A stretch of 64,000 nucleotides of DNA from a virus: IMG/VR virus record IMGVR_UViG_3300006735_000022, positions 20,936 to 84,935 of that record. One strand, 5' to 3'. Of this stretch, positions 1 to 64,000 are shown piece after piece; position 1 is the first letter of the stretch; each line of letters opens with the position of its first letter. A program made the translations under genes and the position numbers. The notes below the pieces were generated by a model. The model made no database searches, had not been told where the DNA came from, and saw only the letters and a program-made list of their open reading frames with translations.

Positions 1-1
1 T

Positions 2-820
2 GTCCTGTGGTCAGGTGGTATTGATAGTACCGCAGTATTTTGGGCACTACAAAAAACTGGTCACCCATTCAATCTGCACTTTGATCCTGTTGCAGAGACA
101 GAGCATCCTTTTTTGTGGGATCTTCTCCATAAGAATAAGTTTCCCCAAGTAACTTTGTGTAATAATTATGGGATGGGACTCATTGATGATTATGCCGATG
201 ACCCAGACCATTACTTTGTTATGGGTGAACCTGGAGATAATATACACGGTGCAGGTAGGTCATTTATCTTCAGTAAAGAACAAAGGAATGCTCCATACCA
301 TGAGAATGTTCCAGAGTATATTGACAAGATGTTGTTTCAGTCAGTAATGGAGGTACTCAATAAACCTGATGCTAATTTGAAGCAATGGCATTGGGCAATG
401 AGTTACACGTGTAAATATCAATATTGTATGCTTCGTTCTATTAGAAACTTTCATCTGTATTGTTACGACCGTCCTGGTATCCCGGCAAACCTTCATCTTT
501 TTTATGACACCCCTAATTTCAACAGGTGGTCTATTACAAATCAAACAGAGAATAGTGCATGGCAAGAACATCGTGAGTATAAGATGCCCGCTAAAGACTA
601 TTGTCTAGTAAATGGTGACTCTCAAGATTATAGGGATAATAAATTGAAAGTCCCATCATCTAACAGGGAACGTTTGACTATGTTTACTAAACCTTGTTCT
701 GGTATGGTTGTAGATGAGGATTGGATGTTGGTTATCAAAAGAACTTTTGGTTCTTCAGCACCTGATATTGAATACGGTGGTAGAACTCTAAGGAACGGAG
801 AAGTAAGTAGACTACCATGA
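2..820 (+). CDS. PP-loop ATP pyrophosphatase-family protein, 5' end cut by the window
   Basis: The reading frame is open to the left edge and has no start codon, so the N-terminus lies outside. The first residues read VLWSGGIDSTAVFWAL, the SGGxDS PP-loop that binds the ATP pyrophosphate in the adenine nucleotide alpha-hydrolase superfamily (asparagine synthetase, GMP synthetase, QueC, TilS). A GEPGDNIHG segment near residue 80 resembles the GEPGD loop of asparagine synthetase C-domains. Only the ATP-binding fold is supported; the substrate is unknown. The stop overlaps the next start (ATGA), so the genes are probably co-transcribed. Confidence 0.75.
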   Translation, partial: VLWSGGIDSTAVFWALQKTGHPFNLHFDPVAETEHPFLWDLLHKNKFPQVTLCNNYGMGLIDDYADDPDHYFVMGEPGDNIHGAGRSFIFSKEQRNAPYHENVPEYIDKMLFQSVMEVLNKPDANLKQWHWAMSYTCKYQYCMLRSIRNFHLYCYDRPGIPANLHLFYDTPNFNRWSITNQTENSAWQEHREYKMPAKDYCLVNGDSQDYRDNKLKVPSSNRERLTMFTKPCSGMVVDEDWMLVIKRTFGSSAPDIEYGGRTLRNGEVSRLP

Positions 821-1824
821 AAAGATCTAACACTCGGTTAGCAGATGTCAATGAAATTTTTTGTACATTTCTTCTGAATAACAGACAATTTCCTGACCCT
901 GCTACCGAAAGGGAATTCAAAAGGAAAGTTACTTTACTATCTGATAAAGAAATTGCAGAGCAGACTGGTCGTGCTCGTGTGATGGTAAAGGAGTTCTTGA
1001 GGATAGCAGGTGCTAAGGGATATCAGTTTCCCAAAGCAGTTTATTGGACTGCTAGACCTGGTTTCAACTTCCAACAATTATTGGGTGTCAAAATAAACCA
1101 GAACAAGTTCCCTGCTGACATCCTAGTGGAGTTTAGGGGTGGTGGATTCCTTGGGTTCTCTGCAAAATCAACTACCAGTGGTGATGTGGGATTCAAAAAC
1201 CCTGGTATGGGAACAGTTGATAGGGAATTGGGTATCAACAATACAGATTACGTCACAAAGCAAGAGCAAGTTATACGAAACGTGTATAAGGACTTTGGGC
1301 GTTTGAGTAATGAGTTGAGATCAAACCAAATGAGAAAATGGAAAGAGGCTGCAGACCCTAAGTTCCTTGATATATCACGTAGGGGATCTAAAGTAGAGAC
1401 ATACTGTAGGAATAGGTTGCTTACACGTCTCAATCAAATGGTTACTCAAGAAGAACGCAGAGATTATATTATTGGTAGTTGGTTAGATGCCACTGATGCA
1501 TATCCTCCTTATCTAAAAGTGACTGGTAATGGTACAGCAGAAGAAGTTCAATTGCCCATACCACTTCCTCCTGTTCCGTTCGCTCAACAAATTCTAAATT
1601 TAGTATTTCCTCCTGGTTGGGGAGGTAGGTTCACTGCAACGGTGTATGATCCTATGCAGAACAGTAAGATGGATGCATTGAACACTAAAAAGATTACATT
1701 CACCAAAGCAGGTAGTAATAGTATTGCGGTGAAGGCAGGACAGAAACCTCTGTTCAATATGAGATATAAGTTTTCCGGTTACAAATTTGCTAGTAGTATG
1801 AAACTCTCAGGAGACCCACGATGA
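817..1824 (+). CDS. Conserved phage protein of unknown function, 335 aa
   Basis: A full-length ORF with ATGA overlaps at both ends, which supports it as a real gene. I do not recognise a family. A central stretch near residues 105-120 (ADILVEF, then GFLGFSAKST) looks like the D-x(n)-(E/S)xK core of a PD-(D/E)XK nuclease, followed by a Gly-rich GFKNPGMGT segment. The C-terminal 100 residues are Pro-rich then beta-rich. A nuclease role is only a weak inference. It follows the PP-loop protein and precedes a small basic protein. Confidence 0.7.
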   Translation: MKRSNTRLADVNEIFCTFLLNNRQFPDPATEREFKRKVTLLSDKEIAEQTGRARVMVKEFLRIAGAKGYQFPKAVYWTARPGFNFQQLLGVKINQNKFPADILVEFRGGGFLGFSAKSTTSGDVGFKNPGMGTVDRELGINNTDYVTKQEQVIRNVYKDFGRLSNELRSNQMRKWKEAADPKFLDISRRGSKVETYCRNRLLTRLNQMVTQEERRDYIIGSWLDATDAYPPYLKVTGNGTAEEVQLPIPLPPVPFAQQILNLVFPPGWGGRFTATVYDPMQNSKMDALNTKKITFTKAGSNSIAVKAGQKPLFNMRYKFSGYKFASSMKLSGDPR

Positions 1825-2123
1825 ACGAACTAATCGATTCCTTTATCGAAATTTATAGAGCAACACCAGAGGGAAACCGAAGGATGTCGAAGAAGAGACA
1901 GATGGAAAGTTTCATGAGGTTTATACTCATGCTAACAGACAACAATAAATATAAGCAGTATCGCACACCAATTTTGGTGTGGGTTCAGAACTATCAAAAC
2001 CAAATTTACAGTAAACTCAGTGAAGAAGTTCTCGACCTTCATAACAGAAGCCAGAATAACAAAGGCATCGCAAGAAGCGAGGCGTTTGGGACTCGTCGGA
2101 GACGGTCACGGAGACTGGTATGA
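1821..2123 (+). CDS. Small basic protein of unknown function, 100 aa
   Basis: Starts in an ATGA overlap with the upstream gene. The first 70 residues are predicted helical and well composed. The last 30, ending in an Arg-rich tail (GTRRRRSRRLV), lie in the 104-bp overlap with the next gene in another frame. Such a long overlap is unusual here, so either the C-terminus is dispensable or the next gene starts further in. No family recognised. Confidence 0.55.
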   Translation: MNELIDSFIEIYRATPEGNRRMSKKRQMESFMRFILMLTDNNKYKQYRTPILVWVQNYQNQIYSKLSEEVLDLHNRSQNNKGIARSEAFGTRRRRSRRLV

Positions 2124-2916
2124 TCGTCAGGGCAACCTGAAAGCGAAGACTGTAAAGGGTGAACTGGAGATGTTCTCTGGTCGCAATTCTGATGATGATG
2201 AACTAGGTACTGCTGGATCAAAAGCTGCCTCTGTTGTTGCTAGACGCACCAAAGGGGACGGTGATGATTACGCTAGGAAGGTTGCTACTGGTGGTCCTTC
2301 TTCTGCAGAACCCAATCCTAATTCCGCAAATGGTCAAGCTAAAGCGGCACTGCAGCAGGTGAGTCGTGAGAACCCACTCACCATTGCGTTCGATAAGTTT
2401 GACAAGGATGAAATTACTGCTAACATACTAACCACAGTGGAAGAAATTTCCGGTGGTACATACTATTATGTGTTCCCTAGCAGGGACACGAACATTCAGG
2501 AACTAAAAGATGCATATCCTGAGGTTGGCGATGCCTTCGTTGACGACCCCAATGCCGAGACCATCTACGATGTCCTCTCGTCGCTCTATGAAAACGGTTT
2601 TGATGCAATTAGTATCGTTGTACGACAGTCAAGAGCAAAAGAAATCTCAGAGTTAGCACTCAAAGCTAACGGACAACTCTACAATTATGTGATGTTGAAT
2701 GTCATCCCAGTAGATGAGCGTACTGTTCGTGAGCAGTACATCGCTGGAGACATTTTTCAGAACGGAACCATGATTGAATCTAACGGTAAAGTGGGTCAAG
2801 TTTTCCGTAGAGGTGCCAATCATTTGATTTGTATGGGAGAAAATAAACAGGTTTTTAGGGCATGGATTTCTGATGCTAAGCAGGTAGATAAGTTTCTGTT
2901 ACCCCAAGACTTCTGA
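2020..2916 (+). CDS. Conserved cyanophage protein, 298 aa, possible virion-associated protein
   Basis: Starts at a GTG with the N-terminus MKKFSTFITEA, a pattern (MK-x-F-x-x-F-x-E) common in virion and internal proteins of cyanomyoviruses and shared with the gene at 4655 (MKSFREFRE). Residues about 20-110 are polar and low complexity (DDDE, GDGDD). From about residue 120 a compact alpha/beta domain follows, ending with NHLICMGENKQVFRAWISD, which could be a KOW-like barrel. It is followed by a late-promoter box, so it probably ends its transcription unit. Function not known. Confidence 0.7.
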   Translation: MKKFSTFITEARITKASQEARRLGLVGDGHGDWYDRQGNLKAKTVKGELEMFSGRNSDDDELGTAGSKAASVVARRTKGDGDDYARKVATGGPSSAEPNPNSANGQAKAALQQVSRENPLTIAFDKFDKDEITANILTTVEEISGGTYYYVFPSRDTNIQELKDAYPEVGDAFVDDPNAETIYDVLSSLYENGFDAISIVVRQSRAKEISELALKANGQLYNYVMLNVIPVDERTVREQYIAGDIFQNGTMIESNGKVGQVFRRGANHLICMGENKQVFRAWISDAKQVDKFLLPQDF

Positions 2917-2921
2917 GCACA

Positions 2922-2928
2922 CTAAATA
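2922..2928 (+). promoter_or_regulatory. Late-promoter box CTAAATA
   Basis: CTAAATA lies 27 bases upstream of the ATG at 2955. It matches the T4-type late -10 element (TATAAATA and cyanophage variants). A second GTAAATA follows at 2937-2943. A GAACG/CGTTC inverted repeat (2932-2936 with 2945-2949) lies just before the gene. There is no clear -35 element, as expected for late promoters. Confidence 0.55.
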
Positions 2929-2954
2929 ATTGAACGGTAAATAACGTTCGTAAG

Positions 2955-4655
2955 ATGAGCAACCCTTGGGCACAGTCTTTTGATGACTTGCGTCGTCCTT
3001 ATCTTGAGGAGAAAAAGGATCGTGACGGCGACGGTAAAGTAGAGTCAGATTCTAAAGAGCATGCTGGATTAGTTCACAATGCTATTCAGCGTGCTAAGGG
3101 TGGCAAGCCTGACGGTAAGGACACTCGTAAAGAAGCCTTTACTATGGCTGCTGACCCTGAGAAGAGGGCAATTCCTCGTCCTACTAAGAAGGCAGAGGAT
3201 AAGAAAGGTAAGAGTTTGAAGTCTCGTGCCATCAAGGCAGTGGGAACTCAGCGTCGTCAAGACAAAGAAGTTGGTATTTCTGGTACGAAGAAGGAAGAGA
3301 CTGAGTTCGCTGGTAATTACGAAGGTCCCCTTTACGCTCCCTGGACTAAAGTAGAGGAAGGTAAGAAGAAAGGACTCTGGGACAACATCCATGCCAAGCG
3401 TAAGCGTGGTGAGAAACCTGCCAAGAAGGGTGATAAGGACTATCCCAAGACTCTGAACGTTGAGAATCAGCAGGTGGATGAAGATCTGGCAGGTATGGTT
3501 GATAAGGCAACCAAAGCAGGTCAAGCTGGTCTAGAGAAAATTGGTGTAAAAATCAATCGCACTCCGAGATCCACTGCTCGTCCTTCTCGCAAAGCCAGCG
3601 AGGTGATGCGTCAGAATAAGATGAGTAATGAGGAGCAAGAGCATGCTGATCAGGTAGAACTTCAGGGTGAGGCATACACCATCACCAATGCTGATGTAAA
3701 GGGTAACACTCCTGCATACCGCAACTACAAGGCGGGTATGAAGAGCAAGACCACCGGCAAACCAATGTACAACTTGGCACCCCATGTAAAAATGGCTGAC
3801 TCAGTTGAGTTGGAAGGTGATGCAATTGAAGAAGGCAGCATGAAGGCAGCACGTAAGAACGTGGGCGCTAGCACCTGCTGGAAAGGGTACAAGGCAAAGG
3901 GCACCAAGATGAAGGGCGGTAAGACTGTCCCCAACTGTGTCAAGGAATACTCCGACTGGCGGGAGGAGATGGGCGAAGGTTTTTTTTCCGAAGCCGCTAA
4001 GCGTCAACAGTCACTAGACATCAAGACGAGCGGCGTAAAAAATAAGGTTGAGATCAATCCCGAACTCAAGACCGAAGGTGCATGCTCCGATAAACCCATG
4101 GAACGTCTGAAGACTGACCGTGATGGTTATCGTGTTCCTCAAAAAGATGCCGATGCTGCTAAGGCACGGATCATGGCGAAGACCAAGAAGAAGCGTGAGC
4201 AGGCAAAGGAAAACATCATGAAGGGTCCTCTCCTTCCTGGTGAAGGTCGCAAGGTGTACCCCAAAGGTGCTGCTCCCAAGGCAACTGGTGCCAAACTTCC
4301 TCTTGCTAACTCCTACAATCCAATGCTGGACTCTGTAGAAGAGCAAGCACTCCAGATGATTGAGCGTACTCGTTTCGCTAAAGAGAAGGGTACAGATTCT
4401 CAGACTGGTAAAGAGTCTAAGAAAGGTGGTAAGAAACCATCCGGTGCATTTGCTGCAGTCAGTGCTGGTCTTCGTAAGTCCGGTGGCATGATGTCCTCTA
4501 GGGGTAAAGCAATCGCACCTCAAGGAAAGAAAAAAGAAAAAGGTGCCAAGGGTCCTAAAGGTGTAACTCCTGTGGATAAGATCAAGGGTCAACTTGCTAA
4601 GAAGAGAGCACCCAAACCCAACCCATACAAGGCACGTGCTGGGGAGTCCGACTGA
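2955..4655 (+). CDS. Lysine-rich low-complexity protein, 566 aa, probable internal head or DNA-associated virion protein
   Basis: Extremely rich in Lys, Gly, Ala and Glu, with many KKKG/AKKG runs and almost no hydrophobic core. Residues 22-33 begin D-R-D-G-D-G-K-V-E, an EF-hand-type DxDxDG loop that lacks the usual Glu at position 12. A CWKGYKAKGTKMKGGKTVPNC segment lies near residues 307-328, with a NCVKEYSDWRE helix. A run of eight T (3980-3987) inside the reading frame could cause slippage. The late-promoter box upstream and the composition fit a packaged internal protein, but this is inference. It overlaps the next gene by one base. Confidence 0.75.
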   Translation: MSNPWAQSFDDLRRPYLEEKKDRDGDGKVESDSKEHAGLVHNAIQRAKGGKPDGKDTRKEAFTMAADPEKRAIPRPTKKAEDKKGKSLKSRAIKAVGTQRRQDKEVGISGTKKEETEFAGNYEGPLYAPWTKVEEGKKKGLWDNIHAKRKRGEKPAKKGDKDYPKTLNVENQQVDEDLAGMVDKATKAGQAGLEKIGVKINRTPRSTARPSRKASEVMRQNKMSNEEQEHADQVELQGEAYTITNADVKGNTPAYRNYKAGMKSKTTGKPMYNLAPHVKMADSVELEGDAIEEGSMKAARKNVGASTCWKGYKAKGTKMKGGKTVPNCVKEYSDWREEMGEGFFSEAAKRQQSLDIKTSGVKNKVEINPELKTEGACSDKPMERLKTDRDGYRVPQKDADAAKARIMAKTKKKREQAKENIMKGPLLPGEGRKVYPKGAAPKATGAKLPLANSYNPMLDSVEEQALQMIERTRFAKEKGTDSQTGKESKKGGKKPSGAFAAVSAGLRKSGGMMSSRGKAIAPQGKKKEKGAKGPKGVTPVDKIKGQLAKKRAPKPNPYKARAGESD

Positions 4656-5716
4656 TGAAAAGTTTTAGGGAATTCCGCGAAGACGTAGAACTTACTGATG
4701 CATATGGTGATACCTTTGCCGTCATTCAGGATGTGGTAAAGGTAGAACCAATGAAACCCACATGGCAGGGCAACACAGACCTGCCTTATGCTCCAGTTTT
4801 TGACGATGGTCCTCCTTTGCAGGAGAACAACCCTCGTCGAACCGGAATCCCTAACAACCCTAATATCCTACAGAGAATTGATGCAATGCTTCCGGGCAAT
4901 GCAATGACATATCAGGGTTTCAGACAGCAAACTTACTCTCCCACCCCCTATAAAAGTCCTTATACTGGACCAAACTATACGGGTAATAGGGTAGACGTTG
5001 ATAACTATCGTGCTGGTGGTGGTAATGCTGCCATGGCAGGTGGTCAGACTGCTGATCAAGTTAGAGCACAGGGTGCTAAGAATTTGAAAGCAAGACCTAA
5101 GCAACCCAATGTTCATAATTGGACAGACAATGGCGTAAAAAATTATGCCGGTAGTCCTCCAATGAGATTCAAAGTGGGTGAATCTATCGTCCGTGAAGGA
5201 GTTGCCAAGTCACTTCAAGAAAAACCAGGTGATGGTTATCTTGGACCAACGATGAAGATCGGTGGCAAACCATATGGGATTCCAAATCCTATTCGTATCG
5301 CTCAAGATTACTCAGATACTAGACAAAGTATAGACCAAGCAAAGGTAGATTTCGCCAGGCGTCATCGTGTTGGCAACGCATCAATGCCAAAATGGAAACC
5401 TTATAACAAACAAAACAGCACTGCTACTAAGGTTCTGCTTCCTGGTTTTGAGAAAGCTCGGCAGAAGGCATCGCAATATGAATCTGCTGCATGGCAGCGT
5501 AAGGAAGGTAAGAATAAGAAGGGTGGATTGAATGAAAAAGGACGCAAATCCTACGAACGCGAGAATCCTGGTTCTGATCTCAAGGCTCCTCAACCTGAAG
5601 GGGGTCCTAGAAAGCGATCCTTCTGTGCGAGAATGGGTGGAGTCAAAGGACCAATGAAAAAACCTAACGGTGAACCTACTCGTAAGGCATTAGCACTTAG
5701 GAAGTGGAAGTGCTGA
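4655..5716 (+). CDS. DUF6321-containing phage protein, 353 aa
   Basis: Starts MKSFREFRED and ends with a conserved block from about residue 280: GKNKKGGLNEKGRKSYE, then SFCARMGGVKG, then NGEPTRKALALRKWKC. This is the signature I associate with the DUF6321 family, found in many tailed phages and of unknown function. The middle is Pro/Gly/Asn-rich and probably disordered. It overlaps the lysine-rich gene by one base and may act with it in the virion. Family naming is from memory. Confidence 0.75.
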   Translation: MKSFREFREDVELTDAYGDTFAVIQDVVKVEPMKPTWQGNTDLPYAPVFDDGPPLQENNPRRTGIPNNPNILQRIDAMLPGNAMTYQGFRQQTYSPTPYKSPYTGPNYTGNRVDVDNYRAGGGNAAMAGGQTADQVRAQGAKNLKARPKQPNVHNWTDNGVKNYAGSPPMRFKVGESIVREGVAKSLQEKPGDGYLGPTMKIGGKPYGIPNPIRIAQDYSDTRQSIDQAKVDFARRHRVGNASMPKWKPYNKQNSTATKVLLPGFEKARQKASQYESAAWQRKEGKNKKGGLNEKGRKSYERENPGSDLKAPQPEGGPRKRSFCARMGGVKGPMKKPNGEPTRKALALRKWKC

Positions 5717-5748
5717 GTTGATATATAGTTTGATGTCCGCATCAATGA

Positions 5749-5952
5749 ATGATGGGTTTCCTACTTCCTTTAGCATCTAAAATTGTGATGGATGCTGTTG
5801 CCAAGATCCCCGAGAACGAGGAACTGGGCGAGATGATGATCAACGTTTGTGTCGCTATCCTTCGCAAAGCAGTTGCAATGACTAAAACTGAGATGGATGA
5901 CATCCTTCTCGAACAAGTTGTTGCTGCTATCAAAGCAAAGGACGAGGACTGA
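5749..5952 (+). CDS. Small helical protein, 67 aa, unknown
   Basis: Two adjacent ATGs (5749 and 5752) open a short ORF with an amphipathic N-terminus (GFLLPLASKIVMDAVAKI) and a second helix ending AAIKAKDED. It fills the space between the DUF6321 gene and a late-promoter box, so it is probably coding. No transmembrane span is strong enough to call it a holin. Confidence 0.5.
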   Translation: MMGFLLPLASKIVMDAVAKIPENEELGEMMINVCVAILRKAVAMTKTEMDDILLEQVVAAIKAKDED

Positions 5953-5953
5953 C

Positions 5954-5960
5954 ATAAATA
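5954..5960 (+). promoter_or_regulatory. Late-promoter box ATAAATA
   Basis: ATAAATA 26 bases upstream of the ATG of the Ig-like virion protein. It matches the core of the T4-type late promoter and sits between two co-directional genes, consistent with separate late transcription of the structural gene. Confidence 0.6.
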
Positions 5961-5986
5961 TCTAAACGACTAACCACGAGAAACAC

Positions 5987-6553
5987 ATGGCACTTTGGGG
6001 AGCATCGGACGCAGACGAATCTAAGCCAAAGAATTTGACTGCTACCGAGAAGAAAGAAGTTTATGCTACCGACGCAGGTTGGGTCCTTCGGGGTGGGTCT
6101 GCGCTGACTGGTTGTGACAATACTGATGCTACTCCTGAATTGCTCGTGGCAATCAGTGGTCTGTCCGTGTCCGTTGGTGCTGCTGACATCACTAACATTG
6201 ATCTTCTGACTACCTCCTTCAGCAAGGCTGCTGGTGGTACGTTGTCTGTCCGTGTGACATTCAACGAAGAAGTCGATGTTACTGGTACACCTCAACTCGA
6301 ACTTGACAACGATACCAATAGCAACCACACCCTGTCTTACGCCTCTGGTACAGGTACCTATCGTCTCCTGTTCACGCTTGCCCTCGGTGCTGGTGCTGCT
6401 GCAACGGATGCAGATGACGTTCTCTCCGTTGGCGCTGATGCTATTTCCTTGAACGGTGGCACAATCAAGGACAAAGGTACTAACACTACCTCTACTATCA
6501 CTAACTCCGCCGCTATTGGTACTGCTGCAGGGTCACTTACCGTTGCTGCATGA
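5987..6553 (+). CDS. Virion structural protein with SwmB-like Ig repeat, 188 aa
   Basis: The N-terminus MALWGASDADESKPK is a pattern I associate with cyanomyovirus structural proteins. Residues about 80-160 (VRVTFNEEVDVTGTPQLEL, LSYASGTGTYRL, DAISLNGGTIKD) match the beta-sandwich repeat seen in SwmB and other surface adhesins. It lacks Cys apart from one and is Thr/Ala/Gly-rich, as expected of an exposed virion protein. A late-promoter box precedes it. Decoration or fibre attachment are both possible. Confidence 0.75.
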   Translation: MALWGASDADESKPKNLTATEKKEVYATDAGWVLRGGSALTGCDNTDATPELLVAISGLSVSVGAADITNIDLLTTSFSKAAGGTLSVRVTFNEEVDVTGTPQLELDNDTNSNHTLSYASGTGTYRLLFTLALGAGAAATDADDVLSVGADAISLNGGTIKDKGTNTTSTITNSAAIGTAAGSLTVAA

Positions 6554-6560
6554 TTACTAA

Positions 6561-6935
6561 ATGCGATTTGATGAACTAAATGATGATAACTATTTGTTAT
6601 TTGCCATAAAATATTACGAAAATCCTCTTGCGGCAACAATGGAGGATTTTCAAAACGATATGAGGCGATTCAAATATATCAAAAGGTTATTGAAGAAGTA
6701 TCAAACTCAAGGTGGTGAACTAAAGTATCATCTAATCTTGAATCACTTGATCATTTGCTTCAACATCTTTGATGAAGGTGCTGTTCCCTTGTTATTCTAC
6801 AAAATTGATCAGGAATACTGGTCAATGCTCAAGACATTTCTGCTTTTCCTGAACAGAATTCCAGAGTATCCTAAGTCTGGATTGGATGATCTACCAATCG
6901 ATCAGGAAGTATACGACATTCTGAACACAATCTAA
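6561..6935 (+). CDS. Conserved cyanophage protein (DUF7207-like), 124 aa
   Basis: Compact helical protein with FKYIKRLLKKY and LILNHLIICFNIFDEGAVPLLFYKID, a pattern that recurs across T4-like cyanophages and that I recall as DUF7207. Its role is unknown. It starts 8 bases after the Ig-like gene and overlaps the next ORF by one base. Confidence 0.75.
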   Translation: MRFDELNDDNYLLFAIKYYENPLAATMEDFQNDMRRFKYIKRLLKKYQTQGGELKYHLILNHLIICFNIFDEGAVPLLFYKIDQEYWSMLKTFLLFLNRIPEYPKSGLDDLPIDQEVYDILNTI

Positions 6936-7117
6936 TGGATGATTCTAAGTTAGAACGTATACTAAATATTATCCGAGAGGATGTTCCCACGAATAGTATT
7001 TCGGGGGGAAAGATTGCAGGTTCTGAGGAAGCAGGTGATGATCCTCCGGTAAGGAGAAAGAAAAAAAAGTATGCTTACCTTGGTCCCCGTTCACGTAAGA
7101 CCTGGATGCCAAAGTGA
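6935..7117 (+). CDS. Small conserved cyanophage protein, 60 aa
   Basis: MDDSKLERILNIIRED, then a Gly-rich linker (SGGKIAG) and PPVRRKKKKYAYLGPRSRKTW at the C-terminus. The PPVR-KKKK-Y-GxxSRxxW tail is a recurring motif of small cyanophage proteins encoded beside the DUF7207-like gene. The basic tail suggests nucleic-acid or protein contact. Function unknown. Confidence 0.65.
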   Translation: MDDSKLERILNIIREDVPTNSISGGKIAGSEEAGDDPPVRRKKKKYAYLGPRSRKTWMPK

Positions 7118-7494
7118 TCAACGATCAGGTAAACACAGCCATACTTGAGAGACTGGAAAAAGTTGTAGAGTCACTTCAGGATAACTCCGTGAAGATGGGT
7201 CAACTTCTTGCTGTTCATAATGAAAAATTAGATAAACAAGATAGAATTGATGCAGTCCTCTTTGATAAAGTGGAGGAACTGCGAACTGAATTTCATGCTG
7301 AAGCAGATATTATAAAGAAGGGGTGTGAGCGAGACATACGCCTCATTGATGTTCGCTTGAGAACTTTAGAAAAGAAAATGTGGAGTATTGCAGGATCGCT
7401 AGCAGTGATCAGTGTCCTGGTATCTCCTATAGGTCAGAGAATGGTGGGAGCTTTGACTGGACAGACCTCTAGTGCTATAGTGAACCCGAAGTAA
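7114..7494 (+). CDS. Coiled-coil membrane-anchored protein, 126 aa
   Basis: Starts at a GTG that overlaps the previous stop (GTGA). Residues 1-88 are heptad-like and charged (coiled coil), followed by one hydrophobic segment near 90-110 (WSIAGSLAVISVLVSPIG) and a short polar tail. This resembles XhlA/haemolysin-type phage accessory proteins that partner a holin. A lysis role is possible but not shown. Confidence 0.65.
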   Translation: MINDQVNTAILERLEKVVESLQDNSVKMGQLLAVHNEKLDKQDRIDAVLFDKVEELRTEFHAEADIIKKGCERDIRLIDVRLRTLEKKMWSIAGSLAVISVLVSPIGQRMVGALTGQTSSAIVNPK

Positions 7495-7505
7495 CTCTAA
7501 GCACC

Positions 7506-8477
7506 GTGCTACACATCGACAGCAAGTATATCGCGTTGGTGTCTGCTCGCTTGAAGAAGTTCAAGAAGACTAAGGACGACCTGTATACATTCAGGTGTCC
7601 TTATTGTGGCGACTCCAAGAAGAATAAGAATAAGACTAGGGGATACCTCTACAAGATAAAGACCGACTTCAACTTCAAGTGTCATAACTGTGGTGAGTCA
7701 AGGTCTTTTACATACTTCCTGAAGCACATGGACTCCAGGTTATATGATCAGTATGTGATGGAAAGGTATAAGCAAGGCATCACAGGTATAGCATCAAATA
7801 CACCTGATCCTGTCTACACTGGTAGGAAACCGGTATTCAAAAGGAAATTAGATCTACCTAAAGCGTCAGAGAATGCCACAGCAGTAGCGTATTTGACCAA
7901 ACGTTCTTTGGATCCTGACAAATATTTCTACGCTGAAAATTTTCAAAGATTTTGTAATACATTCAAACCAACGTATGAAAAAATCTATAAAGATCATGCA
8001 AGAATTATCATTCCAATGTATGATGTAGACAAGAAACTTATTGGGTTTCAGGGGAGGGCGTTGGACAGCAATGTACAACCTAAATATCTCACCATGATGC
8101 TCGATGAGGACCATCCTAAAGTATATGGCTTAGAAAAAATTGACAAAGAAAAGACTGTATTCGTTACAGAGGGACCGTTCGACTCCGACTTCCTTGCCAA
8201 TGCTATTGCTATGTGTGGTAGCGATGTTGACCTTAGCAGTATGGATTATAGATTCGTATTCGTATACGACAACGAGCCCCGTTCCAGGGAAATCGTCTCT
8301 AAAATTACTAAGACCATCGACAAAGCCTTACCGGTGGTAATCTTCCCCTCAAATGTGCATGAAAAAGATCTGAACGACATGGTTCTCGCTGGACACGATG
8401 TCCAAAACCTGATAGAATCTAATACTTACAAAGGATTAGAAGCAAAACTAAAACTTCAAACGTGGAAAAGAGTATGA
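7506..8477 (+). CDS. 61: DNA primase, T4 gp61 family
   Basis: Makes RNA primers for lagging-strand synthesis with the replicative helicase. An N-terminal zinc-binding module has CPYC at residues 31-34 and CHNC at 59-62. A Toprim domain follows, with VFVTEGPFDSDF and FVFVYDNEPRS as its acidic motifs. Length (323 aa) fits gp61. It starts at a GTG and its stop overlaps the nrdA start, linking primer synthesis with dNTP supply. Confidence 0.93.
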   Translation: MLHIDSKYIALVSARLKKFKKTKDDLYTFRCPYCGDSKKNKNKTRGYLYKIKTDFNFKCHNCGESRSFTYFLKHMDSRLYDQYVMERYKQGITGIASNTPDPVYTGRKPVFKRKLDLPKASENATAVAYLTKRSLDPDKYFYAENFQRFCNTFKPTYEKIYKDHARIIIPMYDVDKKLIGFQGRALDSNVQPKYLTMMLDEDHPKVYGLEKIDKEKTVFVTEGPFDSDFLANAIAMCGSDVDLSSMDYRFVFVYDNEPRSREIVSKITKTIDKALPVVIFPSNVHEKDLNDMVLAGHDVQNLIESNTYKGLEAKLKLQTWKRV

Positions 8478-10795
8478 CGAACGGTACAAAGGTGGTCAAG
8501 CGTAATGGTTCTATTGAACCTCTTGATCTTGATAAGATGCACATTATGGTAGAACGTGCATGTGAAAACCTTGCAGGTGTATCTGCTTCTCAAGTAGAGA
8601 TCCAATCAGGCATCCAGTTTTTTGATGGTATCACAACAGCAGAGATTCAGGAGATTCTGATCAAGTCTGCTAGTGATTTGATTGATCTTGATCACCCCAA
8701 CTATCAGTTCGTCGCTGCTAGATTGCTATTGTTTAGTGTTCGTAAGCAACTGTATGGTCTTATTGAGGACATCCCACCACTATCAGAGCACATCAATGAT
8801 TGTATTGAGCGTGGTGTATATGATTCCGGCATCCTAGATAAGTACAGTGAAGAAGAAATTGCTACGCTGAGTGGTTATATTGAACACTCACGTGATTATT
8901 TGTTTACGTTTGCTGGTCTCCGTCAGGTTGTTGATAAGTATCTTGTACAAGATAGAAGCAACGGGATGGTCTTTGAGACCCCGCAGCAGATGTATATGAT
9001 GATTGCTGCAACTCTGTTTGCTAATTATCCCCAAGAGAATCGCCTGTCATATGTCAAACGATACTACGACGCAATCTCCCGACACCGAATCAACATCCCA
9101 ACGCCAATCATGGCAGGAGTGCGAACGCCCCTTAGACAGTTTGCTTCTTGTGTCCTTGTTGATATTGATGACACCCTCGATAGCATCTTTAGCAGCGATA
9201 TGGCTATTGGTAAATATGTTGCACAGAGGGCGGGTATCGGCATCAACGCGGGTGCAATCCGTGGCATCAACAGTAAGATCCGAGGCGGAGAGGTTCAACA
9301 CACAGGTGTGGTCCCCTTCCTCAAAAAGTTTGAATCAACTGTACGATGCTGCACACAAAACGGTGTCCGAGGTGGGTCAGCGACTGTCCACTTTCCAATC
9401 TGGCACCAAGAGATAGAGGACATCATTGTCCTGAAGAACAATAAAGGTACAGAAGATAATCGTGTCCGGAAACTGGACTACTCTATCCAGTTCAGCAAAC
9501 TATTCTACGAACGGTTTATCAAGAACGAAACGATTTCATTGTTCAGTCCTCATGTTGTTGAGGGTCTGTTTGATGCATTTGGCACGGATGAGTTTGATCA
9601 ACTTTATGTACACTACGAGCAAGATGAGTCCATTCCACGGACTACTATCAATGCACAAGATCTTATCCTTGCAATCCTAAAGGAAAGGGCAGAGACTGGT
9701 CGTATTTACATCATGAATATCGACCACTGTAATACCCATTCCTCGTTCACTGACAAGGTGTCGATGAGTAACCTGTGTCAGGAGATTACCCTGCCCACAG
9801 ACCCCATCCAGCACATCGATGGAGCGGGTGAAATCGCCTTGTGCATCCTGTCTGCTATCAACGTGGGTAAGGTGAGGTCTGACGAGGAACTGGAGGACTT
9901 GTGTGAGTTGTCTGTCCGTGGTTTGGATGAACTGATCGAGTATCAGGAGTATCCTGTCAAGGCAGCAGAGATCAGCACAAAAGCACGTCGCTCACTGGGT
10001 GTTGGGTTCATTGGTCTGGCACACTACCTTGCTAAACTTGGTTACAACTATGACAGTCAAGAGGCATGGGATGCAGTTCACCAACTGACTGAATCTTTCC
10101 AGTATTATCTTCTCAAAGCATCCAACAAACTGGCACAGGAGAGGGGTGCATGTGAATACTTCTCTAGAACTAAATATTCTCACGGTCAACTTCCGATAGA
10201 CCATTACAAGCGAGACGTTGACGAGATCACAACTGCTGAGTTGCAACATGATTGGGATAGTCTTAGGTCATCTATCTCCGAGCATGGACTACGGCACAGC
10301 ACACTGTCCGCACAAATGCCTTCGGAGAGCAGTTCCGTTGTGTCAAATGCCACAAACGGAATTGAACCACCCCGTGACTTCTTGTCCATCAAGAAGTCGA
10401 AGAAAGGTCCACTCAAGCAAGTGGTCCCACAATACCAACGATTGAAGAATAATTACACGTTGCTCTGGGAGATGAAAGGCAACCGAGGATACATCAATGT
10501 AGTCTCGGTCATGCAAAAATTCTTCGACCAAGCAATCTCTGGTAACTGGTCTTACAACCCTATCGATTACGACAACAACGAAGTACCCGTGTCCGTCATG
10601 GCGAACGATTTGTTGACAACATACAAATACGGTTGGAAAACTAGTTACTACCAGAATACTAATGACCTCAAGTCGGACGAGATGGAAGAACCGGCACACT
10701 CCATTGGATGGAAAGATGATGTACCTGAAAAGGATGCACTCATCGCCTCTATTCAAAACGAAGACGAAGAAGCCTGCGAATCCTGTGCAATTTAG
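8474..10795 (+). CDS. nrdA: Ribonucleoside-diphosphate reductase, large (alpha) subunit
   Basis: Class Ia enzyme that reduces NDPs to dNDPs. An ATP-cone-like start (TKVVKRNGSIEPLDL) is followed by the substrate-site block FASCVLVDIDDTLDSI, active-site SNLCQEI and FIGLAHYLAKLGYNY. The C-terminus CESCAI carries the Cys pair re-reduced by glutaredoxin; a glutaredoxin gene lies at 48495. I chose the ATG at 8474 in an ATGA overlap rather than the GTG at 8462. 773 aa. nrdB follows 19 bases downstream. Confidence 0.96.
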   Translation: MTNGTKVVKRNGSIEPLDLDKMHIMVERACENLAGVSASQVEIQSGIQFFDGITTAEIQEILIKSASDLIDLDHPNYQFVAARLLLFSVRKQLYGLIEDIPPLSEHINDCIERGVYDSGILDKYSEEEIATLSGYIEHSRDYLFTFAGLRQVVDKYLVQDRSNGMVFETPQQMYMMIAATLFANYPQENRLSYVKRYYDAISRHRINIPTPIMAGVRTPLRQFASCVLVDIDDTLDSIFSSDMAIGKYVAQRAGIGINAGAIRGINSKIRGGEVQHTGVVPFLKKFESTVRCCTQNGVRGGSATVHFPIWHQEIEDIIVLKNNKGTEDNRVRKLDYSIQFSKLFYERFIKNETISLFSPHVVEGLFDAFGTDEFDQLYVHYEQDESIPRTTINAQDLILAILKERAETGRIYIMNIDHCNTHSSFTDKVSMSNLCQEITLPTDPIQHIDGAGEIALCILSAINVGKVRSDEELEDLCELSVRGLDELIEYQEYPVKAAEISTKARRSLGVGFIGLAHYLAKLGYNYDSQEAWDAVHQLTESFQYYLLKASNKLAQERGACEYFSRTKYSHGQLPIDHYKRDVDEITTAELQHDWDSLRSSISEHGLRHSTLSAQMPSESSSVVSNATNGIEPPRDFLSIKKSKKGPLKQVVPQYQRLKNNYTLLWEMKGNRGYINVVSVMQKFFDQAISGNWSYNPIDYDNNEVPVSVMANDLLTTYKYGWKTSYYQNTNDLKSDEMEEPAHSIGWKDDVPEKDALIASIQNEDEEACESCAI

Positions 10796-10814
10796 AAAAA
10801 GCGCCTCCAATGAT

Positions 10815-11960
10815 ATGTCTGTAAAAGGCATGACGGTGTTCAATGACACTCGCGTTGACACCAAAACACAACCTATGTTCTTTGGGGCACCCCTTGGTGT
10901 CCAACGCTACGATTCATATAAGTATCCACAGTTTGAAAAACTGACCAATCAGATGCTTGGATACTTCTGGCGTCCAGAAGAGGTGTCTCTTCAAAAAGAT
11001 CGTGGAGACTATAAGACTCTACGTCCTGAGCAGAAGCACATCTTTACTTCTAATTTGAAGTATCAGATCCTCCTTGATTCTGTGCAGGGTCGTGGTCCTG
11101 GTATGGCATTCTCCCCATACTGTGCTCTTCCTGAACTGGAAGGTGCAATGAACGTGTGGCAGTTTATGGAGATGATCCACTCACGTTCTTACACATACAT
11201 TATCAAGAACGTGTATCCTGACCCTGCTGAGGTCTTTGATACTATTCTTGATGACGAACGTATCTTGGCACGTGCTAAGAGTGTCACCAGAGCGTACGAT
11301 GAGTTCCTGCATGTCGCAAACGAGTGGGGTGCTGGTAGTATGTGGACAGCAGACTATGCTGATTCTCCTACCGCTGTCTACACCCGTAAGGAACTGAAGC
11401 GTCGTCTGTATCTGGCAGTATCAAACGTCAATATCCTTGAGGGCATTCGTTTCTATGTGTCCTTTGCATGTTCGTTTGCCTTTGGTGAACTGAAACTGAT
11501 GGAAGGATCTGCTAAGATCATCTCTCTGATTGCACGTGATGAGAACCTGCACACTGTGTTGACTCAGCAGATCATCAAAGCCTGGCAAAAGGGTGATGAT
11601 CCTGAGATGGTAGAGATCGTCAAGGAGGAAGAGCAGACTGTCATCGATATGTTTGCTCAGGCAGTGGACGAAGAGAAAGAGTGGGCACAGTATCTGTTCA
11701 AAGATGGAAGCATGATCGGTCTCAATGACAAACTCCTCGTCAAGTATGTGGAGTGGATCGCTAACAAGCGTATGAGAGCGATTGGTTTGACCCCTCTGTA
11801 TGACGCTCCAGTGCACAACAACCCACTTCCCTGGACCGAGCACTGGATCTCCTCTAAAGGTCTCCAGGTCGCCCCACAGGAGACGGAAGTGGAGTCCTAC
11901 GTGGTTGGTGGTATCAAACAGGATGTGAAGAAGGATTCGTTCAGTGGATTCCAGTTGTAA
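10815..11960 (+). CDS. nrdB: Ribonucleoside-diphosphate reductase, small (beta) subunit
   Basis: Holds the di-iron/tyrosyl radical cofactor for NrdA. Visible landmarks are FWRPEEVSLQKD, the iron-ligand motif EMIHSRSY and the second EENLH-type motif ARDENLHTVL. The ORF is open further upstream into nrdA, but the family alignment begins at MSVKGMTVFNDT, so the ATG at 10815 (or 10830) is the likely start. About 381 aa. The C-terminus overlaps a small ORF by 17 bases. Confidence 0.95.
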   Translation: MSVKGMTVFNDTRVDTKTQPMFFGAPLGVQRYDSYKYPQFEKLTNQMLGYFWRPEEVSLQKDRGDYKTLRPEQKHIFTSNLKYQILLDSVQGRGPGMAFSPYCALPELEGAMNVWQFMEMIHSRSYTYIIKNVYPDPAEVFDTILDDERILARAKSVTRAYDEFLHVANEWGAGSMWTADYADSPTAVYTRKELKRRLYLAVSNVNILEGIRFYVSFACSFAFGELKLMEGSAKIISLIARDENLHTVLTQQIIKAWQKGDDPEMVEIVKEEEQTVIDMFAQAVDEEKEWAQYLFKDGSMIGLNDKLLVKYVEWIANKRMRAIGLTPLYDAPVHNNPLPWTEHWISSKGLQVAPQETEVESYVVGGIKQDVKKDSFSGFQL

Positions 11961-12153
11961 AGAGTTCTATGACTTCGGTGGGCGACCTGTAGAGTGCCAA
12001 TATCTTCTTTTACTCATCAGTGAGATGGAGGGTACATACCAACATCTCAAATTCATGGGATTCAAAGAAGATATGGAGACTCTAGAGGAGATGAAGAAGA
12101 GGTATTATAAACTCTACTTCAAAACTCTGAAGGAGGAGAAGGCAAAAGCATGA
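11944..12153 (+). CDS. Small helical protein downstream of nrdB, 69 aa
   Basis: Begins at a GTG inside the end of nrdB. The composition is well folded (QYLLLLISEMEGTYQHLKFMGF) with a Lys/Glu-rich C-terminal helix. An AGGAGG lies near its end for the next start. No family recognised; the position suggests co-expression with ribonucleotide reductase. Confidence 0.6.
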   Translation: MDSSCKEFYDFGGRPVECQYLLLLISEMEGTYQHLKFMGFKEDMETLEEMKKRYYKLYFKTLKEEKAKA

Positions 12154-12219
12154 ACCTTTGCAACGAAAATGGGTTTGCCCTTGTGTGGTAAGATAATATA
12201 GATTGTACGGGAAACCAAA

Positions 12220-12387
12220 ATGTATTTTCTAGCAAATCCACCAGTCTATTTCCTGCCTGGTACATGGGAGACCGTGCATACCAGCATATATGATCCAGTA
12301 TTTGGTTTGCTCTCCTTCATGTTGGTCGTTGCATCTGCAACTCTAGTGTCATCACTAGCAATGAAGAGGTCAAGAAAAAGAGTTTAG
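12220..12387 (+). CDS. Single-span membrane protein, 55 aa
   Basis: ATG at 12220 opens a 55-codon ORF: a short N-terminal part, a hydrophobic span near residues 27-47 (FGLLSFMLVVASATLVSSLA) and a basic tail KRSRKRV that predicts a cytoplasmic C-terminus. The stop is followed at once by the next ATG. It fills an otherwise unexplained gap. Function unknown. Confidence 0.55.
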   Translation: MYFLANPPVYFLPGTWETVHTSIYDPVFGLLSFMLVVASATLVSSLAMKRSRKRV

Positions 12388-12388
12388 T

Positions 12389-12535
12389 ATGAACACTACA
12401 TTGACTGTACATGATGATGGTGTGCTTACATTCCCTCCTGAATTCCTAGAAAAAGTTGGATGGCAGGAGGGAGATGTGTTAGAATGGATAGATAACCATG
12501 ACGGTTCTTGGACTTTGACTAAGAATAATGACTGA
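12389..12535 (+). CDS. AbrB/MazE-like swapped-hairpin protein, 48 aa
   Basis: The 48-residue ORF reads LTVHDDGVLTFPPEFLEKVGWQ, then EGDVLEWIDNHDG and WTLTK. This is the layout of the SpoVT/AbrB domain: strand, ixlPkelrekLGlkeGD-like turn, then two strands. Such domains bind DNA as dimers and are common as antitoxins or transition regulators. No toxin partner is evident next to it. It overlaps the next start by eight bases. Confidence 0.6.
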   Translation: MNTTLTVHDDGVLTFPPEFLEKVGWQEGDVLEWIDNHDGSWTLTKNND

Positions 12536-12740
12536 ATGGAGAGAAGAGTATAAGCAGTTCACTAGTAATAAAAAAGAACTTGAATTACTAGAGAACGGAC
12601 CAAAAAGTCTTGCACAGTCATGGCACTTGCAAGCAATGTATAATCAGTGGAAGAAGATCAAGGGTATAAAGGATCCTGAACCACCTGATTGCCAAAGTAG
12701 CATGAGGGAATGGGAACAATCAATCAAGAAGTATCAATAG
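12528..12740 (+). CDS. Small protein of unknown function, 70 aa
   Basis: ATG at 12528 within the end of the AbrB-like gene. A charged, Trp-rich helical protein (TEWREEYKQF, MREWEQSIKKYQ). It stops two bases before the SGNH-like gene. No recognised family. Confidence 0.55.
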   Translation: MTEWREEYKQFTSNKKELELLENGPKSLAQSWHLQAMYNQWKKIKGIKDPEPPDCQSSMREWEQSIKKYQ

Positions 12741-12742
12741 AA

Positions 12743-13447
12743 ATGAAATTTTATTTTGACGGCGACTCATTTACCTATGGTGGAGGTTTAGAACGCCTAG
12801 CCGTAAGGCGAGAAGATTATAGGTGGTCTAAGTTAGTATGTGATCACTTCGGAGCTGAGGAAGTAAACCTATCATATGGTGGTGCTTGTAATGAAAAAAT
12901 TATGAGGCACCTGTTTACTAAACCACCTACTGAGGTTTATGATTTCTACTTTCTTCAAACTACCGTTCCTATTAGGAATGAGTTTTATGATAAGAAAAAG
13001 AAGAGGTGGACAGGATATTCACATGAACGTGATAAGCATGGTAGTGTTTATGACAGATGCATATTCAGATGGGGAGATGTAGAGGGACCTCGGTTTGCTG
13101 AGTGGATAAACTTTGGACTTAGTAGGGTTTACTCTGATGAATATGGAAGGGCTAAAGAGAGTGTTACACTCAACGCAATGAAAGCATACGTTGCATCTGT
13201 GGGACGATCAAACAGATCTTTTTTTAGCACACTACTAAAACCTATAGAGACTGACAACAAATATGACATGTACTTCAAAGGTACACACGATGCTGAACGT
13301 GGTGAAACTGAATGGCCTCCAGGACTATTCCGTTATGATAAAATACCCAACGATGGACATCCTTCTATAGAAGGTCATAAGACCATAGCAAAATATGTTA
13401 TAGATATTGTAAGTGACAGATTACGTAATGAGGGTTCAGTCTGCTAA
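12743..13447 (+). CDS. SGNH/GDSL-hydrolase-like protein, 234 aa
   Basis: The N-terminal block MKFYFDGDSFTYGGGL carries the GDS nucleophile motif, GACNEKI fits block II, and DGHPSIEGHKTIAKYV near the C-terminus supplies the Asp-x-x-His dyad of block V. This family hydrolyses esters or acetyl groups on lipids and glycans. The ORF extends upstream in frame to 12710, but MKFYFDGDSF at 12743, two bases after the previous stop, is the natural start. It overlaps the nuclease gene by 20 bases. Substrate unknown; glycan deacetylation is possible. Confidence 0.75.
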   Translation: MKFYFDGDSFTYGGGLERLAVRREDYRWSKLVCDHFGAEEVNLSYGGACNEKIMRHLFTKPPTEVYDFYFLQTTVPIRNEFYDKKKKRWTGYSHERDKHGSVYDRCIFRWGDVEGPRFAEWINFGLSRVYSDEYGRAKESVTLNAMKAYVASVGRSNRSFFSTLLKPIETDNKYDMYFKGTHDAERGETEWPPGLFRYDKIPNDGHPSIEGHKTIAKYVIDIVSDRLRNEGSVC

Positions 13448-13763
13448 GGCAAAGGGTAGGAGACTACAGCAGTGGGTAAGAACTAAACTTATAGAAATGT
13501 TAGAGGTTCACCCTGAGGATGTAGAGTCTAGATCAATGGGTGCAGGTGGTGAGGATATCATCATGGCACGTGCAGCTAGACAAAAGTTTCCTTTCAGTGT
13601 AGAATGCAAGAACACAGAGAGACTAAACGTTTGGGATGCATACGACCAAGCGTGTGCTAACTCTGGTGATTACGAACCAATTCTCTTCATAAAAAAGAAT
13701 GGCAGACGACCTCTCGTTGTCCTCGATGCGGAAAGCTTTATTGGATCCCAGCGACATGAATGA
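13428..13763 (+). CDS. PD-(D/E)XK-type endonuclease, 111 aa
   Basis: Basic N-terminus (KAKGRRLQQWVRTKL), then MGAGGEDIIMA with the catalytic Asp and FSVECKNTERL with the ExK motif, followed by a helix (DAYDQACANSG) and a core strand. This is the layout of Holliday-resolvase-like and VSR-like nucleases. Start chosen at the ATG at 13428; a GTG at 13413 is in frame. Probably a DNA repair or recombination nuclease. Confidence 0.75.
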   Translation: MRVQSAKAKGRRLQQWVRTKLIEMLEVHPEDVESRSMGAGGEDIIMARAARQKFPFSVECKNTERLNVWDAYDQACANSGDYEPILFIKKNGRRPLVVLDAESFIGSQRHE

Positions 13764-13992
13764 CTGGAGATACTCTGAAGAGCGTATGCAACTTCGTGCT
13801 GAAGTATTTCGTGCGTTGTCTCATCACCTAAATGATCATTGCAGACTTGTATATGAGTTTTGTCATGACTGGGTGAGTCAGGGTAACAAAACAACCATTG
13901 GAGTTGAACAAAGATTCCAAGAGTTCATTCGTAATCGTGCCGAAACTTTGTACACACTAACCCCCATGGAGGAACATGCAGAAAATTCTTAG
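13756..13992 (+). CDS. Small helical protein, 78 aa, unknown
   Basis: ATG at 13756 gives an eight-base overlap with the nuclease stop, as usual here; upstream in-frame starts at 13699 and 13726 would overlap more. Helical, with three His and one Cys in HHLNDHCRLVYEFCHDW. No family recognised. Ends overlapping the next membrane protein gene. Confidence 0.6.
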   Translation: MNDWRYSEERMQLRAEVFRALSHHLNDHCRLVYEFCHDWVSQGNKTTIGVEQRFQEFIRNRAETLYTLTPMEEHAENS

Positions 13993-14215
13993 TCTCATGT
14001 CCATCTTTTCATTCGTAACTAGCGTAGGTGTAGTTGGCACTGCTGGTTATGTGTATGTAAACCAAGACAAAATCAAAGAGAACATCAAAGAGCAGGTCAC
14101 CAAAGGCGTTCAAGATGCTGTCGTAAGTAAATTCAATACACCTGCTCTGCCTAAAGCGACTGGTGGTGTGCTTCCTGCCATGCCTAAGGTCACTGGAGGA
14201 GCTATTCCATTCTAA
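13976..14215 (+). CDS. Small membrane-anchored or secreted protein, 79 aa
   Basis: Hydrophobic N-terminal segment (LSLMSIFSFVTSVGVVGTAGYVYV) acting as a signal anchor, an amphipathic charged helix (QDKIKENIKEQVTKGV) and a Pro/Gly tail with the imperfect repeat LPKATGGVLPAMPKVTGG. Function unknown. Confidence 0.6.
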   Translation: MQKILSLMSIFSFVTSVGVVGTAGYVYVNQDKIKENIKEQVTKGVQDAVVSKFNTPALPKATGGVLPAMPKVTGGAIPF

Positions 14216-14218
14216 ATA
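14212..14218 (+). promoter_or_regulatory. Late-promoter box CTAAATA
   Basis: CTAAATA overlapping the stop of the preceding gene and 22 bases upstream of the ATG at 14240. A GCCAG/CTGGC inverted repeat (14221-14225 with 14233-14237) lies between box and start. Confidence 0.5.
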
Positions 14219-14239
14219 CAGCCAGCTATATCCTGGCGT

Positions 14240-14746
14240 ATGACTGATAAGACACCAGATTCTCCTCCAGAAAAGGAGGAGAAACGAGGTTTGTTTGGTT
14301 TAGGTAAGAAGAAACCTGAGACTAAACTAGATAAGGATAAGAAAAAGGAAGAAGAGGATAAAGATCCTGATGAAAGAATGGCAGCGTTGTCTACGCTGGT
14401 TCGTCTAGGTATCTTGATTTGGTCAGGTGGTATTCTCACACTGGCATACGTCGATCTTCCAAAGGCACTCAATTTTCCTAAGCAGGATCTCGATCCGACT
14501 TTCATAGCCTCGGTCTTCACTGGGGTTTTAGCTACGTTCGGGGTTCAAACTGCTAAGAAAGGTGCCATGGCTAATGGTGGTGGTGGCATCACCAAGGCAG
14601 ATATGGAACGTCTTATCGCTGCTGCAGCACAAACAGCACCTGCACAAACCATTCGTATTGAACAAGCTCCGTTGACAATCGGAACTCAACCTCCTAATGT
14701 ATCAGAAGATGGTGCCCCTCCCGTTGTGCCCCCTAAAAAATCGTGA
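14240..14746 (+). CDS. Two-span membrane protein with charged N-terminus, 168 aa, possible holin
   Basis: The first 50 residues are very charged (KKKPETKLDKDKKKEEEDKD). Two hydrophobic segments follow, near 52-74 (STLVRLGILIWSGGILTLAYV) and 87-105 (FIASVFTGVLATFGVQTA). The C-terminal third is Ala/Pro-rich. Two spans with a charged tail fit class II holin topology, but nothing else proves it. A late-promoter box lies upstream. The stop overlaps a 43-aa membrane peptide gene (GTGA). Confidence 0.65.
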   Translation: MTDKTPDSPPEKEEKRGLFGLGKKKPETKLDKDKKKEEEDKDPDERMAALSTLVRLGILIWSGGILTLAYVDLPKALNFPKQDLDPTFIASVFTGVLATFGVQTAKKGAMANGGGGITKADMERLIAAAAQTAPAQTIRIEQAPLTIGTQPPNVSEDGAPPVVPPKKS

Positions 14747-14874
14747 CTTTCGCTGATGTCCTTCTTTGGACAGCAATACCCTTTGTTCTATCCACAATAT
14801 ATTTCGGGATACGAAAGGGTCATAATAACTACTACGACTCAGAAGATTATGATGGAAATGGAACGGCTCACTAG
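14743..14874 (+). CDS. 43-aa single-span membrane peptide overlapping the start of zwf
   Basis: GTG at 14743 overlaps the previous TGA. The 43-codon frame reads MTFADVLLWTAIPFVLSTIY, then FGIRKGHNNYYDSEDYDGNG. One clear transmembrane segment at residues 4-22 is followed by an acidic, Tyr-rich tail. It explains the 100 bases before zwf better than an N-terminal extension of zwf in another frame. I recall similar small peptides in other cyanomyoviruses. Function unknown. Confidence 0.7.
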   Translation: MTFADVLLWTAIPFVLSTIYFGIRKGHNNYYDSEDYDGNGTAH

Positions 14875-16192
14875 ACGCATCGTTATCTTCGGTGCGACTG
14901 GTGACCTTTGTAAGAGGAAACTTATTCCAGCACTGTACCAGTTGTGGAAGAAAGATCTTCTCCCTAAAGAACTTCTGATCGTAGGGTGCTCACGTCGTGA
15001 GTATACACGTGATACTTGGTTGGAATATATTGGAGACTACCCTTTAGAGTTTACTCACTGGTTAGATTTTCAATGTGCTGACCTTGATAAAAAAGAATCT
15101 CTGATGACACTGCACGATAAGAGTGCAGATACAACATATTTCTTATCTGTTCCACCGGAGAGATACGAGAATGCAATCATCAACCTCAAGGAAGCAGGGT
15201 TTCTGGATGACCCTGACCACTCCAGAGTGGTTATCGAAAAACCCTTTGGATACGACTATAAATCTGCTGATCATTTACAGTCAGTGGTGGAGCGACATAT
15301 ACGCGAGAAACAAGTTTATCGCATTGACCATTATCTTGGTAAAGATACTGTCAATAACATCCTTGCCACTCGGTTTGGCAATGTACTACTTGAACCACTC
15401 TGGAATCGCCAGTACATAGAAGAGGTTCAGATCTTTGCGACTGAAACTATTGGATGCGAAGGTAGATCACAATACTATGAAGACGCAGGTGTTGTACGTG
15501 ACATGTTGCAGAACCACATGCTACAGGTTCTGTCTCTAATTGCGATGGAAGCACCGTGTCGTATGAGTGCTGTCGAAATTCGTAGGGAGAAGGTAAAGGT
15601 TCTTGCTGCCGCACGTCTTGGTGGTAAGTTTATTACTGGTCAGTACCTAGGATACCGTGAAGAACAGGGTGTGGGTCCTGAGTCTATGACCCAAACTTAT
15701 GTTGCAGGTGATATTTACATTGATAACTGGAGGTGGGAGGGTGTACCTTTCTACTTCATGACAGGTAAGAAGATGCCTTATCAGTGTGTTGAGGTTGTTA
15801 TCAAGTTGAAAGCACCACCTGTTGGACTGTTTGAGGGTGAAACTCCTGGTCGTATTGTGATGCGTCTGCAACCACATGCACACCTCGACATTCAGATTGA
15901 TGTGAAGTCACCTGGACTTGGTGAAAATGTTGAGTTGGCAACACTCACTCACAGATATCCTGACTGGTTGGGTGTAGATGGTTATGAAAAACTATTATAT
16001 GATGCTCTTCATGGGGATCAATCTCACTTTGTTCATGCAGAAGAGGTGTTGGAATCATGGAGAATCGTTGACAATCTTCTTTGTACTGGTAAGCAGTGTC
16101 CTATCAGGACAGCACCATACGTTTACCATGAAGGACAGTGGGGACCAACTCATAAGACAGACATGATTACCAAATGGGACTATCCGGAATAG
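14849..16192 (+). CDS. zwf: Glucose-6-phosphate 1-dehydrogenase
   Basis: Oxidises glucose-6-phosphate to 6-phosphogluconolactone with reduction of NADP, the first oxidative pentose phosphate step. The nucleotide-binding start RIVIFGATGDLCKRKL, VIEKPFGYD and the active-site block YRIDHYLGKDTVNN are intact. Clustered ATGs at 14849, 14852 and 14858 fit the domain start, giving about 447 aa, shorter than the 490-510 aa of cellular enzymes. With gnd and talC it forms the phage pentose phosphate set. It overlaps small membrane-protein genes at both ends. Confidence 0.95.
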   Translation: MMEMERLTRRIVIFGATGDLCKRKLIPALYQLWKKDLLPKELLIVGCSRREYTRDTWLEYIGDYPLEFTHWLDFQCADLDKKESLMTLHDKSADTTYFLSVPPERYENAIINLKEAGFLDDPDHSRVVIEKPFGYDYKSADHLQSVVERHIREKQVYRIDHYLGKDTVNNILATRFGNVLLEPLWNRQYIEEVQIFATETIGCEGRSQYYEDAGVVRDMLQNHMLQVLSLIAMEAPCRMSAVEIRREKVKVLAAARLGGKFITGQYLGYREEQGVGPESMTQTYVAGDIYIDNWRWEGVPFYFMTGKKMPYQCVEVVIKLKAPPVGLFEGETPGRIVMRLQPHAHLDIQIDVKSPGLGENVELATLTHRYPDWLGVDGYEKLLYDALHGDQSHFVHAEEVLESWRIVDNLLCTGKQCPIRTAPYVYHEGQWGPTHKTDMITKWDYPE

Positions 16193-16353
16193 CACACAGT
16201 GCAGCTAAATTTGCTGCACACGTTCTAAATAACCCTTATACTCTGGGTCTTATGGCGTGGGTATTAGTTTTCGTTCCTGTCTTAGGTATGTGGGCAGTCC
16301 ACAAATACGGATGGGAGCACTGGGAACCATTTACTAAGCGTCATGACACATAG
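16174..16353 (+). CDS. Single-span membrane protein, 59 aa
   Basis: ATG at 16174 lies inside the end of zwf and gives 59 codons. One hydrophobic segment (LGLMAWVLVFVPVLGMWAV) near residues 24-42 is followed by a Trp/His-rich basic tail (HKYGWEHWEPFTKRHDT). Its stop overlaps the next gene start. It fills the gap between zwf and the next gene. Confidence 0.65.
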   Translation: MGLSGIAHSAAKFAAHVLNNPYTLGLMAWVLVFVPVLGMWAVHKYGWEHWEPFTKRHDT

Positions 16354-16597
16354 GTGTACTGAAATCATCCCCGAACACACTGTGACAAAAGCAGAAGTAC
16401 AGGAGATGATTGATGATGCCATCAGGCAACACAATCGTAATGCATCAATGATTAGTATGGTCCTTGGGATTATATTTTTCGCCCTCTTTGCTGATGGATT
16501 CTTTAGAGTCATTGGTATGATTCCTCCCTTCCTGGGAATCGATGTCAATATTATCAAAGAAGTTGTACGGGAAGTTATTGAAAAAATTCAATCATGA
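16343..16597 (+). CDS. Conserved cyanophage membrane protein, 84 aa
   Basis: N-terminal cytosolic part (CTEIIPEHTVTKAEVQEMID) with a helix, a transmembrane span near residues 37-58 (MISMVLGIIFFALFADGFF), and a C-terminal amphipathic helix. A small protein of this pattern recurs between zwf and gnd in T4-like cyanophages, as I recall. The stop overlaps the gnd start. Confidence 0.7.
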   Translation: MTHRCTEIIPEHTVTKAEVQEMIDDAIRQHNRNASMISMVLGIIFFALFADGFFRVIGMIPPFLGIDVNIIKEVVREVIEKIQS

Positions 16598-17631
16598 AAG
16601 TTGGAATCATTGGTCTAGGTAGGATGGGCGAGGGTATGTCTCGCCGCATGCTAGCAGCAGGCATCGAAGTCCATGGATACAGAAACAACTACTCAAAAGC
16701 ACAGGAACAATTTGAGAAGGGTTATCTTAGTGGGGTCACCACTTCTATTCAAACCCTGACTGAAGTAGTTCATCAATCAGATAGTCAGGTTGGCAAGGCA
16801 CCTGGCATCTTCATGATGGTAGTCCCTGCAGAAAACGTTGAGGGAACCATCGATGAGTTACTACAGTTTTGTGGTGAGGGTGATATTATTATTGATCACG
16901 GCAATAGCAACTTTGCGGATTCTCGACGGAGAGCAGAAAGGCTTTCTAAGTTGGGCATCCAATATCTTGACTGTGGCACTAGTGGTGGTGTGTATGGTTT
17001 GGACCGTGGATACTGTCTTATGGTTGGTGGTTCAGATCATGCAGTATCCGTCTGCTCTCCAATCTTTAGAGCACTCGCACCTGGTATTGCCTCTGCACCC
17101 CGTACAGATCCACTCACCCATGCAACCTCTGCAGAGTATGGGTGGTTACATTGCGGGGGTCCTGGAGCAGGTCACTTTGTGAAGATGGTCCACAACGGTG
17201 TGGAGTATGGTATAATGCAAGCGTATGCTGAAGGATTCAACATCCTAAATGCAGCAAACGATGGTAGTTCTTATGTGAAAGAGGGTGATGCAGAGGTCGC
17301 TCCGATGGCGAATCCAAAGGACTACCAATACGATATTGACTGTGCTGAGGTCGCTGAGTTATGGCGTCGTGGCAGCGTGGTTGGTAGTTGGTTATTGGAT
17401 CTTACTGCGGATGTATATCGAAGCGATCCAAAGCTTGATAAGTTCCCTGGAGGAGTTTCCGACTCCGGTGAGGGTCGCTGGACTGTTCATGCCGCTGTCG
17501 ATCTGGGTGTCCCCGCTCCTGTTATTACTGAAGCGTTGTATCAACGTTTTGGTTCTCGTAAACTGGGCGATTACGCGAACAGGGTACTGAACGGTATGCG
17601 TTATATGTTCGGTGGGCACAATGTTAGATAA
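16594..17631 (+). CDS. gnd: 6-phosphogluconate dehydrogenase (decarboxylating)
   Basis: Converts 6-phosphogluconate to ribulose-5-phosphate with NADPH. Rossmann motif GIIGLGRMGEGMSRRML, CGTSGGVYGL, and active-site HCGGPGAGHFVKMVHNGVEYG split around residues 185-205. 345 aa, the short form of the family. It lies two genes after zwf, supporting a shared role in NADPH and ribose supply for phage DNA synthesis. Confidence 0.94.
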   Translation: MKVGIIGLGRMGEGMSRRMLAAGIEVHGYRNNYSKAQEQFEKGYLSGVTTSIQTLTEVVHQSDSQVGKAPGIFMMVVPAENVEGTIDELLQFCGEGDIIIDHGNSNFADSRRRAERLSKLGIQYLDCGTSGGVYGLDRGYCLMVGGSDHAVSVCSPIFRALAPGIASAPRTDPLTHATSAEYGWLHCGGPGAGHFVKMVHNGVEYGIMQAYAEGFNILNAANDGSSYVKEGDAEVAPMANPKDYQYDIDCAEVAELWRRGSVVGSWLLDLTADVYRSDPKLDKFPGGVSDSGEGRWTVHAAVDLGVPAPVITEALYQRFGSRKLGDYANRVLNGMRYMFGGHNVR

Positions 17632-17815
17632 ATCTATTATATTAGTTGCATGTTTCACCCCACTCGTAATAATTTTTATCGTTATGAAGTTAGCAGTGTG
17701 GGTTAGTGCAACCTGGTCTGAAGAGAAGTATGTCGAAGCAGAATCCAGAAAACAACACGGACCTTATGTGGCAGATGCATATGCAGATGTTGACGAGGAG
17801 GAAGAGGAATATTGA
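17621..17815 (+). CDS. Small membrane protein with acidic tail, 64 aa
   Basis: ATG at 17621 overlaps the gnd stop; a GTG at 17612 is in frame. Hydrophobic residues 6-30 (IILVACFTPLVIIFIVMKLAV) form one span, followed by a polar tail ending DVDEEEEEY. The second half overlaps the next ORF in another frame. Confidence 0.6.
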   Translation: MLDKSIILVACFTPLVIIFIVMKLAVWVSATWSEEKYVEAESRKQHGPYVADAYADVDEEEEEY

Positions 17816-17957
17816 AGTAGCAAGAATTATAGATGATGCGATTACTGATTACTACTCTTCTCTAGGTCTACCTGTTCCTAATTGGAAGACAAAAAAAGAC
17901 CCTGAGTGGTGGACTAGATACCTTATAGACTTGGGTATTGAACCCCGTAATCCTTGA
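17730..17957 (+). CDS. Small protein overlapping the previous gene, about 75 aa
   Basis: The unique part after 17815 (NIEVARIIDDAITDYYSSLG, then VPNWKTKKDPEWWTRYL) looks coding. Starts are possible at 17706, 17730, 17781 and 17787; I prefer 17730 because GAAGAGAAG lies just upstream. The overlap with the membrane protein is then 86 bases. No family recognised. Its stop overlaps a TTG start. Confidence 0.55.
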   Translation: MSKQNPENNTDLMWQMHMQMLTRRKRNIEVARIIDDAITDYYSSLGLPVPNWKTKKDPEWWTRYLIDLGIEPRNP

Positions 17958-18097
17958 ACTTATTATTACGACCACTTGACAATGTAACTGACCCAGTTTG
18001 GAGTGTGATTATATCAATCATACTCCTTCTTGTTGCTGTTTTATATGTTGTGATCTATATACTAAAGATTGACCAGAAAGAAAGTGGAGATCCCTAA
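17954..18097 (+). CDS. 47-aa single-span membrane peptide, TTG start
   Basis: TTG at 17954 overlaps the previous TGA. The frame gives NLLLRPLDNVTDPVWSVI, then a strong span of Ile/Leu/Val residues about 18-38, and a short charged tail (KIDQKESGDP). It fills the gap before the Pro-rich protein gene. Function unknown. Confidence 0.6.
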   Translation: MNLLLRPLDNVTDPVWSVIISIILLLVAVLYVVIYILKIDQKESGDP

Positions 18098-18851
18098 TAT
18101 ATCAGTAAGGGGTTTTGGTATTCCAACCTTACAGGTAGGACAACTGGACATCAGAGATATCAGAACGCAGTCACCACCTGCTTGGTCTATCTCTCCACCC
18201 ACGGCAGTGCCCATCTACCCACCAGTCACTGAGAGTGTGGGTGTTCCCATTGTCAATGTTCCTGGATGTGTTGAGGCACACAGGGATAGTGGTGAGAATC
18301 AGAATCTAAAGAACGAGGATAAAGAGGGGACCTTAGTATATTGTGATGCTGGCACACCTTCTTTCAGTCCTATTGACTATGATACAAATAAACTAGACAT
18401 CAAACAGGGGACACCTCCTCCCCCTATTGTTCCACCTAGTAAGACACCGGAGCAGACGACACCACAGACTCCAGGCATACCAAAACGACCCTCATGTAAA
18501 GAGGGTGAGCAGTATAATCAAGCAAAGAGAGTTTGTGAGATCATTCAGGTACCTCCTAAGGTAGAAGAAGAGATACCTTGGACTGAGCAGTACCTACCGT
18601 CACCAGCAGCGGTAACTACTACCGCCTCAATCGCTGTAGTTGCGACGACTTCTGCACTGCTCGCAAAACCTCTCGCTGATCTTCTGTTGAAAGTGGTGAA
18701 ACCTGTAACGAAGAAGATTGTGAAGAAGATTGCCGCAATACGGAAGAAGAAGATCCCGGTACTATCGGTTTCGTCTCGCCGGGCTGAACAACGGGAGCGG
18801 AACCAGGCGATTCAGAAGTTGAAGTCCGCCCTCCGCCAGCGGAAGAGATAG
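18084..18851 (+). CDS. Pro-rich anchored protein, about 255 aa
   Basis: Starts at GTG 18084 (or TTG 18069). The N-terminal third is beta/Pro-rich with EIPNISVRGFGIPTLQVG, a pattern I recall in cyanophages. A Pro/Thr linker follows, then a two-Cys segment (CKEGEQYNQAKRVCE) near residue 155, a hydrophobic span near 190-210 and a strongly basic C-terminus. This suggests a membrane- or virion-anchored protein. The last 230 bases overlap the convergent minus-strand gene. Confidence 0.65.
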   Translation: MEIPNISVRGFGIPTLQVGQLDIRDIRTQSPPAWSISPPTAVPIYPPVTESVGVPIVNVPGCVEAHRDSGENQNLKNEDKEGTLVYCDAGTPSFSPIDYDTNKLDIKQGTPPPPIVPPSKTPEQTTPQTPGIPKRPSCKEGEQYNQAKRVCEIIQVPPKVEEEIPWTEQYLPSPAAVTTTASIAVVATTSALLAKPLADLLLKVVKPVTKKIVKKIAAIRKKKIPVLSVSSRRAEQRERNQAIQKLKSALRQRKR

Positions 18852-19638
18852 GTTGTGGAATAGTATGACGGTGTGGTCTAATAGCATCAATACTATCTAC
18901 CATTACATCTGCACAGATGGCAGCATACTTTGTTCCAGGTCTAAAATAAATTCCTGCCTTCTTCAATTCGCCACAATTTTTTAGTCTCGCAATCTCAAAG
19001 TCGAGACGTTTGTTGGCAACCAACTGTTCCTGTAATGAGATTTGAGTCTCTGCTGCTCTCTTACAACGTGCCTGTAATCCTCCATCTAGAGGTAGAGATA
19101 GTGTGGCAGAGAGACCAATGCTAGTGCTATAGTTATCTTTCTGTCCTGTGCGAACTGGTTTCCTCCAGACTTCACGTCCAGGATTGTCTGGGATACCATC
19201 TCCTTGCATCTCCATGACAGTGATAGTCATGTCTGCACCATCTTCAAACCACCTAGTACCATCTTCTTTGGTGGTGGTGTTGTAGTGTGGTTCCCAAGGA
19301 TAGTTTTTTACATTTCTCTGAACCTCAACTAACCGTCCATCAAAATCGGTCATGTCATATTGAGGTTCAAAGTACATTGACTCGAACGGATCCTTCTTGG
19401 ATTGTGCGTGTGTAATGTAAGGTGTAAAGTTGGCAGTGGGACCTTGGCAACTGATCCCTCCGCCATAAGTGTTAGTAATATATGGACCTTGTAATACCTG
19501 AATGGCTTGGTTGGTCACCGAGCCAGAGCTATTCGCTATCGGATTTGCTGTTGCACTTACACCCCCGACACCTTCCGCCAGTGTGGCAGGGGCAATCGCA
19601 AGTTGAGTTAGACATAGGACTACTGGGTAAAGATACTT
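18619..19638 (-). CDS. Predicted secreted protein without a visible start codon, about 340 aa
   Basis: The frame is open well upstream, but protein-like sequence begins at KYLYPVVLCLTQLAIAPATLA, a signal peptide ending before EGVGGVSATANPIA. No ATG, GTG or TTG lies near it in this frame; the codon where Met is expected is AAG at 19638. The mature part has Tyr/Asn-rich beta segments, a Cys pair in a helical region (RLKNCGELKKAG to ICADV) and a Ser-rich tail. It overlaps the end of the upstream secreted gene and 233 bases of the opposing gene. A lost start codon, rare initiation or sequence error are all possible. Confidence 0.6.
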   Translation of the reverse strand, partial: KYLYPVVLCLTQLAIAPATLAEGVGGVSATANPIANSSGSVTNQAIQVLQGPYITNTYGGGISCQGPTANFTPYITHAQSKKDPFESMYFEPQYDMTDFDGRLVEVQRNVKNYPWEPHYNTTTKEDGTRWFEDGADMTITVMEMQGDGIPDNPGREVWRKPVRTGQKDNYSTSIGLSATLSLPLDGGLQARCKRAAETQISLQEQLVANKRLDFEIARLKNCGELKKAGIYFRPGTKYAAICADVMVDSIDAIRPHRHTIPQPISSAGGGRTSTSESPGSAPVVQPGETKPIVPGSSSSVLRQSSSQSSSLQVSPLSTEDQREVLRAVQKSSQLQRLRR

Positions 19639-20072
19639 GTGGTGTCGGTTACGCTTGTAACCTCGGTCACTCTTTGGATGACCGTTTGATTTGAAATGCC
19701 CGGACCTCGATACGTTTGAGTGAACTGAAACGCTTCTCCGGGATTTGTTATTTTGAACTGAGGTGAGTTTGCGAAATCCAAAGCCGACTGGGTTGAGGTT
19801 ACCTGTCCTTCGACTCCTCCCATTGGACTCACTGTCACTGTTGATGTATTGGCTGGTGGTGCTAGAGAACTGTTCCCGTTGTCCACGTTCACGCCGGTTA
19901 CGGAGTATTCCCATCCTGTTGAATAATCTATAGAGTTGATCGTTTCAGTCACCTTTGAAGTGGTTTCCGTGTGACTAGTCATGCTTCCTTGTGTAAAATT
20001 AGGCACAACTGGCACGGAATACCCTGGCGAAGCAATACTAAGCAACGCCAGTGTTGCTAGTATCTGTTTCAT
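19620..20072 (-). CDS. Predicted secreted protein, 150 aa
   Basis: Signal peptide MKQILATLALLSIASPGYS, then VPVVPNFTQGSMTSHTETTS and a Thr/Ser/Val-rich beta-type sequence ending GISNQTVIQRVTEV. No Cys in the mature protein. It sits two bases downstream of another secreted gene, in a minus-strand set of three inside a plus-strand region. Similar trios are familiar to me from T4-like cyanophages. Function unknown. Confidence 0.7.
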   Translation of the reverse strand: MKQILATLALLSIASPGYSVPVVPNFTQGSMTSHTETTSKVTETINSIDYSTGWEYSVTGVNVDNGNSSLAPPANTSTVTVSPMGGVEGQVTSTQSALDFANSPQFKITNPGEAFQFTQTYRGPGISNQTVIQRVTEVTSVTDTTSIFTQ

Positions 20073-20074
20073 TT

Positions 20075-20569
20075 TTACCGTACGGTAACTTCGGTAACAA
20101 ATTGGCCGGTGGCACTTGTACCAGCTCCACCCGGCGTCAAGGTAACAACACCTGCTGAAGTAATAGTACCGGCGAGGTCACCTGCAGATCCTGCTGCCGT
20201 ACTAGTTTGACTAGAGTAAGGACTCACAGCACCAACGGAAGGAGCTGTTGTGGTGATGGCATCTCCGGCAGTGTAAGAAGAACTGAAGGAGAAAGCACTA
20301 CCAGCGGTTTGCTGAGTAGCAGTGATAGTTGCAGGAGCAGCAACACCATTCGACCCGATGGTTCCCAGTCCTCCCACTACACCAGCCGTGGTGCCGTCTG
20401 AAGTCGTCACGCCGTTTCCGGAAATCGCAAGTGAGTTACCAATTCGCTGCACATTAGTTGCAGCAGCATCAACGGTGAGTTGTGTAGAGGTAGTCATGCG
20501 GTGCGTTAGGTCTGCCTTTGCGGCACCACCCATAGCCAGCAGAGCTACAATAAAAAGTAATCCTTTCAT
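20075..20569 (-). CDS. Predicted secreted Ala/Thr/Gly-rich protein, 164 aa
   Basis: Signal peptide MKGLLFIVALLAMGGAAKA, then DLTHRMTTSTQLTVDAAATN and repeated short beta-type segments. Low complexity, no Cys. First gene of the minus-strand trio. A 60-base AT-rich divergent space separates it from talC and must hold the promoters for both directions. Confidence 0.7.
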   Translation of the reverse strand: MKGLLFIVALLAMGGAAKADLTHRMTTSTQLTVDAAATNVQRIGNSLAISGNGVTTSDGTTAGVVGGLGTIGSNGVAAPATITATQQTAGSAFSFSSSYTAGDAITTTAPSVGAVSPYSSQTSTAAGSAGDLAGTITSAGVVTLTPGGAGTSATGQFVTEVTVR

Positions 20570-20629
20570 TGATACTCAGATATTATGCTGTACTGTATAT
20601 ATGATATATAGATGGCGCTCTTCATTATT

Positions 20630-21283
20630 ATGAAAATTTTTCTGGACACTGCGGATACTGAAGTCATCAATCGCCACATGCACACTGGATTGATTGATGG
20701 AGTTACAACTAACCCCACATTGATGCTGAAGAGTGGTAGATGTCCTGACGATGTTTACCAGGAACTCATTGACATGGGTCTCACCGATGTCAGCATGGAG
20801 GTGGGTGGTAATGCAATGGAGATGCATGAAGAAGGTTTCCGTCTCGCCAAAAAATTCGGATCCTGTGCTACAATCAAAGTTCCATGTACCCCTGATGGTC
20901 TCTGGGTATGTAAGCAACTTTCAAGAGAACTGATCAAGGTCAACGTCACCCTGATCTTTAGTGCTGCTCAGGCAATCCTTGCTGCCAAAGCAGGTGCTAC
21001 ATACGTTTCCCCATTCGTGGGTCGCTATGATGACAACAGCATTAGTGGTCTCGAACTTGTCCGATCTATTAGTGAGTTGTATGCTCGCCAAAGTGTGAGG
21101 ACTAAGGTGCTTGCAGCATCTCTCCGTGATGTGTATAAGGTTACTCGCTGTTTCTATAATGGAGCAGACATTGTGACCATGCCGCCAGCAATTTTTGAGA
21201 AGATGTATAACCATGTTCTGACTGACGCTGGGTTGGCAATCTTCAACGATAACTTGGACGAAATCCGTAATGCGAATCATTGA
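20630..21283 (+). CDS. talC: Transaldolase (TalC/FSA type)
   Basis: Transfers a dihydroxyacetone unit in the non-oxidative pentose phosphate pathway. FLDTADTEVI, VTTNPTLM, TIKVPCTPDG with the Schiff-base Lys, NVTLIFSAAQAI and SPFVGRYDD are all visible. 217 aa, the short TalC form used by cyanophages. The family start is MKIFLDTAD at 20630, although the ORF is open from 20612. It overlaps the dioxygenase gene by 14 bases. Confidence 0.95.
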   Translation: MKIFLDTADTEVINRHMHTGLIDGVTTNPTLMLKSGRCPDDVYQELIDMGLTDVSMEVGGNAMEMHEEGFRLAKKFGSCATIKVPCTPDGLWVCKQLSRELIKVNVTLIFSAAQAILAAKAGATYVSPFVGRYDDNSISGLELVRSISELYARQSVRTKVLAASLRDVYKVTRCFYNGADIVTMPPAIFEKMYNHVLTDAGLAIFNDNLDEIRNANH

Positions 21284-21824
21284 TTATCCTGTTTCTGAAG
21301 ATTTGATCGACCAATGTATTGGAGAGATCAATAGTAAGAAGAAACATGATTGCTGGGGAGTCAGCAAGTGGAAGTGGGGTGCCACACTCCAGACTCTTTC
21401 TATGAAGAGTTTTTGTCTGTCGGCAAAACCATGCACAGATATCTACAAGCGGTTGAGGAATGAGACCTCACCTTGGTTACCATTTGTGCCTACTGCTATC
21501 AACTACCATGTGTGGTTGCCTGGTTCTGGTATCAACTGGCATAATGATGGTGACTATGTGTATGGTGCCACTCTCCACTTGACTGATTGGCCTGCTGAAC
21601 ATGGTGGTCTCTTCTTGTGGAAGGATCATGATGATAAGTTGCATACAATTCAACCCAAAAGAAACATCCTAGTAATCAATGAGGGTGAAGAAAGGCATGC
21701 AGTGACACCTACATGTGTTACTGAGAAAGAAGCTGGTCTTAGAATGTCAGTACAACTATTCTGTACAAAGGAATCTGCTTACCGTATTAGAGGAACTAAC
21801 ACCGGAGGAGGTACGAAGGTCTAA
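21270..21824 (+). CDS. 2OG-Fe(II) oxygenase-like protein, 184 aa
   Basis: Double-stranded beta-helix with the iron triad H91-x-D93 (NWHNDGDYVYGAT) and H143 (EERHAVTP), then an Arg in LRMSVQLF that should bind 2-oxoglutarate. GGLFLW is the typical strand after the HxD. The substrate cannot be inferred. It overlaps talC by 14 bases and the next gene by one. Confidence 0.8.
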   Translation: MRIIDYPVSEDLIDQCIGEINSKKKHDCWGVSKWKWGATLQTLSMKSFCLSAKPCTDIYKRLRNETSPWLPFVPTAINYHVWLPGSGINWHNDGDYVYGATLHLTDWPAEHGGLFLWKDHDDKLHTIQPKRNILVINEGEERHAVTPTCVTEKEAGLRMSVQLFCTKESAYRIRGTNTGGGTKV

Positions 21825-22087
21825 TGGAACATAGATTCAAATGCTTGCAATGTAATAAAGAAATGGAAGACCTCGGTAGGTTTACTACCTGTGGTTGCCC
21901 TAATGTGATGTCGTATTATAATGGTAAGATTACTGCCATGGATCTTGAGATGGTGGTTGAGGTAGCAATCCCTCAGCGTACCCCTGAGGTCCATAAACCA
22001 TCCAGTTATCTGAAACCCGAAGACCTCCAGTATCAGGAGCAAAGGAAGCAGAGGAAGGTACGTAGATTGCAATATGATGTGCGATAA
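21824..22087 (+). CDS. Small zinc-ribbon-like protein, 87 aa
   Basis: N-terminal FKCLQCNKEM and TTCGCPNVM give two Cys pairs, a likely zinc knuckle. The C-terminus is charged (QEQRKQRKVRRLQYDVR). The start overlaps the previous stop by one base. Nucleic-acid binding is possible. Late and early promoter elements begin at its 3' end. Confidence 0.6.
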   Translation: MEHRFKCLQCNKEMEDLGRFTTCGCPNVMSYYNGKITAMDLEMVVEVAIPQRTPEVHKPSSYLKPEDLQYQEQRKQRKVRRLQYDVR

Positions 22088-22090
22088 ATA
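22084..22090 (+). promoter_or_regulatory. Late-promoter box ATAAATA
   Basis: ATAAATA overlapping the stop of the zinc-ribbon gene and directly abutting the -35 of the early promoter at 22091. It could drive the downstream glycan cluster late in infection. Confidence 0.5.
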
Positions 22091-22119
22091 TTGACAAGAC
22101 CCCTTGGGTCTACTATACT
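22091..22119 (+). promoter_or_regulatory. Sigma70-type early promoter upstream of the glycan cluster
   Basis: TTGACA at 22091-22096, a 17-base spacer and TATACT at 22114-22119. The spacer holds the inverted repeat GACCC-CTT-GGGTC (22098-22110), a possible operator or pause hairpin. The ATG at 22141 follows 22 bases later. The strength and position suggest it starts transcription of the long plus-strand glycan gene run. Confidence 0.75.
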
Positions 22120-22140
22120 ATTGTCAAATACGCTCTCCCA

Positions 22141-22368
22141 ATGTCCAGAGGATTATTCCTTTCCAAGTTCAAAAACTACACTCAAATCTTGGTTGCTGCT
22201 GTAGAGGAAAAAACTGATCTAGAATTTGATCACCCCTCCCTCTACGAAAACTTGATTACTCACTACAAAGATCAAGAAGTTTACTTCTATGAGGATCAAG
22301 AAAAAAACTACGATGTAGTGATCGACAAGTTGGAGTATGATCTTTTGAACTCAGGTGTAATGGGATGA
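22141..22368 (+). CDS. Small protein of unknown function, 75 aa
   Basis: First gene after the strong promoter. Helical N-terminus (SRGLFLSKFKNYTQILVAAV) and an acidic, Tyr-rich C-terminal half (VYFYEDQEKNYDVVIDKLEY). No family recognised. The stop overlaps the PMI-cupin start. Confidence 0.6.
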   Translation: MSRGLFLSKFKNYTQILVAAVEEKTDLEFDHPSLYENLITHYKDQEVYFYEDQEKNYDVVIDKLEYDLLNSGVMG

Positions 22369-22724
22369 GGGAAGATCGCCCTTGGGGTTGGTATGAAACT
22401 ATTGAGGATGGCGAAGGATACAGAGTAAAAAAAATCCACGTCAATCCAGGGCAACGTTTCTCACTACAATTCCATAGAAAAAGATCCGAACATTGGGTCA
22501 TCATTGATGGTTCAGGTATGGTAACTCTTGGCAACTGTGACCACGATGCTAGACCTGGCAGTTGCTTTACCATAGGTATTGAGCAACGGCATCGTGCCAC
22601 AGCAAGTGAGGATGGTCTCACTTTTATTGAGGTGCAAAGAGGTGAGTGTAGTGAGAGAGATATTGTTAGACTAGAAGATGACTACGGTCGTCACGCACCG
22701 ACCTTTCTGGAATTGTTGACATGA
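22365..22724 (+). CDS. Type II mannose-6-phosphate isomerase cupin, 119 aa
   Basis: RPWGWYETIEDGEGYRVKKI, then VNPGQRFSLQFHRKRSEHW and GSCFTIGIEQRHRATA give the conserved cupin metal site with its His residues. It corresponds to the isomerase domain of bifunctional ManC/AlgA proteins without the guanylyltransferase part. It would interconvert fructose-6-P and mannose-6-P and feed GDP-mannose, the substrate of the GDP-mannose epimerase encoded at 25781. Confidence 0.85.
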   Translation: MREDRPWGWYETIEDGEGYRVKKIHVNPGQRFSLQFHRKRSEHWVIIDGSGMVTLGNCDHDARPGSCFTIGIEQRHRATASEDGLTFIEVQRGECSERDIVRLEDDYGRHAPTFLELLT

Positions 22725-23665
22725 CATATATGGTGACCGGCGGTGCCGGGTTCATCGGGAGTAACTTCTTACACTTCCTTCGTAAGAGAACTGATGAAGA
22801 GATTGTTGTTATTGATAACCTGACATATGCTGCTGACCTGAGGTTCATCCCTAGGTCACAGCAGTTCAAGTTTGAATGGTGTGACATTACAAATGAAGAG
22901 CATGTTCACTTCTTATTTGAGAAGTATGCTCCAAGAAAGATATGGCACTTTGCTGCTGAGAGTCATGTAGATAATAGTATTACCAACTACAGACCATTCT
23001 TAGAATCAAATGTTGTTGGTACTATCAATCTACTCAACGCATCCCTGAACATGGGGATCGAAAAGTTCCATCACATTTCTACTGATGAGGTGTATGGATC
23101 TCTTGAGTATGATGACATAGAACTCTTTACTGAAGAGACTCCATACAATCCTAGGAACCCATACTCTGCGAGCAAGGCAGCATCAGATCATTATGTCAAG
23201 ACATGGCACAACACATATGATCTACCGTATCTGATTACCAACTGTAGTAATAACTATGGAAGGCATCAGCACGAAGAGAAACTGATTCCTAAGATTATCA
23301 AACGTGCCATGAAGGATAACATCACCTACATGTATGGTGGTGGTCAACAGATTCGTGACTGGTTGTCTGTGGTAGATCACTGCAAAGCAATCTGGTCTCT
23401 GGAAGAACACGGTATCATCAACGATCAATTCAATATTGGTGGTGGATGTGAGATGAGAAACATTGATGTCACCAAGATGGTGCTTGATATTATCGATAAA
23501 CCTTATGGTCTTATTGGTATCTCAGATCAAAGACCGGGACAGGACAAGCGGTATGCCATAGATCATGGTAAAATAACAAGGACTACGGGGTGGGAACCCG
23601 AAATTGAATTTGAACTTGGATTGCGAGCAACTGTATCATGGTACTTAGAAAGATGGGGAATGTGA
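22721..23665 (+). CDS. rfbB: dTDP-glucose 4,6-dehydratase-family SDR
   Basis: Extended SDR with MVTGGAGFIGSNF (NAD binding), HFAAESHVDNSI, STDEVYGSL and catalytic YSASKAASDH. NNYGRHQHEEKLIP and RDWLSVVDHC follow the RmlB pattern. 314 aa, somewhat short of the usual 350. It makes 4-keto-6-deoxy sugar nucleotides, the substrate type of the 3-dehydratase two genes on. No rmlA, rmlC or rmlD is seen, so host enzymes must complete any pathway. Confidence 0.88.
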   Translation: MTYMVTGGAGFIGSNFLHFLRKRTDEEIVVIDNLTYAADLRFIPRSQQFKFEWCDITNEEHVHFLFEKYAPRKIWHFAAESHVDNSITNYRPFLESNVVGTINLLNASLNMGIEKFHHISTDEVYGSLEYDDIELFTEETPYNPRNPYSASKAASDHYVKTWHNTYDLPYLITNCSNNYGRHQHEEKLIPKIIKRAMKDNITYMYGGGQQIRDWLSVVDHCKAIWSLEEHGIINDQFNIGGGCEMRNIDVTKMVLDIIDKPYGLIGISDQRPGQDKRYAIDHGKITRTTGWEPEIEFELGLRATVSWYLERWGM

Positions 23666-24489
23666 AATCATTCAACAGTCCAGTCACTCTCTACGGTCCT
23701 GGGTTTGTTGGCGGTAGGTATGCTGAGATGTATCCTGACACCTTGATACAGGAACGTGATGAATACAAACCAAAGACTAAGAAGATCCTCTACATGATCT
23801 CTACTGTGGACAACTACAACGTCCACAAAGAAGTTGGTTTAGATGTTGATACTAATCTCCGTGTGTTATGTGATGTCCTAGAGCATTGTCGTAACGAGGA
23901 CATAGAGTTCAACTTCATTTCATCCTGGTTTGTTTATGGTAAGGGTGGCGAGGTTCCTGCGTTTGAGGAGTCTCTATGTAATCCTACTGGGTTCTATAGC
24001 ATCACTAAAAAGTGTGCAGAAGACTTGATCAAGTCTTTCTGTGATGTATACGACATGAAGTATCGTATTCTTCGCTTGTGTAATGTGTTGGGAGATGATC
24101 CCAAAGCATCAAAGCAAAAGAATGCAATCATGTGGATGATCAATCAACTCAAAGTTGACAAACCAATCAATCTATATGATGGTGGTAGTCATCGTCGTGA
24201 CGTTATGCATGTCGATGATGTGTGTCGTGCTATCAAGATGGTGATTGATGACGGGGATTTGAATACCACATACAACATCGGGTCAGGTAAACCTACCACC
24301 ATTGCTGATCTTATTGATACTGCTGCTGCTTGCCTGGGTACTAGATCTCATATAGATAGCATCGAACCACCAAAGTTTCACAAGGATGTCCAGACTCAGG
24401 ACTTCTATCTAGATACAAGTAAACTACAGGAGTTGGGGTTCAAACCCTCCATGGATCACGTTGAGATTGTTGAGTCACTATGTCTCTGA
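23653..24489 (+). CDS. NAD-dependent sugar epimerase/dehydratase, SDR family
   Basis: Rossmann loop LYGPGFVGGRY, a variant of GxxGxxG, then ISSWFVYGKG, the YSITKKCAEDL catalytic pair (Tyr, Lys) and RRDVMHVDDVCRAI. About 278 aa. Start may be ATG 23653 or GTG 23662, the latter in a GTGA overlap. Most like sugar-nucleotide epimerases or 4-reductases. Exact product unknown. Confidence 0.8.
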   Translation: MGNVKSFNSPVTLYGPGFVGGRYAEMYPDTLIQERDEYKPKTKKILYMISTVDNYNVHKEVGLDVDTNLRVLCDVLEHCRNEDIEFNFISSWFVYGKGGEVPAFEESLCNPTGFYSITKKCAEDLIKSFCDVYDMKYRILRLCNVLGDDPKASKQKNAIMWMINQLKVDKPINLYDGGSHRRDVMHVDDVCRAIKMVIDDGDLNTTYNIGSGKPTTIADLIDTAAACLGTRSHIDSIEPPKFHKDVQTQDFYLDTSKLQELGFKPSMDHVEIVESLCL

Positions 24490-25781
24490 AGAATAAGGTC
24501 GCAGAGTTCGTCGAATACTTAGAAGGAGACGGAGAAAAACTATTCCCCTACATGGCAAATAAGGGGTGGAAGCATGGTGACAATGTTTATTATTCTGGTC
24601 CCTATTGGGATGAGAAAGAACCCATTGCTGCTATCACCACCCTGCTAGAGGGTAAGTGGTTGCCTGCTGGTGAAGAAGTCAACAAATTTGAACGTGCTTT
24701 CTCTAAGCAGTTTGGATTTGGTCACTCAATCATGGTGAACAGTGGATCATCTGCCAACCTGGTGATGATTGCTGCTCTCAAGAAGTATTTTGATTGGCAT
24801 GATGGTGACGAGATCATCGTCTGCACCTGTGGTTTCCCTACCACTATCAATCCCATCATCCAGAACGGTCTCAAACCAGTATTTGTAGACATCAACTATG
24901 ATGATCTCAACTGGGACCTTGATCAACTAGAGTCTAAGATCACTCCCAGAACCGTGGCGCTTTTTTCTTCGCCTGTTCTGGGAAATCCCTATGACTTCGA
25001 TAAGTTCATCGAGATTGTCGATAGGAATAACCTGAGGTATATCGCTGACAACTGTGACTCGCTCGGTTCCAAGTGGAGAGGAGAGTTGCTTACCAAACAT
25101 GCCGTCGCAGCGTCTTGTTCTTTCTATCCAGCGCACCATATCAGCACGATTGAAGGCGGGATGGTTTCCTCCAACATTGAGGAGATCGTCCAGATCGCCA
25201 GGTCTTTTGCCTGGTGGGGGCGAGGTTGTTATTGTGTAGGATCCCAGAACAAACTGGCCGGTGGTGTCTGCGGTGCCAGATTCGATAGATGGTTGGAAGG
25301 GTACGACCAAGATGTCGATCATAAGTATGTCTTTGGCGTTCAGGGATACAACCTCAAGCCTGCCGATTTGCAGGGGTCTATTGGGTTGGTACAACTGACT
25401 AAGCAAGACGAGATACATCGCATCCGTCGTAGCAACAAAGCTAGACTTCACGAGATCTTCAGTCAAATTCCTGGTGCTCGGGTTATTGAAGAGAAAGAGC
25501 ATGCAGAGACAAGCTGGTTCGGTGTTCCCATCGTGTGTGATGATCACAAACACCGTCTTGTAAAATATTTAGAGGACCATAAGGTCCAAACAAGAAACTA
25601 TTTTGCAGGAAATATCCTAATGCATCCTGCATATAGGCACATTGAACCGGCAAGAAACTATCCCAACGCATGTAAAGTCCTTGACAATGTATTCTTTGTT
25701 GGGTGTAGTCCGGTTATCACTGAACCTATGTTAGAATACATAGGTGAGGTTGTTTCTAATTACGTATCTGAAAATTACTGA
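24480..25781 (+). CDS. RfbH/E1-like PMP-dependent sugar 3-dehydratase (DegT fold)
   Basis: The aminotransferase-fold family normally has a PLP-binding Lys, but here SFYPAHHISTIEGG puts His at 219-220, the hallmark of 3-dehydratases such as RfbH/AscC (E1) and ColD. Cysteines at 192, 250, 252 and 264 give C-x57-C-x1-C-x11-C, close to the E1 [2Fe-2S] motif C-x57-C-x1-C-x7-C, with four extra residues in the last gap. E1 removes the 3-OH of CDP-4-keto-6-deoxyglucose together with a reductase (E3) that is not in this window. 433 aa, as usual. Confidence 0.88.
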   Translation: MSLKNKVAEFVEYLEGDGEKLFPYMANKGWKHGDNVYYSGPYWDEKEPIAAITTLLEGKWLPAGEEVNKFERAFSKQFGFGHSIMVNSGSSANLVMIAALKKYFDWHDGDEIIVCTCGFPTTINPIIQNGLKPVFVDINYDDLNWDLDQLESKITPRTVALFSSPVLGNPYDFDKFIEIVDRNNLRYIADNCDSLGSKWRGELLTKHAVAASCSFYPAHHISTIEGGMVSSNIEEIVQIARSFAWWGRGCYCVGSQNKLAGGVCGARFDRWLEGYDQDVDHKYVFGVQGYNLKPADLQGSIGLVQLTKQDEIHRIRRSNKARLHEIFSQIPGARVIEEKEHAETSWFGVPIVCDDHKHRLVKYLEDHKVQTRNYFAGNILMHPAYRHIEPARNYPNACKVLDNVFFVGCSPVITEPMLEYIGEVVSNYVSENY

Positions 25782-26881
25782 TGGCAAGACAAAAGCGAGC
25801 TTTGGTATTGGGTGCCGGTGGTTTCATTGGCAGTCATATGGTGGCAAGACTGAAGACAGAAGGATATTGGGTGCGTGGTGTAGACATCAAGTTCCCTGAG
25901 TTCTCAAAGACAGAAGCAGATGAATTCGTTCAGGGAGATCTAAGGGATCTCCGATTCGTTGAACGAATCATTGAGTACAAGGGAACGCAAGGTAACTTCT
26001 ATGAGTCAGTGCCTTACCAGTACATCGATACGTTTGATGAGATCTATCAGTTTGCTGCCGACATGGGTGGTGCTGGTTACATTTTCACTGGTGAGCATGA
26101 TGCTGACATCATGCATAACTCTGCCAGCATCAATCTGAACCTGCTGGAGTCTGTTCATAAATTCAATCAGACTTTTGATGGTCGTGAACGGGAGTGGACA
26201 GAAGCAAACAGACCTGCTAAAACACAACCTACGAAGATCTTCTATAGTTCTTCGGCATGTATGTACCCTGAGTACAACCAACTAGACCCCGACAATCCTG
26301 ATTGTCGTGAAGAATCAGCATACCCTGCAGCACCAGACTCAGAATATGGGTGGGAAAAACTTTTTAGCGAACGACTTTACTTTGCTTATAACCGTAATTA
26401 CGGTATTCCTGTTCGGGTCGCTCGCTATCACAACATTTTCGGACCCGAAGGCACCTGGGATGGTGGAAGAGAGAAAGCACCGGCTGCGATCTGCCGCAAA
26501 GTTGCTTACCTCCCGCTCTCAGGTGGAGCAATCGAGGTGTGGGGAGACGGCTTACAGACTCGTTCCTTCCTGTTCATTGATGAATGCATTGAAGCGACTC
26601 GAAGACTGATGCAGAGTGACTTCATGGGTCCCGTCAACATCGGTTCAGAGGAGATGGTTACTATTGACCAACTGGTTGATACCGCTGCTGCAGTGGCACG
26701 TAAAGACGTGCAGAAGATCCACGTAGATGTTCCTCATACTGGTGTCCGTGGACGCAATTCCAACAACGATTTGATCCGAGAGAAGTTGGATTGGGATTAC
26801 TCACAATCACTTGAAGAAGGGATTGCGAAGACTTATAATTGGATCGTGTCTCAAATCGGAAAGAACCTAGAGGGTCAATGA
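25781..26881 (+). CDS. GDP-mannose 3,5-epimerase-like SDR
   Basis: LGAGGFIGSHMV, then FAADMGGAGYIF, SSSACMYPEYNQL, YGWEKLFSERL and RYHNIFGPEGTWDGGREK match the GME family closely. WGDGLQTRSFLFIDEC and GVRGRNSNNDLIREKL are also family blocks. GME converts GDP-D-mannose to GDP-L-galactose or GDP-L-gulose, mainly known from plants and some bacteria. 366 aa, full length. It overlaps the aminotransferase-fold gene by one base. Confidence 0.9.
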   Translation: MARQKRALVLGAGGFIGSHMVARLKTEGYWVRGVDIKFPEFSKTEADEFVQGDLRDLRFVERIIEYKGTQGNFYESVPYQYIDTFDEIYQFAADMGGAGYIFTGEHDADIMHNSASINLNLLESVHKFNQTFDGREREWTEANRPAKTQPTKIFYSSSACMYPEYNQLDPDNPDCREESAYPAAPDSEYGWEKLFSERLYFAYNRNYGIPVRVARYHNIFGPEGTWDGGREKAPAAICRKVAYLPLSGGAIEVWGDGLQTRSFLFIDECIEATRRLMQSDFMGPVNIGSEEMVTIDQLVDTAAAVARKDVQKIHVDVPHTGVRGRNSNNDLIREKLDWDYSQSLEEGIAKTYNWIVSQIGKNLEGQ

Positions 26882-27540
26882 ATACAACTTACAACTATGA
26901 GCGGGACACACTAGTCCATCCCTTCTCAGGTCACACTAAAATCTTTGACAACTTCTCTCAAGCATACCAGGACATCTTTGTCCTCAGTATGCTCAAGGGG
27001 AAGCGTAAAGGAAAGTATGTTGAGGTTGGTGCTAACCACCCTCAGGTCATGAGCAACACCTTCCTACTGGAGACTGCTTTCGCTTGGCGTGGGTTCTCTG
27101 TGGAGATTGAGAAGTCTATGTGTGAGGTGTTCAATGGTGACATGGCAAGGCAGAACCATTGCTATGAAGCAGACGCTACCACGTTTGACTTTGCAGATGC
27201 TATTGCTAAGGAGAAGTGGCAGGGACGTGTAGATTATTTCTCTGTTGACTGTGAACCACCTGAGGTTACTTTCAAAGCACTGAAAGCATTCCCACATGAT
27301 ACCTTCCGTGCCAGTGTCATTACGTTTGAGCATGACTCATACAAGGATGGTGATACCATTCGCGATCACTCACGTAAGTTCTTGGAAAAACTTGGTTACC
27401 AATTAGTGTGTGCCAGTGTATGCAACGGTGGTAATCCATACGAAGACTGGTGGGTTGATCCTAAAGTTGTATCGGAAGAGATCTGGAAACCATTTGAGTG
27501 TGTTGACCAGGAAGCCAAGAGTATTATCATTGGTCAATGA
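26878..27540 (+). CDS. FkbM-family methyltransferase
   Basis: FSQAYQDIFVL, then GKYVEVGANHPQVMSNT, FSVEIEKSM, VDYFSVDCEPPE and ITFEHDSYKD are the SAM-binding and post-SAM blocks of FkbM proteins, which often O-methylate sugars. Start chosen at 26878 in an ATGA overlap; the ORF is open from 26839. 220 aa. It probably methylates a sugar of the glycan made by this cluster. Confidence 0.85.
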   Translation: MNTTYNYERDTLVHPFSGHTKIFDNFSQAYQDIFVLSMLKGKRKGKYVEVGANHPQVMSNTFLLETAFAWRGFSVEIEKSMCEVFNGDMARQNHCYEADATTFDFADAIAKEKWQGRVDYFSVDCEPPEVTFKALKAFPHDTFRASVITFEHDSYKDGDTIRDHSRKFLEKLGYQLVCASVCNGGNPYEDWWVDPKVVSEEIWKPFECVDQEAKSIIIGQ

Positions 27541-28310
27541 AGTTATCTCATTGGTATGGCAGACTGGGTAATAATATCCAGCAGACAGCGATAGGTTTGA
27601 TGTGTGCCCAAGCATATCAAACAAAATTTATTCAACCATTGGAGCATGACATCATCGGAAGGTGGGAGCAACCCTTTGGGGTCAAACCTTCTGGGGTTCA
27701 AGGAAAGTTTTTTTATTACAACGGACCTTTTCATGAAGTTCCTATTGATGCTGGAAAAGTTTATACTGAGATGCGTGCGTTCTGTAAAGAATACGTTCGT
27801 CCGTATCTTTGCTTACCGAGAGTGGATGTTGATCCTGATACTCTTGTCATTCATATTCGGAGTGGAGATGTTTTTGACCAAAGGGTTGATAACCCTGGTC
27901 AATATGTTCCTAATCCTTATTGTTTTTACAGTACATTACTTGAGAGCTTTGATCGTGCAATCGTCGTTACGGAACCTGACCAATTCAATCCGATTGTTGA
28001 GGAACTCAAGTGGGATCCTAAGGTTACGGTCCAGTCTAAAAGTGTTGCGGAAGACTTCGCGACGCTGATGGCAGCAAAGCATGTTGCAACCTCTGGTGTA
28101 GGAACCTTTGCTATGGCAGCAGTATTGTGTAGTGAAAATATCACTGACCTTTACTGCACAAATATTTGCATCGAAGAGCATCTAAACTATAAGATGCTTT
28201 ATAATACTGATGTTACCATCAACATGATGGTCCTGCAGGACTACATCAAGACCGGAGAATGGGCAAACACTGATGAACAAAGAGAATTCCTCTTTAGTTA
28301 CAAGGTATAG
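27537..28310 (+). CDS. GT11-like glycosyltransferase, 257 aa
   Basis: WYGRLGNNIQQ at the N-terminus, LVIHIRSGDVFD near residue 103 (the HxRxGD motif that binds GDP in alpha-1,2/1,6-fucosyltransferases) and ATSGVGTFAMAAVLCS near 190. A second, more typical GT11 lies at 32672. It overlaps the next gene by 38 bases. Donor is probably a GDP-sugar. Confidence 0.75.
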   Translation: MKLSHWYGRLGNNIQQTAIGLMCAQAYQTKFIQPLEHDIIGRWEQPFGVKPSGVQGKFFYYNGPFHEVPIDAGKVYTEMRAFCKEYVRPYLCLPRVDVDPDTLVIHIRSGDVFDQRVDNPGQYVPNPYCFYSTLLESFDRAIVVTEPDQFNPIVEELKWDPKVTVQSKSVAEDFATLMAAKHVATSGVGTFAMAAVLCSENITDLYCTNICIEEHLNYKMLYNTDVTINMMVLQDYIKTGEWANTDEQREFLFSYKV

Positions 28311-28815
28311 ACTCAAGGTTACTCATCAGAAATTGATTGAGAACTTGTGTTATGATATGCCCTACTATTTTTTCAAGGACTGTGCCTATGGCAACAAAGA
28401 TCATGCCTTGAGAAAGGATATGAATCCGTACTTCAGTCATACGTTACTCCATGTCAATGGCACAACGTCTGACTTTTTCTACAAGATACCTTGGGATGAA
28501 ATAGGTAAGGCAATCAACATGCCTAATGCCAAGATGACCAGGGCACACATGACCTTACAGTATCCAAGACCTGATGCTATAGGTGTACCACACAACGCTC
28601 ACGTTGATGATCACAGACCACACATAGTGGCACTGTATTATCCCAATGAATCAGATGGGGAGACATACTTTTTTGACTCCTCGGGTAACGTGATACATAC
28701 AGAAGAACCTGAACGTGGTAAGATTGTAGTCTTCGATGGCAAGACTTTACACTCTAGTTCTTCACCCTCATCTAATGTTCGATTCTCTTTGAATATAAAT
28801 TATGGCAATCTATGA
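28273..28815 (+). CDS. 2OG-Fe(II) oxygenase-like protein, 180 aa
   Basis: H110-x-D112 (NAHVDDHRPHIVALYYP), GETYFFD, then the distal His near 161 (FDGKTLHSSSSP) and Arg in VRFSLNINYG give the iron and 2-oxoglutarate ligands. Embedded between glycosyltransferases, so it may hydroxylate a sugar or the glycosylated protein. Substrate unknown. Confidence 0.78.
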   Translation: MNKENSSLVTRYRLKVTHQKLIENLCYDMPYYFFKDCAYGNKDHALRKDMNPYFSHTLLHVNGTTSDFFYKIPWDEIGKAINMPNAKMTRAHMTLQYPRPDAIGVPHNAHVDDHRPHIVALYYPNESDGETYFFDSSGNVIHTEEPERGKIVVFDGKTLHSSSSPSSNVRFSLNINYGNL

Positions 28816-29647
28816 TGTCTTTACGTTCTACAATGAACTTGATCTCCTGGAACTGAGGATGAACATCCTTGGTAATGTAGTAGATTACTTTGTTATCAAC
28901 GAAGCAAACATTACCTTCACCGGCAAACCCAAACCCATGTACTTTGCCGAGAACCGTAAGCGGTTCAAGAAGTGGGAAGACAAAATCATCTATCGCGAGA
29001 CGATTGATGACAATGAAACCCTAGAAAGTTATTGGAAGGATGTTCCTTATCATAGGAGCATGATGGAGGAAGACATCTACAAACTGCCACTGCCTTATCA
29101 GAGGGCATGCTTCCATAAAGACAGTGCCATCTATGCCCTGCTAGGCAAGGCAAAGGATGACGACATCATCCTTACGAGTGATGCCGATGAGATTGCTAAC
29201 CCAGAGGCACTGAAGTGTATTGAGGAGTGGTTTGATCCTGCTCACCACTATGTCCTTACTGGTCCTCTGTATTACTACTACCTCAACGTCAAGTGTGAGG
29301 ATCAGTGGATGGGAACACGAGTGTGTGACTTCAAGACACTGAAGACGATGAGTGTTGATAAACTCCGTCAGTCACACCAGGATGCATACAAACTTGCCAA
29401 TGCCTCATGGCACTGGAGTTTCTTTGGTGACGCTGACACCGTGCGGCAGAAGATGGATGCCTATGAGCACCAGGAGAACAACACTGAGGAGTTCCGTTCC
29501 AGTATGGAGGACAGGATCAAGCACAACCTTGACCCATATGGACGCACCTATCTCTACCAACCAACTGTTGTGGAGATCGACGACACCTTCCCTTCATATG
29601 TGAGGGCACAGAAGAATCGTAAACTGAAAAAGTTTGTGAAAGTATGA
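28802..29647 (+). CDS. GT17-family glycosyltransferase (MGAT3-like)
   Basis: YDVFTFYNELDLLELRMNIL, then INEANITFTGKPKPMYF and LTSDADEIANPEAL with its DxD metal site are the blocks of GT17, the family of beta-1,4-N-acetylglucosaminyltransferase III. 281 aa. Family members occur in phage and bacterial surface-glycan loci. Its exact donor is unknown; UDP-GlcNAc is the family default. Confidence 0.87.
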   Translation: MAIYDVFTFYNELDLLELRMNILGNVVDYFVINEANITFTGKPKPMYFAENRKRFKKWEDKIIYRETIDDNETLESYWKDVPYHRSMMEEDIYKLPLPYQRACFHKDSAIYALLGKAKDDDIILTSDADEIANPEALKCIEEWFDPAHHYVLTGPLYYYYLNVKCEDQWMGTRVCDFKTLKTMSVDKLRQSHQDAYKLANASWHWSFFGDADTVRQKMDAYEHQENNTEEFRSSMEDRIKHNLDPYGRTYLYQPTVVEIDDTFPSYVRAQKNRKLKKFVKV

Positions 29648-30549
29648 AACTAATTTCGGGACCAGCGGTTGCAGACCTCTGTGATTATAGTTTTGGTGAT
29701 CAGGCAGGTATGGTAGGGGGTGTCTACGGTGCCTTTATGAATGATGCAAACTCATCTAACACTGAGTTCTTGTGTGACAAGGAAGTCATCAAACTATTCA
29801 TTGACAATGTGAGGTTGTACCATAGACCAATTAGGTGTGGTAATAAAAAAGATCAGGTGTGGATCAATGGTCTACAGAAACGTAATGATCTTATGAAACT
29901 ATGTGCACAACATCCTGATAAAAAATTCATAGTCTTCTGTAACAACGAAGATACTCCTGTCAATTCTGACATCGAAATTCCTGACAATGTGTTGGGAATT
30001 TTTGCTGCAAATGCAGTGGGATTCAAAGATAAGTTATATCCATTCCCCTATGGTGTGGGTAGGAAATTGAGTGCTAATGATGAACGCCAAAGGATTCTAC
30101 TCTCTGCTATGGAGAACGATCCGAAACCCAGAAAACTTCTGTACATCAATCATGCAGAGCACACTAACCTCAGTGAACGTGGTAACATCCGTCAGATGTT
30201 CAACGACAGATCCTATGCCACCGTCTCAGACCGAACAGACTACGCCACATATGTCAGATCAATCCAAGACCACAAGTTCATGATCTGTCCTCAGGGTAAT
30301 GCCGTGGACTGTCATCGTAACTGGGAGGTTTTATACTTGAGGCGTGTCCCTATCATGCTAAAGAATGATTATCTTCAGGAGTTATACAAGGACTATCCTG
30401 TCATGTGGGTAGATGACTTTGGTAAAATCAATAAAACTATTCTGACAGATGGTCAAGAACTAGTAGACCGGGCTAGGAATATCGACATCAATCTGCTAGA
30501 CTTGTACTCAGTATTCAACAGAGCAGTGAAACGTGCAAAAAATTCCTGA
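29644..30549 (+). CDS. Exostosin/GT47-like glycosyltransferase, 301 aa
   Basis: C-terminal half has HKFMICPQGNAVDCHRNWE and LYLRRVPIMLKND, the pattern used by exostosin-type GT-B enzymes to bind the donor. The N-terminal half is alpha/beta with PFPYGVGRKL. The start overlaps the previous stop (ATGA). Donor and acceptor unknown. Confidence 0.7.
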   Translation: MKLISGPAVADLCDYSFGDQAGMVGGVYGAFMNDANSSNTEFLCDKEVIKLFIDNVRLYHRPIRCGNKKDQVWINGLQKRNDLMKLCAQHPDKKFIVFCNNEDTPVNSDIEIPDNVLGIFAANAVGFKDKLYPFPYGVGRKLSANDERQRILLSAMENDPKPRKLLYINHAEHTNLSERGNIRQMFNDRSYATVSDRTDYATYVRSIQDHKFMICPQGNAVDCHRNWEVLYLRRVPIMLKNDYLQELYKDYPVMWVDDFGKINKTILTDGQELVDRARNIDINLLDLYSVFNRAVKRAKNS

Positions 30550-31204
30550 TGTCACACTGCTGATGCTTGCTGACGTAGACATTCCTGAAGCTGTCTATGC
30601 GGTAAATAAGTCATGCGAGTCTATTGAATGGGGTGCTGTCAAATTTCTCGGCAGCAAAGGAAGACCGGAAGGTCTTTGTGATCAAGCACAGTATGAGGAA
30701 ACTTATCCAATTCAGAGCATCAATGATTTCAATTTTTATTGCATATATAACCTTATCAATCATATTCAGTCCACGCATTGCCTCCTTATTCATCCTGATG
30801 GTTTTGTTATTAGACCTTGGCTTTGGGATAGCACGTGGTTACAGTACGACTACATCGGTGCCCCCTGGAGAGACGACCCTACCGCCTTCCTCGATCCCTG
30901 GGGTAAGAACCAACGAGTCGGCAATGGGGGATTTTCCCTACGTTCCAGAAAACTACTGGAGGTCCCCAAGCGTGTAGTAATACCTTGGGAAGTCAACGAA
31001 GGAAACTTCTACAAGCATATGAATGCCGGACTATATAATGAGGACGGAAACATATGCGTTCACAACCGGCATCTTTTTGAGGAGCAGGGATGCGTCTTTG
31101 CTCCAGTGGAAGTTGCCGCTAGGTTCTCTAAAGAAGTAGAGTGCCCAGAACACGAAGGTGTTGAGACCTTCGGTTTTCATTATCATTTTCAAGAAATCCG
31201 ATGA
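30533..31204 (+). CDS. DUF5672 glycosyltransferase-like protein
   Basis: YCIYNLINHIQSTHCLLIHPDGFV, WDSTWLQYDYIGAPW, then GNGGFSLRSRKLLE and FGFHYHF are the conserved DUF5672 blocks (a GT-A-like domain). 223 aa, GTG start overlapping 17 bases of the previous gene. Donor unknown. Confidence 0.82.
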   Translation: MQKIPDVTLLMLADVDIPEAVYAVNKSCESIEWGAVKFLGSKGRPEGLCDQAQYEETYPIQSINDFNFYCIYNLINHIQSTHCLLIHPDGFVIRPWLWDSTWLQYDYIGAPWRDDPTAFLDPWGKNQRVGNGGFSLRSRKLLEVPKRVVIPWEVNEGNFYKHMNAGLYNEDGNICVHNRHLFEEQGCVFAPVEVAARFSKEVECPEHEGVETFGFHYHFQEIR

Positions 31205-31992
31205 CAGTCAAATATTATCCTCTGTGGTGGAACCCCTGGCAAGACAAGCATCTTGATCTAGGTTCAAAGACTGTCAGTATCTCTATTGATAATCTTGATT
31301 ATGATCCGCAGGCAGACGTAAAGATTCTGTTCCTGGCAGAACCATACTCCATCCTCCCTACAGTCACTGAGGGAGCACTCCGTGGTGCTTATCACTTTGA
31401 TAAGATCTACACGTTTACGGAGAGGATGCTAGATGAATACCCTCAAGCAGAATTGTTTGAGTGGGGATCTAGTTGGTTGAACTTCCCTGACTTGCTTATC
31501 GACAAAGGTAACAACGTTACCTTCGTAACTAGTGAGAAGAATCAGACTGTGGGTCACCGCATGCGTCTGGATATTTTTGAAATGCTCAAAAATATTGACG
31601 TATCAAACGGACTCCAGTATTATGCTCATAAGTCTCCTCCTTTTCACCAAAGGAGAAATGACTTCTTCGAGAATGCGAAGTTCCATATTGCAGTAGAGAA
31701 TTCTAGACAAAAGAATTACTTTACTGAGAAGGTCATTGATTGTTTTGCATCTAAGACTGTTCCTATCTACTATGGGTGTGACAACCTTGGTGATTGGTTC
31801 AACATGGATGGAGTGATTGTCTTCCACGACATGGAAGAACTTGAACTTATCCTGAAGCATCTGGATTCAGACAAGTATGACTGGAGGAAGGATGCTATTG
31901 AGGAGAACTATGAAATTGCCAAACGATTCCATAGTGACAATGATGTTGTTCCTAGGTTGACTAGGAAAATAAAGGAATTCGTAGGCAAATGA
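31201..31992 (+). CDS. GT10 alpha-1,3-fucosyltransferase-like protein
   Basis: Near residues 160-195 lies FHIAVENSRQKNYFTEKVID, then ASKTVPIYYGC, the GT10 signature that binds GDP-fucose. 263 aa. With two GT11-like genes in the same run, several steps may use a GDP-6-deoxy or GDP-L-sugar. No GDP-mannose 4,6-dehydratase or fucose synthase is seen here, so the donor may come from the host or from the GDP-mannose epimerase product. Confidence 0.85.
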   Translation: MTVKYYPLWWNPWQDKHLDLGSKTVSISIDNLDYDPQADVKILFLAEPYSILPTVTEGALRGAYHFDKIYTFTERMLDEYPQAELFEWGSSWLNFPDLLIDKGNNVTFVTSEKNQTVGHRMRLDIFEMLKNIDVSNGLQYYAHKSPPFHQRRNDFFENAKFHIAVENSRQKNYFTEKVIDCFASKTVPIYYGCDNLGDWFNMDGVIVFHDMEELELILKHLDSDKYDWRKDAIEENYEIAKRFHSDNDVVPRLTRKIKEFVGK

Positions 31993-32675
31993 GGGTAAGC
32001 TATTGCATCCCAACGCATGACAAAAACCCAAGGTGTCAGCAGTATCTGTTTGACATCTTTCACAGTCTGTCACTGCAAAAAGATATGAACTTCAATGTTT
32101 GGGTGTCAGATCATGGCACATCAAACAAAGTTCTCCGTGCGTGTGAAGAGTATGATGATCTCTTTGAGATCAATTACGTTCAGAACCCAACCAAGATCGG
32201 TAACATTTCTGCCAATACTAATAACGCTATGCGTTTGGCAGATGGTGATATCTTGAAAATTATGTTTAGTGATGATATGATTCTAACCAAGAATCTTACA
32301 TCAGAATTAGACCGTGTGTTTACTGATGATGTAACCTGGGCAGTGACTGGGTATGCTCACACTTTAGATGATGGTAAGACCCATTACAACCCTAAGATTC
32401 CTGTCTATAACAACCGTCTGCTAGAGGGTGTCAACACCCTCAGTTCTCCATCTATTCTTGCTCTCCGTAATGGTTGTGGTGAATACTTCGATGAAGAACT
32501 CACCATGCTGATGGATTGTGACATGTTCTACAGGTTGTATGAAAATTATGGAGAACCTGTAGTGTTACCCCACTACCACATCTCTAATCGTGAACATCCA
32601 CATCAAACCCAGAGGCAGTATGAGCATCTGATGGAATCTGAACTTGCATATTTGAAGGAGAAGCACAACACATGA
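31989..32675 (+). CDS. GT2-family glycosyltransferase, 228 aa
   Basis: SYCIPTHDKNPRCQQYLFD at the N-terminus, YVQNPTKIGNISANTNNAM, ADGDILKIMFSDDMIL with acidic metal-binding residues and LMDCDMFYRLYE give the GT-A fold of inverting GT2 enzymes. ATGA overlaps at both ends. Donor unknown. Confidence 0.83.
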   Translation: MRVSYCIPTHDKNPRCQQYLFDIFHSLSLQKDMNFNVWVSDHGTSNKVLRACEEYDDLFEINYVQNPTKIGNISANTNNAMRLADGDILKIMFSDDMILTKNLTSELDRVFTDDVTWAVTGYAHTLDDGKTHYNPKIPVYNNRLLEGVNTLSSPSILALRNGCGEYFDEELTMLMDCDMFYRLYENYGEPVVLPHYHISNREHPHQTQRQYEHLMESELAYLKEKHNT

Positions 32676-33460
32676 TTGGATTCAATCACCTAGGTCGTCA
32701 TGGTCGTTTGGGAAACCAGATGTTCCAGTATGCAGGTCTCCGTGGTATTGCTGCTAAGCATGGGTATGATTTTTGCATCCCACCCAGTGACTTCAAAGAT
32801 GAGTGGACAGACCATCAACTGTTTGAGTGTTTCAAACTCCCTGGTCTGACAAACATCGCAGTTTGTCCTGGACCCTACGTACAGGAAGGACACTTCCACT
32901 TTGATCAGAAATTGTTTGACAACATGCCTGATGGGCATAATGTCTACGGGTATCTACAGAGTGAGAAGTGGTTCATGCACATTGAATCAGAGATCCGTGA
33001 GGACTTTGAATTCAAGAACAATATCAAGGACCCATGTCAAGAGATGATTGGTTCGGTTGACCGACCCATTGCTCTTCATGTTCGTCGTGGTGACTACATA
33101 ACTAACTGCGACAACCATCCACCTTGTACAAAAGAATATTATGATCGTGCACTTTCGCACTTTGATGATAGTAGGACTGTTGTTGTTTTTTCTGACGATC
33201 CTGCTTGGTGTAACGAACAATTTGTAGATGATCGTTTCTTGATCTCTGAAGGTGGCGACAATGTTGCTGACCTGTGTATGATGAGTCTCTGTACTGACTT
33301 CATTATTGCCAACTCTTCATTTTCCTGGTGGGGTTCGTGGTTGAGCACAAATCCAGACAAGAAAATTATTGCCCCGAGTAAATGGTTCGGGACAGGATAT
33401 ACCAAAAACCATAACACCTCTGACCTTTATTGCACTAACTGGGAAGTTATCGATGTCTGA
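32672..33460 (+). CDS. GT11 alpha-1,2-fucosyltransferase-like protein
   Basis: GRLGNQMFQYAGLRGIA, LHVRRGDYIT (HxRRGDY) and NSSFSWWGSWLS are the three hallmark motifs of the family. YFPDP-type loop is replaced by VYGYLQSEKWF. 262 aa, full length. Expected to transfer fucose or a related sugar from a GDP-linked donor. Confidence 0.92.
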   Translation: MIGFNHLGRHGRLGNQMFQYAGLRGIAAKHGYDFCIPPSDFKDEWTDHQLFECFKLPGLTNIAVCPGPYVQEGHFHFDQKLFDNMPDGHNVYGYLQSEKWFMHIESEIREDFEFKNNIKDPCQEMIGSVDRPIALHVRRGDYITNCDNHPPCTKEYYDRALSHFDDSRTVVVFSDDPAWCNEQFVDDRFLISEGGDNVADLCMMSLCTDFIIANSSFSWWGSWLSTNPDKKIIAPSKWFGTGYTKNHNTSDLYCTNWEVIDV

Positions 33461-34415
33461 AACAATTCAACAAGAAGGACTAGAAATTCAAGACTTAGGA
33501 ATGTACGAGGATCTTCAGATCCAACCTGTAAATTCCTGGGATCTTACTAAGACTACATTCATCATTCCTCTGAGGATTGAGAGTGTTGATCGGATGCGTA
33601 ACATCACGACGACACTGATCTATCTTCTGCGTAACTTTGACACACAGATCATTATCAAGGAGCAAGATGTTGAGTCTATCTTCTTGAAGAATGTGGTGCC
33701 AATGCTTGATCAAGCATTGTCTCCTGAGAAGATGACAAAGATCCATCACATCTTTGAGGAGAGTGATGAGGTAGTCTTCCACCGCACTCGTTTGATCAAC
33801 GACATGTTGATGCTGGTTGAGACTCCTGTGGTCTGCAACTATGACTGCGATGTTCTGTTGCCTATGAACAACTACATCCTGGCACAGAATGCTATCCTCT
33901 ATGGTTGGATCCCACCTAATGATCCTGGTGCAATTCCTGAACCTGTGAAGTGTGTCTACCCTTATGGGTATGGTGACTATCAGTATCAACTGCGAGTGAC
34001 TGATGAAGACTGCACTCGATTCATCAACAGCAACTTCAACTTCAATGCATTCCAGAAGAATGCAAACCTGTATGATGCCAAGTTTGGTTTCGTACAGTTC
34101 TTTGACACTAAAGAATACCTCCGACTTGGTGGTGAGAATGAAGGGTTCATTGCTTATGGTTATGAGGATGACGAACGATACATTCGTTTCAACACCTGCT
34201 CACAGGTGCTGCGTCTGAATGATCTCATCTACCACATGGAGCACCGTCGTACTCCTAACTCCTGGTTCAACAACCCCCACATCGAAGAGAACCGTCAACT
34301 GTGGGAAGAACTTCGTAACTTTGGTAAGACAAAGTTTGAAGAGTATTATAAGAATCCTGCATACCTCAAGTATCGTGGTGTTCTCAACGGCAAGCGCCGG
34401 GGTATGAATGACTGA
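33453..34415 (+). CDS. GT7-like galactosyl/GalNAc-transferase domain protein, 320 aa
   Basis: TFIIPLRIESVDRMRNI begins a GT-A domain. CNYDCDVLLP supplies the DxD, and AYGYEDDERYIRF with LIYHMEHRRTPNSWF is the C-terminal block of beta-1,4-galactosyltransferase-like enzymes. Start chosen at ATG 33453, eight bases inside the previous gene; the ORF is open from 33369. Confidence 0.78.
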   Translation: MSETIQQEGLEIQDLGMYEDLQIQPVNSWDLTKTTFIIPLRIESVDRMRNITTTLIYLLRNFDTQIIIKEQDVESIFLKNVVPMLDQALSPEKMTKIHHIFEESDEVVFHRTRLINDMLMLVETPVVCNYDCDVLLPMNNYILAQNAILYGWIPPNDPGAIPEPVKCVYPYGYGDYQYQLRVTDEDCTRFINSNFNFNAFQKNANLYDAKFGFVQFFDTKEYLRLGGENEGFIAYGYEDDERYIRFNTCSQVLRLNDLIYHMEHRRTPNSWFNNPHIEENRQLWEELRNFGKTKFEEYYKNPAYLKYRGVLNGKRRGMND

Positions 34416-35211
34416 TAGGAACAAGTCTATCGACAAACTCAAAGGGTTCCCTAAAGTTCTTTGGATCAACCTAGATCGTGTGCCCCAACGTCGGGCATAC
34501 ATGGAAGAACAACTGAACTACTGGGGACTCAGTGACAACCACCGCATCAGCGGTGTTGATGGTGATGAGTATGAAGAGTACCTAAAAGGTTCTGTTCCTC
34601 ATAACATGAACAAGGGTGAGATTGCATGTGTAATGTCTCACCTGAATGCTTTACGATACTTTGTCGAAGAGACTGACCTGAATGAAATCTTCATCATGGA
34701 AGATGACATCGATCTGTCTACTGTCAAGCATTGGACTTTCACTTGGAAGGATGTAAGGAAGAGACTCCCTATCAACTGGGACTGTCTCCAACTAACCATC
34801 ATCAACCCTAATGGTATTACTCTGAAGTTACACCAAAGGTTTATCAATGACTTCTCTGCTGCTGGATACCTGATCACCAGACACCATGCAACTAAAGTTC
34901 TCAGGTGTCATCAGCGTGGTAACCAGTGGAAACTGGATCAGAACATCAGACCTCGTGCAGTATCTGAAGACTTGATCCTTGACAGTGGCAAGTCATACTC
35001 CACTCCTCTGTTCAACTATCGTTTGGACATGGGTTCTGCTATTCATGAAGAGCACATTGACATCTTCCATAAGGGCAGTAACGAAGCACTAGCACAGTTC
35101 TGGGAGAGGGATGCTAGAGAGCACACCATCGATCAGATCATGGAACTAGACGAATATTGTGGTAGAATTCCACCATCGGTTTACCTTGAGCAAGCAGCAC
35201 AACAACAATGA
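34408..35211 (+). CDS. GT25-family glycosyltransferase
   Basis: VLWINLDRVPQRRAYMEEQL, KGEIACVMSHLNALRYF and IFIMEDDIDL match the GT25 (LPS/collagen galactosyltransferase) core, and AAGYLITRHHA fits the family's acceptor loop. 267 aa. Overlaps both neighbours by a few bases. Confidence 0.88.
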   Translation: MTDRNKSIDKLKGFPKVLWINLDRVPQRRAYMEEQLNYWGLSDNHRISGVDGDEYEEYLKGSVPHNMNKGEIACVMSHLNALRYFVEETDLNEIFIMEDDIDLSTVKHWTFTWKDVRKRLPINWDCLQLTIINPNGITLKLHQRFINDFSAAGYLITRHHATKVLRCHQRGNQWKLDQNIRPRAVSEDLILDSGKSYSTPLFNYRLDMGSAIHEEHIDIFHKGSNEALAQFWERDAREHTIDQIMELDEYCGRIPPSVYLEQAAQQQ

Positions 35212-35942
35212 CAGAGCAACCCGATTTCACATCACCCAAATTCTTTGACCACATCGGTGTGTTTGAGAACTTTGTCAAGTGGGAGTTCTGTGATTCCCTT
35301 GTAGACGTATTTGAATATTGGTATAAGAAAAAGCATTTTGTTGGGGAAGACTCAAGTCATACAGTAACCACTATTGGAGAGGCAGACTTCACCATTGATC
35401 ACTTCAATGATGGTGAGTCACAATTTCCTAAAGGTGGCATGGGTCGTAAGGATCATCAACTCTATCTTGAGGTGTGTGACACAGCGATGACTGCTCAGGT
35501 CAACCAAGCAATTGGTCAGGCGTTTGAGATGTATGTGCAGAAGTATAAAGGTTTGGTTGACTCATGTGATCCCATCTCTTCATGGACATGTAAACTCCAA
35601 CGCACAGATCCTGGCGGTGGATACCATGTATGGCATTGTGAGAATGGTAACTTCCTGTACCGTGACCGTGTGCTGACGTGGATGATCTATTTGAATGACA
35701 TCCCTGCTGAGAATGGTGGCGGCACTGACTTCTATCATCAGGAAAAGACTTTCCATCCCAAGAAGGGAACCATTGTTCTCTGGCCTGCTACTTACACCCA
35801 CATGCACAGAGGTGCATTCCTTACGGGTGATAAATCTAAGTACATTGCTACTGGATGGTTCCTGAGAGAACCAGGTAACGTGACTAACCGTACCGTCAGT
35901 GAAGCAATCGGCAAGACACAACCTATTGATAAACTAAATTGA
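35208..35942 (+). CDS. Prolyl-4-hydroxylase-like 2OG-Fe(II) oxygenase
   Basis: YHVWHCENGNF gives an H-x-x-x-H/E start of the iron site, TWMIYLNDIPAENGGGTDFY is the typical P4H strand pair, and PATYTHMHRG carries the distal His before KSKYIATGWF. 244 aa. Placed between GT25 and the DUF616 array, it may hydroxylate a protein or sugar target that is then glycosylated. Confidence 0.8.
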   Translation: MTEQPDFTSPKFFDHIGVFENFVKWEFCDSLVDVFEYWYKKKHFVGEDSSHTVTTIGEADFTIDHFNDGESQFPKGGMGRKDHQLYLEVCDTAMTAQVNQAIGQAFEMYVQKYKGLVDSCDPISSWTCKLQRTDPGGGYHVWHCENGNFLYRDRVLTWMIYLNDIPAENGGGTDFYHQEKTFHPKKGTIVLWPATYTHMHRGAFLTGDKSKYIATGWFLREPGNVTNRTVSEAIGKTQPIDKLN

Positions 35943-38431
35943 TTTTCTATACGTGCATCACCAACGGATACGACTCAGTTCCTGACGCATATGTTGAGGA
36001 TGGTTGTAGGTATGTTCTGTTCCATGATGGAAGCATCCCTACAACCAAGGGACCGTGGGAGTATGTGCATTTAGAAGATATTGATATGGAGGAACAACTT
36101 CCTGACTGCCCTGTCAGGAAATCATATCTCCTCAAGCACAGACCTAATTTATATTTCACTAGAGCGATAGACTTTACCGTATGGGTAGACGCCTCATATA
36201 ATATCACCAAAGAGTTGGTAGATTATAGTAAAAAAGTACAAGAGACTGGTGCTTGTGTTGTACTTCAAGATCATCCTGAACCAAGGAGTTTGTTAGAGGA
36301 GTTCAACAAATTATATGCTGATGGATTTTCCAGTGCAGATGAGATACTCCGCATGTCAGAGGCAATGCTGTATGGCAGAAATCCATACCCAAAAAAGAAT
36401 TATAAGCAGTCCATCAACTGTGTCATCTGGAGGCATAACCTCAATGAGACTAGGAAGTGGAATGATGCGTGGGCATCATGGTATGAAAGAGGTGTCAACA
36501 GAGATCAGATCTCTAGTGAGGTAGCAAGTCATGAGACTGGTCTAGTCACAGGTCGTGTACCTATGCAGGTGAGTCTTGATAACACTAATAGAACTAAAAC
36601 ATATGATGAGTCTTATGAGATCAATAAACCATCTAACAAAGAAGTATTAGATTTTCAGGAGAGACTGACTGTACTGTGGGATAAAGATATATCCTCAGCA
36701 AAACTGAAAGCAGCAACACCTACTCTACCTCATGAGTTTGGTGATCCCATATCTCCTAGTGATTTGTATGTGTATACATGCATCACCAATGAATATGATT
36801 GTCCACAGCACGAATATTTCGATTCGGATGCACGTTACTTCTTATTTCATGATGGTTCTATTGAGGTCCCTGATGGATGCCTAGACAGTAAGACTAGGGG
36901 TCGGTGGAATTATGTTGACGTGTCCCACCTGGGTATTGATAACCCAAGGGAGTTGGCATTCTATGTCAAAGCAAATCCCCATGAGTTTTTTCCACCTGAT
37001 TCTTATACAGTATGGATTGATGGTTCATTCAATCACACCAAGGATTTTATTGACAACTCCCTGTCATGTTTTCCATTCTCTGCACTACATCATGGAGGTG
37101 ACTTCACGTTCTATGATGAGTTGCTGGAAGGATTTACATGTGCTTTCTACTCCTATAGTAATGCAATCAATTACCTCCAAGCATTGAAGAATAGGGGTTA
37201 CGATTTCACAAAGTATTCTAGTCCTCAGTGCAGTGCTATCTGGAGACAGATGACACCAGAGATTATTGAGTTCAATAAGAGGTGGTACGAGGAAGGAACT
37301 CAGATAAACAGGGACACCATTCCATTTGATGCTGCCATACAATCCACTGGATTGACACCTAGATTTTATGACGACAGAGATGATTGTGGAATTGAATTTG
37401 GATTCAACAATAAAAAGAATCGACTGAAGAAGCATGAGCAACTGGGTGATAAAGAACAATACAAAAAGGTAGACCAGTTCCTCAAGGATTGTGATCAGGT
37501 CACAGGACTGAATGCCAAATTAGATGTTAGGTATAAACTTCATGAGTTTTACATGAAGTATTATGGTATTGGTGGTGACTTAGGATTGTCATTCAATTCA
37601 TATCCATACCAGCAGGGTGTACGTGTTCCTAAGGAGTACGTGGTTATCTACACTGCTATTACCAACGGTCATGATGAGATACCTGAGAAGAATTATTATG
37701 ATCCTAACATCAGGTATGTTTGTTTCCATGATGGTACCATTGACACCACCAAAGGACCGTGGGAGTACATCAAATTAGATTTACCTATCGATGACCCACG
37801 TGATCTAGCATTTTATCCTAAGTGTAATCCACATGAGTTCTTCCCCTTGGGAACCTATACTGTGTGGGTGGATGGTTGCTTTGTACATACCAGAGAGTTT
37901 GTGGAGAAGAGTTTGTACTCCTTCCCCTTCACTACACTCAGGAACATTAGTAAGTTCTCATACTATGATGAGTTGCTGGAAGGATTTACATGTGCATTCT
38001 TCCCCTACGATGGTGCTATCAAGTTGACTGAGGCACTGTCTAATACAAACTATAAGTTCAGCAATTACTCTAGTCCTCAGTGCTCTATAGTGTGGAGATA
38101 TCTGTATGATGACACGGTAAAATTCAATAAAGAGTGGTATAATTGGAGTCAACAGGGGATCAATAGAGATAGCATCCCATTTGATGCTGCCATGCATATG
38201 ACAGGTCTCAAACCACTGTTCTATGAGAATAGATCTGACTCTGGAATCAAGATGGGGTTCCAACATAAGGTCGGAAGGATCAAAAAGCATCCTCAACATG
38301 GTGACAAAAAACAATACACCTATGTGGATCAGTTCATCAAAGATCTAGAACGCATTACTAAACTAAAACCACTCCTGTATATCAAGTACAAGTTTCATGA
38401 GTTCTACATGAAACACTACGATATTATATGA
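35939..38431 (+). CDS. Triple DUF616 (TOD1/MUCI70-type) glycosyltransferase-like protein, 830 aa
   Basis: Three tandem copies of one domain begin near residues 1, 276 and 567 with FYTCITNGYDSVP, VYTCITNEYDCPQ and IYTAITNGHDEIP. Each then has a [RV]Y-x-FHDG strand, a VWVD/WIDGSF-type block (putative donor or metal site), and NRDQIS or NRDTIPFDA. Copies 2 and 3 share 33 identical bases (37111 and 37963), so the duplication is recent. TTG start overlapping the previous stop. DUF616 proteins are glycosyltransferase-like; a three-domain phage version is unusual. Confidence 0.82.
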   Translation: MIFYTCITNGYDSVPDAYVEDGCRYVLFHDGSIPTTKGPWEYVHLEDIDMEEQLPDCPVRKSYLLKHRPNLYFTRAIDFTVWVDASYNITKELVDYSKKVQETGACVVLQDHPEPRSLLEEFNKLYADGFSSADEILRMSEAMLYGRNPYPKKNYKQSINCVIWRHNLNETRKWNDAWASWYERGVNRDQISSEVASHETGLVTGRVPMQVSLDNTNRTKTYDESYEINKPSNKEVLDFQERLTVLWDKDISSAKLKAATPTLPHEFGDPISPSDLYVYTCITNEYDCPQHEYFDSDARYFLFHDGSIEVPDGCLDSKTRGRWNYVDVSHLGIDNPRELAFYVKANPHEFFPPDSYTVWIDGSFNHTKDFIDNSLSCFPFSALHHGGDFTFYDELLEGFTCAFYSYSNAINYLQALKNRGYDFTKYSSPQCSAIWRQMTPEIIEFNKRWYEEGTQINRDTIPFDAAIQSTGLTPRFYDDRDDCGIEFGFNNKKNRLKKHEQLGDKEQYKKVDQFLKDCDQVTGLNAKLDVRYKLHEFYMKYYGIGGDLGLSFNSYPYQQGVRVPKEYVVIYTAITNGHDEIPEKNYYDPNIRYVCFHDGTIDTTKGPWEYIKLDLPIDDPRDLAFYPKCNPHEFFPLGTYTVWVDGCFVHTREFVEKSLYSFPFTTLRNISKFSYYDELLEGFTCAFFPYDGAIKLTEALSNTNYKFSNYSSPQCSIVWRYLYDDTVKFNKEWYNWSQQGINRDSIPFDAAMHMTGLKPLFYENRSDSGIKMGFQHKVGRIKKHPQHGDKKQYTYVDQFIKDLERITKLKPLLYIKYKFHEFYMKHYDII
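37111..37143 (+). repeat. 33-bp direct repeat in DUF616 domain 2 (partner at 37963-37995)
   Basis: The stretch coding YDELLEGFTC is identical in DNA to 37963-37995 in domain 3. CTAGTCCTCAGTGC also recurs (near 37220 and 38069). Shared synonymous codons mean a recent internal duplication or gene conversion, not only protein-level constraint. Confidence 0.8.
37963..37995 (+). repeat. 33-bp direct repeat in DUF616 domain 3 (partner at 37111-37143)
   Basis: Second copy of the direct repeat. The two copies lie 852 bases apart in the same reading frame, so homologous recombination between them would remove one whole domain cleanly. Confidence 0.8.
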
Positions 38432-39375
38432 TCCTCTACACTGCTATCACTAACGGATACTTTCAGTTACCACCCAATACTACTGGTAGAAAGTTCATCT
38501 GTTTCCATGATGGCAGTGTAAATCAGCAGGAGGGGTGGGAGTTGAGATACATTCCTGGGTTCTCTTCTTGCCCAGTCAGGATGTCACGTCTTGTCAAAAT
38601 GCAATGTCCTTTTGACGAACCCAATGTTTATATTGATGCATCCAAACTCCACACCTTGAATGAAAAATTCTTTGAGGTTAGTGAGTACATCTTATCGATG
38701 GATAAGTTTGTTGTCATGGAACATCCTCATAAGCACAGGTACCTTGAGGAATGTGCTGAGTATGTGTGCCGTGGACTGGTTCCCTTTGAACAGATCTATG
38801 ACTTCACAGTTGCTGCTAAAGAGGTAGGATTCAACTTCAAAGATTATTCATCACCTCTCTGTACAGTTATTTGGAGAAGAGGTAAAGAAAAGTTTGATGA
38901 ACTTTGGTGGCAGTGGTATTCTAAGGGTGGTAAAAGAGATCAACTCTCCTTTGCAGTGTCACTAGAGCAGTCTAGGATCGCCTACGAGACCATCCCCGCC
39001 CGTGACCTGATCAATGTATGGTCGGATGCATCTGAGGGTGGTTCCTGGTGGTTGAACAAGGGTGGTAGGTATGGTGCTAGGTTCCATTCCAATCCTGAAT
39101 GGGCAGTTGATATATTATGCGAACTTACAGGACTGGAAAAGAACTCTAGAAACTATCGCTGTGCAGTTCAGAGAGAGGAAGGTCAACCTCTACGCTGGTT
39201 GTTCGGTGATATGTCTGATGACTTCGACTATAAGTATAGGGGGATTGAAATTATGAATCCCTTCCACAGTCTTCTCTGGTATACAAACCGAGACACTGGT
39301 GTTATGCGAAGACCTCCACGAACAATTAGATCACACTTCGACGATCCTTTCTTTTTCCCACAAAATTCATCATGA
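38428..39375 (+). CDS. DUF616-like glycosyltransferase, single domain, 315 aa
   Basis: LYTAITNGYFQLP start, FICFHDGSV, VYIDASKLHTL in place of WVDGCF, and GGKRDQLSFAV near residue 170. The most divergent of the six copies: it reads IDAS where the others have VDG or IDG, and has an extra C-terminal 80 residues (WWLNKGGRYGARFH onward). ATGA overlap with the triple-domain gene. Confidence 0.75.
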   Translation: MILYTAITNGYFQLPPNTTGRKFICFHDGSVNQQEGWELRYIPGFSSCPVRMSRLVKMQCPFDEPNVYIDASKLHTLNEKFFEVSEYILSMDKFVVMEHPHKHRYLEECAEYVCRGLVPFEQIYDFTVAAKEVGFNFKDYSSPLCTVIWRRGKEKFDELWWQWYSKGGKRDQLSFAVSLEQSRIAYETIPARDLINVWSDASEGGSWWLNKGGRYGARFHSNPEWAVDILCELTGLEKNSRNYRCAVQREEGQPLRWLFGDMSDDFDYKYRGIEIMNPFHSLLWYTNRDTGVMRRPPRTIRSHFDDPFFFPQNSS

Positions 39376-40187
39376 TTATCTACACCTGTGTCACAAACGG
39401 ATATGACAAGTTTGCTGACGAGCACTACTATGACCCTACTGTTAGGTATATTGCTTTTACAGATGGTACTGTTGATGTACCGGAGCAATGGGAAGAGTAC
39501 CCAATCAAGGTAGAGCATGAGTGTCCTCGGAGACTGTCTGCTCACCCCAAAATATGTCCCCACCTTTACTTTGACATGGGTGAGGCAGTGGTATGGATTG
39601 ATGGGTGCTATGTAATCACCAAAGAGTTTGTAGACACATCTAAAAGTATCCTGAGTCGTAGCAACCAGACTCATATGATTCATCCTTGTCGCTTCAATTT
39701 TGTTGAGGAAGTGATGGAAGGTTACGTGTCCTCATTCAACACCAAGGAACAGATGGTGGAGATCATGGAGGTATTGAAGGAAGCAAACTATAACTTCAAA
39801 GACTATTGCAGTCCTGTACTAGCATCAATTTGGAGACGTATTACTCCTGAGATCAGTAAGTTTGGTGACATGTGGTGGAAGTATTCTTTGATTGGTCCTA
39901 ACCGTGACCAGATTTCCTTTGACACCGCACGTCAGTTGACTCACCTGCAATGGAATACAATCAAACATCCAGCACAGAACCACTGGCCTGAGGTTGGTAT
40001 TGATTTCGACCACCGTACAGGTAAGAAGAACCGTCTGGGTAAGCACCCACAGGCAGGAGACCTGGAGCAGTACAAGCGTGAGGATGAGATGCTGAAGGAG
40101 ATCCGTAGGTGCACTCGTTTGATTCCAAGGTTGTACTACAAGCACAACTTCCAGTCAATGATTGATGCAAACGTATTGAACCGATGA
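39372..40187 (+). CDS. DUF616-like glycosyltransferase, single domain, 271 aa
   Basis: IYTCVTNGYDKFA, RYIAFTDGTV, VWIDGCYVITKEF, then FKDYCSPVLASIWRR and GPNRDQISFDTA. C-terminal KHPQAGDLEQYKREDEML resembles the tail of domains 2 and 3 of the 830-aa protein. ATGA overlaps on both sides. Confidence 0.8.
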   Translation: MIIYTCVTNGYDKFADEHYYDPTVRYIAFTDGTVDVPEQWEEYPIKVEHECPRRLSAHPKICPHLYFDMGEAVVWIDGCYVITKEFVDTSKSILSRSNQTHMIHPCRFNFVEEVMEGYVSSFNTKEQMVEIMEVLKEANYNFKDYCSPVLASIWRRITPEISKFGDMWWKYSLIGPNRDQISFDTARQLTHLQWNTIKHPAQNHWPEVGIDFDHRTGKKNRLGKHPQAGDLEQYKREDEMLKEIRRCTRLIPRLYYKHNFQSMIDANVLNR

Positions 40188-41044
40188 TTATCTACTCTTG
40201 CATCACCAACGGATACGATGAGATCCCGGACGAGAATTACTACGATCCGGATGTCAAGTATGTGATGTTTGCTGATGATACTGTTGAAAGGAAAGGACCA
40301 TGGGAGTTCCGAGAGATCCCATGTGATCATCCCTGTCCTCGTATCCGTTCTTCCTACGTCAAGATCAACCCCCATAAGGTATTTGATGAGGGTGAGGAGG
40401 TTGTTTGGATTGATGGTTGCTACATCATGAACAAACAATATGTGGAGAACTGTAAGAGATACTTCGAGGAGAGTTCTTTCACAGTCATCCGTCATGTGAA
40501 TCGTTACTCATACTATGACGAGATCCTGGAGGGTTTTATGTCCTCCATGAATACTAAGGAACAGCAACTAGAGATTACCCGAGTCCTGAAGTGGATGAAC
40601 TATGACTTCAAGAAGTACAGCAGTCCTGTGCTGGGATCTATCTGGCGTCGCCTAGAAAACTATGAAGAGTTTGGTGATCTGTGGTGGAAGTATGCACAGA
40701 TTGGACCCAACCGAGATCAGATTTCCTTTGATGCTGCCAAGCAGTTCACCAATAAGCAGATGACTTTCATCGAGGACGGGTGGCATGAGGTATGGAGAGA
40801 CCAGAGGGGGAAGTATTTGCATCGACCAGGCAGTTGTGGTATACTTTTTGGGCAACAGGGAAAGAAGTATCGTCGCAAACGTCATCCACAAGCAGGTCAT
40901 CAGACTCAGTGGAGAGAGCGACGTGCTATCCTTGAAGAACTTAGAGAGATCACTGGGTTGCACCCCTTTGTGTTTGCAAAGCATGATCACTCGGAGTTTG
41001 TCGAACGTAATGTGATTGCTCCTACTTTGCCTTTACAAAGATGA
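40184..41044 (+). CDS. DUF616-like glycosyltransferase, single domain, 286 aa
   Basis: IYSCITNGYDEIP, KYVMFADDTV, VWIDGCYIMNKQY, FKKYSSPVLGSIWRR and GPNRDQISFDAA. Closest to the preceding copy. Last gene of the glycan run; a late-promoter box and the structured psbA leader follow at once, marking a new transcription unit. Confidence 0.8.
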   Translation: MIIYSCITNGYDEIPDENYYDPDVKYVMFADDTVERKGPWEFREIPCDHPCPRIRSSYVKINPHKVFDEGEEVVWIDGCYIMNKQYVENCKRYFEESSFTVIRHVNRYSYYDEILEGFMSSMNTKEQQLEITRVLKWMNYDFKKYSSPVLGSIWRRLENYEEFGDLWWKYAQIGPNRDQISFDAAKQFTNKQMTFIEDGWHEVWRDQRGKYLHRPGSCGILFGQQGKKYRRKRHPQAGHQTQWRERRAILEELREITGLHPFVFAKHDHSEFVERNVIAPTLPLQR

Positions 41045-41058
41045 GAATTTATGTTACG

Positions 41059-41065
41059 ATAAATA
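41059..41065 (+). promoter_or_regulatory. Late-promoter box ATAAATA upstream of psbA
   Basis: ATAAATA (followed by AAT) 145 bases before the psbA ATG. If used, it would give an mRNA with a leader of about 135 bases containing all the inverted repeats described for 41073-41164. Confidence 0.55.
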
Positions 41066-41072
41066 AATCACG

Positions 41073-41164
41073 GTGTGGATTTCCACACTTTCTGTCGCCT
41101 CACCGAGACTAAACAGCGACACTAAACAACAGTCTCTCATACCTCACCTGGAGGGTAGGTGAGG
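41073..41164 (+). promoter_or_regulatory. Structured psbA leader with nested inverted repeats
   Basis: GTGTGGA-TT-TCCACAC (41073-41088) forms a tight hairpin followed by a short T-run. TGTCGC (41093-41098) pairs with GCGACA (41116-41121), and GAGACT (41105-41110) pairs with AGTCTC (41131-41136); these are interleaved, as in an H-type pseudoknot. CCTCACCT (41142-41149) pairs with AGGTGAGG (41157-41164), and an earlier CCTCACC (41098-41104) could compete for the same partner. No known RNA family recognised. Control of psbA translation or mRNA stability is inferred. Confidence 0.5.
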
Positions 41165-41170
41165 AATAAT
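41159..41170 (+). repeat. 12-base leader motif shared with petE
   Basis: GTGAGGAATAAT, 51 bases before the psbA ATG, recurs exactly at 46664-46675, 46 bases before the petE ATG. It overlaps the right arm of the last psbA leader hairpin. Confidence 0.5.
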
Positions 41171-41209
41171 TTACCGGTGTTCCCCGCACTAATACATAAC
41201 CCTTTTTCA

Positions 41210-42286
41210 ATGTCCGCTACTATCTCACGCTCCCGCCAATCAGGTTGGGAATCTTTCTGTGAGTGGACCACCAGCACAAATAACCGCCTCTATGTTGGTT
41301 GGTTTGGTGTGTTGATGATCCCCACACTCCTTGCAGCAGTTACCTGCTTCATCGTTGCCTTCGTGGCAGCACCTCCCGTCGATATCGACGGCATCCGTGA
41401 ACCCGTTGCTGGTTCACTGATCTATGGTAACAACATCATCTCTGGTGCTGTTGTTCCTTCTAGCAACGCAATCGGTCTGCACTTCTATCCCATTTGGGAA
41501 GCCGCTTCGCTTGACGAGTGGCTCTACAACGGTGGTCCTTACCAGCTCGTTGTCTTCCACTTCCTCATTGGCATCTTCTGCTATATGGGTCGTGAGTGGG
41601 AACTGTCCTACCGCCTCGGCATGCGCCCTTGGATCTGTGTTGCTTACTCCGCTCCCGTCGCTGCCGCATCGGCAGTCTTCCTTGTTTATCCTTTTGGACA
41701 AGGTTCTTTTAGTGACGGTATGCCTCTTGGTATTTCTGGCACATTCAATTTCATGCTGGTCTTCCAGGCTGAGCATAATATCCTTATGCATCCGTTCCAC
41801 ATGCTCGGTGTTGCTGGGGTATTCGGTGGATCTCTTTTCTCTGCTATGCATGGAAGTCTCGTTACTTCCTCGCTTGTACGTGAAACCACTGAGAGTGAGT
41901 CCCAGAACTACGGTTACAAGTTTGGTCAAGAAGAGGAGACCTACAACATCGTTGCTGCCCACGGGTACTTCGGTCGTTTGATCTTCCAGTACGCGAGTTT
42001 CAACAACTCACGTTCACTGCACTTCTTCCTGGCTGCCTGGCCCGTTGTCGGCATCTGGTTCACCGCCCTTGGCGTGTCAACCATGGCCTTCAACCTGAAC
42101 GGTTTCAACTTCAACCAGTCCATCCTTGATGGTCAGGGCCGTGTGCTCAACACTTGGGCAGACGTTCTGAACCGCGCCAACCTGGGTATGGAAGTTATGC
42201 ATGAGCGTAACGCCCACAACTTCCCGCTCGACCTGGCTGCTGCTGAGTCAACTCCTGTTGCACTCCAAGCTCCCGCCATCGGTTGA
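41210..42286 (+). CDS. psbA: Photosystem II D1 protein
   Basis: Reaction-centre core protein of PSII, made by the phage to replace damaged host D1. Start [20 protein letters not shown] at 41210; an in-frame ATG-less extension to 41159 is not needed. 358 aa. [11 protein letters not shown] places Glu at residue 129, equivalent to position 130, the form linked to high-light D1 in cyanobacteria. C-terminal [10 protein letters not shown] keeps the D1 processing site after the DLA. A strong terminator follows 20 bases after the stop. Confidence 0.98.
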
Positions 42287-42305
42287 TCTAAAACGTTATA
42301 ATATT

Positions 42306-42326
42306 GGGGTCTTCGGACCCCCTTTT
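42306..42326 (+). terminator. Rho-independent terminator after psbA
   Basis: GGGGTC-TTCG-GACCCC (42306-42321) with a UUCG tetraloop, then C and five T. It ends psbA transcription only three bases before the next ATG. A TATAAT at 42297-42302 precedes it but has no matching -35. Confidence 0.88.
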
Positions 42327-42328
42327 TC

Positions 42329-42613
42329 ATGAACAATCGTCGCAACATCCTTAGGCACTTGAAAGAACAGTGCATGATCAAGATCACAAGTCTTGACAAA
42401 CAACTGGTCAAACTTCTTGACCATACTACTCTGCCACCTCACGTGGCAGCAGTGACACCTAACGCTGTTGATGCTGAAGTAGTTGACAAAGTTCAATCAC
42501 TTATGGATCAAATCAGTAGGTACGAAGATCGCCTCAATCTAATTGAGACATATGATCTGGACTCACTGAAGGAACACGACGATCTTTTGAATTACGACAC
42601 TTATAGTAAGTAA
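42329..42613 (+). CDS. Small coiled-coil protein between psbA and psbD, 94 aa
   Basis: ATG directly after the psbA terminator. Helical, with [21 protein letters not shown] and a second charged helix ([20 protein letters not shown]). One base separates its stop from psbD. No family recognised. Because it follows a terminator, it needs its own promoter or read-through. Confidence 0.65.
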
Positions 42614-42614
42614 C

Positions 42615-43670
42615 ATGGTAGCCTCAACTCTTCAACAACAACGAAGGGGATGGTTTGATGTTTTAGATGACTGGTTGAAACGGGACAGGTTTGTTTTCGT
42701 TGGCTGGTCCGGCATCCTGCTCTTCCCAACTGCCTATCTGGCAATCGGTGGCTGGCTTACAGGCACCACCTTTGTTACCTCCTGGTACACACACGGACTC
42801 GCGTCCTCATACCTGGAAGGTGCTAACTTTTTGACCGCTGCTGTCTCCACTCCTGGAGATGCCATGGGTCACAGTCTCATGCTCCTCTGGGGACCTGAGG
42901 CACAAGGAAGTTTCGTCCGCTGGTGTCAACTGGGTGGACTCTGGAACTTCGTTGCACTGCATGGTGCTTTTGCACTTATCGGATTCATGCTCCGACAGTT
43001 TGAAATCGCACGACTCGTAGGAATTAGACCGTACAATGCTATTGCTTTCAGTGGTCCTATTGCTGTTTTTGTCAGTGTATTTCTCATCTATCCTCTGGGA
43101 CAGTCGTCCTGGTTCTTCGCGCCATCGTTCGGTGTCGCCGCGATCTTTAGGTTCCTTCTCTTCCTTCAAGGCTTTCATAACTGGACGCTGAACCCCTTCC
43201 ACATGATGGGTGTTGCAGGTATCCTTGGCGGTGCCTTGCTGTGTGCTATTCATGGTGCTACAGTAGAGAACACGCTCTTTGAGGATGGAGAACAAGCAAA
43301 CACATTCAAAGCATTTGAACCAACCCAAGAAGAAGAAACCTATTCTATGGTCACAGCCAATAGATTCTGGTCGCAAATCTTCGGCGTTGCGTTTAGCAAT
43401 AAGCGTTGGTTGCATTTCTTTATGCTATTTGTCCCCGTTATGGGCCTTTGGACCGCTTCCATTGGCATCATTGGTCTTGCTCTCAATCTTCGCGCTTACG
43501 ATTTTGTGAGTCAGGAGATCAGGGCAGCAGAAGACCCCGAGTTTGAAACGTTCTACACTAAGAACATTCTACTCAACGAAGGACTCCGTGCTTGGTTGGC
43601 ACCTGCTGACCAACCCCATGAGGACTTTGTATTCCCTGAGGAAGTTCTTCCTAGGGGTAATGCACTCTGA
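42615..43670 (+). CDS. psbD: Photosystem II D2 protein
   Basis: Partner of D1 in the PSII reaction centre. [20 protein letters not shown] start, [29 protein letters not shown], and [18 protein letters not shown] with the helix D His ligand. 351 aa, the normal length, with RGNAL at the C-terminus. Intact and presumably functional. Confidence 0.98.
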
Positions 43671-43698
43671 TCATGAACCAAACGGTGAGAGTTCTACC

Positions 43699-43782
43699 AT
43701 GAAGCAATTGATAATTGCTTGCTCAGTATTACTGGTCTTTGCAATTATCTGTTTCTTGGTTATGCTTCTAGGTATGTTATGA
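43699..43782 (+). CDS. 27-aa hydrophobic peptide downstream of psbD
   Basis: ATG at 43699 preceded by GGTGAGAG at SD distance. The 27 codons encode almost only a membrane span (MKQLIIACSVLLVFAIICFL, then VMLLGML). Size and position recall small photosystem or cytochrome subunits (PsbX/PetN-like sizes), but there is no sequence evidence for one. It may be a true micro-gene or a by-chance ORF. Confidence 0.4.
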   Translation: MKQLIIACSVLLVFAIICFLVMLLGML

Positions 43783-43809
43783 TACATAGTATTAGTAACT
43801 AAGTATCTT

Positions 43810-44037
43810 ATGGCATGCGATCTACGAGCTGATATTATTGATGCTTTGGTTCAAGATGCCACCGGCAACATCAAGAAAGCAAAGATGAACATCGAAGTTT
43901 ACTTGCATAATCCGGTTGGTATTGGTGAACATCCTGATGTTCTGGGTGCTATTCAAGAGCAACTTGATATCATTGCTCATGAAGAAGAAAGGATTGAAGT
44001 TCTTTCTAAGTATTTCTCAGAACACAAGCATAAATAG
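43810..44037 (+). CDS. Conserved small cyanophage protein, 75 aa
   Basis: MACDLRADIIDALVQDATGN, then helical with a PVGIGEHPDVLGAI segment and a charged C-terminus. I recall this N-terminal pattern from other cyanomyoviruses. Function unknown. A late-promoter box overlaps its stop. Confidence 0.7.
   Translation: MACDLRADIIDALVQDATGNIKKAKMNIEVYLHNPVGIGEHPDVLGAIQEQLDIIAHEEERIEVLSKYFSEHKHK
44030..44036 (+). promoter_or_regulatory. Late-promoter box ATAAATA
   Basis: ATAAATA at the end of the 75-aa gene, 84 bases upstream of the secreted HExxH protein and before the promoter/terminator pair at 44084-44120. Confidence 0.45.
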
Positions 44038-44083
44038 TACGAATATCGTCGCCGCTACGGTCCTGGCAAAACCCAGAAGACTG

Positions 44084-44092
44084 TGCTATACT
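44084..44092 (+). promoter_or_regulatory. Extended -10 early promoter (TGCTATACT)
   Basis: TGn-TATACT extended -10; the -35 region (TGGCAA at 44064, 17-base spacing) is weak, as is common with extended -10 promoters. Transcription would start about 44098-44099, inside the left arm of the terminator hairpin that follows. Confidence 0.55.
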
Positions 44093-44120
44093 AGGGAGGT
44101 CTAACGACCTCCCTATTTTT
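44093..44120 (+). terminator. Rho-independent terminator just before the HExxH gene
   Basis: AGGGAGGTC-TAAC-GACCTCCCT (44093-44114), a perfect nine-base stem, then ATTTTT. It abuts the next ATG at 44121. Read-through from psbD would stop here, and the overlapping promoter would restart transcription. The compact promoter/stem-loop arrangement recalls the PeSL cassettes described in T4-type phages. Confidence 0.88.
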
Positions 44121-44828
44121 ATGCTCAAATTTATTCTGGCAGGTCTCTTGATGGGATCTACTACCCTTCCTGCCAAAGCACATCATCATATTGAAAATCC
44201 TCCTGCAGGTGAACTCGGTAAGATTGTCAAAGGTTATAAAACATATGATTCTCTGGGTTGCATGCTCCTTGGTGAGTGCACCTCAGGTGTAGAAGAAGTT
44301 CATAGTCTGCTTGATGTTTCTACCAAGTATGAAAACTTCGAGGACTTCACATCAGTTGCACATGAGTTCAACATGATGTTGATGGCATTGAATCAGGTCG
44401 GTAGCAAAGTGTTTCTGGCAGACGAAAAGTATTTCCCCGTGGGACATCGTGGTGTATACCATACGGTCAGCAACAACATGTTCCTGAACAAGTCATACAT
44501 GCATCATCCTCATGTACTGATGAGTGTCATGCGTCATGAAGGATGGCATGCAGCACAGGATTGTATGGCAGGCACCATTGATAATAGTATGATTGCTATC
44601 ATCATGGATGAGGATAAGGTTCCTCAGATTTGGCAGGACATTGCTACAAAAACATATCAATTCCAACCATCTGCTATTCCATGGGAGAAGGAAGCATTCT
44701 GGGCAGGTAAGACTCAAGGAATGACTATGAAAGCACTGATGGCATGTGCTGCTGGTGATATGTGGGAGGTCTATGAACCAACCCCCATGACCCGTGAGTG
44801 GTTGGAGGAGAAAGGTTACATCAAATGA
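44121..44828 (+). CDS. Secreted HExxH zincin-like protein, 235 aa
   Basis: Signal peptide of about 20 residues ending LPAKA, then HHHIENPPAG. The zinc motif H139-E-G-W-H143 (SVMRHEGWHAAQDC) is a classical HExxH site, and a third ligand may be Glu or His further on (KEAFWAGKTQ). This points to a periplasmic metallopeptidase or related zincin. ATG sits right after a terminator, so it may be translated from an mRNA starting inside the hairpin. Possible role in lysis or envelope remodelling is inference. Confidence 0.7.
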   Translation: MLKFILAGLLMGSTTLPAKAHHHIENPPAGELGKIVKGYKTYDSLGCMLLGECTSGVEEVHSLLDVSTKYENFEDFTSVAHEFNMMLMALNQVGSKVFLADEKYFPVGHRGVYHTVSNNMFLNKSYMHHPHVLMSVMRHEGWHAAQDCMAGTIDNSMIAIIMDEDKVPQIWQDIATKTYQFQPSAIPWEKEAFWAGKTQGMTMKALMACAAGDMWEVYEPTPMTREWLEEKGYIK

Positions 44829-45097
44829 GAAAACTCTTTGAGATTTGGAAGTATTCATTAGGAAGTTTCTCTGATGACAAAACAGCAGAGTACGATAACT
44901 ACGTGGTTATCGTACGGACTATTCTATTTCTCAGTGTTTTTTGCACTAACCTGTATATTGTTAGCGGAGTAGTCCGCCACTGGAATGATGGTCAGAACAG
45001 TCAAGTGGTTATCCGCGAGCATTATTTTGGTCGCCATGGTTTTTCATGTGATGGGGTGGACACCATGGAACAGCATTCTCCAACTGCTAGGCGCTAG
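44825..45097 (+). CDS. Small membrane protein, 90 aa
   Basis: ATGA overlap with the zincin stop. MRKLFEIWKYSLGSFSDDKT, then one span near residues 30-52 (VVIVRTILFLSVFCTNLYIV). The C-terminal 37 residues overlap the next gene in another frame and have poor composition, so the functional part may end earlier. Confidence 0.6.
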   Translation: MRKLFEIWKYSLGSFSDDKTAEYDNYVVIVRTILFLSVFCTNLYIVSGVVRHWNDGQNSQVVIREHYFGRHGFSCDGVDTMEQHSPTARR

Positions 45098-45206
45098 TGG
45101 TTGGACTTACGTAGGTTTCAAGTGGAGGGAACGTGCTATCATCATGAACTTCCTTCCTCAATTTTTTATCATCATTCCTGGTCTCATTTACCTGCTCTCT
45201 AAATAG
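44985..45206 (+). CDS. Two-span membrane protein, 73 aa
   Basis: Hydrophobic segments near residues 8-24 (LSASIILVAMVFHVMGW) and 52-70 (IIMNFLPQFFIIIPGLIYLL), joined by a loop with GASGWTYVGFKWRER. It overlaps the previous gene by 113 bases. Its stop lies inside the terminator loop at 45191-45220. Function unknown. Confidence 0.6.
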   Translation: MMVRTVKWLSASIILVAMVFHVMGWTPWNSILQLLGASGWTYVGFKWRERAIIMNFLPQFFIIIPGLIYLLSK

Positions 45207-45220
45207 GGCAGGTCTTTTTA
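45191..45220 (+). terminator. Rho-independent terminator before the amidinotransferase gene
   Basis: ACCTGCTCT (45191-45199) pairs with AGGGCAGGT (45206-45214) with one G-T pair and loop CTAAAT, then C and five T. The loop plus next base spells CTAAATA, so the terminator contains a late-promoter-like box. The next ATG is at 45225. Confidence 0.8.
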
Positions 45221-45224
45221 TATT

Positions 45225-46589
45225 ATGTCACCTTCTGTATATCAACCGTGGGATAAGTTGAAGACGTGCCTAGTAGGACGGTCTTATCCACCAGAGTTTT
45301 ATAGTTACATCAAAGACACCAAAGCACGTGCTGGGATGGAGACGATTGCTCAGGAAACTGAGGAAGACTACCAGAAACTGTGTGACAAACTGAAAGAACT
45401 GGGTGTCGATGTAATTAGAACTAATATTTCTGATGACTGGGAGAAGGATCATAACTGGGGATACCATGCCAAGTATCCATCCTCCATGTTGCCACGAGAT
45501 CACACTGCGGTCATCGGCAACACATTTTACATGCCGAATAGTGACTACCTGAAGAACGTAGACATCAGACAGATGATCTACAATATTGAAAGTGATTGTG
45601 ATGAGTCACACTTGAATGTTGATGAGCATGTCCTTGCTGACTTCCTGCTTGACCTGACTAAACCTGCACGTGGTGCTGGTGGTAACAGTGTAGTCAAAGA
45701 ACTACGTGACTTTTGGAAGGAAGATAATAAGGGGTATCCTATTGGTCAATTGTTGCTGGGTTTGGACATTGATGATCTAACAAGGTTATGTGAGAGTGCT
45801 GTAACTAATACAATTGGTAACCCACGTAGAGTCAACGTAGAATATAATGAGTTCCAAGATGCAGAGAAGTGGTTCAAGGAACAGGGTGGTAAGGTTGTTT
45901 ATAATCAGTATGTGAACACCGCTGCGACGATTCGCTGTGGTAGAGACTTGTATTTCTCACTCAATAACATCATGAATGTTGTGAATGAGAAGCACTTTAT
46001 GAAGAAGTGGGAGAAACTATTCCCTGAGTTTAGATGCCACCCACTCTACACTCCTGGTCATGGTGATGGATCATTGTGTGCAGTCAAACCTGGGTTCTTA
46101 GTTACCATTGCCCCACCCCAAAACTTCAAAGATACTTTCCCTGACTGGGACGTGTGTCACATCCCTGGTACAGGTTGGCAGCAAGTCGATGGGTTCTTGA
46201 AGATGAAGAACAAGAACAGAGGACGTTGGTGGGTGCCAGGTCAAGAAGAGAACAATGAACTGACTGATTTTGTTGAGACCTGGTTGAATGATTGGGTAAT
46301 TTATGTGGAGGAGACAGTCTTTGATGTCAACATGCTTGTGGTTGATGAGAAGAATGTCATCTGCAACAATTATAATAAGGAAGTCTTTGATTACTTTGAT
46401 AAGCATGGTGTGACAGGACATGTTGTCAACTTCAGACACAGATACTTCTGGGATGGTGGTCTGCACTGCATCACATCAGACTTGGACCGTGAGGGAGAGA
46501 TGGTTGACTACTTCCCTGAACGTGGTGACAAGGGTGGTGCTATCGCTGCTCCAACGGGACACAAACCTAGTTACAAACGAAATCACTGA
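45225..46589 (+). CDS. Amidinotransferase-family protein (glycine amidinotransferase-like), 454 aa
   Basis: WDKLKTCLVGRSYPPEF, MLPRDHTAVIGNTFYMPNS, a central HxDG-type segment near residue 278 (TPGHGDGSLCAVKPG) and WDGGLHCITSDLDREG with the catalytic Cys near 415 follow the arginine:glycine amidinotransferase fold. Such enzymes move an amidino group from arginine to an amine (glycine, inosamine or toxin precursors). Full length. The acceptor is unknown; arginine use and polyamine or guanidino-compound synthesis are possible. Confidence 0.82.
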   Translation: MSPSVYQPWDKLKTCLVGRSYPPEFYSYIKDTKARAGMETIAQETEEDYQKLCDKLKELGVDVIRTNISDDWEKDHNWGYHAKYPSSMLPRDHTAVIGNTFYMPNSDYLKNVDIRQMIYNIESDCDESHLNVDEHVLADFLLDLTKPARGAGGNSVVKELRDFWKEDNKGYPIGQLLLGLDIDDLTRLCESAVTNTIGNPRRVNVEYNEFQDAEKWFKEQGGKVVYNQYVNTAATIRCGRDLYFSLNNIMNVVNEKHFMKKWEKLFPEFRCHPLYTPGHGDGSLCAVKPGFLVTIAPPQNFKDTFPDWDVCHIPGTGWQQVDGFLKMKNKNRGRWWVPGQEENNELTDFVETWLNDWVIYVEETVFDVNMLVVDEKNVICNNYNKEVFDYFDKHGVTGHVVNFRHRYFWDGGLHCITSDLDREGEMVDYFPERGDKGGAIAAPTGHKPSYKRNH

Positions 46590-46605
46590 GTCATTTATCA
46601 GGAAC

Positions 46606-46621
46606 TGGAAAAAAAACTCGG
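46606..46621 (+). repeat. Dispersed 16-base repeat, copy 1
   Basis: TGGAAAAAAAACTCGG, identical at 53532-53547 and 61505-61520. Here it lies just after the amidinotransferase stop and merges into the -35 region of the petE promoter (GGTAAATTTTTGACC follows). Confidence 0.8.
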
Positions 46622-46629
46622 GTAAATTT

Positions 46630-46658
46630 TTGACCTCTAAGTTTTTTTGTGATACACT
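46630..46658 (+). promoter_or_regulatory. Sigma70-type promoter of petE
   Basis: TTGACC (46630-46635), 17-base spacer, TACACT (46653-46658). Start of transcription would be near 46664, so the GTGAGGAATAAT motif shared with psbA would be the very 5' end of the mRNA, with an inverted GTGAG/CTCAC pair (46664-46668 and 46677-46681). Confidence 0.65.
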
Positions 46659-46663
46659 TGGTA

Positions 46664-46675
46664 GTGAGGAATAAT
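46664..46675 (+). repeat. 12-base leader motif shared with psbA
   Basis: GTGAGGAATAAT, identical to 41159-41170. It would lie at the 5' end of the petE mRNA, and GTGAG can pair with CTCAC 8 bases downstream. Confidence 0.5.
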
Positions 46676-46709
46676 ACTCACGTATACATAATGTGTCCGC
46701 AATAGGCAG

Positions 46710-47033
46710 ATGAAGTTCTTTTTCGCACTTCTTGCTACATTATTTCTTGCTGCACCAGCATGGGCAGTCGATGTGCAGATGGGTTCCAACGGGAACCTAG
46801 TCTTTGATCCCTCAGAGGTTACTATCTCTGCCGGGGAGTCAGTTCATTTCGTAAACAACATGCTTCCACCTCACAATGTAGTGGTAGAAGATCATCCAGA
46901 AATTTCTCACGAAGCATTGGCAATGATGCCTGGTGAAGAGTTTGATGTAACCTTTGCTGATGCTGGAGACTACACCTTCTGGTGTGGACCCCACAAAGGC
47001 GCAGGCATGATCGGCACAGTCCACGTTCAATAG
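46710..47033 (+). CDS. petE: Plastocyanin
   Basis: Lumenal copper protein carrying electrons from cytochrome b6f to photosystem I. Signal peptide of 19 residues ending AWA for transfer to the thylakoid lumen. Copper ligands H55 (PPHNVV), C92, H95 and M100 ([11 protein letters not shown]) are intact. 107 aa. It has its own promoter and a shared leader motif with psbA. Ferredoxin follows five bases downstream. Confidence 0.96.
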
Positions 47034-47038
47034 TCTCC

Positions 47039-47329
47039 ATGTATAAAGTCACAATTCAAACCTCCGAAGGCGAAACTCAGACCATTGAGTGTGCCTCTGA
47101 CCAGTATATTCTCGATGCCATTGAAGAAGCAGGTGTTGACCTGCCCTATTCCTGTCGTGCTGGTGCCTGCTCCACCTGTGCTGGCAAGGTAGTAGAGGGA
47201 AAAGTAAATCAAGAGGATCAATCGTTCCTTGATGATGATCAGATTGAAGAAGGATTTCTCCTGACATGCGTTTCATATCCTGAAAGTGATGTCACTATTC
47301 TTACTGAGCAGGAGGAATACCTTTACTAA
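47039..47329 (+). CDS. petF: [2Fe-2S] ferredoxin
   Basis: Plant-type ferredoxin: cluster ligands C39, C44, C47 and C77 ([11 protein letters not shown] and LLTCVSY). [18 protein letters not shown] start, 96 aa. It takes electrons from photosystem I and can supply reductases such as bilin reductases or ribonucleotide reductase. Co-transcribed with petE. Confidence 0.96.
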
Positions 47330-47332
47330 ATA
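47326..47332 (+). promoter_or_regulatory. Late-promoter box CTAAATA
   Basis: Overlaps the petF stop and lies 29 bases upstream of the ATG at 47362. Confidence 0.5.
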
Positions 47333-47361
47333 CCTAAGATAACAGTCGTAACTCAATACAG

Positions 47362-47670
47362 ATGGCAGTTTCAAAGAATTGCACGTCTTTATCATCAACT
47401 GAACTCCAGTCGGAGATCAGGGTAGATGAGAAAGGACACGTTACCTTTGACGGCACAGGCAGTTCCCTGCCCGACTCCGAAGCAGATCATTCTCCTCAGT
47501 GGAGGTTCCGTGCGAGAGTATGGAAGCGTTTGGATCGTGCACAGCATGATGTGGACATGGACTACTATCGCAAGCAACAACTTGCTAAGAAGGAAGTTCA
47601 ACAGGATGTAGAGTTCATGGAAAGGGAGAAGGCCAAGACTGGTTCCTATCCTGAGCGTCCTTCTGAGTGA
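47362..47670 (+). CDS. Small protein of unknown function, 102 aa
   Basis: Beta-type N-terminal half (SEIRVDEKGHVTFDGTGSSL), then a long charged helix (RVWKRLDRAQHDVDMDYYRK). Isolated between a late-promoter box and an early promoter. No family recognised. Confidence 0.65.
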   Translation: MAVSKNCTSLSSTELQSEIRVDEKGHVTFDGTGSSLPDSEADHSPQWRFRARVWKRLDRAQHDVDMDYYRKQQLAKKEVQQDVEFMEREKAKTGSYPERPSE

Positions 47671-47673
47671 TAT

Positions 47674-47702
47674 TTGACATGTGGACTCACTTATCCTATA
47701 AT
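47674..47702 (+). promoter_or_regulatory. Consensus sigma70 promoter
   Basis: TTGACA (47674-47679), exactly 17 bases, TATAAT (47697-47702): a perfect host-type promoter, 21 bases upstream of the ATG at 47724. It should fire immediately after infection and drive the small membrane protein, the DSBH protein and glutaredoxin. Confidence 0.9.
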
Positions 47703-47723
47703 ATTTGAGTCATCTAGATTATT

Positions 47724-47921
47724 ATGGAAAGGTATCAAGTAAAATCTCATTGGTACTATTGGTTCTGGAGCATAGCAACTGTCTCAGTTGTAGCAGGTCA
47801 ACTGTACGTTGGCACGGGTTATCGTCGCATGGCAGACAGCTTTGAGTCGGTAGCCCTTGCTATTGGGGAAATTCAGGTTGCTATTATTGTTGCTAAGAGT
47901 GATGCCCCCAAGTTTTATTGA
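47724..47921 (+). CDS. Small single-span membrane protein, 65 aa
   Basis: Cytosolic start MERYQVKSHWYYW, one span (FWSIATVSVVAGQLYVGTGY) and a polar tail. The span-plus-GQ-Y-G pattern resembles the C-terminal anchor of the protein at 59566 (IVFGQIYLGSAINS). First gene behind a perfect early promoter, so a host-takeover role is possible. Confidence 0.65.
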   Translation: MERYQVKSHWYYWFWSIATVSVVAGQLYVGTGYRRMADSFESVALAIGEIQVAIIVAKSDAPKFY

Positions 47922-48493
47922 TGTATATTTACACTGAAAACTGGAATCATTCACCTGACGTTATCAAATCGCTCAAAGAACGATACGATGATCCTTTCTT
48001 CTTGAAGGGAGAAAATACGATAGAGAATCGTAAGAATTGGGGACAACATTACACAGGATTTCATAAGAACCCAAACAATAAAGCACCCACTGTAGAAGGG
48101 AACTTTATTGACAAGGATCTTTTACAACTATACGTTCCCAAACTCAAAAAGATTCTCGGTGACATTGGATTGCCGATGGGCAAGACAATATACAGTTACA
48201 GTAGTATCTGGGGACAACTATACAAGTTAGACCTAGAAGCAGTGATTGATGTTCACAATCACTATGAGGACCCACGACAACTAATATCGTGGGTCCATTT
48301 TGTTGATGTTCCTGACACCAAACTTTTTTACTTCCAGGTGGGAGATAAAAAATATTATCCAGACTGTCAGAGAAGTGGCGACTTGATGCTTTACCCATCC
48401 TATGCCATGCATGGTGTAGATAAGATGACTGAGGGTAAAGATCGATTTGTTGTAGTTGGAAACATTGTAAAACTAAACCAAAATCGTTGGTAA
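47921..48493 (+). CDS. Cupin/2OG-oxygenase-fold protein, 190 aa
   Basis: IYSYSSIWGQLYKLD, IDVHNHYEDPRQLISWVHFV, RSGDLMLYPSYAMHGVD and RFVVVGNIV fit a double-stranded beta-helix with His ligands in VHNHYED and MHGVD. This matches phage 2OG-Fe(II) oxygenase-like proteins. The ATG at 47921 overlaps the last base of the previous stop. Substrate unknown. Confidence 0.65.
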   Translation: MYIYTENWNHSPDVIKSLKERYDDPFFLKGENTIENRKNWGQHYTGFHKNPNNKAPTVEGNFIDKDLLQLYVPKLKKILGDIGLPMGKTIYSYSSIWGQLYKLDLEAVIDVHNHYEDPRQLISWVHFVDVPDTKLFYFQVGDKKYYPDCQRSGDLMLYPSYAMHGVDKMTEGKDRFVVVGNIVKLNQNRW

Positions 48494-48494
48494 A

Positions 48495-48731
48495 ATGCAA
48501 GCAGTTCTGTATTCAAAAGACAATTGTCAGTGGTGTGATAGAGTCAAGCAACTCTTTGCTGCTGTTGACATTGACTACCTAGAGTATAAACTTGGTAAAG
48601 ACTTTACTAAAGAACAGTTTTATCAGGAGTTTGAGGATGGTGCAACCTTCCCTCAGGTTTCTATTGACAACAAAGCGATTGGAGGATGCAAAGAAACCCT
48701 ACAACACCTCCAAAGTTTGGAGATGATCTGA
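48495..48731 (+). CDS. nrdC: Glutaredoxin
   Basis: Thioredoxin-fold protein with the CxxC site C11-Q-W-C14, cis-Pro motif ATFPQVSI and IGGCKETLQHL. 78 aa, like T4 NrdC. It probably re-reduces the C-terminal CESC pair of the phage NrdA with host glutathione. The symbol reflects the role of T4 nrdC. Confidence 0.92.
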   Translation: MQAVLYSKDNCQWCDRVKQLFAAVDIDYLEYKLGKDFTKEQFYQEFEDGATFPQVSIDNKAIGGCKETLQHLQSLEMI

Positions 48732-48845
48732 CTAATCGGGGGTCAATTCTGCTGTATAACAGGAGAAAACGACGCCCTAAACTCATACCTCTTTTCAAAA
48801 TATTTGGAAGGAGATATTCGCTACATATAGAAAGGGAGAATTAGC

Positions 48846-49076
48846 ATGACGCTTGATTCATCTACGATTTTTATCGCAATGGGTGCAGTGATCCTGGTTC
48901 AGACCATCGGTTTAGGACTAGTAATCGGTTACCTGGTTCGTGCCTACATCCACGATGTGACTCCCCAATATACTCACCCTGAGATGTTTGATGAGAATGG
49001 CAATCCAATTGCTGAGTCTCTAATCTCTTTCCGATTTGAAGGTGAGACACCATACCTCGATGAATTTGACGACTAA
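48846..49076 (+). CDS. Conserved small membrane protein, 76 aa
   Basis: Strong SD (AAGGGAG). One span near residues 8-32 (IFIAMGAVILVQTIGLGLVIGYLV), then a polar acidic tail ending YLDEFDD. A protein of this type sits before the DUF6433 gene in other cyanomyoviruses, as I recall. The 114 bases upstream hold no other gene or clear promoter. Confidence 0.72.
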   Translation: MTLDSSTIFIAMGAVILVQTIGLGLVIGYLVRAYIHDVTPQYTHPEMFDENGNPIAESLISFRFEGETPYLDEFDD

Positions 49077-49078
49077 TC

Positions 49079-49528
49079 ATGGCAAAACTTCCTAACAATC
49101 CACTGATCTCCGAACTGTTCAAAGCAGTGCACGGTGCCAAGACTGTGGATAAAAAGGTTGAACTACTCGAACAATACAAACGGGATGACGTAAAGGCAAT
49201 CCTTATCTGGAACTTTGATAAGGGTATCAAGTCTGCCATCCCTGAGGGTGACGTTCCTTACAAGAGGAACGAATCACCTGCTGGTACTGATGGACACACC
49301 CGCCTGGTACATGAGTGGCGCTCACTGTATAACTTTATCCGTGGTGGTAACAATAAGATCTCTCAGATGCGTCGGGAGACCCTGCTGATTCAACTGTTGG
49401 AGTCACTCCATGCTGATGAAGCAGAGATCATTACCCTGGTCAAGGATAAGGAACTTCAGCAGAAGTATCGCATCACTCGTAGTGTTGTAGAAAAAGCATA
49501 CCCTGAGATTCACTGGCGTGACAAGTGA
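49079..49528 (+). CDS. DUF6433-family conserved phage protein, 149 aa
   Basis: KLPNNPLISELFKAVHGAKT, ILIWNFDKGIKSAIPEGDVPY, LYNFIRGGNNKISQMRRETL and LLESLHADEAEIITLVKDKEL match a family widespread in T4-like phages (DUF6433, from memory). Helical and of unknown function. The stop overlaps the radical SAM start (GTGA). Confidence 0.82.
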   Translation: MAKLPNNPLISELFKAVHGAKTVDKKVELLEQYKRDDVKAILIWNFDKGIKSAIPEGDVPYKRNESPAGTDGHTRLVHEWRSLYNFIRGGNNKISQMRRETLLIQLLESLHADEAEIITLVKDKELQQKYRITRSVVEKAYPEIHWRDK

Positions 49529-50637
49529 AGTTCCTCATTGATCTAACAGATCATTGTAACTCCAAGTGTCCTTTGTGTGCTAGGCACAAGACATCCTACA
49601 ACGATGAGGTTGCGGTGCTTGCACCTGATCCATCCATGAACCTGTCAAAAATTTCACTGCAACAGTGGAAGACATGGTTTCCAAAAGAGACCCTTGAGAA
49701 GACAGAGTTGATCTACTTCCAAGGGTCTTTTGGTGAGCCCACATTATGTGATGATCTGCTTGAGATATATGCCTACACTCTGAAATCTAATCCCAACATT
49801 GTCTTCCAGATGAGTACCAATGGTGGCACTCGTGACGATGCATTCTGGGGAAGACTTGGTGCTCTCATGGGAGCATCACACAAGGATAGTTTTCTCATAT
49901 TTTCTATTGATGGACTAGAAGATACTCTGCAGCAGTACCGTGTCGGTGTGGACTACAAGAAGGTAATGCAGAGTGCTAAAGCATTCATCAAGGCAGGTGG
50001 TCCTGCTGTGTGGAGAATGCTAGTCTTCAAACACAACCAACATCAGATAAAAAGATGTAAGACTCTGAGTAAGTTGTGGAGGTTCAAAGATTTTCAACAC
50101 ACTCGTGTCAATGATATGTATGATGCTAGTGGTCGCGGCGATGGTAAGTTTACATATACCTACAGAAATAAACTACACACCCTGCAGGTAGCAGATGATC
50201 CCAACCATGTGTACCGTCCAGACCCTGTAGCAGAGGACTCAGAGGTCGTCTGTCGCTATGGGCATACCAAAGGCAGTCCTGGTCAACTGAGGATCGATAG
50301 TAGGGGTGTGGTCCATGCCTGTTGCTTCCACCAGTCACGTCTCAGGTTCTTCTACCCTGGATATTATATTGACAACAACCCTGATGCTCCTGCAGAGTTC
50401 CGTGACATCAACAACCCAAACAAAGGAGTGGGTGCGGAGTACATGCAACGTGTCTTCTGGGACAATGTGATCCCGTTGATTGAGGATCAAGGTGGCATCA
50501 AAACCATATCACTAGAGCATCATTCATTGCATGATGTATTACAGACTCCCTTTTTCCAGCACACTCTGGTAGAATCATGGAGTAGCAGACCCCACATTTG
50601 TGCTGACTACTGTGGAAAGAAAAGATGTATCAACTGA
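49525..50637 (+). CDS. Radical SAM protein with SPASM-like C-terminus, 370 aa
   Basis: C11, C15 and C18 (DHCNSKCPLC) bind the SAM cluster; YFQGSFGEPTL is the GGEP-like loop. A Cys-rich C-terminal part (VVCRYGHT, VVHACCFHQ, ICADYCGKKRC) looks like an auxiliary-cluster SPASM domain. GTG start. SPASM enzymes usually modify peptides or proteins; no precursor peptide is obvious unless it is the 54- or 55-aa ORF just downstream. Target unknown. Confidence 0.85.
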   Translation: MKFLIDLTDHCNSKCPLCARHKTSYNDEVAVLAPDPSMNLSKISLQQWKTWFPKETLEKTELIYFQGSFGEPTLCDDLLEIYAYTLKSNPNIVFQMSTNGGTRDDAFWGRLGALMGASHKDSFLIFSIDGLEDTLQQYRVGVDYKKVMQSAKAFIKAGGPAVWRMLVFKHNQHQIKRCKTLSKLWRFKDFQHTRVNDMYDASGRGDGKFTYTYRNKLHTLQVADDPNHVYRPDPVAEDSEVVCRYGHTKGSPGQLRIDSRGVVHACCFHQSRLRFFYPGYYIDNNPDAPAEFRDINNPNKGVGAEYMQRVFWDNVIPLIEDQGGIKTISLEHHSLHDVLQTPFFQHTLVESWSSRPHICADYCGKKRCIN

Positions 50638-50662
50638 TACACTTTTATAATCCTACATAATA

Positions 50663-50671
50663 TGGTATACT
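50663..50671 (+). promoter_or_regulatory. Extended -10 promoter of the riboswitch transcript (TGGTATACT)
   Basis: TGn-TATACT extended -10 with weak -35. Transcription would start about 50677-50679, just at the 5' end of the riboswitch aptamer. Confidence 0.6.
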
Positions 50672-50676
50672 AATAC

Positions 50677-50734
50677 CTACGTTCATCCAGAGCAATCTGG
50701 ACGCAAGTAAGTCGCGGAACGGAGCGTTCATCCC
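50677..50734 (+). promoter_or_regulatory. Glutamine riboswitch (glnA / Downstream-peptide type)
   Basis: P1: CGTTC (50680-50684) with GAACG (50717-50721). P2: TCCAG (50686-50690) with CTGGA (50697-50701). The joining GGACGCAAGTAAGTCG and GAACGGAGCG are the conserved core I know from glutamine-binding glnA and Downstream-peptide RNAs. CGTTCATCC recurs at 50725-50733, so GAACG can pair either with the aptamer or with the downstream copy (three-base loop), next to the GGAG SD and ATG at 50735: a visible expression platform. The following gene is a short ORF, as typical. Confidence 0.85.
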
Positions 50735-50899
50735 ATGTTAGTAGAATCACTTCTATATGTCTCAGTAGCTTGTCAACAAGCCGAAGGCATTGTCCTTAGG
50801 ATGAGAGCAAACGAGAAACTCTCCGATGCTATCAAAGTTGAACTAGTAGAGACCATGAAGGAGGCAACTCCTGAATGTCCATGGGACGCAAACGACTAA
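50735..50899 (+). CDS. 54-aa riboswitch-controlled downstream peptide
   Basis: ATG two bases after the riboswitch. Helical peptide MLVESLLYVSVACQQAEGIV, then LRMRANEKLSDAIKVELVET and a CPWDAND end. In cyanobacteria glutamine riboswitches control small proteins that inhibit glutamine synthetase; I cannot show that this one does so. I recall similar peptides in other marine cyanophages. Confidence 0.78.
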   Translation: MLVESLLYVSVACQQAEGIVLRMRANEKLSDAIKVELVETMKEATPECPWDAND

Positions 50900-50940
50900 A
50901 GGAACGGACCTAAAAATCCAACTACTTTAGGAGTAAACTT

Positions 50941-51108
50941 ATGAACACCCTAAATCTGATTCGGAAGCAGATCCAAAAGGCATCTGCTGTTCACGACGCA
51001 CAGATTACTCACACTGCATACCGTGGTGTAGAGTATGACACACGTTGTGTAGAATCCAAAGAGACCCACGGTACTTTCTGCTATCGTGGTAAGACCTACG
51101 CTAAGTAG
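50941..51108 (+). CDS. DUF4278-like small protein, 55 aa
   Basis: Strong SD TAGGAG eight bases before the ATG. HTAYRGVEYDT and CYRGKTYAK are the paired YRG-x-x-Y strands of DUF4278, a short family found mainly in cyanobacteria and their phages. Follows the riboswitch peptide by 41 bases and ends just before a terminator, so both may form one glutamine-responsive transcript. Confidence 0.75.
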   Translation: MNTLNLIRKQIQKASAVHDAQITHTAYRGVEYDTRCVESKETHGTFCYRGKTYAK

Positions 51109-51130
51109 GATTTACTCAACTCTATGGGGA

Positions 51131-51157
51131 GGGAAGGTTTGACACCTTCCCTTTTTT
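51131..51157 (+). terminator. Rho-independent terminator of the riboswitch operon
   Basis: GGGAAGGT-TTGAC-ACCTTCCC (51131-51151) followed by six T. TATACT at 51162-51167 immediately follows and may restart transcription for the next gene. Confidence 0.9.
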
Positions 51158-51173
51158 GTTTTATACTATGCTT

Positions 51174-51326
51174 ATGGAACGAGACAAACTCAAAATAATC
51201 GTTTCCGATCTGGAAATGTTGCTCAGTGCTCTCAAAGCTGAGGTCTATTCGGACGTAGCATCTTACCGCTTCGACGAATGTGAACCTGTGGAACTTGACT
51301 ACGACGAAACTTACGAAGGTCCATGA
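51174..51326 (+). CDS. Small acidic protein, 50 aa
   Basis: ATG at 51174 (or in-frame ATG 51168). MERDKLKIIVSDLEMLLSAL forms a helix, then an acidic tail (ECEPVELDYDETYEGP). ATGA overlap with thyX. Conserved-looking small gene, function unknown. Confidence 0.62.
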   Translation: MERDKLKIIVSDLEMLLSALKAEVYSDVASYRFDECEPVELDYDETYEGP

Positions 51327-51970
51327 CTGTAAAACTTATCAGCATCACACCTGATTCTGAGCAGACGATGGCATACATTGCTCGCGTGAGCAATCCTGCT
51401 AATCAGGAGAACGAAAAGTATTCTGGTCTGCTAAAGTATTGCATCAAGCACAACCATTGGAGTGTGTTTGAGCAGGCAACAATGACCCTGGAGATCTCTA
51501 CGACCAGGGCAATCGCAGCTCAAATCCTGAGACATAGATCGTTCACATTCCAAGAGTTTTCTCAGAGATATGCTGACACAAAACTGCTGAAGGATAACAT
51601 CCCTCTGCCCAAGTTGCGGCGACAAGATACTAAGAACAGACAGAATAGTATTGATGACCTAGACCCTGAGGTTGTTGATAGATTGGAACGACAGATGCAG
51701 ACGTTGTTCTCATCTTCACAAGCACTGTACAATCAAATGATTGATGTTGGTGTGGCAAAGGAGTGTGCAAGAATGGTGCTCCCACTCTGTGTTCCCACAA
51801 AAATCTACATGACAGGCTCATGTAGGTCATGGATCCATTATATTGATCTGAGGTCTGCCCACGGCACTCAGAAGGAACACATGGATATTGCTGAGGCATG
51901 TAAGAATATCTTTATCGAACAGTTCCCTGCAGTGAGTGAGGCACTTGAATGGGTAGAATCTGCGGACTAA
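51323..51970 (+). CDS. thyX: Flavin-dependent thymidylate synthase
   Basis: Methylates dUMP to dTMP with FAD and folate. The signature R70-H-R-x7-S80 (RHRSFTFQEFSQRY) is intact; ICMTGSCRSWIHYIDLR-type C-terminal block is present. 215 aa. Supplies dTMP for phage DNA. Overlaps the carbamoyltransferase gene by 22 bases. Confidence 0.96.
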   Translation: MTVKLISITPDSEQTMAYIARVSNPANQENEKYSGLLKYCIKHNHWSVFEQATMTLEISTTRAIAAQILRHRSFTFQEFSQRYADTKLLKDNIPLPKLRRQDTKNRQNSIDDLDPEVVDRLERQMQTLFSSSQALYNQMIDVGVAKECARMVLPLCVPTKIYMTGSCRSWIHYIDLRSAHGTQKEHMDIAEACKNIFIEQFPAVSEALEWVESAD

Positions 51971-52941
51971 ATCTTTCTCACAATGGATCCCTCGCCATCC
52001 TTGAGGGTGGTGAGGTTGAATTTTATTTGGAGGAGGAACGTGTCAGTCGTGTCAAACGTGACAGATCTGCACGTACATTGGCAGCACAATACTTGGACGA
52101 TGATTTAGATGTAGTTACTATCTGTGATTGCTACACCACATATAATCTTGAGAAATATATTCTCAGGACTAAGCAGGCAAATGAGATCATTGATCTTGTA
52201 AAGTCAAGGGGACTAACTCTCAAGGACTATCGCCATCGGCATCATGAATGTCATGCTGCTAATGCATACTACAATTCAGGATTTACAGACGCTGCTGTCA
52301 TTGTCATGGATGGCAAAGGTTCTCTCCATAAACACAAGGACTTGAAGTTCTGTGAGACAGAGAGTATCTTTGATGTCAATGATGGTAAGTTTGAATCTGT
52401 ATTCAGGCATTACTCTACCTTCTGGAGTGAAGATGAGTCTAAGAAATTAGAGTCACCCTTCTGGGATGATGGTAATTTCTACAGTAATAGAACTAGCATC
52501 GGTCAGGCATACCGTAGGGTGTCACGATACTGTGGGTTTGATGAGACAGATGCTGGTAAGACCATGGGACTGGCATCATATGGTGCAGCACCTGTAGATC
52601 TTTTTGAGGAGGTCAATGGTCACAGTGTATGCTCAGAAGAATTGAGTCCTGAAGGTAACACTACATCATACACTGGACACCCGTATCACCCAGAGGATCT
52701 AGCATATAGGTTGCAAAAGTCTGCCGAGAATCATGCTCTGTATATGCTAGAGAAAGCATATGAATTGACGGGTAAGGAGAACTTTGTACTAACAGGTGGG
52801 TTCTTTCTCAACTGTATGTCAAACTATGAGCTACTCAAAACTGGCATAAATTTATATGTAGACCCACTTGCTTATGATGGTGGACTTGCCATCGGATCTG
52901 CACTTCTAGAACATTATGAGAACTCTTTTCCTCGGTCCTGA
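51949..52941 (+). CDS. Carbamoyltransferase N-terminal (Kae1-like) domain, separate ORF
   Basis: GLNLSHNGSLAILEGGEVEF, the metal motif H98-x-x-x-H102 (RHHECHAANAYYNSGF), VIVMDGKGSL, DAGKTMGLASYG and LTGGFFLNCMSNYELL are the ASKHA/Kae1-like domain of NodU/TobZ-type carbamoyltransferases, which pass carbamoyl from carbamoyl-adenylate to an acceptor hydroxyl. The usual C-terminal domain is missing here and encoded by the next, overlapping ORF (26 bases). Confidence 0.88.
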   Translation: MGRICGLNLSHNGSLAILEGGEVEFYLEEERVSRVKRDRSARTLAAQYLDDDLDVVTICDCYTTYNLEKYILRTKQANEIIDLVKSRGLTLKDYRHRHHECHAANAYYNSGFTDAAVIVMDGKGSLHKHKDLKFCETESIFDVNDGKFESVFRHYSTFWSEDESKKLESPFWDDGNFYSNRTSIGQAYRRVSRYCGFDETDAGKTMGLASYGAAPVDLFEEVNGHSVCSEELSPEGNTTSYTGHPYHPEDLAYRLQKSAENHALYMLEKAYELTGKENFVLTGGFFLNCMSNYELLKTGINLYVDPLAYDGGLAIGSALLEHYENSFPRS

Positions 52942-53512
52942 ATACGATCTCTCCTTTGTAGAGGGTGATGATGTAACTTACGAAGACGTAGCAGAAATCA
53001 TTGCAGGTAAGCAGGTAGTAGCACTGTTTCAGGGTAGATCTGAGGCAGGACCCAGAGCACTGGGCAATAGGTCATTGCTCTATGACCCACGAGATCATGA
53101 AGCACAGCAGAAAGTAAACAAGATCAAGAGGCGTGAGGAGTGGAGACCATTTGCTGCCAGCATCATGCTTGAGCATGCAAATGATTGGTTTGACATGCAA
53201 GGACTCGATGAGTCACCGTTCATGATGTATGCCATGGATGTTCGCCCACCGGTGTGGCATAAGATTCCAGGGGTGATGCACGTTGATAAGACTTGTCGGA
53301 TTCAAACTGTTACTAAAGAACAGAATGAACATTACTACAACCTGATCGAAGCATTCTGGGACAGAACAGCAGTCCCCTTGCTCTTCAATACTTCTTTCAA
53401 CTTAGCAGGTGAACCACTAGTGGAGTCACCACAGGATGCATTCAAAACATTCTATGGTTCTGACATACCATACCTATACTTTCCAGAGGTAGGAAAGCTG
53501 GTGCGAAAATGA
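52916..53512 (+). CDS. Carbamoyltransferase C-terminal (YrdC-like) domain, separate ORF
   Basis: VALFQGRSEAGPRALGNRSLL, then VNKIKRREEWRPFAASIM and LFNTSFNLAGEPLVESP are the hallmark blocks of the carbamoyltransferase C-terminal domain, which makes carbamoyl-adenylate from carbamoyl-phosphate and ATP. Own start in a 26-base overlap, so translational coupling is likely. 198 aa. Fusion to the previous ORF would need a frameshift. Confidence 0.88.
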   Translation: MRTLFLGPEYDLSFVEGDDVTYEDVAEIIAGKQVVALFQGRSEAGPRALGNRSLLYDPRDHEAQQKVNKIKRREEWRPFAASIMLEHANDWFDMQGLDESPFMMYAMDVRPPVWHKIPGVMHVDKTCRIQTVTKEQNEHYYNLIEAFWDRTAVPLLFNTSFNLAGEPLVESPQDAFKTFYGSDIPYLYFPEVGKLVRK

Positions 53513-54327
53513 CTTTGCTATTACAAAAAAGTGGAAAAAAAACTCGGGCAAAAAATTTGCTCCTAGGGTTGAACATATCCAACAATGGATCAGCATGTCT
53601 GTTGGAGAATGGAAAACCAGTGTTTTACTTGGAAGCAGAGCGTCTGTCATATAAAAAGCATGATTTTGACATCAGGTGGTTGCTTGACAAGTTACCTGAC
53701 TGTGACATCAAACACGTTGCAGTCTCTGATGCATACTGGAAGCGTGGTGATAAGCAAGTAGAAAATATCAAGATGCTTGCTGCTGTCAAGAGAAAATATC
53801 CTGGTTGTAGGTTCTATGACTACAGAAAGGACCATCACCTCACTCATGCTGCATGTGGTTTCTACAACTCAGGATTTGAGTCTGCCACTTGTATTGTTGT
53901 TGACTCTAATGGGTCAAAGACTTCTGCTGGACTTGAGATTGAGAGTATGTTCTTTGCACCTACCTGGGAGGTAATTCATAAGACCATGTTCTCTCCTGAT
54001 AATATTGGATTTGGTAGAAGATATGAGATGGCATCCTCTGCATATGGGTGGCATTATATGGATGCAGGTAAGGTCATGGGTAAGAGTGCATATGATTCTG
54101 AACCTGCAAAATCATTACAAAGAGAGTGGCAAGAAAGAGTTTTAGAATTAGTAAGCATGGCACCCACAGATGAGATTGTATTTGCAGGTGGATGTTTTCT
54201 AAACTGTGTTGCAAACTATAATACCCTCAAGAAATTTCCTAACAAAAAACTTTATGCTGAACCCTTAGCACATGATGGTGGCACCGCCATGGGTGCTGCT
54301 TATCTTGCATATCATGCCAACGATTGA
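53509..54327 (+). CDS. Second carbamoyltransferase Kae1-like domain, 272 aa
   Basis: LLLGLNISNNGSACLLENGK, H109-x-x-x-H113 (KDHHLTHAACGFYNSGF), CIVVDSNGS, MDAGKVMGKSAYDS and FAGGCFLNCVANYNTL repeat the Kae1-like layout of the ORF at 51949, but no second YrdC-like domain follows. It may share the activator domain encoded upstream. The 5' end contains copy 2 of the 16-base repeat, read as SGKKTR. ATGA overlap with the previous stop. Confidence 0.82.
   Translation: MTLLLQKSGKKTRAKNLLLGLNISNNGSACLLENGKPVFYLEAERLSYKKHDFDIRWLLDKLPDCDIKHVAVSDAYWKRGDKQVENIKMLAAVKRKYPGCRFYDYRKDHHLTHAACGFYNSGFESATCIVVDSNGSKTSAGLEIESMFFAPTWEVIHKTMFSPDNIGFGRRYEMASSAYGWHYMDAGKVMGKSAYDSEPAKSLQREWQERVLELVSMAPTDEIVFAGGCFLNCVANYNTLKKFPNKKLYAEPLAHDGGTAMGAAYLAYHAND
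53532..53547 (+). repeat. Dispersed 16-base repeat, copy 2
   Basis: TGGAAAAAAAACTCGG inside the first codons of the second Kae1-like ORF, followed by GGCAAAAAATTTGCTCC, which contains GCAAA/TTTGC. This may be a former intergenic element captured as an N-terminal extension. Confidence 0.8.
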
Positions 54328-55111
54328 TATTCTAGACATCAGTGCATCAATAGGATGTAACTTACAATGTAAGGGTTGTAATCATTTCAGTAATTACTTT
54401 GCTCCTGGTAGTAAGGTAGACACTGACAGTTTGCTTGATGATATAGCAACAATATTGCCTAGGGTAAATATAGGTAGAGTGTCCGTCATTGGTGGCGAAC
54501 CATTACTAAATCCCCGTTGTGAGGAGATTGTAAATGCATGTGCAACACACACTGATTCTCCTGTCTATCTCTACAGCAATGGTCTATTGCTCCTACAGAA
54601 TGAAGCGTGGATCAAAAAGAGTCTAGAGAATCCACGAATATTTCTTAGGATTAGTATTCATCTACCAGAAGTAGAACAGATCATCAAAGAGTTCAATCAT
54701 CCCAAAGTTCTAGTCACTGAACACCATACTGGGAAGGATAGATGGTTCAATTCAATCAAAAAGAAAGAGGATAAAGTTTATCCTTACAACCACAACAGTC
54801 CAGCAAAAAGTTTCAAGGTATGCTCTTGTCCTAATGCTCAGTTGTATGCAGGTAGACTATGGAAATGTCCCAACACAGCATTCCTTAGGGAACTATTATA
54901 TGTTACTGGTCAAGAGGAGGATCCTGAGTGGCAGGAGTATCTTGTCGATGGTCTTCCTGTTGATTGTAGTGATGCTATGTTGACAGAATTCTGTATCAAT
55001 AGTAAACTACCTGAGAGTGTATGCAGTATGTGTACAGCTAAACCAATTAGGTTTAGTGCTGCTCTTCAAGAACGGAGTAAACGCAAGGTTATTCCTCAAA
55101 ATAAATACTGA
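54314..55111 (+). CDS. Radical SAM protein, 265 aa (paralogue of 57049)
   Basis: C15, C19, C22 (IGCNLQCKGCNHFSNY) bind the cluster; SVIGGEPLLNPR is the GGEP SAM loop; VCSCPNAQLYAGRLWKCPN carries three further Cys, and CSMCTAKPIRFSA two more. Start MPTIDILDIS at 54314; upstream in-frame Met at 54272 would overlap more. Directly follows the carbamoyltransferase genes with 14 bases overlap, suggesting a joint pathway. Substrate unknown. Confidence 0.83.
   Translation: MPTIDILDISASIGCNLQCKGCNHFSNYFAPGSKVDTDSLLDDIATILPRVNIGRVSVIGGEPLLNPRCEEIVNACATHTDSPVYLYSNGLLLLQNEAWIKKSLENPRIFLRISIHLPEVEQIIKEFNHPKVLVTEHHTGKDRWFNSIKKKEDKVYPYNHNSPAKSFKVCSCPNAQLYAGRLWKCPNTAFLRELLYVTGQEEDPEWQEYLVDGLPVDCSDAMLTEFCINSKLPESVCSMCTAKPIRFSAALQERSKRKVIPQNKY
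55101..55107 (+). promoter_or_regulatory. Late-promoter box ATAAATA
   Basis: Inside the last codons of the radical SAM gene, 19 bases before the ATG at 55127. Confidence 0.5.
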
Positions 55112-55126
55112 AAACTTACCCCCCAC

Positions 55127-55378
55127 ATGCCCGTATACCCTGTCAAACATAAAGACACTGGAGAGACAAAGGAATTGTCATTGACCGTTGCTGACTACGA
55201 TCAGTGGCGTAAAGACAATCCTGACTGGGATAAAGATTGGTCTAAAGGTGTTGCCTCTGCCGTTAGTGGTGCAGGTGACGTTTATAGTCGGACAGATGGA
55301 GGATGGAACGAAGTTCTATCCAAAGTTGCACAGGTCCCCGGTTCCAAAGTCAAACCCCAGAAAACTACCCATTTCTAA
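55127..55378 (+). CDS. Conserved small cyanophage protein, 83 aa
   Basis: MPVYPVKHKDTGETKELSLT, then YDQWRKDNPDWDKDWSKG and GWNEVLSKVAQVPGSKV. This resembles the FmdB-like small proteins of T4-type phages, without their zinc cysteines. Ends at the phoH start. Function unknown. Confidence 0.72.
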   Translation: MPVYPVKHKDTGETKELSLTVADYDQWRKDNPDWDKDWSKGVASAVSGAGDVYSRTDGGWNEVLSKVAQVPGSKVKPQKTTHF

Positions 55379-56134
55379 ATGACTGCACGTCGCAAAAAAA
55401 TCTCGTCATCTGTCGGTGCTGGTATGACTGCAAAACAAATGCGTCGTAAGAAACCAATCAATTCCGACGCGATGATTGATGTTTTACCCATAACAGACAA
55501 TCAGGAAGTTGTATTCCAAAAGTACAAAGAGAATCAAAATTTATTTTTGTATGGTGCAGCAGGAACAGGTAAAACTTTCATCACATTATACTTGGCACTC
55601 AAGGAGGTTCTAGATCCCCTTACCCAATACAATAAGGTGGTTTTAGTCCGCTCACTGGTGTCCACCCGTGAGATTGGTTTCCTACCTGGAGATCATGAAG
55701 ACAAGTCTGCACTTTATCAGATTCCTTATAAGAATATGGTAAAGTATATGTTTGAACTGCCTACGGACAATGAATTTGAGATGCTTTGGGGTAACCTGAA
55801 GACACAAGAGTCTGTTACCTTCTGGTCAACCAGTTTCATTCGCGGTACTACCTTGGATGATGCCATCATCATTGTTGATGAGTCTCAAAACCTCAACTTC
55901 CATGAACTTGATAGTATCATTACCCGTGTGGGTGAAGGATCTAAGATTATGTTCTGCGGTGACGTAGCACAGACTGATCTCGTCAAGACCAACGAAAAGA
56001 ATGGTATCCTTGACTTCATGAAGATCGTCGAACGCATGCCTGAATTCAATCTGATTGAATTTGGCATCGATGACATCGTAAGATCGGGTCTGGTCAAGTC
56101 CTATCTCACCAGTAAAATTGAACTTGGTATGTAA
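55379..56134 (+). CDS. phoH: PhoH-like P-loop ATPase
   Basis: Walker A GAAGTGKT at residues 59-66, LVRSLVSTREIGFLPGD, and Walker B IIIVDESQN followed by IMFCGDVAQTDL. A common cyanophage gene of uncertain function (ATPase, possibly RNA-related). 251 aa, basic N-terminus. Followed directly by the exonuclease gene. Confidence 0.95.
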   Translation: MTARRKKISSSVGAGMTAKQMRRKKPINSDAMIDVLPITDNQEVVFQKYKENQNLFLYGAAGTGKTFITLYLALKEVLDPLTQYNKVVLVRSLVSTREIGFLPGDHEDKSALYQIPYKNMVKYMFELPTDNEFEMLWGNLKTQESVTFWSTSFIRGTTLDDAIIIVDESQNLNFHELDSIITRVGEGSKIMFCGDVAQTDLVKTNEKNGILDFMKIVERMPEFNLIEFGIDDIVRSGLVKSYLTSKIELGM

Positions 56135-56799
56135 TGTTTACCCATTTGGAATGTGATCTGCCCAAACTCAAACGGCAGAATATTGAAGGAGTTAGATTCT
56201 ATACAGTGAACGACCGACCGATGGTGTCTATCACCTCGGTCACGTCTCACTGGAATGCTAAGACGTTTGTCGAGTGGCGGAAGCGTGTTGGTAACGAGGA
56301 AGCAAATCGTATTACCAAACGTGCCACCAGTCGTGGTACAGAATGTCACGAGTTGATTGAGACATTCTTGCTCAATAAAGACGTAGAATATAAGAGACCT
56401 GGACCAAAGATGTTGTTCCAGCAGGCAAAAAAGACGTTGAAAAAGATAAATAATATATACGCTCTTGAAAAGAGTCTTTACAGTGAAGAATTAGGAGTCG
56501 CAGGCACTGTAGATTGTATCGCTGAATATCAGGGCGAGCTTGCGATCATTGATTTCAAAACATCAGCAAAACCTAAACCCAAAGAATGGATTGAGGGTTA
56601 CTTTGTACAGGCAGCAGGATACGCTTGTATGTTCTATGAACGTACTGGTATTCCCGTCAAGAAACTTGTCATCATTATGACATGTGAGAACGGAGAGGTG
56701 CAAGTGTACGAAGAGTATGATAAAATGAAGTATATGAAATTACTTGTTCAGTACATCGAGAAATTTGTTGAAGAAAAAATCAATGCGATCAAAAACTGA
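56134..56799 (+). CDS. PD-(D/E)XK exonuclease (RecB/Cas4-like), 221 aa
   Basis: SRGTECHELIETF with the His, GVAGTVDCIAEY and LAIIDFKTSAKPK with the D-(D)xK metal site, and FVQAAGYACMFYE with the QxxxY motif are the core of RecB-family nucleases found in cyanophages. Likely processes DNA ends during recombination or host DNA breakdown. Lies between phoH and the late transcription gene gp33. Confidence 0.87.
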   Translation: MFTHLECDLPKLKRQNIEGVRFYTVNDRPMVSITSVTSHWNAKTFVEWRKRVGNEEANRITKRATSRGTECHELIETFLLNKDVEYKRPGPKMLFQQAKKTLKKINNIYALEKSLYSEELGVAGTVDCIAEYQGELAIIDFKTSAKPKPKEWIEGYFVQAAGYACMFYERTGIPVKKLVIIMTCENGEVQVYEEYDKMKYMKLLVQYIEKFVEEKINAIKN

Positions 56800-56800
56800 G

Positions 56801-57049
56801 ATGAAAAACCTTTTGAAGAGCAAGTTCTTGTGTCAGGACAAGTTCACTAATGACATTGAGAACCTGGTAAAGGACAATGCCGACATGAATTACATCGAGG
56901 CAATTTGTTTTTACTGTGAGTCCAATAACATTGAGATTGAATCAGTCTCCAATCTAATTACCAAACCTCTGAAGGAAAAACTGAAGGGGAATGCAATGAA
57001 CCTAAATTATTTGAAGAGAACATCTAGAGCAAAGTTCTTTAGTATTTGA
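56801..57049 (+). CDS. 33: Late transcription co-activator, T4 gp33 family
   Basis: Small acidic-helical protein with MKNLLKSKFLC start, VKDNADMNYIEAICFYCESN, then ISNLITKP-type segment and LKEKLKGNAMNL, as in cyanophage gp33 proteins that bridge RNA polymerase and the sliding clamp at late promoters. 82 aa from ATG 56801, two bases after the exonuclease stop. It is consistent with the many late-promoter boxes in the window. Confidence 0.8.
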   Translation: MKNLLKSKFLCQDKFTNDIENLVKDNADMNYIEAICFYCESNNIEIESVSNLITKPLKEKLKGNAMNLNYLKRTSRAKFFSI

Positions 57050-58125
57050 TGAACAAAAGAGAATTCAAACTTTCAGAGATCAAGAGCAACCTTTCCAAAG
57101 AAAGACTTCTTGAGGTATCTAAGAGTGTTGATTTCGTCAGAGAACAAAAAGGATTCTGGATAACAAATTTCAAGCAGGTCACTCCCGAAGAGATAAAATC
57201 TCTAGAGGCAGAGAGACCTACCACAAGACTGCTGAGTATTCATGTCATCAATGGGTGTAACCTCGCCTGTCGTGCATGCAATCACAACAGCAGTCTTCTT
57301 GGTATAAAGAGTGGTGTAGATATTGATGCTTTGATAGAAGATATCAAAGTTTTTCTACCAAAAGTGTATGTTTGGAGTCATATCAGCATCATTGGAGGAG
57401 AACCTTTACTTGAACCACGCACCAGAGAGGTCGTAAAGGTTACCAGAGAGGTCTCAGAGGCGACTGGGCAGACATGTAACATCAAATTGTTTAGCAACGG
57501 TTCACGCCTGTTACAGGAGAAGGAATGGATTGCTGACGAGATGTTGAAGGGAGTCAATTTTAGATTGACCTTCCACAAACCATGGTATACTGAGATGGGA
57601 TCAGTAAACTGGGAGAATGCTGCCAAGTTCATCCGTTACTTACAGTATCGAGAGGTGGACATTGATAGTTTACTAGAATTCAGTGAGGCATTTCGCCAAC
57701 TGGATGGTAAACCAAGGCAGTGGTTTGATATTGTCAAGTATGATATCAAAGACGACCAGATCAAATACTATCCTTTTGAGGAAGGCAACCCAGAGGAGAG
57801 TTTCTCTCACTGTACGTGTCCTAATAGTCAATTATATAATGGTCACCTGTGGAAGTGTCCTATGATTTCATATCTTAGGGAGTCTTTGAGTGCCACCAAT
57901 CAAATTGATGACCCCGAGTGGAAGAAGTATCTAGACTACAAACCCACCAGCATTTCTGCTACAGTGGACGACATCAGGGCATCGTTTGATGAGGTCACCA
58001 AACCTCATGACATCTGCACCATGTGTCCTCGCAACCCTGTTTGGTTCACCGCAACCTTGCAGTTGGATGCAAAATTGAAAAAGAACGTCGCTATGCACGA
58101 TGAAGAAACCTATGACACCGTTTGA
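57049..58125 (+). CDS. Radical SAM protein, 358 aa (paralogue of 54314)
   Basis: A 55-residue N-terminal extension, then C70, C74, C77 (NGCNLACRACNHN), SIIGGEPLLEPR, SHCTCPNSQLYNGHLWKCP and ICTMCPRNPVWFTA. The blocks match those of the protein at 54314 in order and spacing, so the two are paralogues, separated by phoH, an exonuclease and gp33. The ATG at 57049 overlaps the previous stop. Target unknown. Confidence 0.85.
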   Translation: MNKREFKLSEIKSNLSKERLLEVSKSVDFVREQKGFWITNFKQVTPEEIKSLEAERPTTRLLSIHVINGCNLACRACNHNSSLLGIKSGVDIDALIEDIKVFLPKVYVWSHISIIGGEPLLEPRTREVVKVTREVSEATGQTCNIKLFSNGSRLLQEKEWIADEMLKGVNFRLTFHKPWYTEMGSVNWENAAKFIRYLQYREVDIDSLLEFSEAFRQLDGKPRQWFDIVKYDIKDDQIKYYPFEEGNPEESFSHCTCPNSQLYNGHLWKCPMISYLRESLSATNQIDDPEWKKYLDYKPTSISATVDDIRASFDEVTKPHDICTMCPRNPVWFTATLQLDAKLKKNVAMHDEETYDTV

Positions 58126-58708
58126 TACTTACAAAGAGTATCTGGCGTACAAGAATCATTTCTCGAAGGAGAAGTATGATTACTTCAGATATGGTGGCAA
58201 GTCTAGAGCAAGTCTTGACTCTTTCTACAAGAGGAAGGACAGGTATTTCTTTGAGAAGACATCGAGGAAGTACAAAGACGATGACATCAGGAACTTCTTC
58301 CTTGCTAACTTTGTGAGTACAGACAACCCACAGGGTCTGTGGATTGGTAACATCATCCGTGGTGGAGAGGCAGTCTTTACTGAATGGCAACGTAGACAGC
58401 AGAGTTTGTTCTATAACTTCAAGAGCACTAACAAGAACATGTTGGAGCAGTATGGTTTGCAGACATTCTTAGAACCTAAAGATGGTCATCCACCACTCTT
58501 GAAAGAATACCTAGCAGGTAACCTCAGCATTGAGGAGGCAGTCATCTATGAGCAACTGTTCGGATACTGTAAGGACTATGATAAGAAACTGGATGACCCT
58601 GTTTGGCACCAGATTGGGATGAAAATCAAAAAATATTTACCATTTCTAAATATTGACAAAGAGAAATATCGTAAGCAAATTCTTGCCGAGGTCAACGAGC
58701 AATTCTAA
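58112..58708 (+). CDS. 59: Helicase loader, T4 gp59 family
   Basis: Loads the replicative helicase gp41 onto gp32-coated ssDNA. MTPFDTYKEYLAYKNHFSKE, YDYFRYGGKSRASLDSFYKR, KDRYFFEKTSRKYK and LANFVSTDNPQGLWIGNI follow the gp59 pattern; the C-terminal half is helical. ATG 58112 fits the family start; ATG 58100 is also possible. About 198 aa. Confidence 0.86.
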   Translation: MTPFDTYKEYLAYKNHFSKEKYDYFRYGGKSRASLDSFYKRKDRYFFEKTSRKYKDDDIRNFFLANFVSTDNPQGLWIGNIIRGGEAVFTEWQRRQQSLFYNFKSTNKNMLEQYGLQTFLEPKDGHPPLLKEYLAGNLSIEEAVIYEQLFGYCKDYDKKLDDPVWHQIGMKIKKYLPFLNIDKEKYRKQILAEVNEQF

Positions 58709-59037
58709 TGTCAACTTTTTTTGAAAACGAAAACGTCCGCCGTGAGATGGAGGACATCTATGAAATCCAGAAGGAATTGTACAATGTCATCATGCAGTTC
58801 CCTGACATGTCTGATGCTGCTAAGTGGGAGCACATTGAAACGCTGAAGAGTCTGCTAGAGAAGCAGCAGATCATGTGGACCAGAGTCTCATACTCTGATG
58901 ACCCTGAAGCAATGGAGATGAAGAAAAAGATTCAAGAGTCTGCCAAACAAATTGGTTTTGGTAATGCTGATATGAATACAATCTTCGGCAACATGAAGAA
59001 TACCCTGGACTTGATGCAAACTCAACTGCGTCGATAA
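58708..59037 (+). CDS. DUF1825-family protein, 109 aa
   Basis: FFENENVRREMEDIYEIQKE, QFPDMSDAAKWEHIETLKSL and AKQIGFGNADMNTIFGNMKN match a family shared by cyanobacteria and their myoviruses. Entirely helical, unknown function. Host-like sequence suggests ancient exchange with cyanobacteria. Confidence 0.83.
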   Translation: MSTFFENENVRREMEDIYEIQKELYNVIMQFPDMSDAAKWEHIETLKSLLEKQQIMWTRVSYSDDPEAMEMKKKIQESAKQIGFGNADMNTIFGNMKNTLDLMQTQLRR

Positions 59038-59040
59038 ATA
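59034..59040 (+). promoter_or_regulatory. Late-promoter box ATAAATA
   Basis: Overlaps the DUF1825 stop, 18 bases upstream of the ATG at 59059. Confidence 0.5.
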
Positions 59041-59058
59041 GGTTTTTTATCTTTACTC

Positions 59059-59331
59059 ATGATCTCTGTTTTGTTTGTCGGCAAGGTGAAGGAGTTCACT
59101 GAAGAGTATGAGGCATACAATGAAACCCTGTTGGATAGTGCACAGAAAATTCCAGGGTTCATTGACATGCAAACAGAATTGGTTGAGGGTGTAGAAATTA
59201 CTATTAGTCAGTGGAAGAGTGAGGATGATGTGCGGGAGTGGGCACGTGACCCAACGCATATGAAGGCAAAGCGACGAGTAAAAAAATGGTACCACTGGTA
59301 TAGAGCAAAGCACTTCACTTCAAACCAATGA
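59059..59331 (+). CDS. ABM-domain (antibiotic biosynthesis monooxygenase-like) protein, 90 aa
   Basis: LFVGKVKEFTEEYEAYNETL, IPGFIDMQTELVEG, ITISQWKSEDDVREWARDP and KRRVKKWYHWYRAKHF follow the ferredoxin-like ABM fold, including the W-x-S-x-D-x-x-x-W core. Members degrade haem or oxidise quinones; here the function is unknown. ATGA overlap with the next gene. Confidence 0.78.
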   Translation: MISVLFVGKVKEFTEEYEAYNETLLDSAQKIPGFIDMQTELVEGVEITISQWKSEDDVREWARDPTHMKAKRRVKKWYHWYRAKHFTSNQ

Positions 59332-59561
59332 CTGATGACGACGCAAACCAATACTCAGTTTATGAGGGGGATTGGTATGCGAGCATGAATTTGGGAATAA
59401 ATGAGTGTAGAATGTTATATGATCACATAAACTATTCCCTAAAGATGTGGCCTGGTTCTCCTGCTCGTCCATCTGAAGAGCAAGAGTACCTTGTCATTCT
59501 AAAGACTCGCTTGGCTGGAATTATTATGCAATACAACTTTGACATGCTGGAAATGGAGTGA
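59328..59561 (+). CDS. Small protein of unknown function, 77 aa
   Basis: NQYSVYEGDWYASMNLGINE, a helix with Cys and Tyr, and EQEYLVILKTRLAGIIMQYN. Fits between the ABM gene and the next. No family recognised. Confidence 0.6.
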   Translation: MTDDDANQYSVYEGDWYASMNLGINECRMLYDHINYSLKMWPGSPARPSEEQEYLVILKTRLAGIIMQYNFDMLEME

Positions 59562-59565
59562 TAGA

Positions 59566-59910
59566 ATGCACTTGTATCATGCATTCTCCATTCCGATGGC
59601 AAAAGGATTCAAAGAACTGAGCAACGTAAAAGCACGTCCAGATCTTGTTCCTCAAACAACCACTCCTGAGGTAAAAGCGCCTAGGAGTGAGAGTCTATTG
59701 AACAATAAGCATCTGGCATATGATGCTAGCGGTAAAGTGGTCAACCCACGTGACCTGAAGGCAGATCAAGATCGTAAGCGTATGAATGTCATCGCTGCCA
59801 CTGGACTGCTGTTCATTGTCTTCGGTCAGATCTACCTGGGATCTGCCATCAACAGCATGTCTAGGAGCATTGACCGTCTTGCAGAGACCTCCTTGACAGG
59901 CACTAAATAA
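59566..59910 (+). CDS. Tail-anchored membrane protein, about 114 aa
   Basis: Polar N-terminal 75 residues, then a C-terminal span NVIAATGLLFIVFGQIYLGS and a short helix. Start at ATG 59566 (59599 is an in-frame alternative). Its GQIYLG span resembles that of the protein at 47724 (GQLYVG). A strong promoter for gp32 lies inside its 3' end. Confidence 0.65.
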   Translation: MHLYHAFSIPMAKGFKELSNVKARPDLVPQTTTPEVKAPRSESLLNNKHLAYDASGKVVNPRDLKADQDRKRMNVIAATGLLFIVFGQIYLGSAINSMSRSIDRLAETSLTGTK

Positions 59911-59921
59911 TCCGCTATATT
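59893..59921 (+). promoter_or_regulatory. Sigma70-type promoter of gp32, with late box in the spacer
   Basis: TTGACA (59893-59898), 17 bases, TATATT (59916-59921). The spacer contains CTAAATA (59903-59909), a late-type box, so gp32 could be expressed both early and late. The ATG at 59965 is 43 bases downstream. Confidence 0.82.
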
Positions 59922-59964
59922 ATGTACACGGTGACAATCCAACAATCCACCGAATCTTTCTAAT

Positions 59965-60906
59965 ATGTCTTTTGCAGACCTCAAAAAGCAATCTCGACTT
60001 GGTTCTCTGACTTCTAAGTTGACCAAGGAGATTGAGAAGATGAATACCAGCGGCGCTGGTAGCACAGACGAACGTTTGTGGAAACTTGAAGTAGACAAGG
60101 CAGGCAATGGATATGCTGTAATCAGGTTCCTGCCCGCTCCCGAGGGAGAAGAACTCCCTTGGGCGAAGGTGTGGTCTCACGCCTTCCAGGGACCTGGCGG
60201 ATGGTATATCGAAAATAGCCTGACTACATTAGGACAAAAAGATCCTGTCTCTGAGTACAACCGTCTCCTTTGGAACAGTGGTACTGACAGTGACAAGGAT
60301 TTGGCACGTAAGCAGAAGCGAAAGCTCACTTACATTGCGAACATCTATGTCGTCAAGGATCCAGCCAATCCTCATAACGAAGGACAAGTTTTCCTTTACA
60401 AGTTTGGCAAGAAGATCTTTGACAAAGTTTCTGCTGCCATGCAGCCTGAGTTTGAAGACGAAGAAGCAATCGATCCATTCGATTTTTGGCAGGGTGCGAA
60501 CTTCAAACTGAAGGCAAAGAATGTTGCGGGTTACCGTAACTATGACAGTAGTGAGTTTGCTGCTGCAGCTCCAGTGTTAGACGACGACGATGCCCTTGAG
60601 GCATTGTGGAAGAAGCAATACTCTCTTGAGGAATTCACACGTGCTGACCAGTTCAAAGCGTATGAAGATCTTGAGAAGCGATTGAATTCTGTGTTGAACA
60701 ACACTCGGAAACCTGTTGACCCAGAGACCTTCGATGAGGAGGAAGCTGCGGTCGCTAAATCGCGGAAGCAAATGGATGAGGAAGATCGTGTCATCAAAAA
60801 AAGTGTTGCCGCTGCTGAGCCTGTTGTCGCGACCGGAGCTAGCAGTTCAGGTGATTCAGATGAAGATGACGCCTTGTCCTATTTTCAGAGACTGGCCGAG
60901 AGCTGA
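59965..60906 (+). CDS. 32: Single-stranded DNA-binding protein, T4 gp32 family
   Basis: Coats ssDNA and organises replication and repair. SFADLKKQSRLGSLTSKLTK start, WKLEVDKAGNGYAVIRFLPA, GPGGWYIENSLTTLGQKDPV, FLYKFGKKIFDKV and DPFDFWQGANFKLK form the OB-fold core; the C-terminus is acidic (DSDEDDALSYFQRL) for protein contacts. 313 aa. The Cys/His zinc ligands of T4 gp32 are absent, as the sequence holds no Cys. Confidence 0.95.
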   Translation: MSFADLKKQSRLGSLTSKLTKEIEKMNTSGAGSTDERLWKLEVDKAGNGYAVIRFLPAPEGEELPWAKVWSHAFQGPGGWYIENSLTTLGQKDPVSEYNRLLWNSGTDSDKDLARKQKRKLTYIANIYVVKDPANPHNEGQVFLYKFGKKIFDKVSAAMQPEFEDEEAIDPFDFWQGANFKLKAKNVAGYRNYDSSEFAAAAPVLDDDDALEALWKKQYSLEEFTRADQFKAYEDLEKRLNSVLNNTRKPVDPETFDEEEAAVAKSRKQMDEEDRVIKKSVAAAEPVVATGASSSGDSDEDDALSYFQRLAES

Positions 60907-60909
60907 GGC

Positions 60910-61476
60910 ATGAAACTTTACAGCTTCAACGAGCTGATTGGAGTCTGGGATGGGGATCTCCCCGTCCTGGACTTTTCTCTTAGGAACATTTATGAGTGGA
61001 AGGAAGAGTTTCCTGAATCTGAAGGTAACTCTAACATCAATGGTTGGCAACGTACTGGTATGCATAGTGATGGAAGATTCACTCCATTGATGTCAATGAT
61101 TGCAGAGAAGTCCCGCGAGTACATGGCACTGCATGATGTAAAACCTCCAAGACATATGGAAGTTGTCCATGCATTTGCTAACATCAACGGAAAGGGTGCG
61201 TCGAATTGCATGCATCATCATACTTACGGGCAGATTAGTGGTGTATATTGGTTGAAAGCACCACATAATTGTGGTGATCTATTCATCATGAGTCCATTTC
61301 CTAATCAGTATTTGAATACCTCATGTGTGTCTAAAATTGACCGTAATGCCATGGTAATCACACCCAAGGCAAATACTGGAGTATTTTTCAACAGCAACCT
61401 AGTCCACTACGTAGACCAGAACAGATCGACAAAAGATAGGGTGTCTGTTGCATTTCACATTCTAATTCACTCGTAG
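60910..61476 (+). CDS. Putative 2OG-Fe(II) oxygenase of the TIGR02466 type, 188 aa
   Basis: NCMHHHTYGQISGVYWLKAP, GDLFIMSPFP, and FFNSNLVHYVDQNRSTKDR, then VSVAFHI give the iron His residues and the terminal Arg seen in this family. Three bases after the gp32 stop. Target unknown. Confidence 0.78.
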   Translation: MKLYSFNELIGVWDGDLPVLDFSLRNIYEWKEEFPESEGNSNINGWQRTGMHSDGRFTPLMSMIAEKSREYMALHDVKPPRHMEVVHAFANINGKGASNCMHHHTYGQISGVYWLKAPHNCGDLFIMSPFPNQYLNTSCVSKIDRNAMVITPKANTGVFFNSNLVHYVDQNRSTKDRVSVAFHILIHS

Positions 61477-61504
61477 CAAAAATCGACTTTTTGGTACAGA
61501 TAAG

Positions 61505-61520
61505 TGGAAAAAAAACTCGG
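61505..61520 (+). repeat. Dispersed 16-base repeat, copy 3
   Basis: TGGAAAAAAAACTCGG, here in the space before the hydroxylase gene, followed by AGCAAAAATCGCCCCTA. GCAAAAATCG also occurs just upstream (from 61478). Same order of elements as in copy 2. Confidence 0.8.
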
Positions 61521-61544
61521 AGCAAAAATCGCCCCTATAGGTTT

Positions 61545-62093
61545 ATGGCATACAAAAACATAATCATCATTGAGAAAAATATTGATGTAACTCCCTTTTT
61601 GGAAGAATTGAACCCAGATCATTGGGATTGGGTTTCTCGGCAAAAAGGAAATAACTTAGGAGGCGATAGAAACCCATATGGGTTTTTGCCGCTAGTTTGG
61701 GCAAAAGTGCAAAAAGGCGAAGATCCCCATGATGCCATGGGACAAGAAAAAACGGCACTTTATGACTTATACCCAAAAGTGCAAGAATTTTGGAAAAAGA
61801 ACAATATCACCGAAACTGGTAGAGCAGCATTTTTCAGACTAATTCCTGGAAACCGAGTTTTGGAGCATATTGACCGTGGGGAGTATTATAAGAAAAAGGA
61901 CCGATATCATCTATCTCTGCAGGGAACTTATCTGTATAGAGTTGGAGATGAGTCTATGATTGTTCCACCAGGCACTTTCTTCTGGTTCAACAACAAATTA
62001 CCCCACGAAGCACTGAACGTGGGGAATGTTGATAGGTATTCATTAGTTTGGGACGTTCCACATAGTCCCAATAATCCACAATTAGCGAAGTGA
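61545..62093 (+). CDS. Aspartyl/asparaginyl beta-hydroxylase-like protein, 182 aa
   Basis: FFRLIPGNRVLEHIDRGEYY (HxD), RYHLSLQGTYLYRV, IVPPGTFFWFNNKLPHEALN (distal His) and RYSLVWDVPH (Arg) form the 2OG oxygenase core of the beta-hydroxylase family. The ORF is open upstream, but MAYKNIIIIEK at 61545 follows the repeat and is the likely start. Ends 12 bases inside the convergent gp53 gene, with no terminator between. Confidence 0.8.
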   Translation: MAYKNIIIIEKNIDVTPFLEELNPDHWDWVSRQKGNNLGGDRNPYGFLPLVWAKVQKGEDPHDAMGQEKTALYDLYPKVQEFWKKNNITETGRAAFFRLIPGNRVLEHIDRGEYYKKKDRYHLSLQGTYLYRVGDESMIVPPGTFFWFNNKLPHEALNVGNVDRYSLVWDVPHSPNNPQLAK

Positions 62094-62738
62094 TAAAATA
62101 CGGAGATTATCGCCTTTTTTCATCTTTCTATCAATATATTGACTAGAATCTTCATAGGTGAGGATGTCTCGCATATCCTCAATAATCATTTCAATGTATT
62201 CTGGTCTTAGAACTGATATAGTCCTTTTGGCATCATTTTTGCGAGTCTCATATTCTAGATAACTAACTGACTGTGTGCCAGTGTCTTTGTAGTTGAATCC
62301 ATCATATGACCAATGGAATTCAGCATCAGCATCAACAATTAGACCAGCCTGCTGTAAAAGTCTTCCCTCAGGATCACGTCGTTCAACAGTTTCATAATGA
62401 TGGGGTTCATTTAGTTGCTCAATGCTATAATTGTTTCTCAAATATCTTGAGAAGTCTGACTCACTCATAGGCCATTCATCTCTCATATTGAGGATATTGT
62501 TTGAGATAAGGATGACCCAATCAAGTTCAGGATCTCCATATAAAATCTGTGCTACATTGTCAGGACGTTGGTCTCCACGAATACTGAATTTGCCAAACGC
62601 AACTGCAGATTGAAAAATATCATCACGTATTTTACCTCTTTTGAACAGATTAGTGCTTTCCACGTAATCTGAGCTAGAAGACCTATTGTCAGAGAAGGAT
62701 AGTAAAGATACTTTGGGAAAATTGTCGAAATATGCCAT
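62082..62738 (-). CDS. 53: Baseplate wedge subunit, T4 gp53 family
   Basis: YFDNFPKVSLLSFSDNRSSS start, then DDIFQSAVAFGKFSIRGDQR and the family block AQILYGDPELDWVILISNNI, followed by NMRDEWPMSESDFSRYL. 218 aa. Assembled in the wedge of the contractile-tail baseplate. One-base overlap with gp48 on the same strand. Confidence 0.92.
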   Translation of the reverse strand: MAYFDNFPKVSLLSFSDNRSSSSDYVESTNLFKRGKIRDDIFQSAVAFGKFSIRGDQRPDNVAQILYGDPELDWVILISNNILNMRDEWPMSESDFSRYLRNNYSIEQLNEPHHYETVERRDPEGRLLQQAGLIVDADAEFHWSYDGFNYKDTGTQSVSYLEYETRKNDAKRTISVLRPEYIEMIIEDMRDILTYEDSSQYIDRKMKKGDNLRILSLR

Positions 62739-64000
62739 TAGAATCCAATGTCCTCCCCGGTAATTTCGTCCAGTAATGGGGCAAATCCATCACCATCCGT
62801 ACTGAGGTCAAATATGGATGAGTTTCCAAGTAACTCCCCTTGAAGCTTTCCGGGGGAATCGTAATCTTCACGGAAGAGGGGAGTTAGTTCTGTAAAATTC
62901 AAGATCATTGTTGACCTAACAGGTTGAGAAAAAACATTTTGATCATAATATGATTGATAGACACCTTGATCGGTAAAGTTTACTCCAACTTGTGTTAGTG
63001 CACATATCTTATGTATGGGGAGTGATTTGATTCTTCTTACATTGTTGAAATAACCAATCCTAAAAACATCCGGAGATCCTAAGAAAATAGTATCAGATTT
63101 ACTGCCACCAGAACCTAAAGAAAACGGTAACATACCTTCTTTGAAGAATCTTTGGATAGCATTTATTTGTCTAGCATCCTCCTCACTGTTTGGTGCAAAG
63201 TCATATCTGAAAACGAAGTTTCTAAGTTTAGGTCCCTGGAATAACAACTCCAGATTGGGGTTTAGCACTTGTCCCGATTGTCGGGCAATAAATTGTGCAG
63301 GATCTACATTGATGCCAATTTTGCTCAGTAGCATTTTGGATAGGGCACCAGAAAGAGCTGTATTCACTCCACTTCCTTTTTGTCCTGCAGCATTAGCAAT
63401 GGTTGATGTTATGGCGCTGGCATCCTTCAACGCATCAGTTACAAATTTGAAAAGATTTGTATTGCCGTCTAGAGCTTTAGTTACTGCCTTGTTAGTGGCC
63501 ATAAACATTCCGGCCTCAAGGACGTTTGCCTGGGCTTGTCCCCATTGAACTCCTTGAGATGCTTGTAAATCATTGGGAATTGGTAGTTTTACCACTCCTT
63601 CAAATTTCTTCAGATTAGTGCCTCGTCGCAAACCACTTTGTAGAACACCAGAAGCATCCCTACCGTCTTTTTGTGGTGGTTGATATTGAAATCTTTCGAT
63701 TTTCATATAGTCCTGCTGACCCCTAAGCTGATACAATGCATCAGAGGGATATTGGAATGATTTTATTGTAGTATCTTGGGTAGGAACTAATGGAGTATTC
63801 TCTTCAGCAATCGCTTCTTGATTAGTTACCGGTTCAGGATCAGTTCTAACTGCATCAAGAAGACTATCCAATTGAGCTAATTGTATATTTGGCATCAATG
63901 ATGATACAGCGTCACTATATTCGCTATTACTACCTTGTTGTGCTAACCTTTGTAGGGATATTGGTGTATTTGGATCATTAGAAGTATTCAAAAATGCAAA
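62738..64000 (-). CDS. 48: Baseplate tail-tube cap protein, T4 gp48 family, 5' end probably outside the window
   Basis: C-terminal half has NFVFRYDFAPNSEEDARQIN, AIQRFFKEGMLPF, FLGSPDVFRIGYFNN and TPLFREDYDSP, matching gp48 that caps the tail tube on the baseplate. The frame stays open to the right edge; the only nearby start is a TTG at 63991, so the true N-terminus is probably beyond. The N-terminal part includes VNTALSGALSKMLLSKIGIN, helical and hydrophobic. Confidence 0.9.
   Translation of the reverse strand, partial: FAFLNTSNDPNTPISLQRLAQQGSNSEYSDAVSSLMPNIQLAQLDSLLDAVRTDPEPVTNQEAIAEENTPLVPTQDTTIKSFQYPSDALYQLRGQQDYMKIERFQYQPPQKDGRDASGVLQSGLRRGTNLKKFEGVVKLPIPNDLQASQGVQWGQAQANVLEAGMFMATNKAVTKALDGNTNLFKFVTDALKDASAITSTIANAAGQKGSGVNTALSGALSKMLLSKIGINVDPAQFIARQSGQVLNPNLELLFQGPKLRNFVFRYDFAPNSEEDARQINAIQRFFKEGMLPFSLGSGGSKSDTIFLGSPDVFRIGYFNNVRRIKSLPIHKICALTQVGVNFTDQGVYQSYYDQNVFSQPVRSTMILNFTELTPLFREDYDSPGKLQGELLGNSSIFDLSTDGDGFAPLLDEITGEDIGF

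Follow-up and report, generated by a model that had tools for sequence, protein, structure and literature searches.

Riboswitches are usually drawn as untranslated sensors located 5′ of the gene they control. Structured RNAs with a coding loop include group I introns, which carry endonuclease open reading frames (ORFs) in peripheral loops, and tmRNA. However, these are ribozymes and a tagging RNA, respectively, whereas the element described here is predicted to be a metabolite-sensing aptamer whose helices contain or adjoin the start and stop codons. Nothing on point concerning ORFs inside riboswitch aptamers was found in the openly readable literature.

Cyanobacterial glutamine riboswitches sit mainly 5′ of DUF4278 genes and are ON switches for DUF4278/gifB genes; in the glutamine synthetase inactivating factor IF17, DUF4278 makes up the N-terminal domain (PMC6316151). 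Two Rfam families are relevant. The glnA riboswitch (RF01739) occurs in cyanobacteria before DUF4278/gifB and gifA-like genes, and in the genomes considered here its loci lie 5′ of DUF4278 proteins (MKLTYRG...) and IF7-like proteins. The Glutamine-II (Downstream-peptide) family (RF01704) was found in picocyanobacteria 5′ of short DUF4278 proteins. Phage-borne examples have also been described. A glnA element in the T4-like cyanophage S-CREM1 matches Rfam with 44.0 bits over 99 nt (PMC9964418), a size and score like those of the plain nested form described below; the available part of that report gives the Rfam match alone, with no description of an internal ORF, a nested hairpin, or a target gene. 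Likewise, the methylophage Melnitz carries a glutamine riboswitch, which the available part of its description ties to a tmRNA gene rather than to DUF4278, with no ORF reported within the aptamer (PMC9004378).

Identity and outer fold of the window copy

The window analyzed here, a stretch of 64,000 nucleotides, belongs to an 84.9-kb virus fragment of the T4-like cyanophage type (PhotoRC-II RNA; Synechococcus phage relatives). The PhotoRC-II RNA lies at positions 41081 to 41177 (61.8 bits, well above the cut-off) and is present in the related locus L088 too. All features listed in an earlier note on this DNA (an aptamer core, an extended −10 element, an exact repeat, a 54-aa ORF, a DUF4278 ORF, and a terminator) are present, all on the plus strand. 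The extended −10 element TGGTATACT (50663 to 50671) puts the predicted transcript start near 50678, where the aptamer begins on its 5′ side, and many relatives have TTGACT-17-TATAAT at the equivalent promoter position. The repeat CGTTCATCC occurs at 50680 to 50688 and 50725 to 50733, with no further copy on either strand of the window. An intrinsic terminator follows at 51126 to 51156; a strong promoter-like sequence, TTGACA-17-TATACT (11/12; 51139 to 51167), overlaps it and precedes a small ORF and a thyX gene.

The proposal that the element is a glutamine riboswitch gains support from relatives. A whole-window Rfam search at the gathering threshold did not find the aptamer core, and a search of 701 bases gave matches that stayed below the gathering scores of both families: 25.8 bits for RF01704 (E = 3.6e-4; gathering score, 33) and 24.0 bits for RF01739 (E = 0.0096; gathering score, 35). 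Insert-free relatives of the same element, however, scored 38.4 to 43.6 bits with RF01739 across the full span, above the cut-off of 35, in 7 of 9 loci. The low RF01739 score of the window copy is attributable to the ORF that splits the aptamer, and the internal ORF likewise explains why Rfam misses other insert-bearing copies. The window element, carried by a T4-like cyanophage, is likely a type I glutamine riboswitch (RF01739) with a protein gene enclosed in its aptamer, and it would be expected to bind glutamine. It shares the RF01739 core (CGUUCA-P2-GACGnAAGUA-P3-nAAGGAACG) and, as in hosts, has a DUF4278 gene downstream and a platform at the Shine-Dalgarno (SD) sequence. It differs from the host elements in that P3 is enlarged into a hairpin (H) and an ORF-bearing arm, while P2 of phage copies may carry another ORF.

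Type II identity was considered and rejected, as the score lies below the cut-off and the first half lacks the type II stem. Some likeness to RF01704 exists: CGCA follows P2, a pseudoknot partner GGAACGG is present, and short DUF4278 ORFs accompany the element, as in marine picocyanobacteria. However, the window copy reached 25.8 bits against the required 33, and the full element of plain relatives fits the type I model; among these relatives, only L124 (35.7 bits) and L108 (34.0 bits) exceeded 33 with RF01704, and most matches spanned half of the element. The helix CURAAG:CUUYAG, described below, could mimic the type II stem.

All three RF01739 helices are present, and covariation was seen in P2 and P3. 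P1 is formed by CGUUC (C1; 50680 to 50684) and GAACG (G2; 50902 to 50906), as indicated by RF01739 alignments of orthologues and by RNAalifold. Its strands lie 220 nt apart with the ORF between them, and being nearly invariant, it contributes little covariation. The GAACG beside the ORF SD sequence (G1; 50717 to 50721), previously taken for the partner of C1, pairs elsewhere. P2 is a hairpin (UCCAGA-GCAA-UCUGGA; 50686 to 50701), followed by J2/3 (50702 to 50709), which reads CGCAAGUA where the family consensus is CGGAAGUA. Most loci have CGCAAGUA in J2/3, with the phage C for G, and RAAG in J3/1, compared with CGGAAGUA and GAAG in the RF01739 consensus; as J2/3 departs from the consensus, ligand affinity or specificity could differ. 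One plain-arm relative, L219, has the canonical CGGAAGUA and a CUGAAG/CUUAAG platform with one mismatch.

P3 joins AGUCG (50710 to 50714) to CGACU (50893 to 50897) in the RNAalifold structure, its 3′ strand spanning the final Asp codon of the ORF and extending one base into the stop codon. J3/1 (AAAG, 50898 to 50901; consensus, GAAG) holds the other two bases of that codon. P3 is paired in all 172 loci compared, and each of its 15 variants is compensated or G-U, including AGTCA/TGACT (6 loci), AATCG/CGATT (2 loci), and G-U intermediates. The P3 arm is of ORF length in 157 of the 172 loci, which hold 10 of the 15 variants, and in plain-arm loci RF01739 itself pairs AGU... in the first half with ...ACU in the second half. 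With 12 insert-free relatives, RNAalifold returned P1 (C1:G2), P2, P3, H, and a further stem, P2′, unprompted, with 24 pairs and none broken. At the level of sequence comparison, the architecture is nested, with covarying helices, an ORF within the aptamer, and a helix at the DUF4278 SD sequence. In the window, the nested aptamer (−71.0 kcal/mol) lies 5.9 kcal/mol above the minimum free energy (MFE) structure (−76.9 kcal/mol), so ligand or tertiary energy would be needed for it to form; in L108, it is part of the MFE structure itself.

The ORF-bearing P3 arm

The 54-aa ORF (50735 to 50899; phrog_504, E = 1.4e-24), which the earlier note had placed downstream of the aptamer, lies inside its P3 arm. 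Seventy-seven IMG/VR loci were collected via the 54-aa protein alone, and wherever the upstream sequence reaches far enough, aptamer-like sequence lies 5′ of the ORF in all but two of them (L030 and L032, which have the C2 copy only). As these loci were selected by protein, the association of ORF and aptamer is not due to chance. Differences at the three codon positions (0.41/0.21/0.55) support the ORF being coding. Its product is predicted to form two helices (pLDDT, 84), and a PDB search with the models of this protein and of the DUF4278 ORF gave no match at E < 1. A role in glutamine synthetase control had been suggested for this peptide; nothing ties it to that enzyme, but such control remains plausible through the linked DUF4278 gene.

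The 3′ half of the aptamer, GGGACGCAAACGACTRAAGGAACGG (50884 to 50908), overlaps the ORF stop codon and is found in 77/77 protein-selected loci, as are the constant GACGCAAACGAC and the P1 strand G2, which is invariant 3′ of the ORF; C2 and the final codons are constant too. Through the stop codon the sequence reads GGGACGCAAACGAC-TRA-AGGAACGG in all 77, the sole variation being A or G at the second stop codon position, and then diverges downstream. Codon usage points the same way: the body of the ORF has GAT and GAC in a ratio of 300 to 76 and AAT and AAC in a ratio of 169 to 55, while its final four codons are almost invariably GAC GCA AAC GAC. In the larger set the search pattern partly dictates the first of these four codons, a bias of which the 77-locus set is free.

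Within the arm, hairpin H (GAACG-GAG-CGUUC; 50717 to 50729) pairs G1 with the second copy of the repeat (C2) as its 3′ strand. Its loop GAG and the preceding G form the SD sequence of the ORF (GGAG; 50721 to 50724). Of 142 loci whose P3 arm contains an ORF, 127 have GAG or GAGC as this loop, compared with 0 of 13 lacking one; on comparative grounds, the H-loop SD sequence is a feature acquired along with the ORF. Stem P2′ pairs UCCCAUG (50731 to 50737), which includes the start codon (50735 to 50737), with CAUGGGA (50880 to 50886), inside the final codons. Across the ORF, P2′ gave 45 double-sided compensated cells versus 19.1 ± 4.5 in shuffled data (0/500), a shuffle test that is inflated by the relatedness of the loci, although P3, H, and the platform, which changed independently, agree in direction. 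Covariants of the arm stems P2 and P2′ across ORFs include TCTTATG/CATAAGA, TCTCATG/CATGAGA, TCCTATG/CATAGGA, and TCCCAATG/ATTGGGA, and 5.7 to 5.8 of 7 pairs form in P2/P2′, compared with at most 4.4 in a slide control. In some sequences, the outer pairs of P2′ are not maintained.

The likeness of the two halves allows other folds. Tandem glutamine aptamers (C1:G1 and C2:G2) that bind cooperatively, with the P2 loop of the second one containing the 54-aa ORF, would fit the identity of C1 with C2 and of G1 with G2, each half being aptamer-like; tandem glnA RNAs are on record (PMC2864571), and every pair of the tandem scheme is also standard in 12 plain loci. Against this scheme stand the 8 of 172 loci with CAACG/CGTTG, in which both tandem P1 helices are broken (C1:G1 and C2:G2) while both nested ones, H (G1:C2) and C1:G2, are kept. 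The covariation of AGUCG with CGACU between the halves is also unaccounted for by the tandem scheme, and RNAalifold picks the nested fold. We consider tandem aptamers improbable and dropped them, as RF01739 aligns over the whole span and the covariation in P3 and H fits the nested fold only; the tandem fold could occur as an alternative conformer, and an old duplication is suggested by how alike the halves are. The same eight loci bear on a still less probable reading, that of the earlier note, in which the first half alone (50680 to 50721) switches the 54-aa ORF and the second CGTTCATCC competes for the GAACG beside the SD sequence. The repeat and the SD sequence are real, and the short leader, when folded without constraints, does contain the C1:G1 P1 (−19.1 kcal/mol, versus −17.7 kcal/mol with H enforced). 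However, this half scores below both Rfam cut-offs in the window, it depends on the C1:G1 pairing broken in those loci, and the constant GGGACGCAAACGACTRAAGGAACGG at and after the stop codon would be left unexplained. The second CGTTC is instead the 3′ arm of H, both arms of which change together in the eight loci.

Modular arms and distribution

Approximately 200 nonredundant loci share the arrangement C1-[P2 arm]-A3-linker-C2-[arm]-B3-SD-DUF4278. An arm can be a short hairpin or can span approximately 145 to 240 nt and contain an ORF, and all four combinations of P2 and P3 arm were found: short/short (L088), short/long (the window), long/long (L011), and long/short (L097 and L223). In 44 of 172 related loci, a second ORF is located within the P2 arm; phages with such an ORF include syn9. 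Its start codon lies in the 5′ strand of the arm stem and its stop codon in or adjoining the 3′ strand; in six loci (L094, L144, L158, L166, L174, and L223), the ORF ends in ...GRK and stops at the aptamer UAA of GCAAGUAAG. The UAA of GACGCAAGUAAG serves as the stop for these P2-arm ORFs, which run into the aptamer.

P3-arm ORFs belong to phrog_504 and related families and P2-arm ORFs to phrog_6471; an hhalign comparison shows a distant relationship between the two groups (probability, 85%; E = 5.8e-6). Proteins of both phrog_6471 and phrog_504 have a hydrophobic N terminus and two conserved cysteines (L105, L118, L144, L174, and others). The modular arms suggest a route for gaining small ORFs while keeping the switch.

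Relatives of the 54-aa protein are encoded by phages in 309 GenBank records, and hundreds of ocean cyanophage records, those of the isolates syn9, S-SM2, and S-RSM4 included, share the conserved arrangement. The full system is present in syn9 as gp196 (P2 arm), gp197 (P3 arm), and gp198 (DUF4278). A pattern search of 300 host-family genomes did not find the ORF-in-aptamer layout, with the proviso that type II hosts with an insert would escape the pattern. On the basis of these genomes, a host origin of the layout was rejected: the pattern matched once and its reversed control four times, and the single match is not surrounded by a phage-like element. Matches from a contig scan in unrelated genomes were also dismissed as chance-like and serve as a control, in which 1 of 80 has CGTTCANY at most 260 nt upstream.

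The DUF4278 gene and its predicted control

The 55-aa DUF4278-like ORF (50941 to 51108; phrog_545) is the likely regulated gene, and not the 54-aa peptide, as had been supposed. Its own match to Pfam PF14105 (21.7 bits) is below the cut-off of 25.3, and 37 of 41 orthologues of the protein match DUF4278. Phage DUF4278 proteins comprise 36 to 61 aa; IF17 combines DUF4278 with a C-terminal part that binds glutamine synthetase, and it inhibits the enzyme. Compared with IF17, the phage proteins have a DUF4278-like domain; neither a separate C-terminal part nor a solved relative was found. The ORF is modeled as a helix and strands (pLDDT, 81; pTM, 0.38). As in hosts, the gene lies 3′ of both plain and ORF-bearing elements. 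Most likely, the gene under switch control is this ORF, related to the N-terminal part of IF17. Its protein probably acts on host nitrogen assimilation and possibly on glutamine synthetase.

An anti-aptamer helix joins CUAAAG (50896 to 50901) to CUUUAG (50925 to 50930) in the window MFE structure, taking up bases that belong to P3, J3/1, and the stop codon, and extends as far as the DUF4278 SD sequence (AGGAG; 50929 to 50933), part of which it includes. As it uses P3 and J3/1 bases, it is incompatible with the folded aptamer. The variable stop codon base and its platform partner occur as TAA/TTTAGG in 54 loci (A-U), TGA/TTCAGG in 60 (G-C), TGA/TTTAGG in 21 (G-U), and TAA/TTCAGG in none (A-C). 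A-C combinations number 0 among 121 loci versus 22.4 in shuffles, to which the above inflation by relatedness applies, and when the states are mapped by parsimony onto a tree built from the downstream DNA, R changes 17 times and Y 25 times. Plain loci without an ORF share the CURAAG:CUUYAG pairing, which differs in sequence from the CGCCTC/GAGGCG-like platform of hosts. In addition, GUUCAU at C1 (50681 to 50686) is the exact complement of AUGAAC at the DUF4278 ORF start (50941 to 50946) and is paired with it in the computed MFE structure; ATGAAC is the start hexamer in 114 loci checked. This pairing is a possible extra OFF-state contact masking the DUF4278 start codon.

We propose that, without ligand, CURAAG from P3 and J3/1 would pair with CUUYAG and mask part of the DUF4278 SD sequence. 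With glutamine, the aptamer would sequester CURAAG, and the exposed SD sequence would allow translation of DUF4278. The mutual exclusion of platform and aptamer, together with the ON switches of hosts (PMC6316151), suggests that glutamine turns DUF4278 on. In the folded aptamer, the start codon of the arm ORF would be paired in P2′, and a ribosome on this ORF would have to open P2′, P3, and P1. As the start codon is paired in the fold and translation would unfold the aptamer, the products of the arm ORF and of DUF4278 are predicted to be alternatives, their translation being mutually exclusive. A bolder reading, to which we give somewhat less than even probability, is an aptamer built around one or two complete genes, in which inner translation and sensor folding would exclude each other and glutamine would choose among the two or three proteins that a single viral transcript can yield.

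The same stop codon helix could be read as a device for translational coupling, with ribosomes that stop in J3/1 melting the anti-SD helix and turning DUF4278 on while glutamine controls initiation at the arm ORF. That the stop codon belongs to the covarying CURAAG:CUUYAG helix and that the ORF SD sequence is located in the H loop would both fit coupling, which we regard as less probable than control by the aptamer fold. Plain forms lacking an ORF nevertheless retain both this helix and the DUF4278 gene, which argues for control independent of ORF translation. At the other extreme, the constant blocks around the small ORFs might be kept merely by homologous recombination between phages, as a shuffling cassette without any folded-RNA role. 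Indeed, on the DUF4278 tree the arms alternate many times between ORF-bearing and plain states (19 and 10 changes by parsimony), but compensatory substitutions, seen in the anti-SD helix as well as in P2, P2′, P3, and H, make this the least credible of the readings considered; cassette exchange may instead be the route by which ORFs move while the RNA function is retained.

Whichever product is made, coding sequence lies within the arms of an aptamer, and its start and stop codons belong to conserved helices. Through a DUF4278 protein, a host target of the same riboswitch, phage infection would be linked to host glutamine sensing. As the isolates syn9 (gp196-gp197-gp198), S-SM2, and S-RSM4 carry the arrangement, these predictions are directly testable. 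Elsewhere in the window, inspection by eye points to phage electron transport genes, plastocyanin-like at 46710 to 47033 and ferredoxin-like at approximately 47040 to 47329, and, at 51949 to 54327, to neighboring ORFs that look like carbamoyltransferase-type pieces (NodU/CmcH-like), possibly one gene that was split or duplicated.
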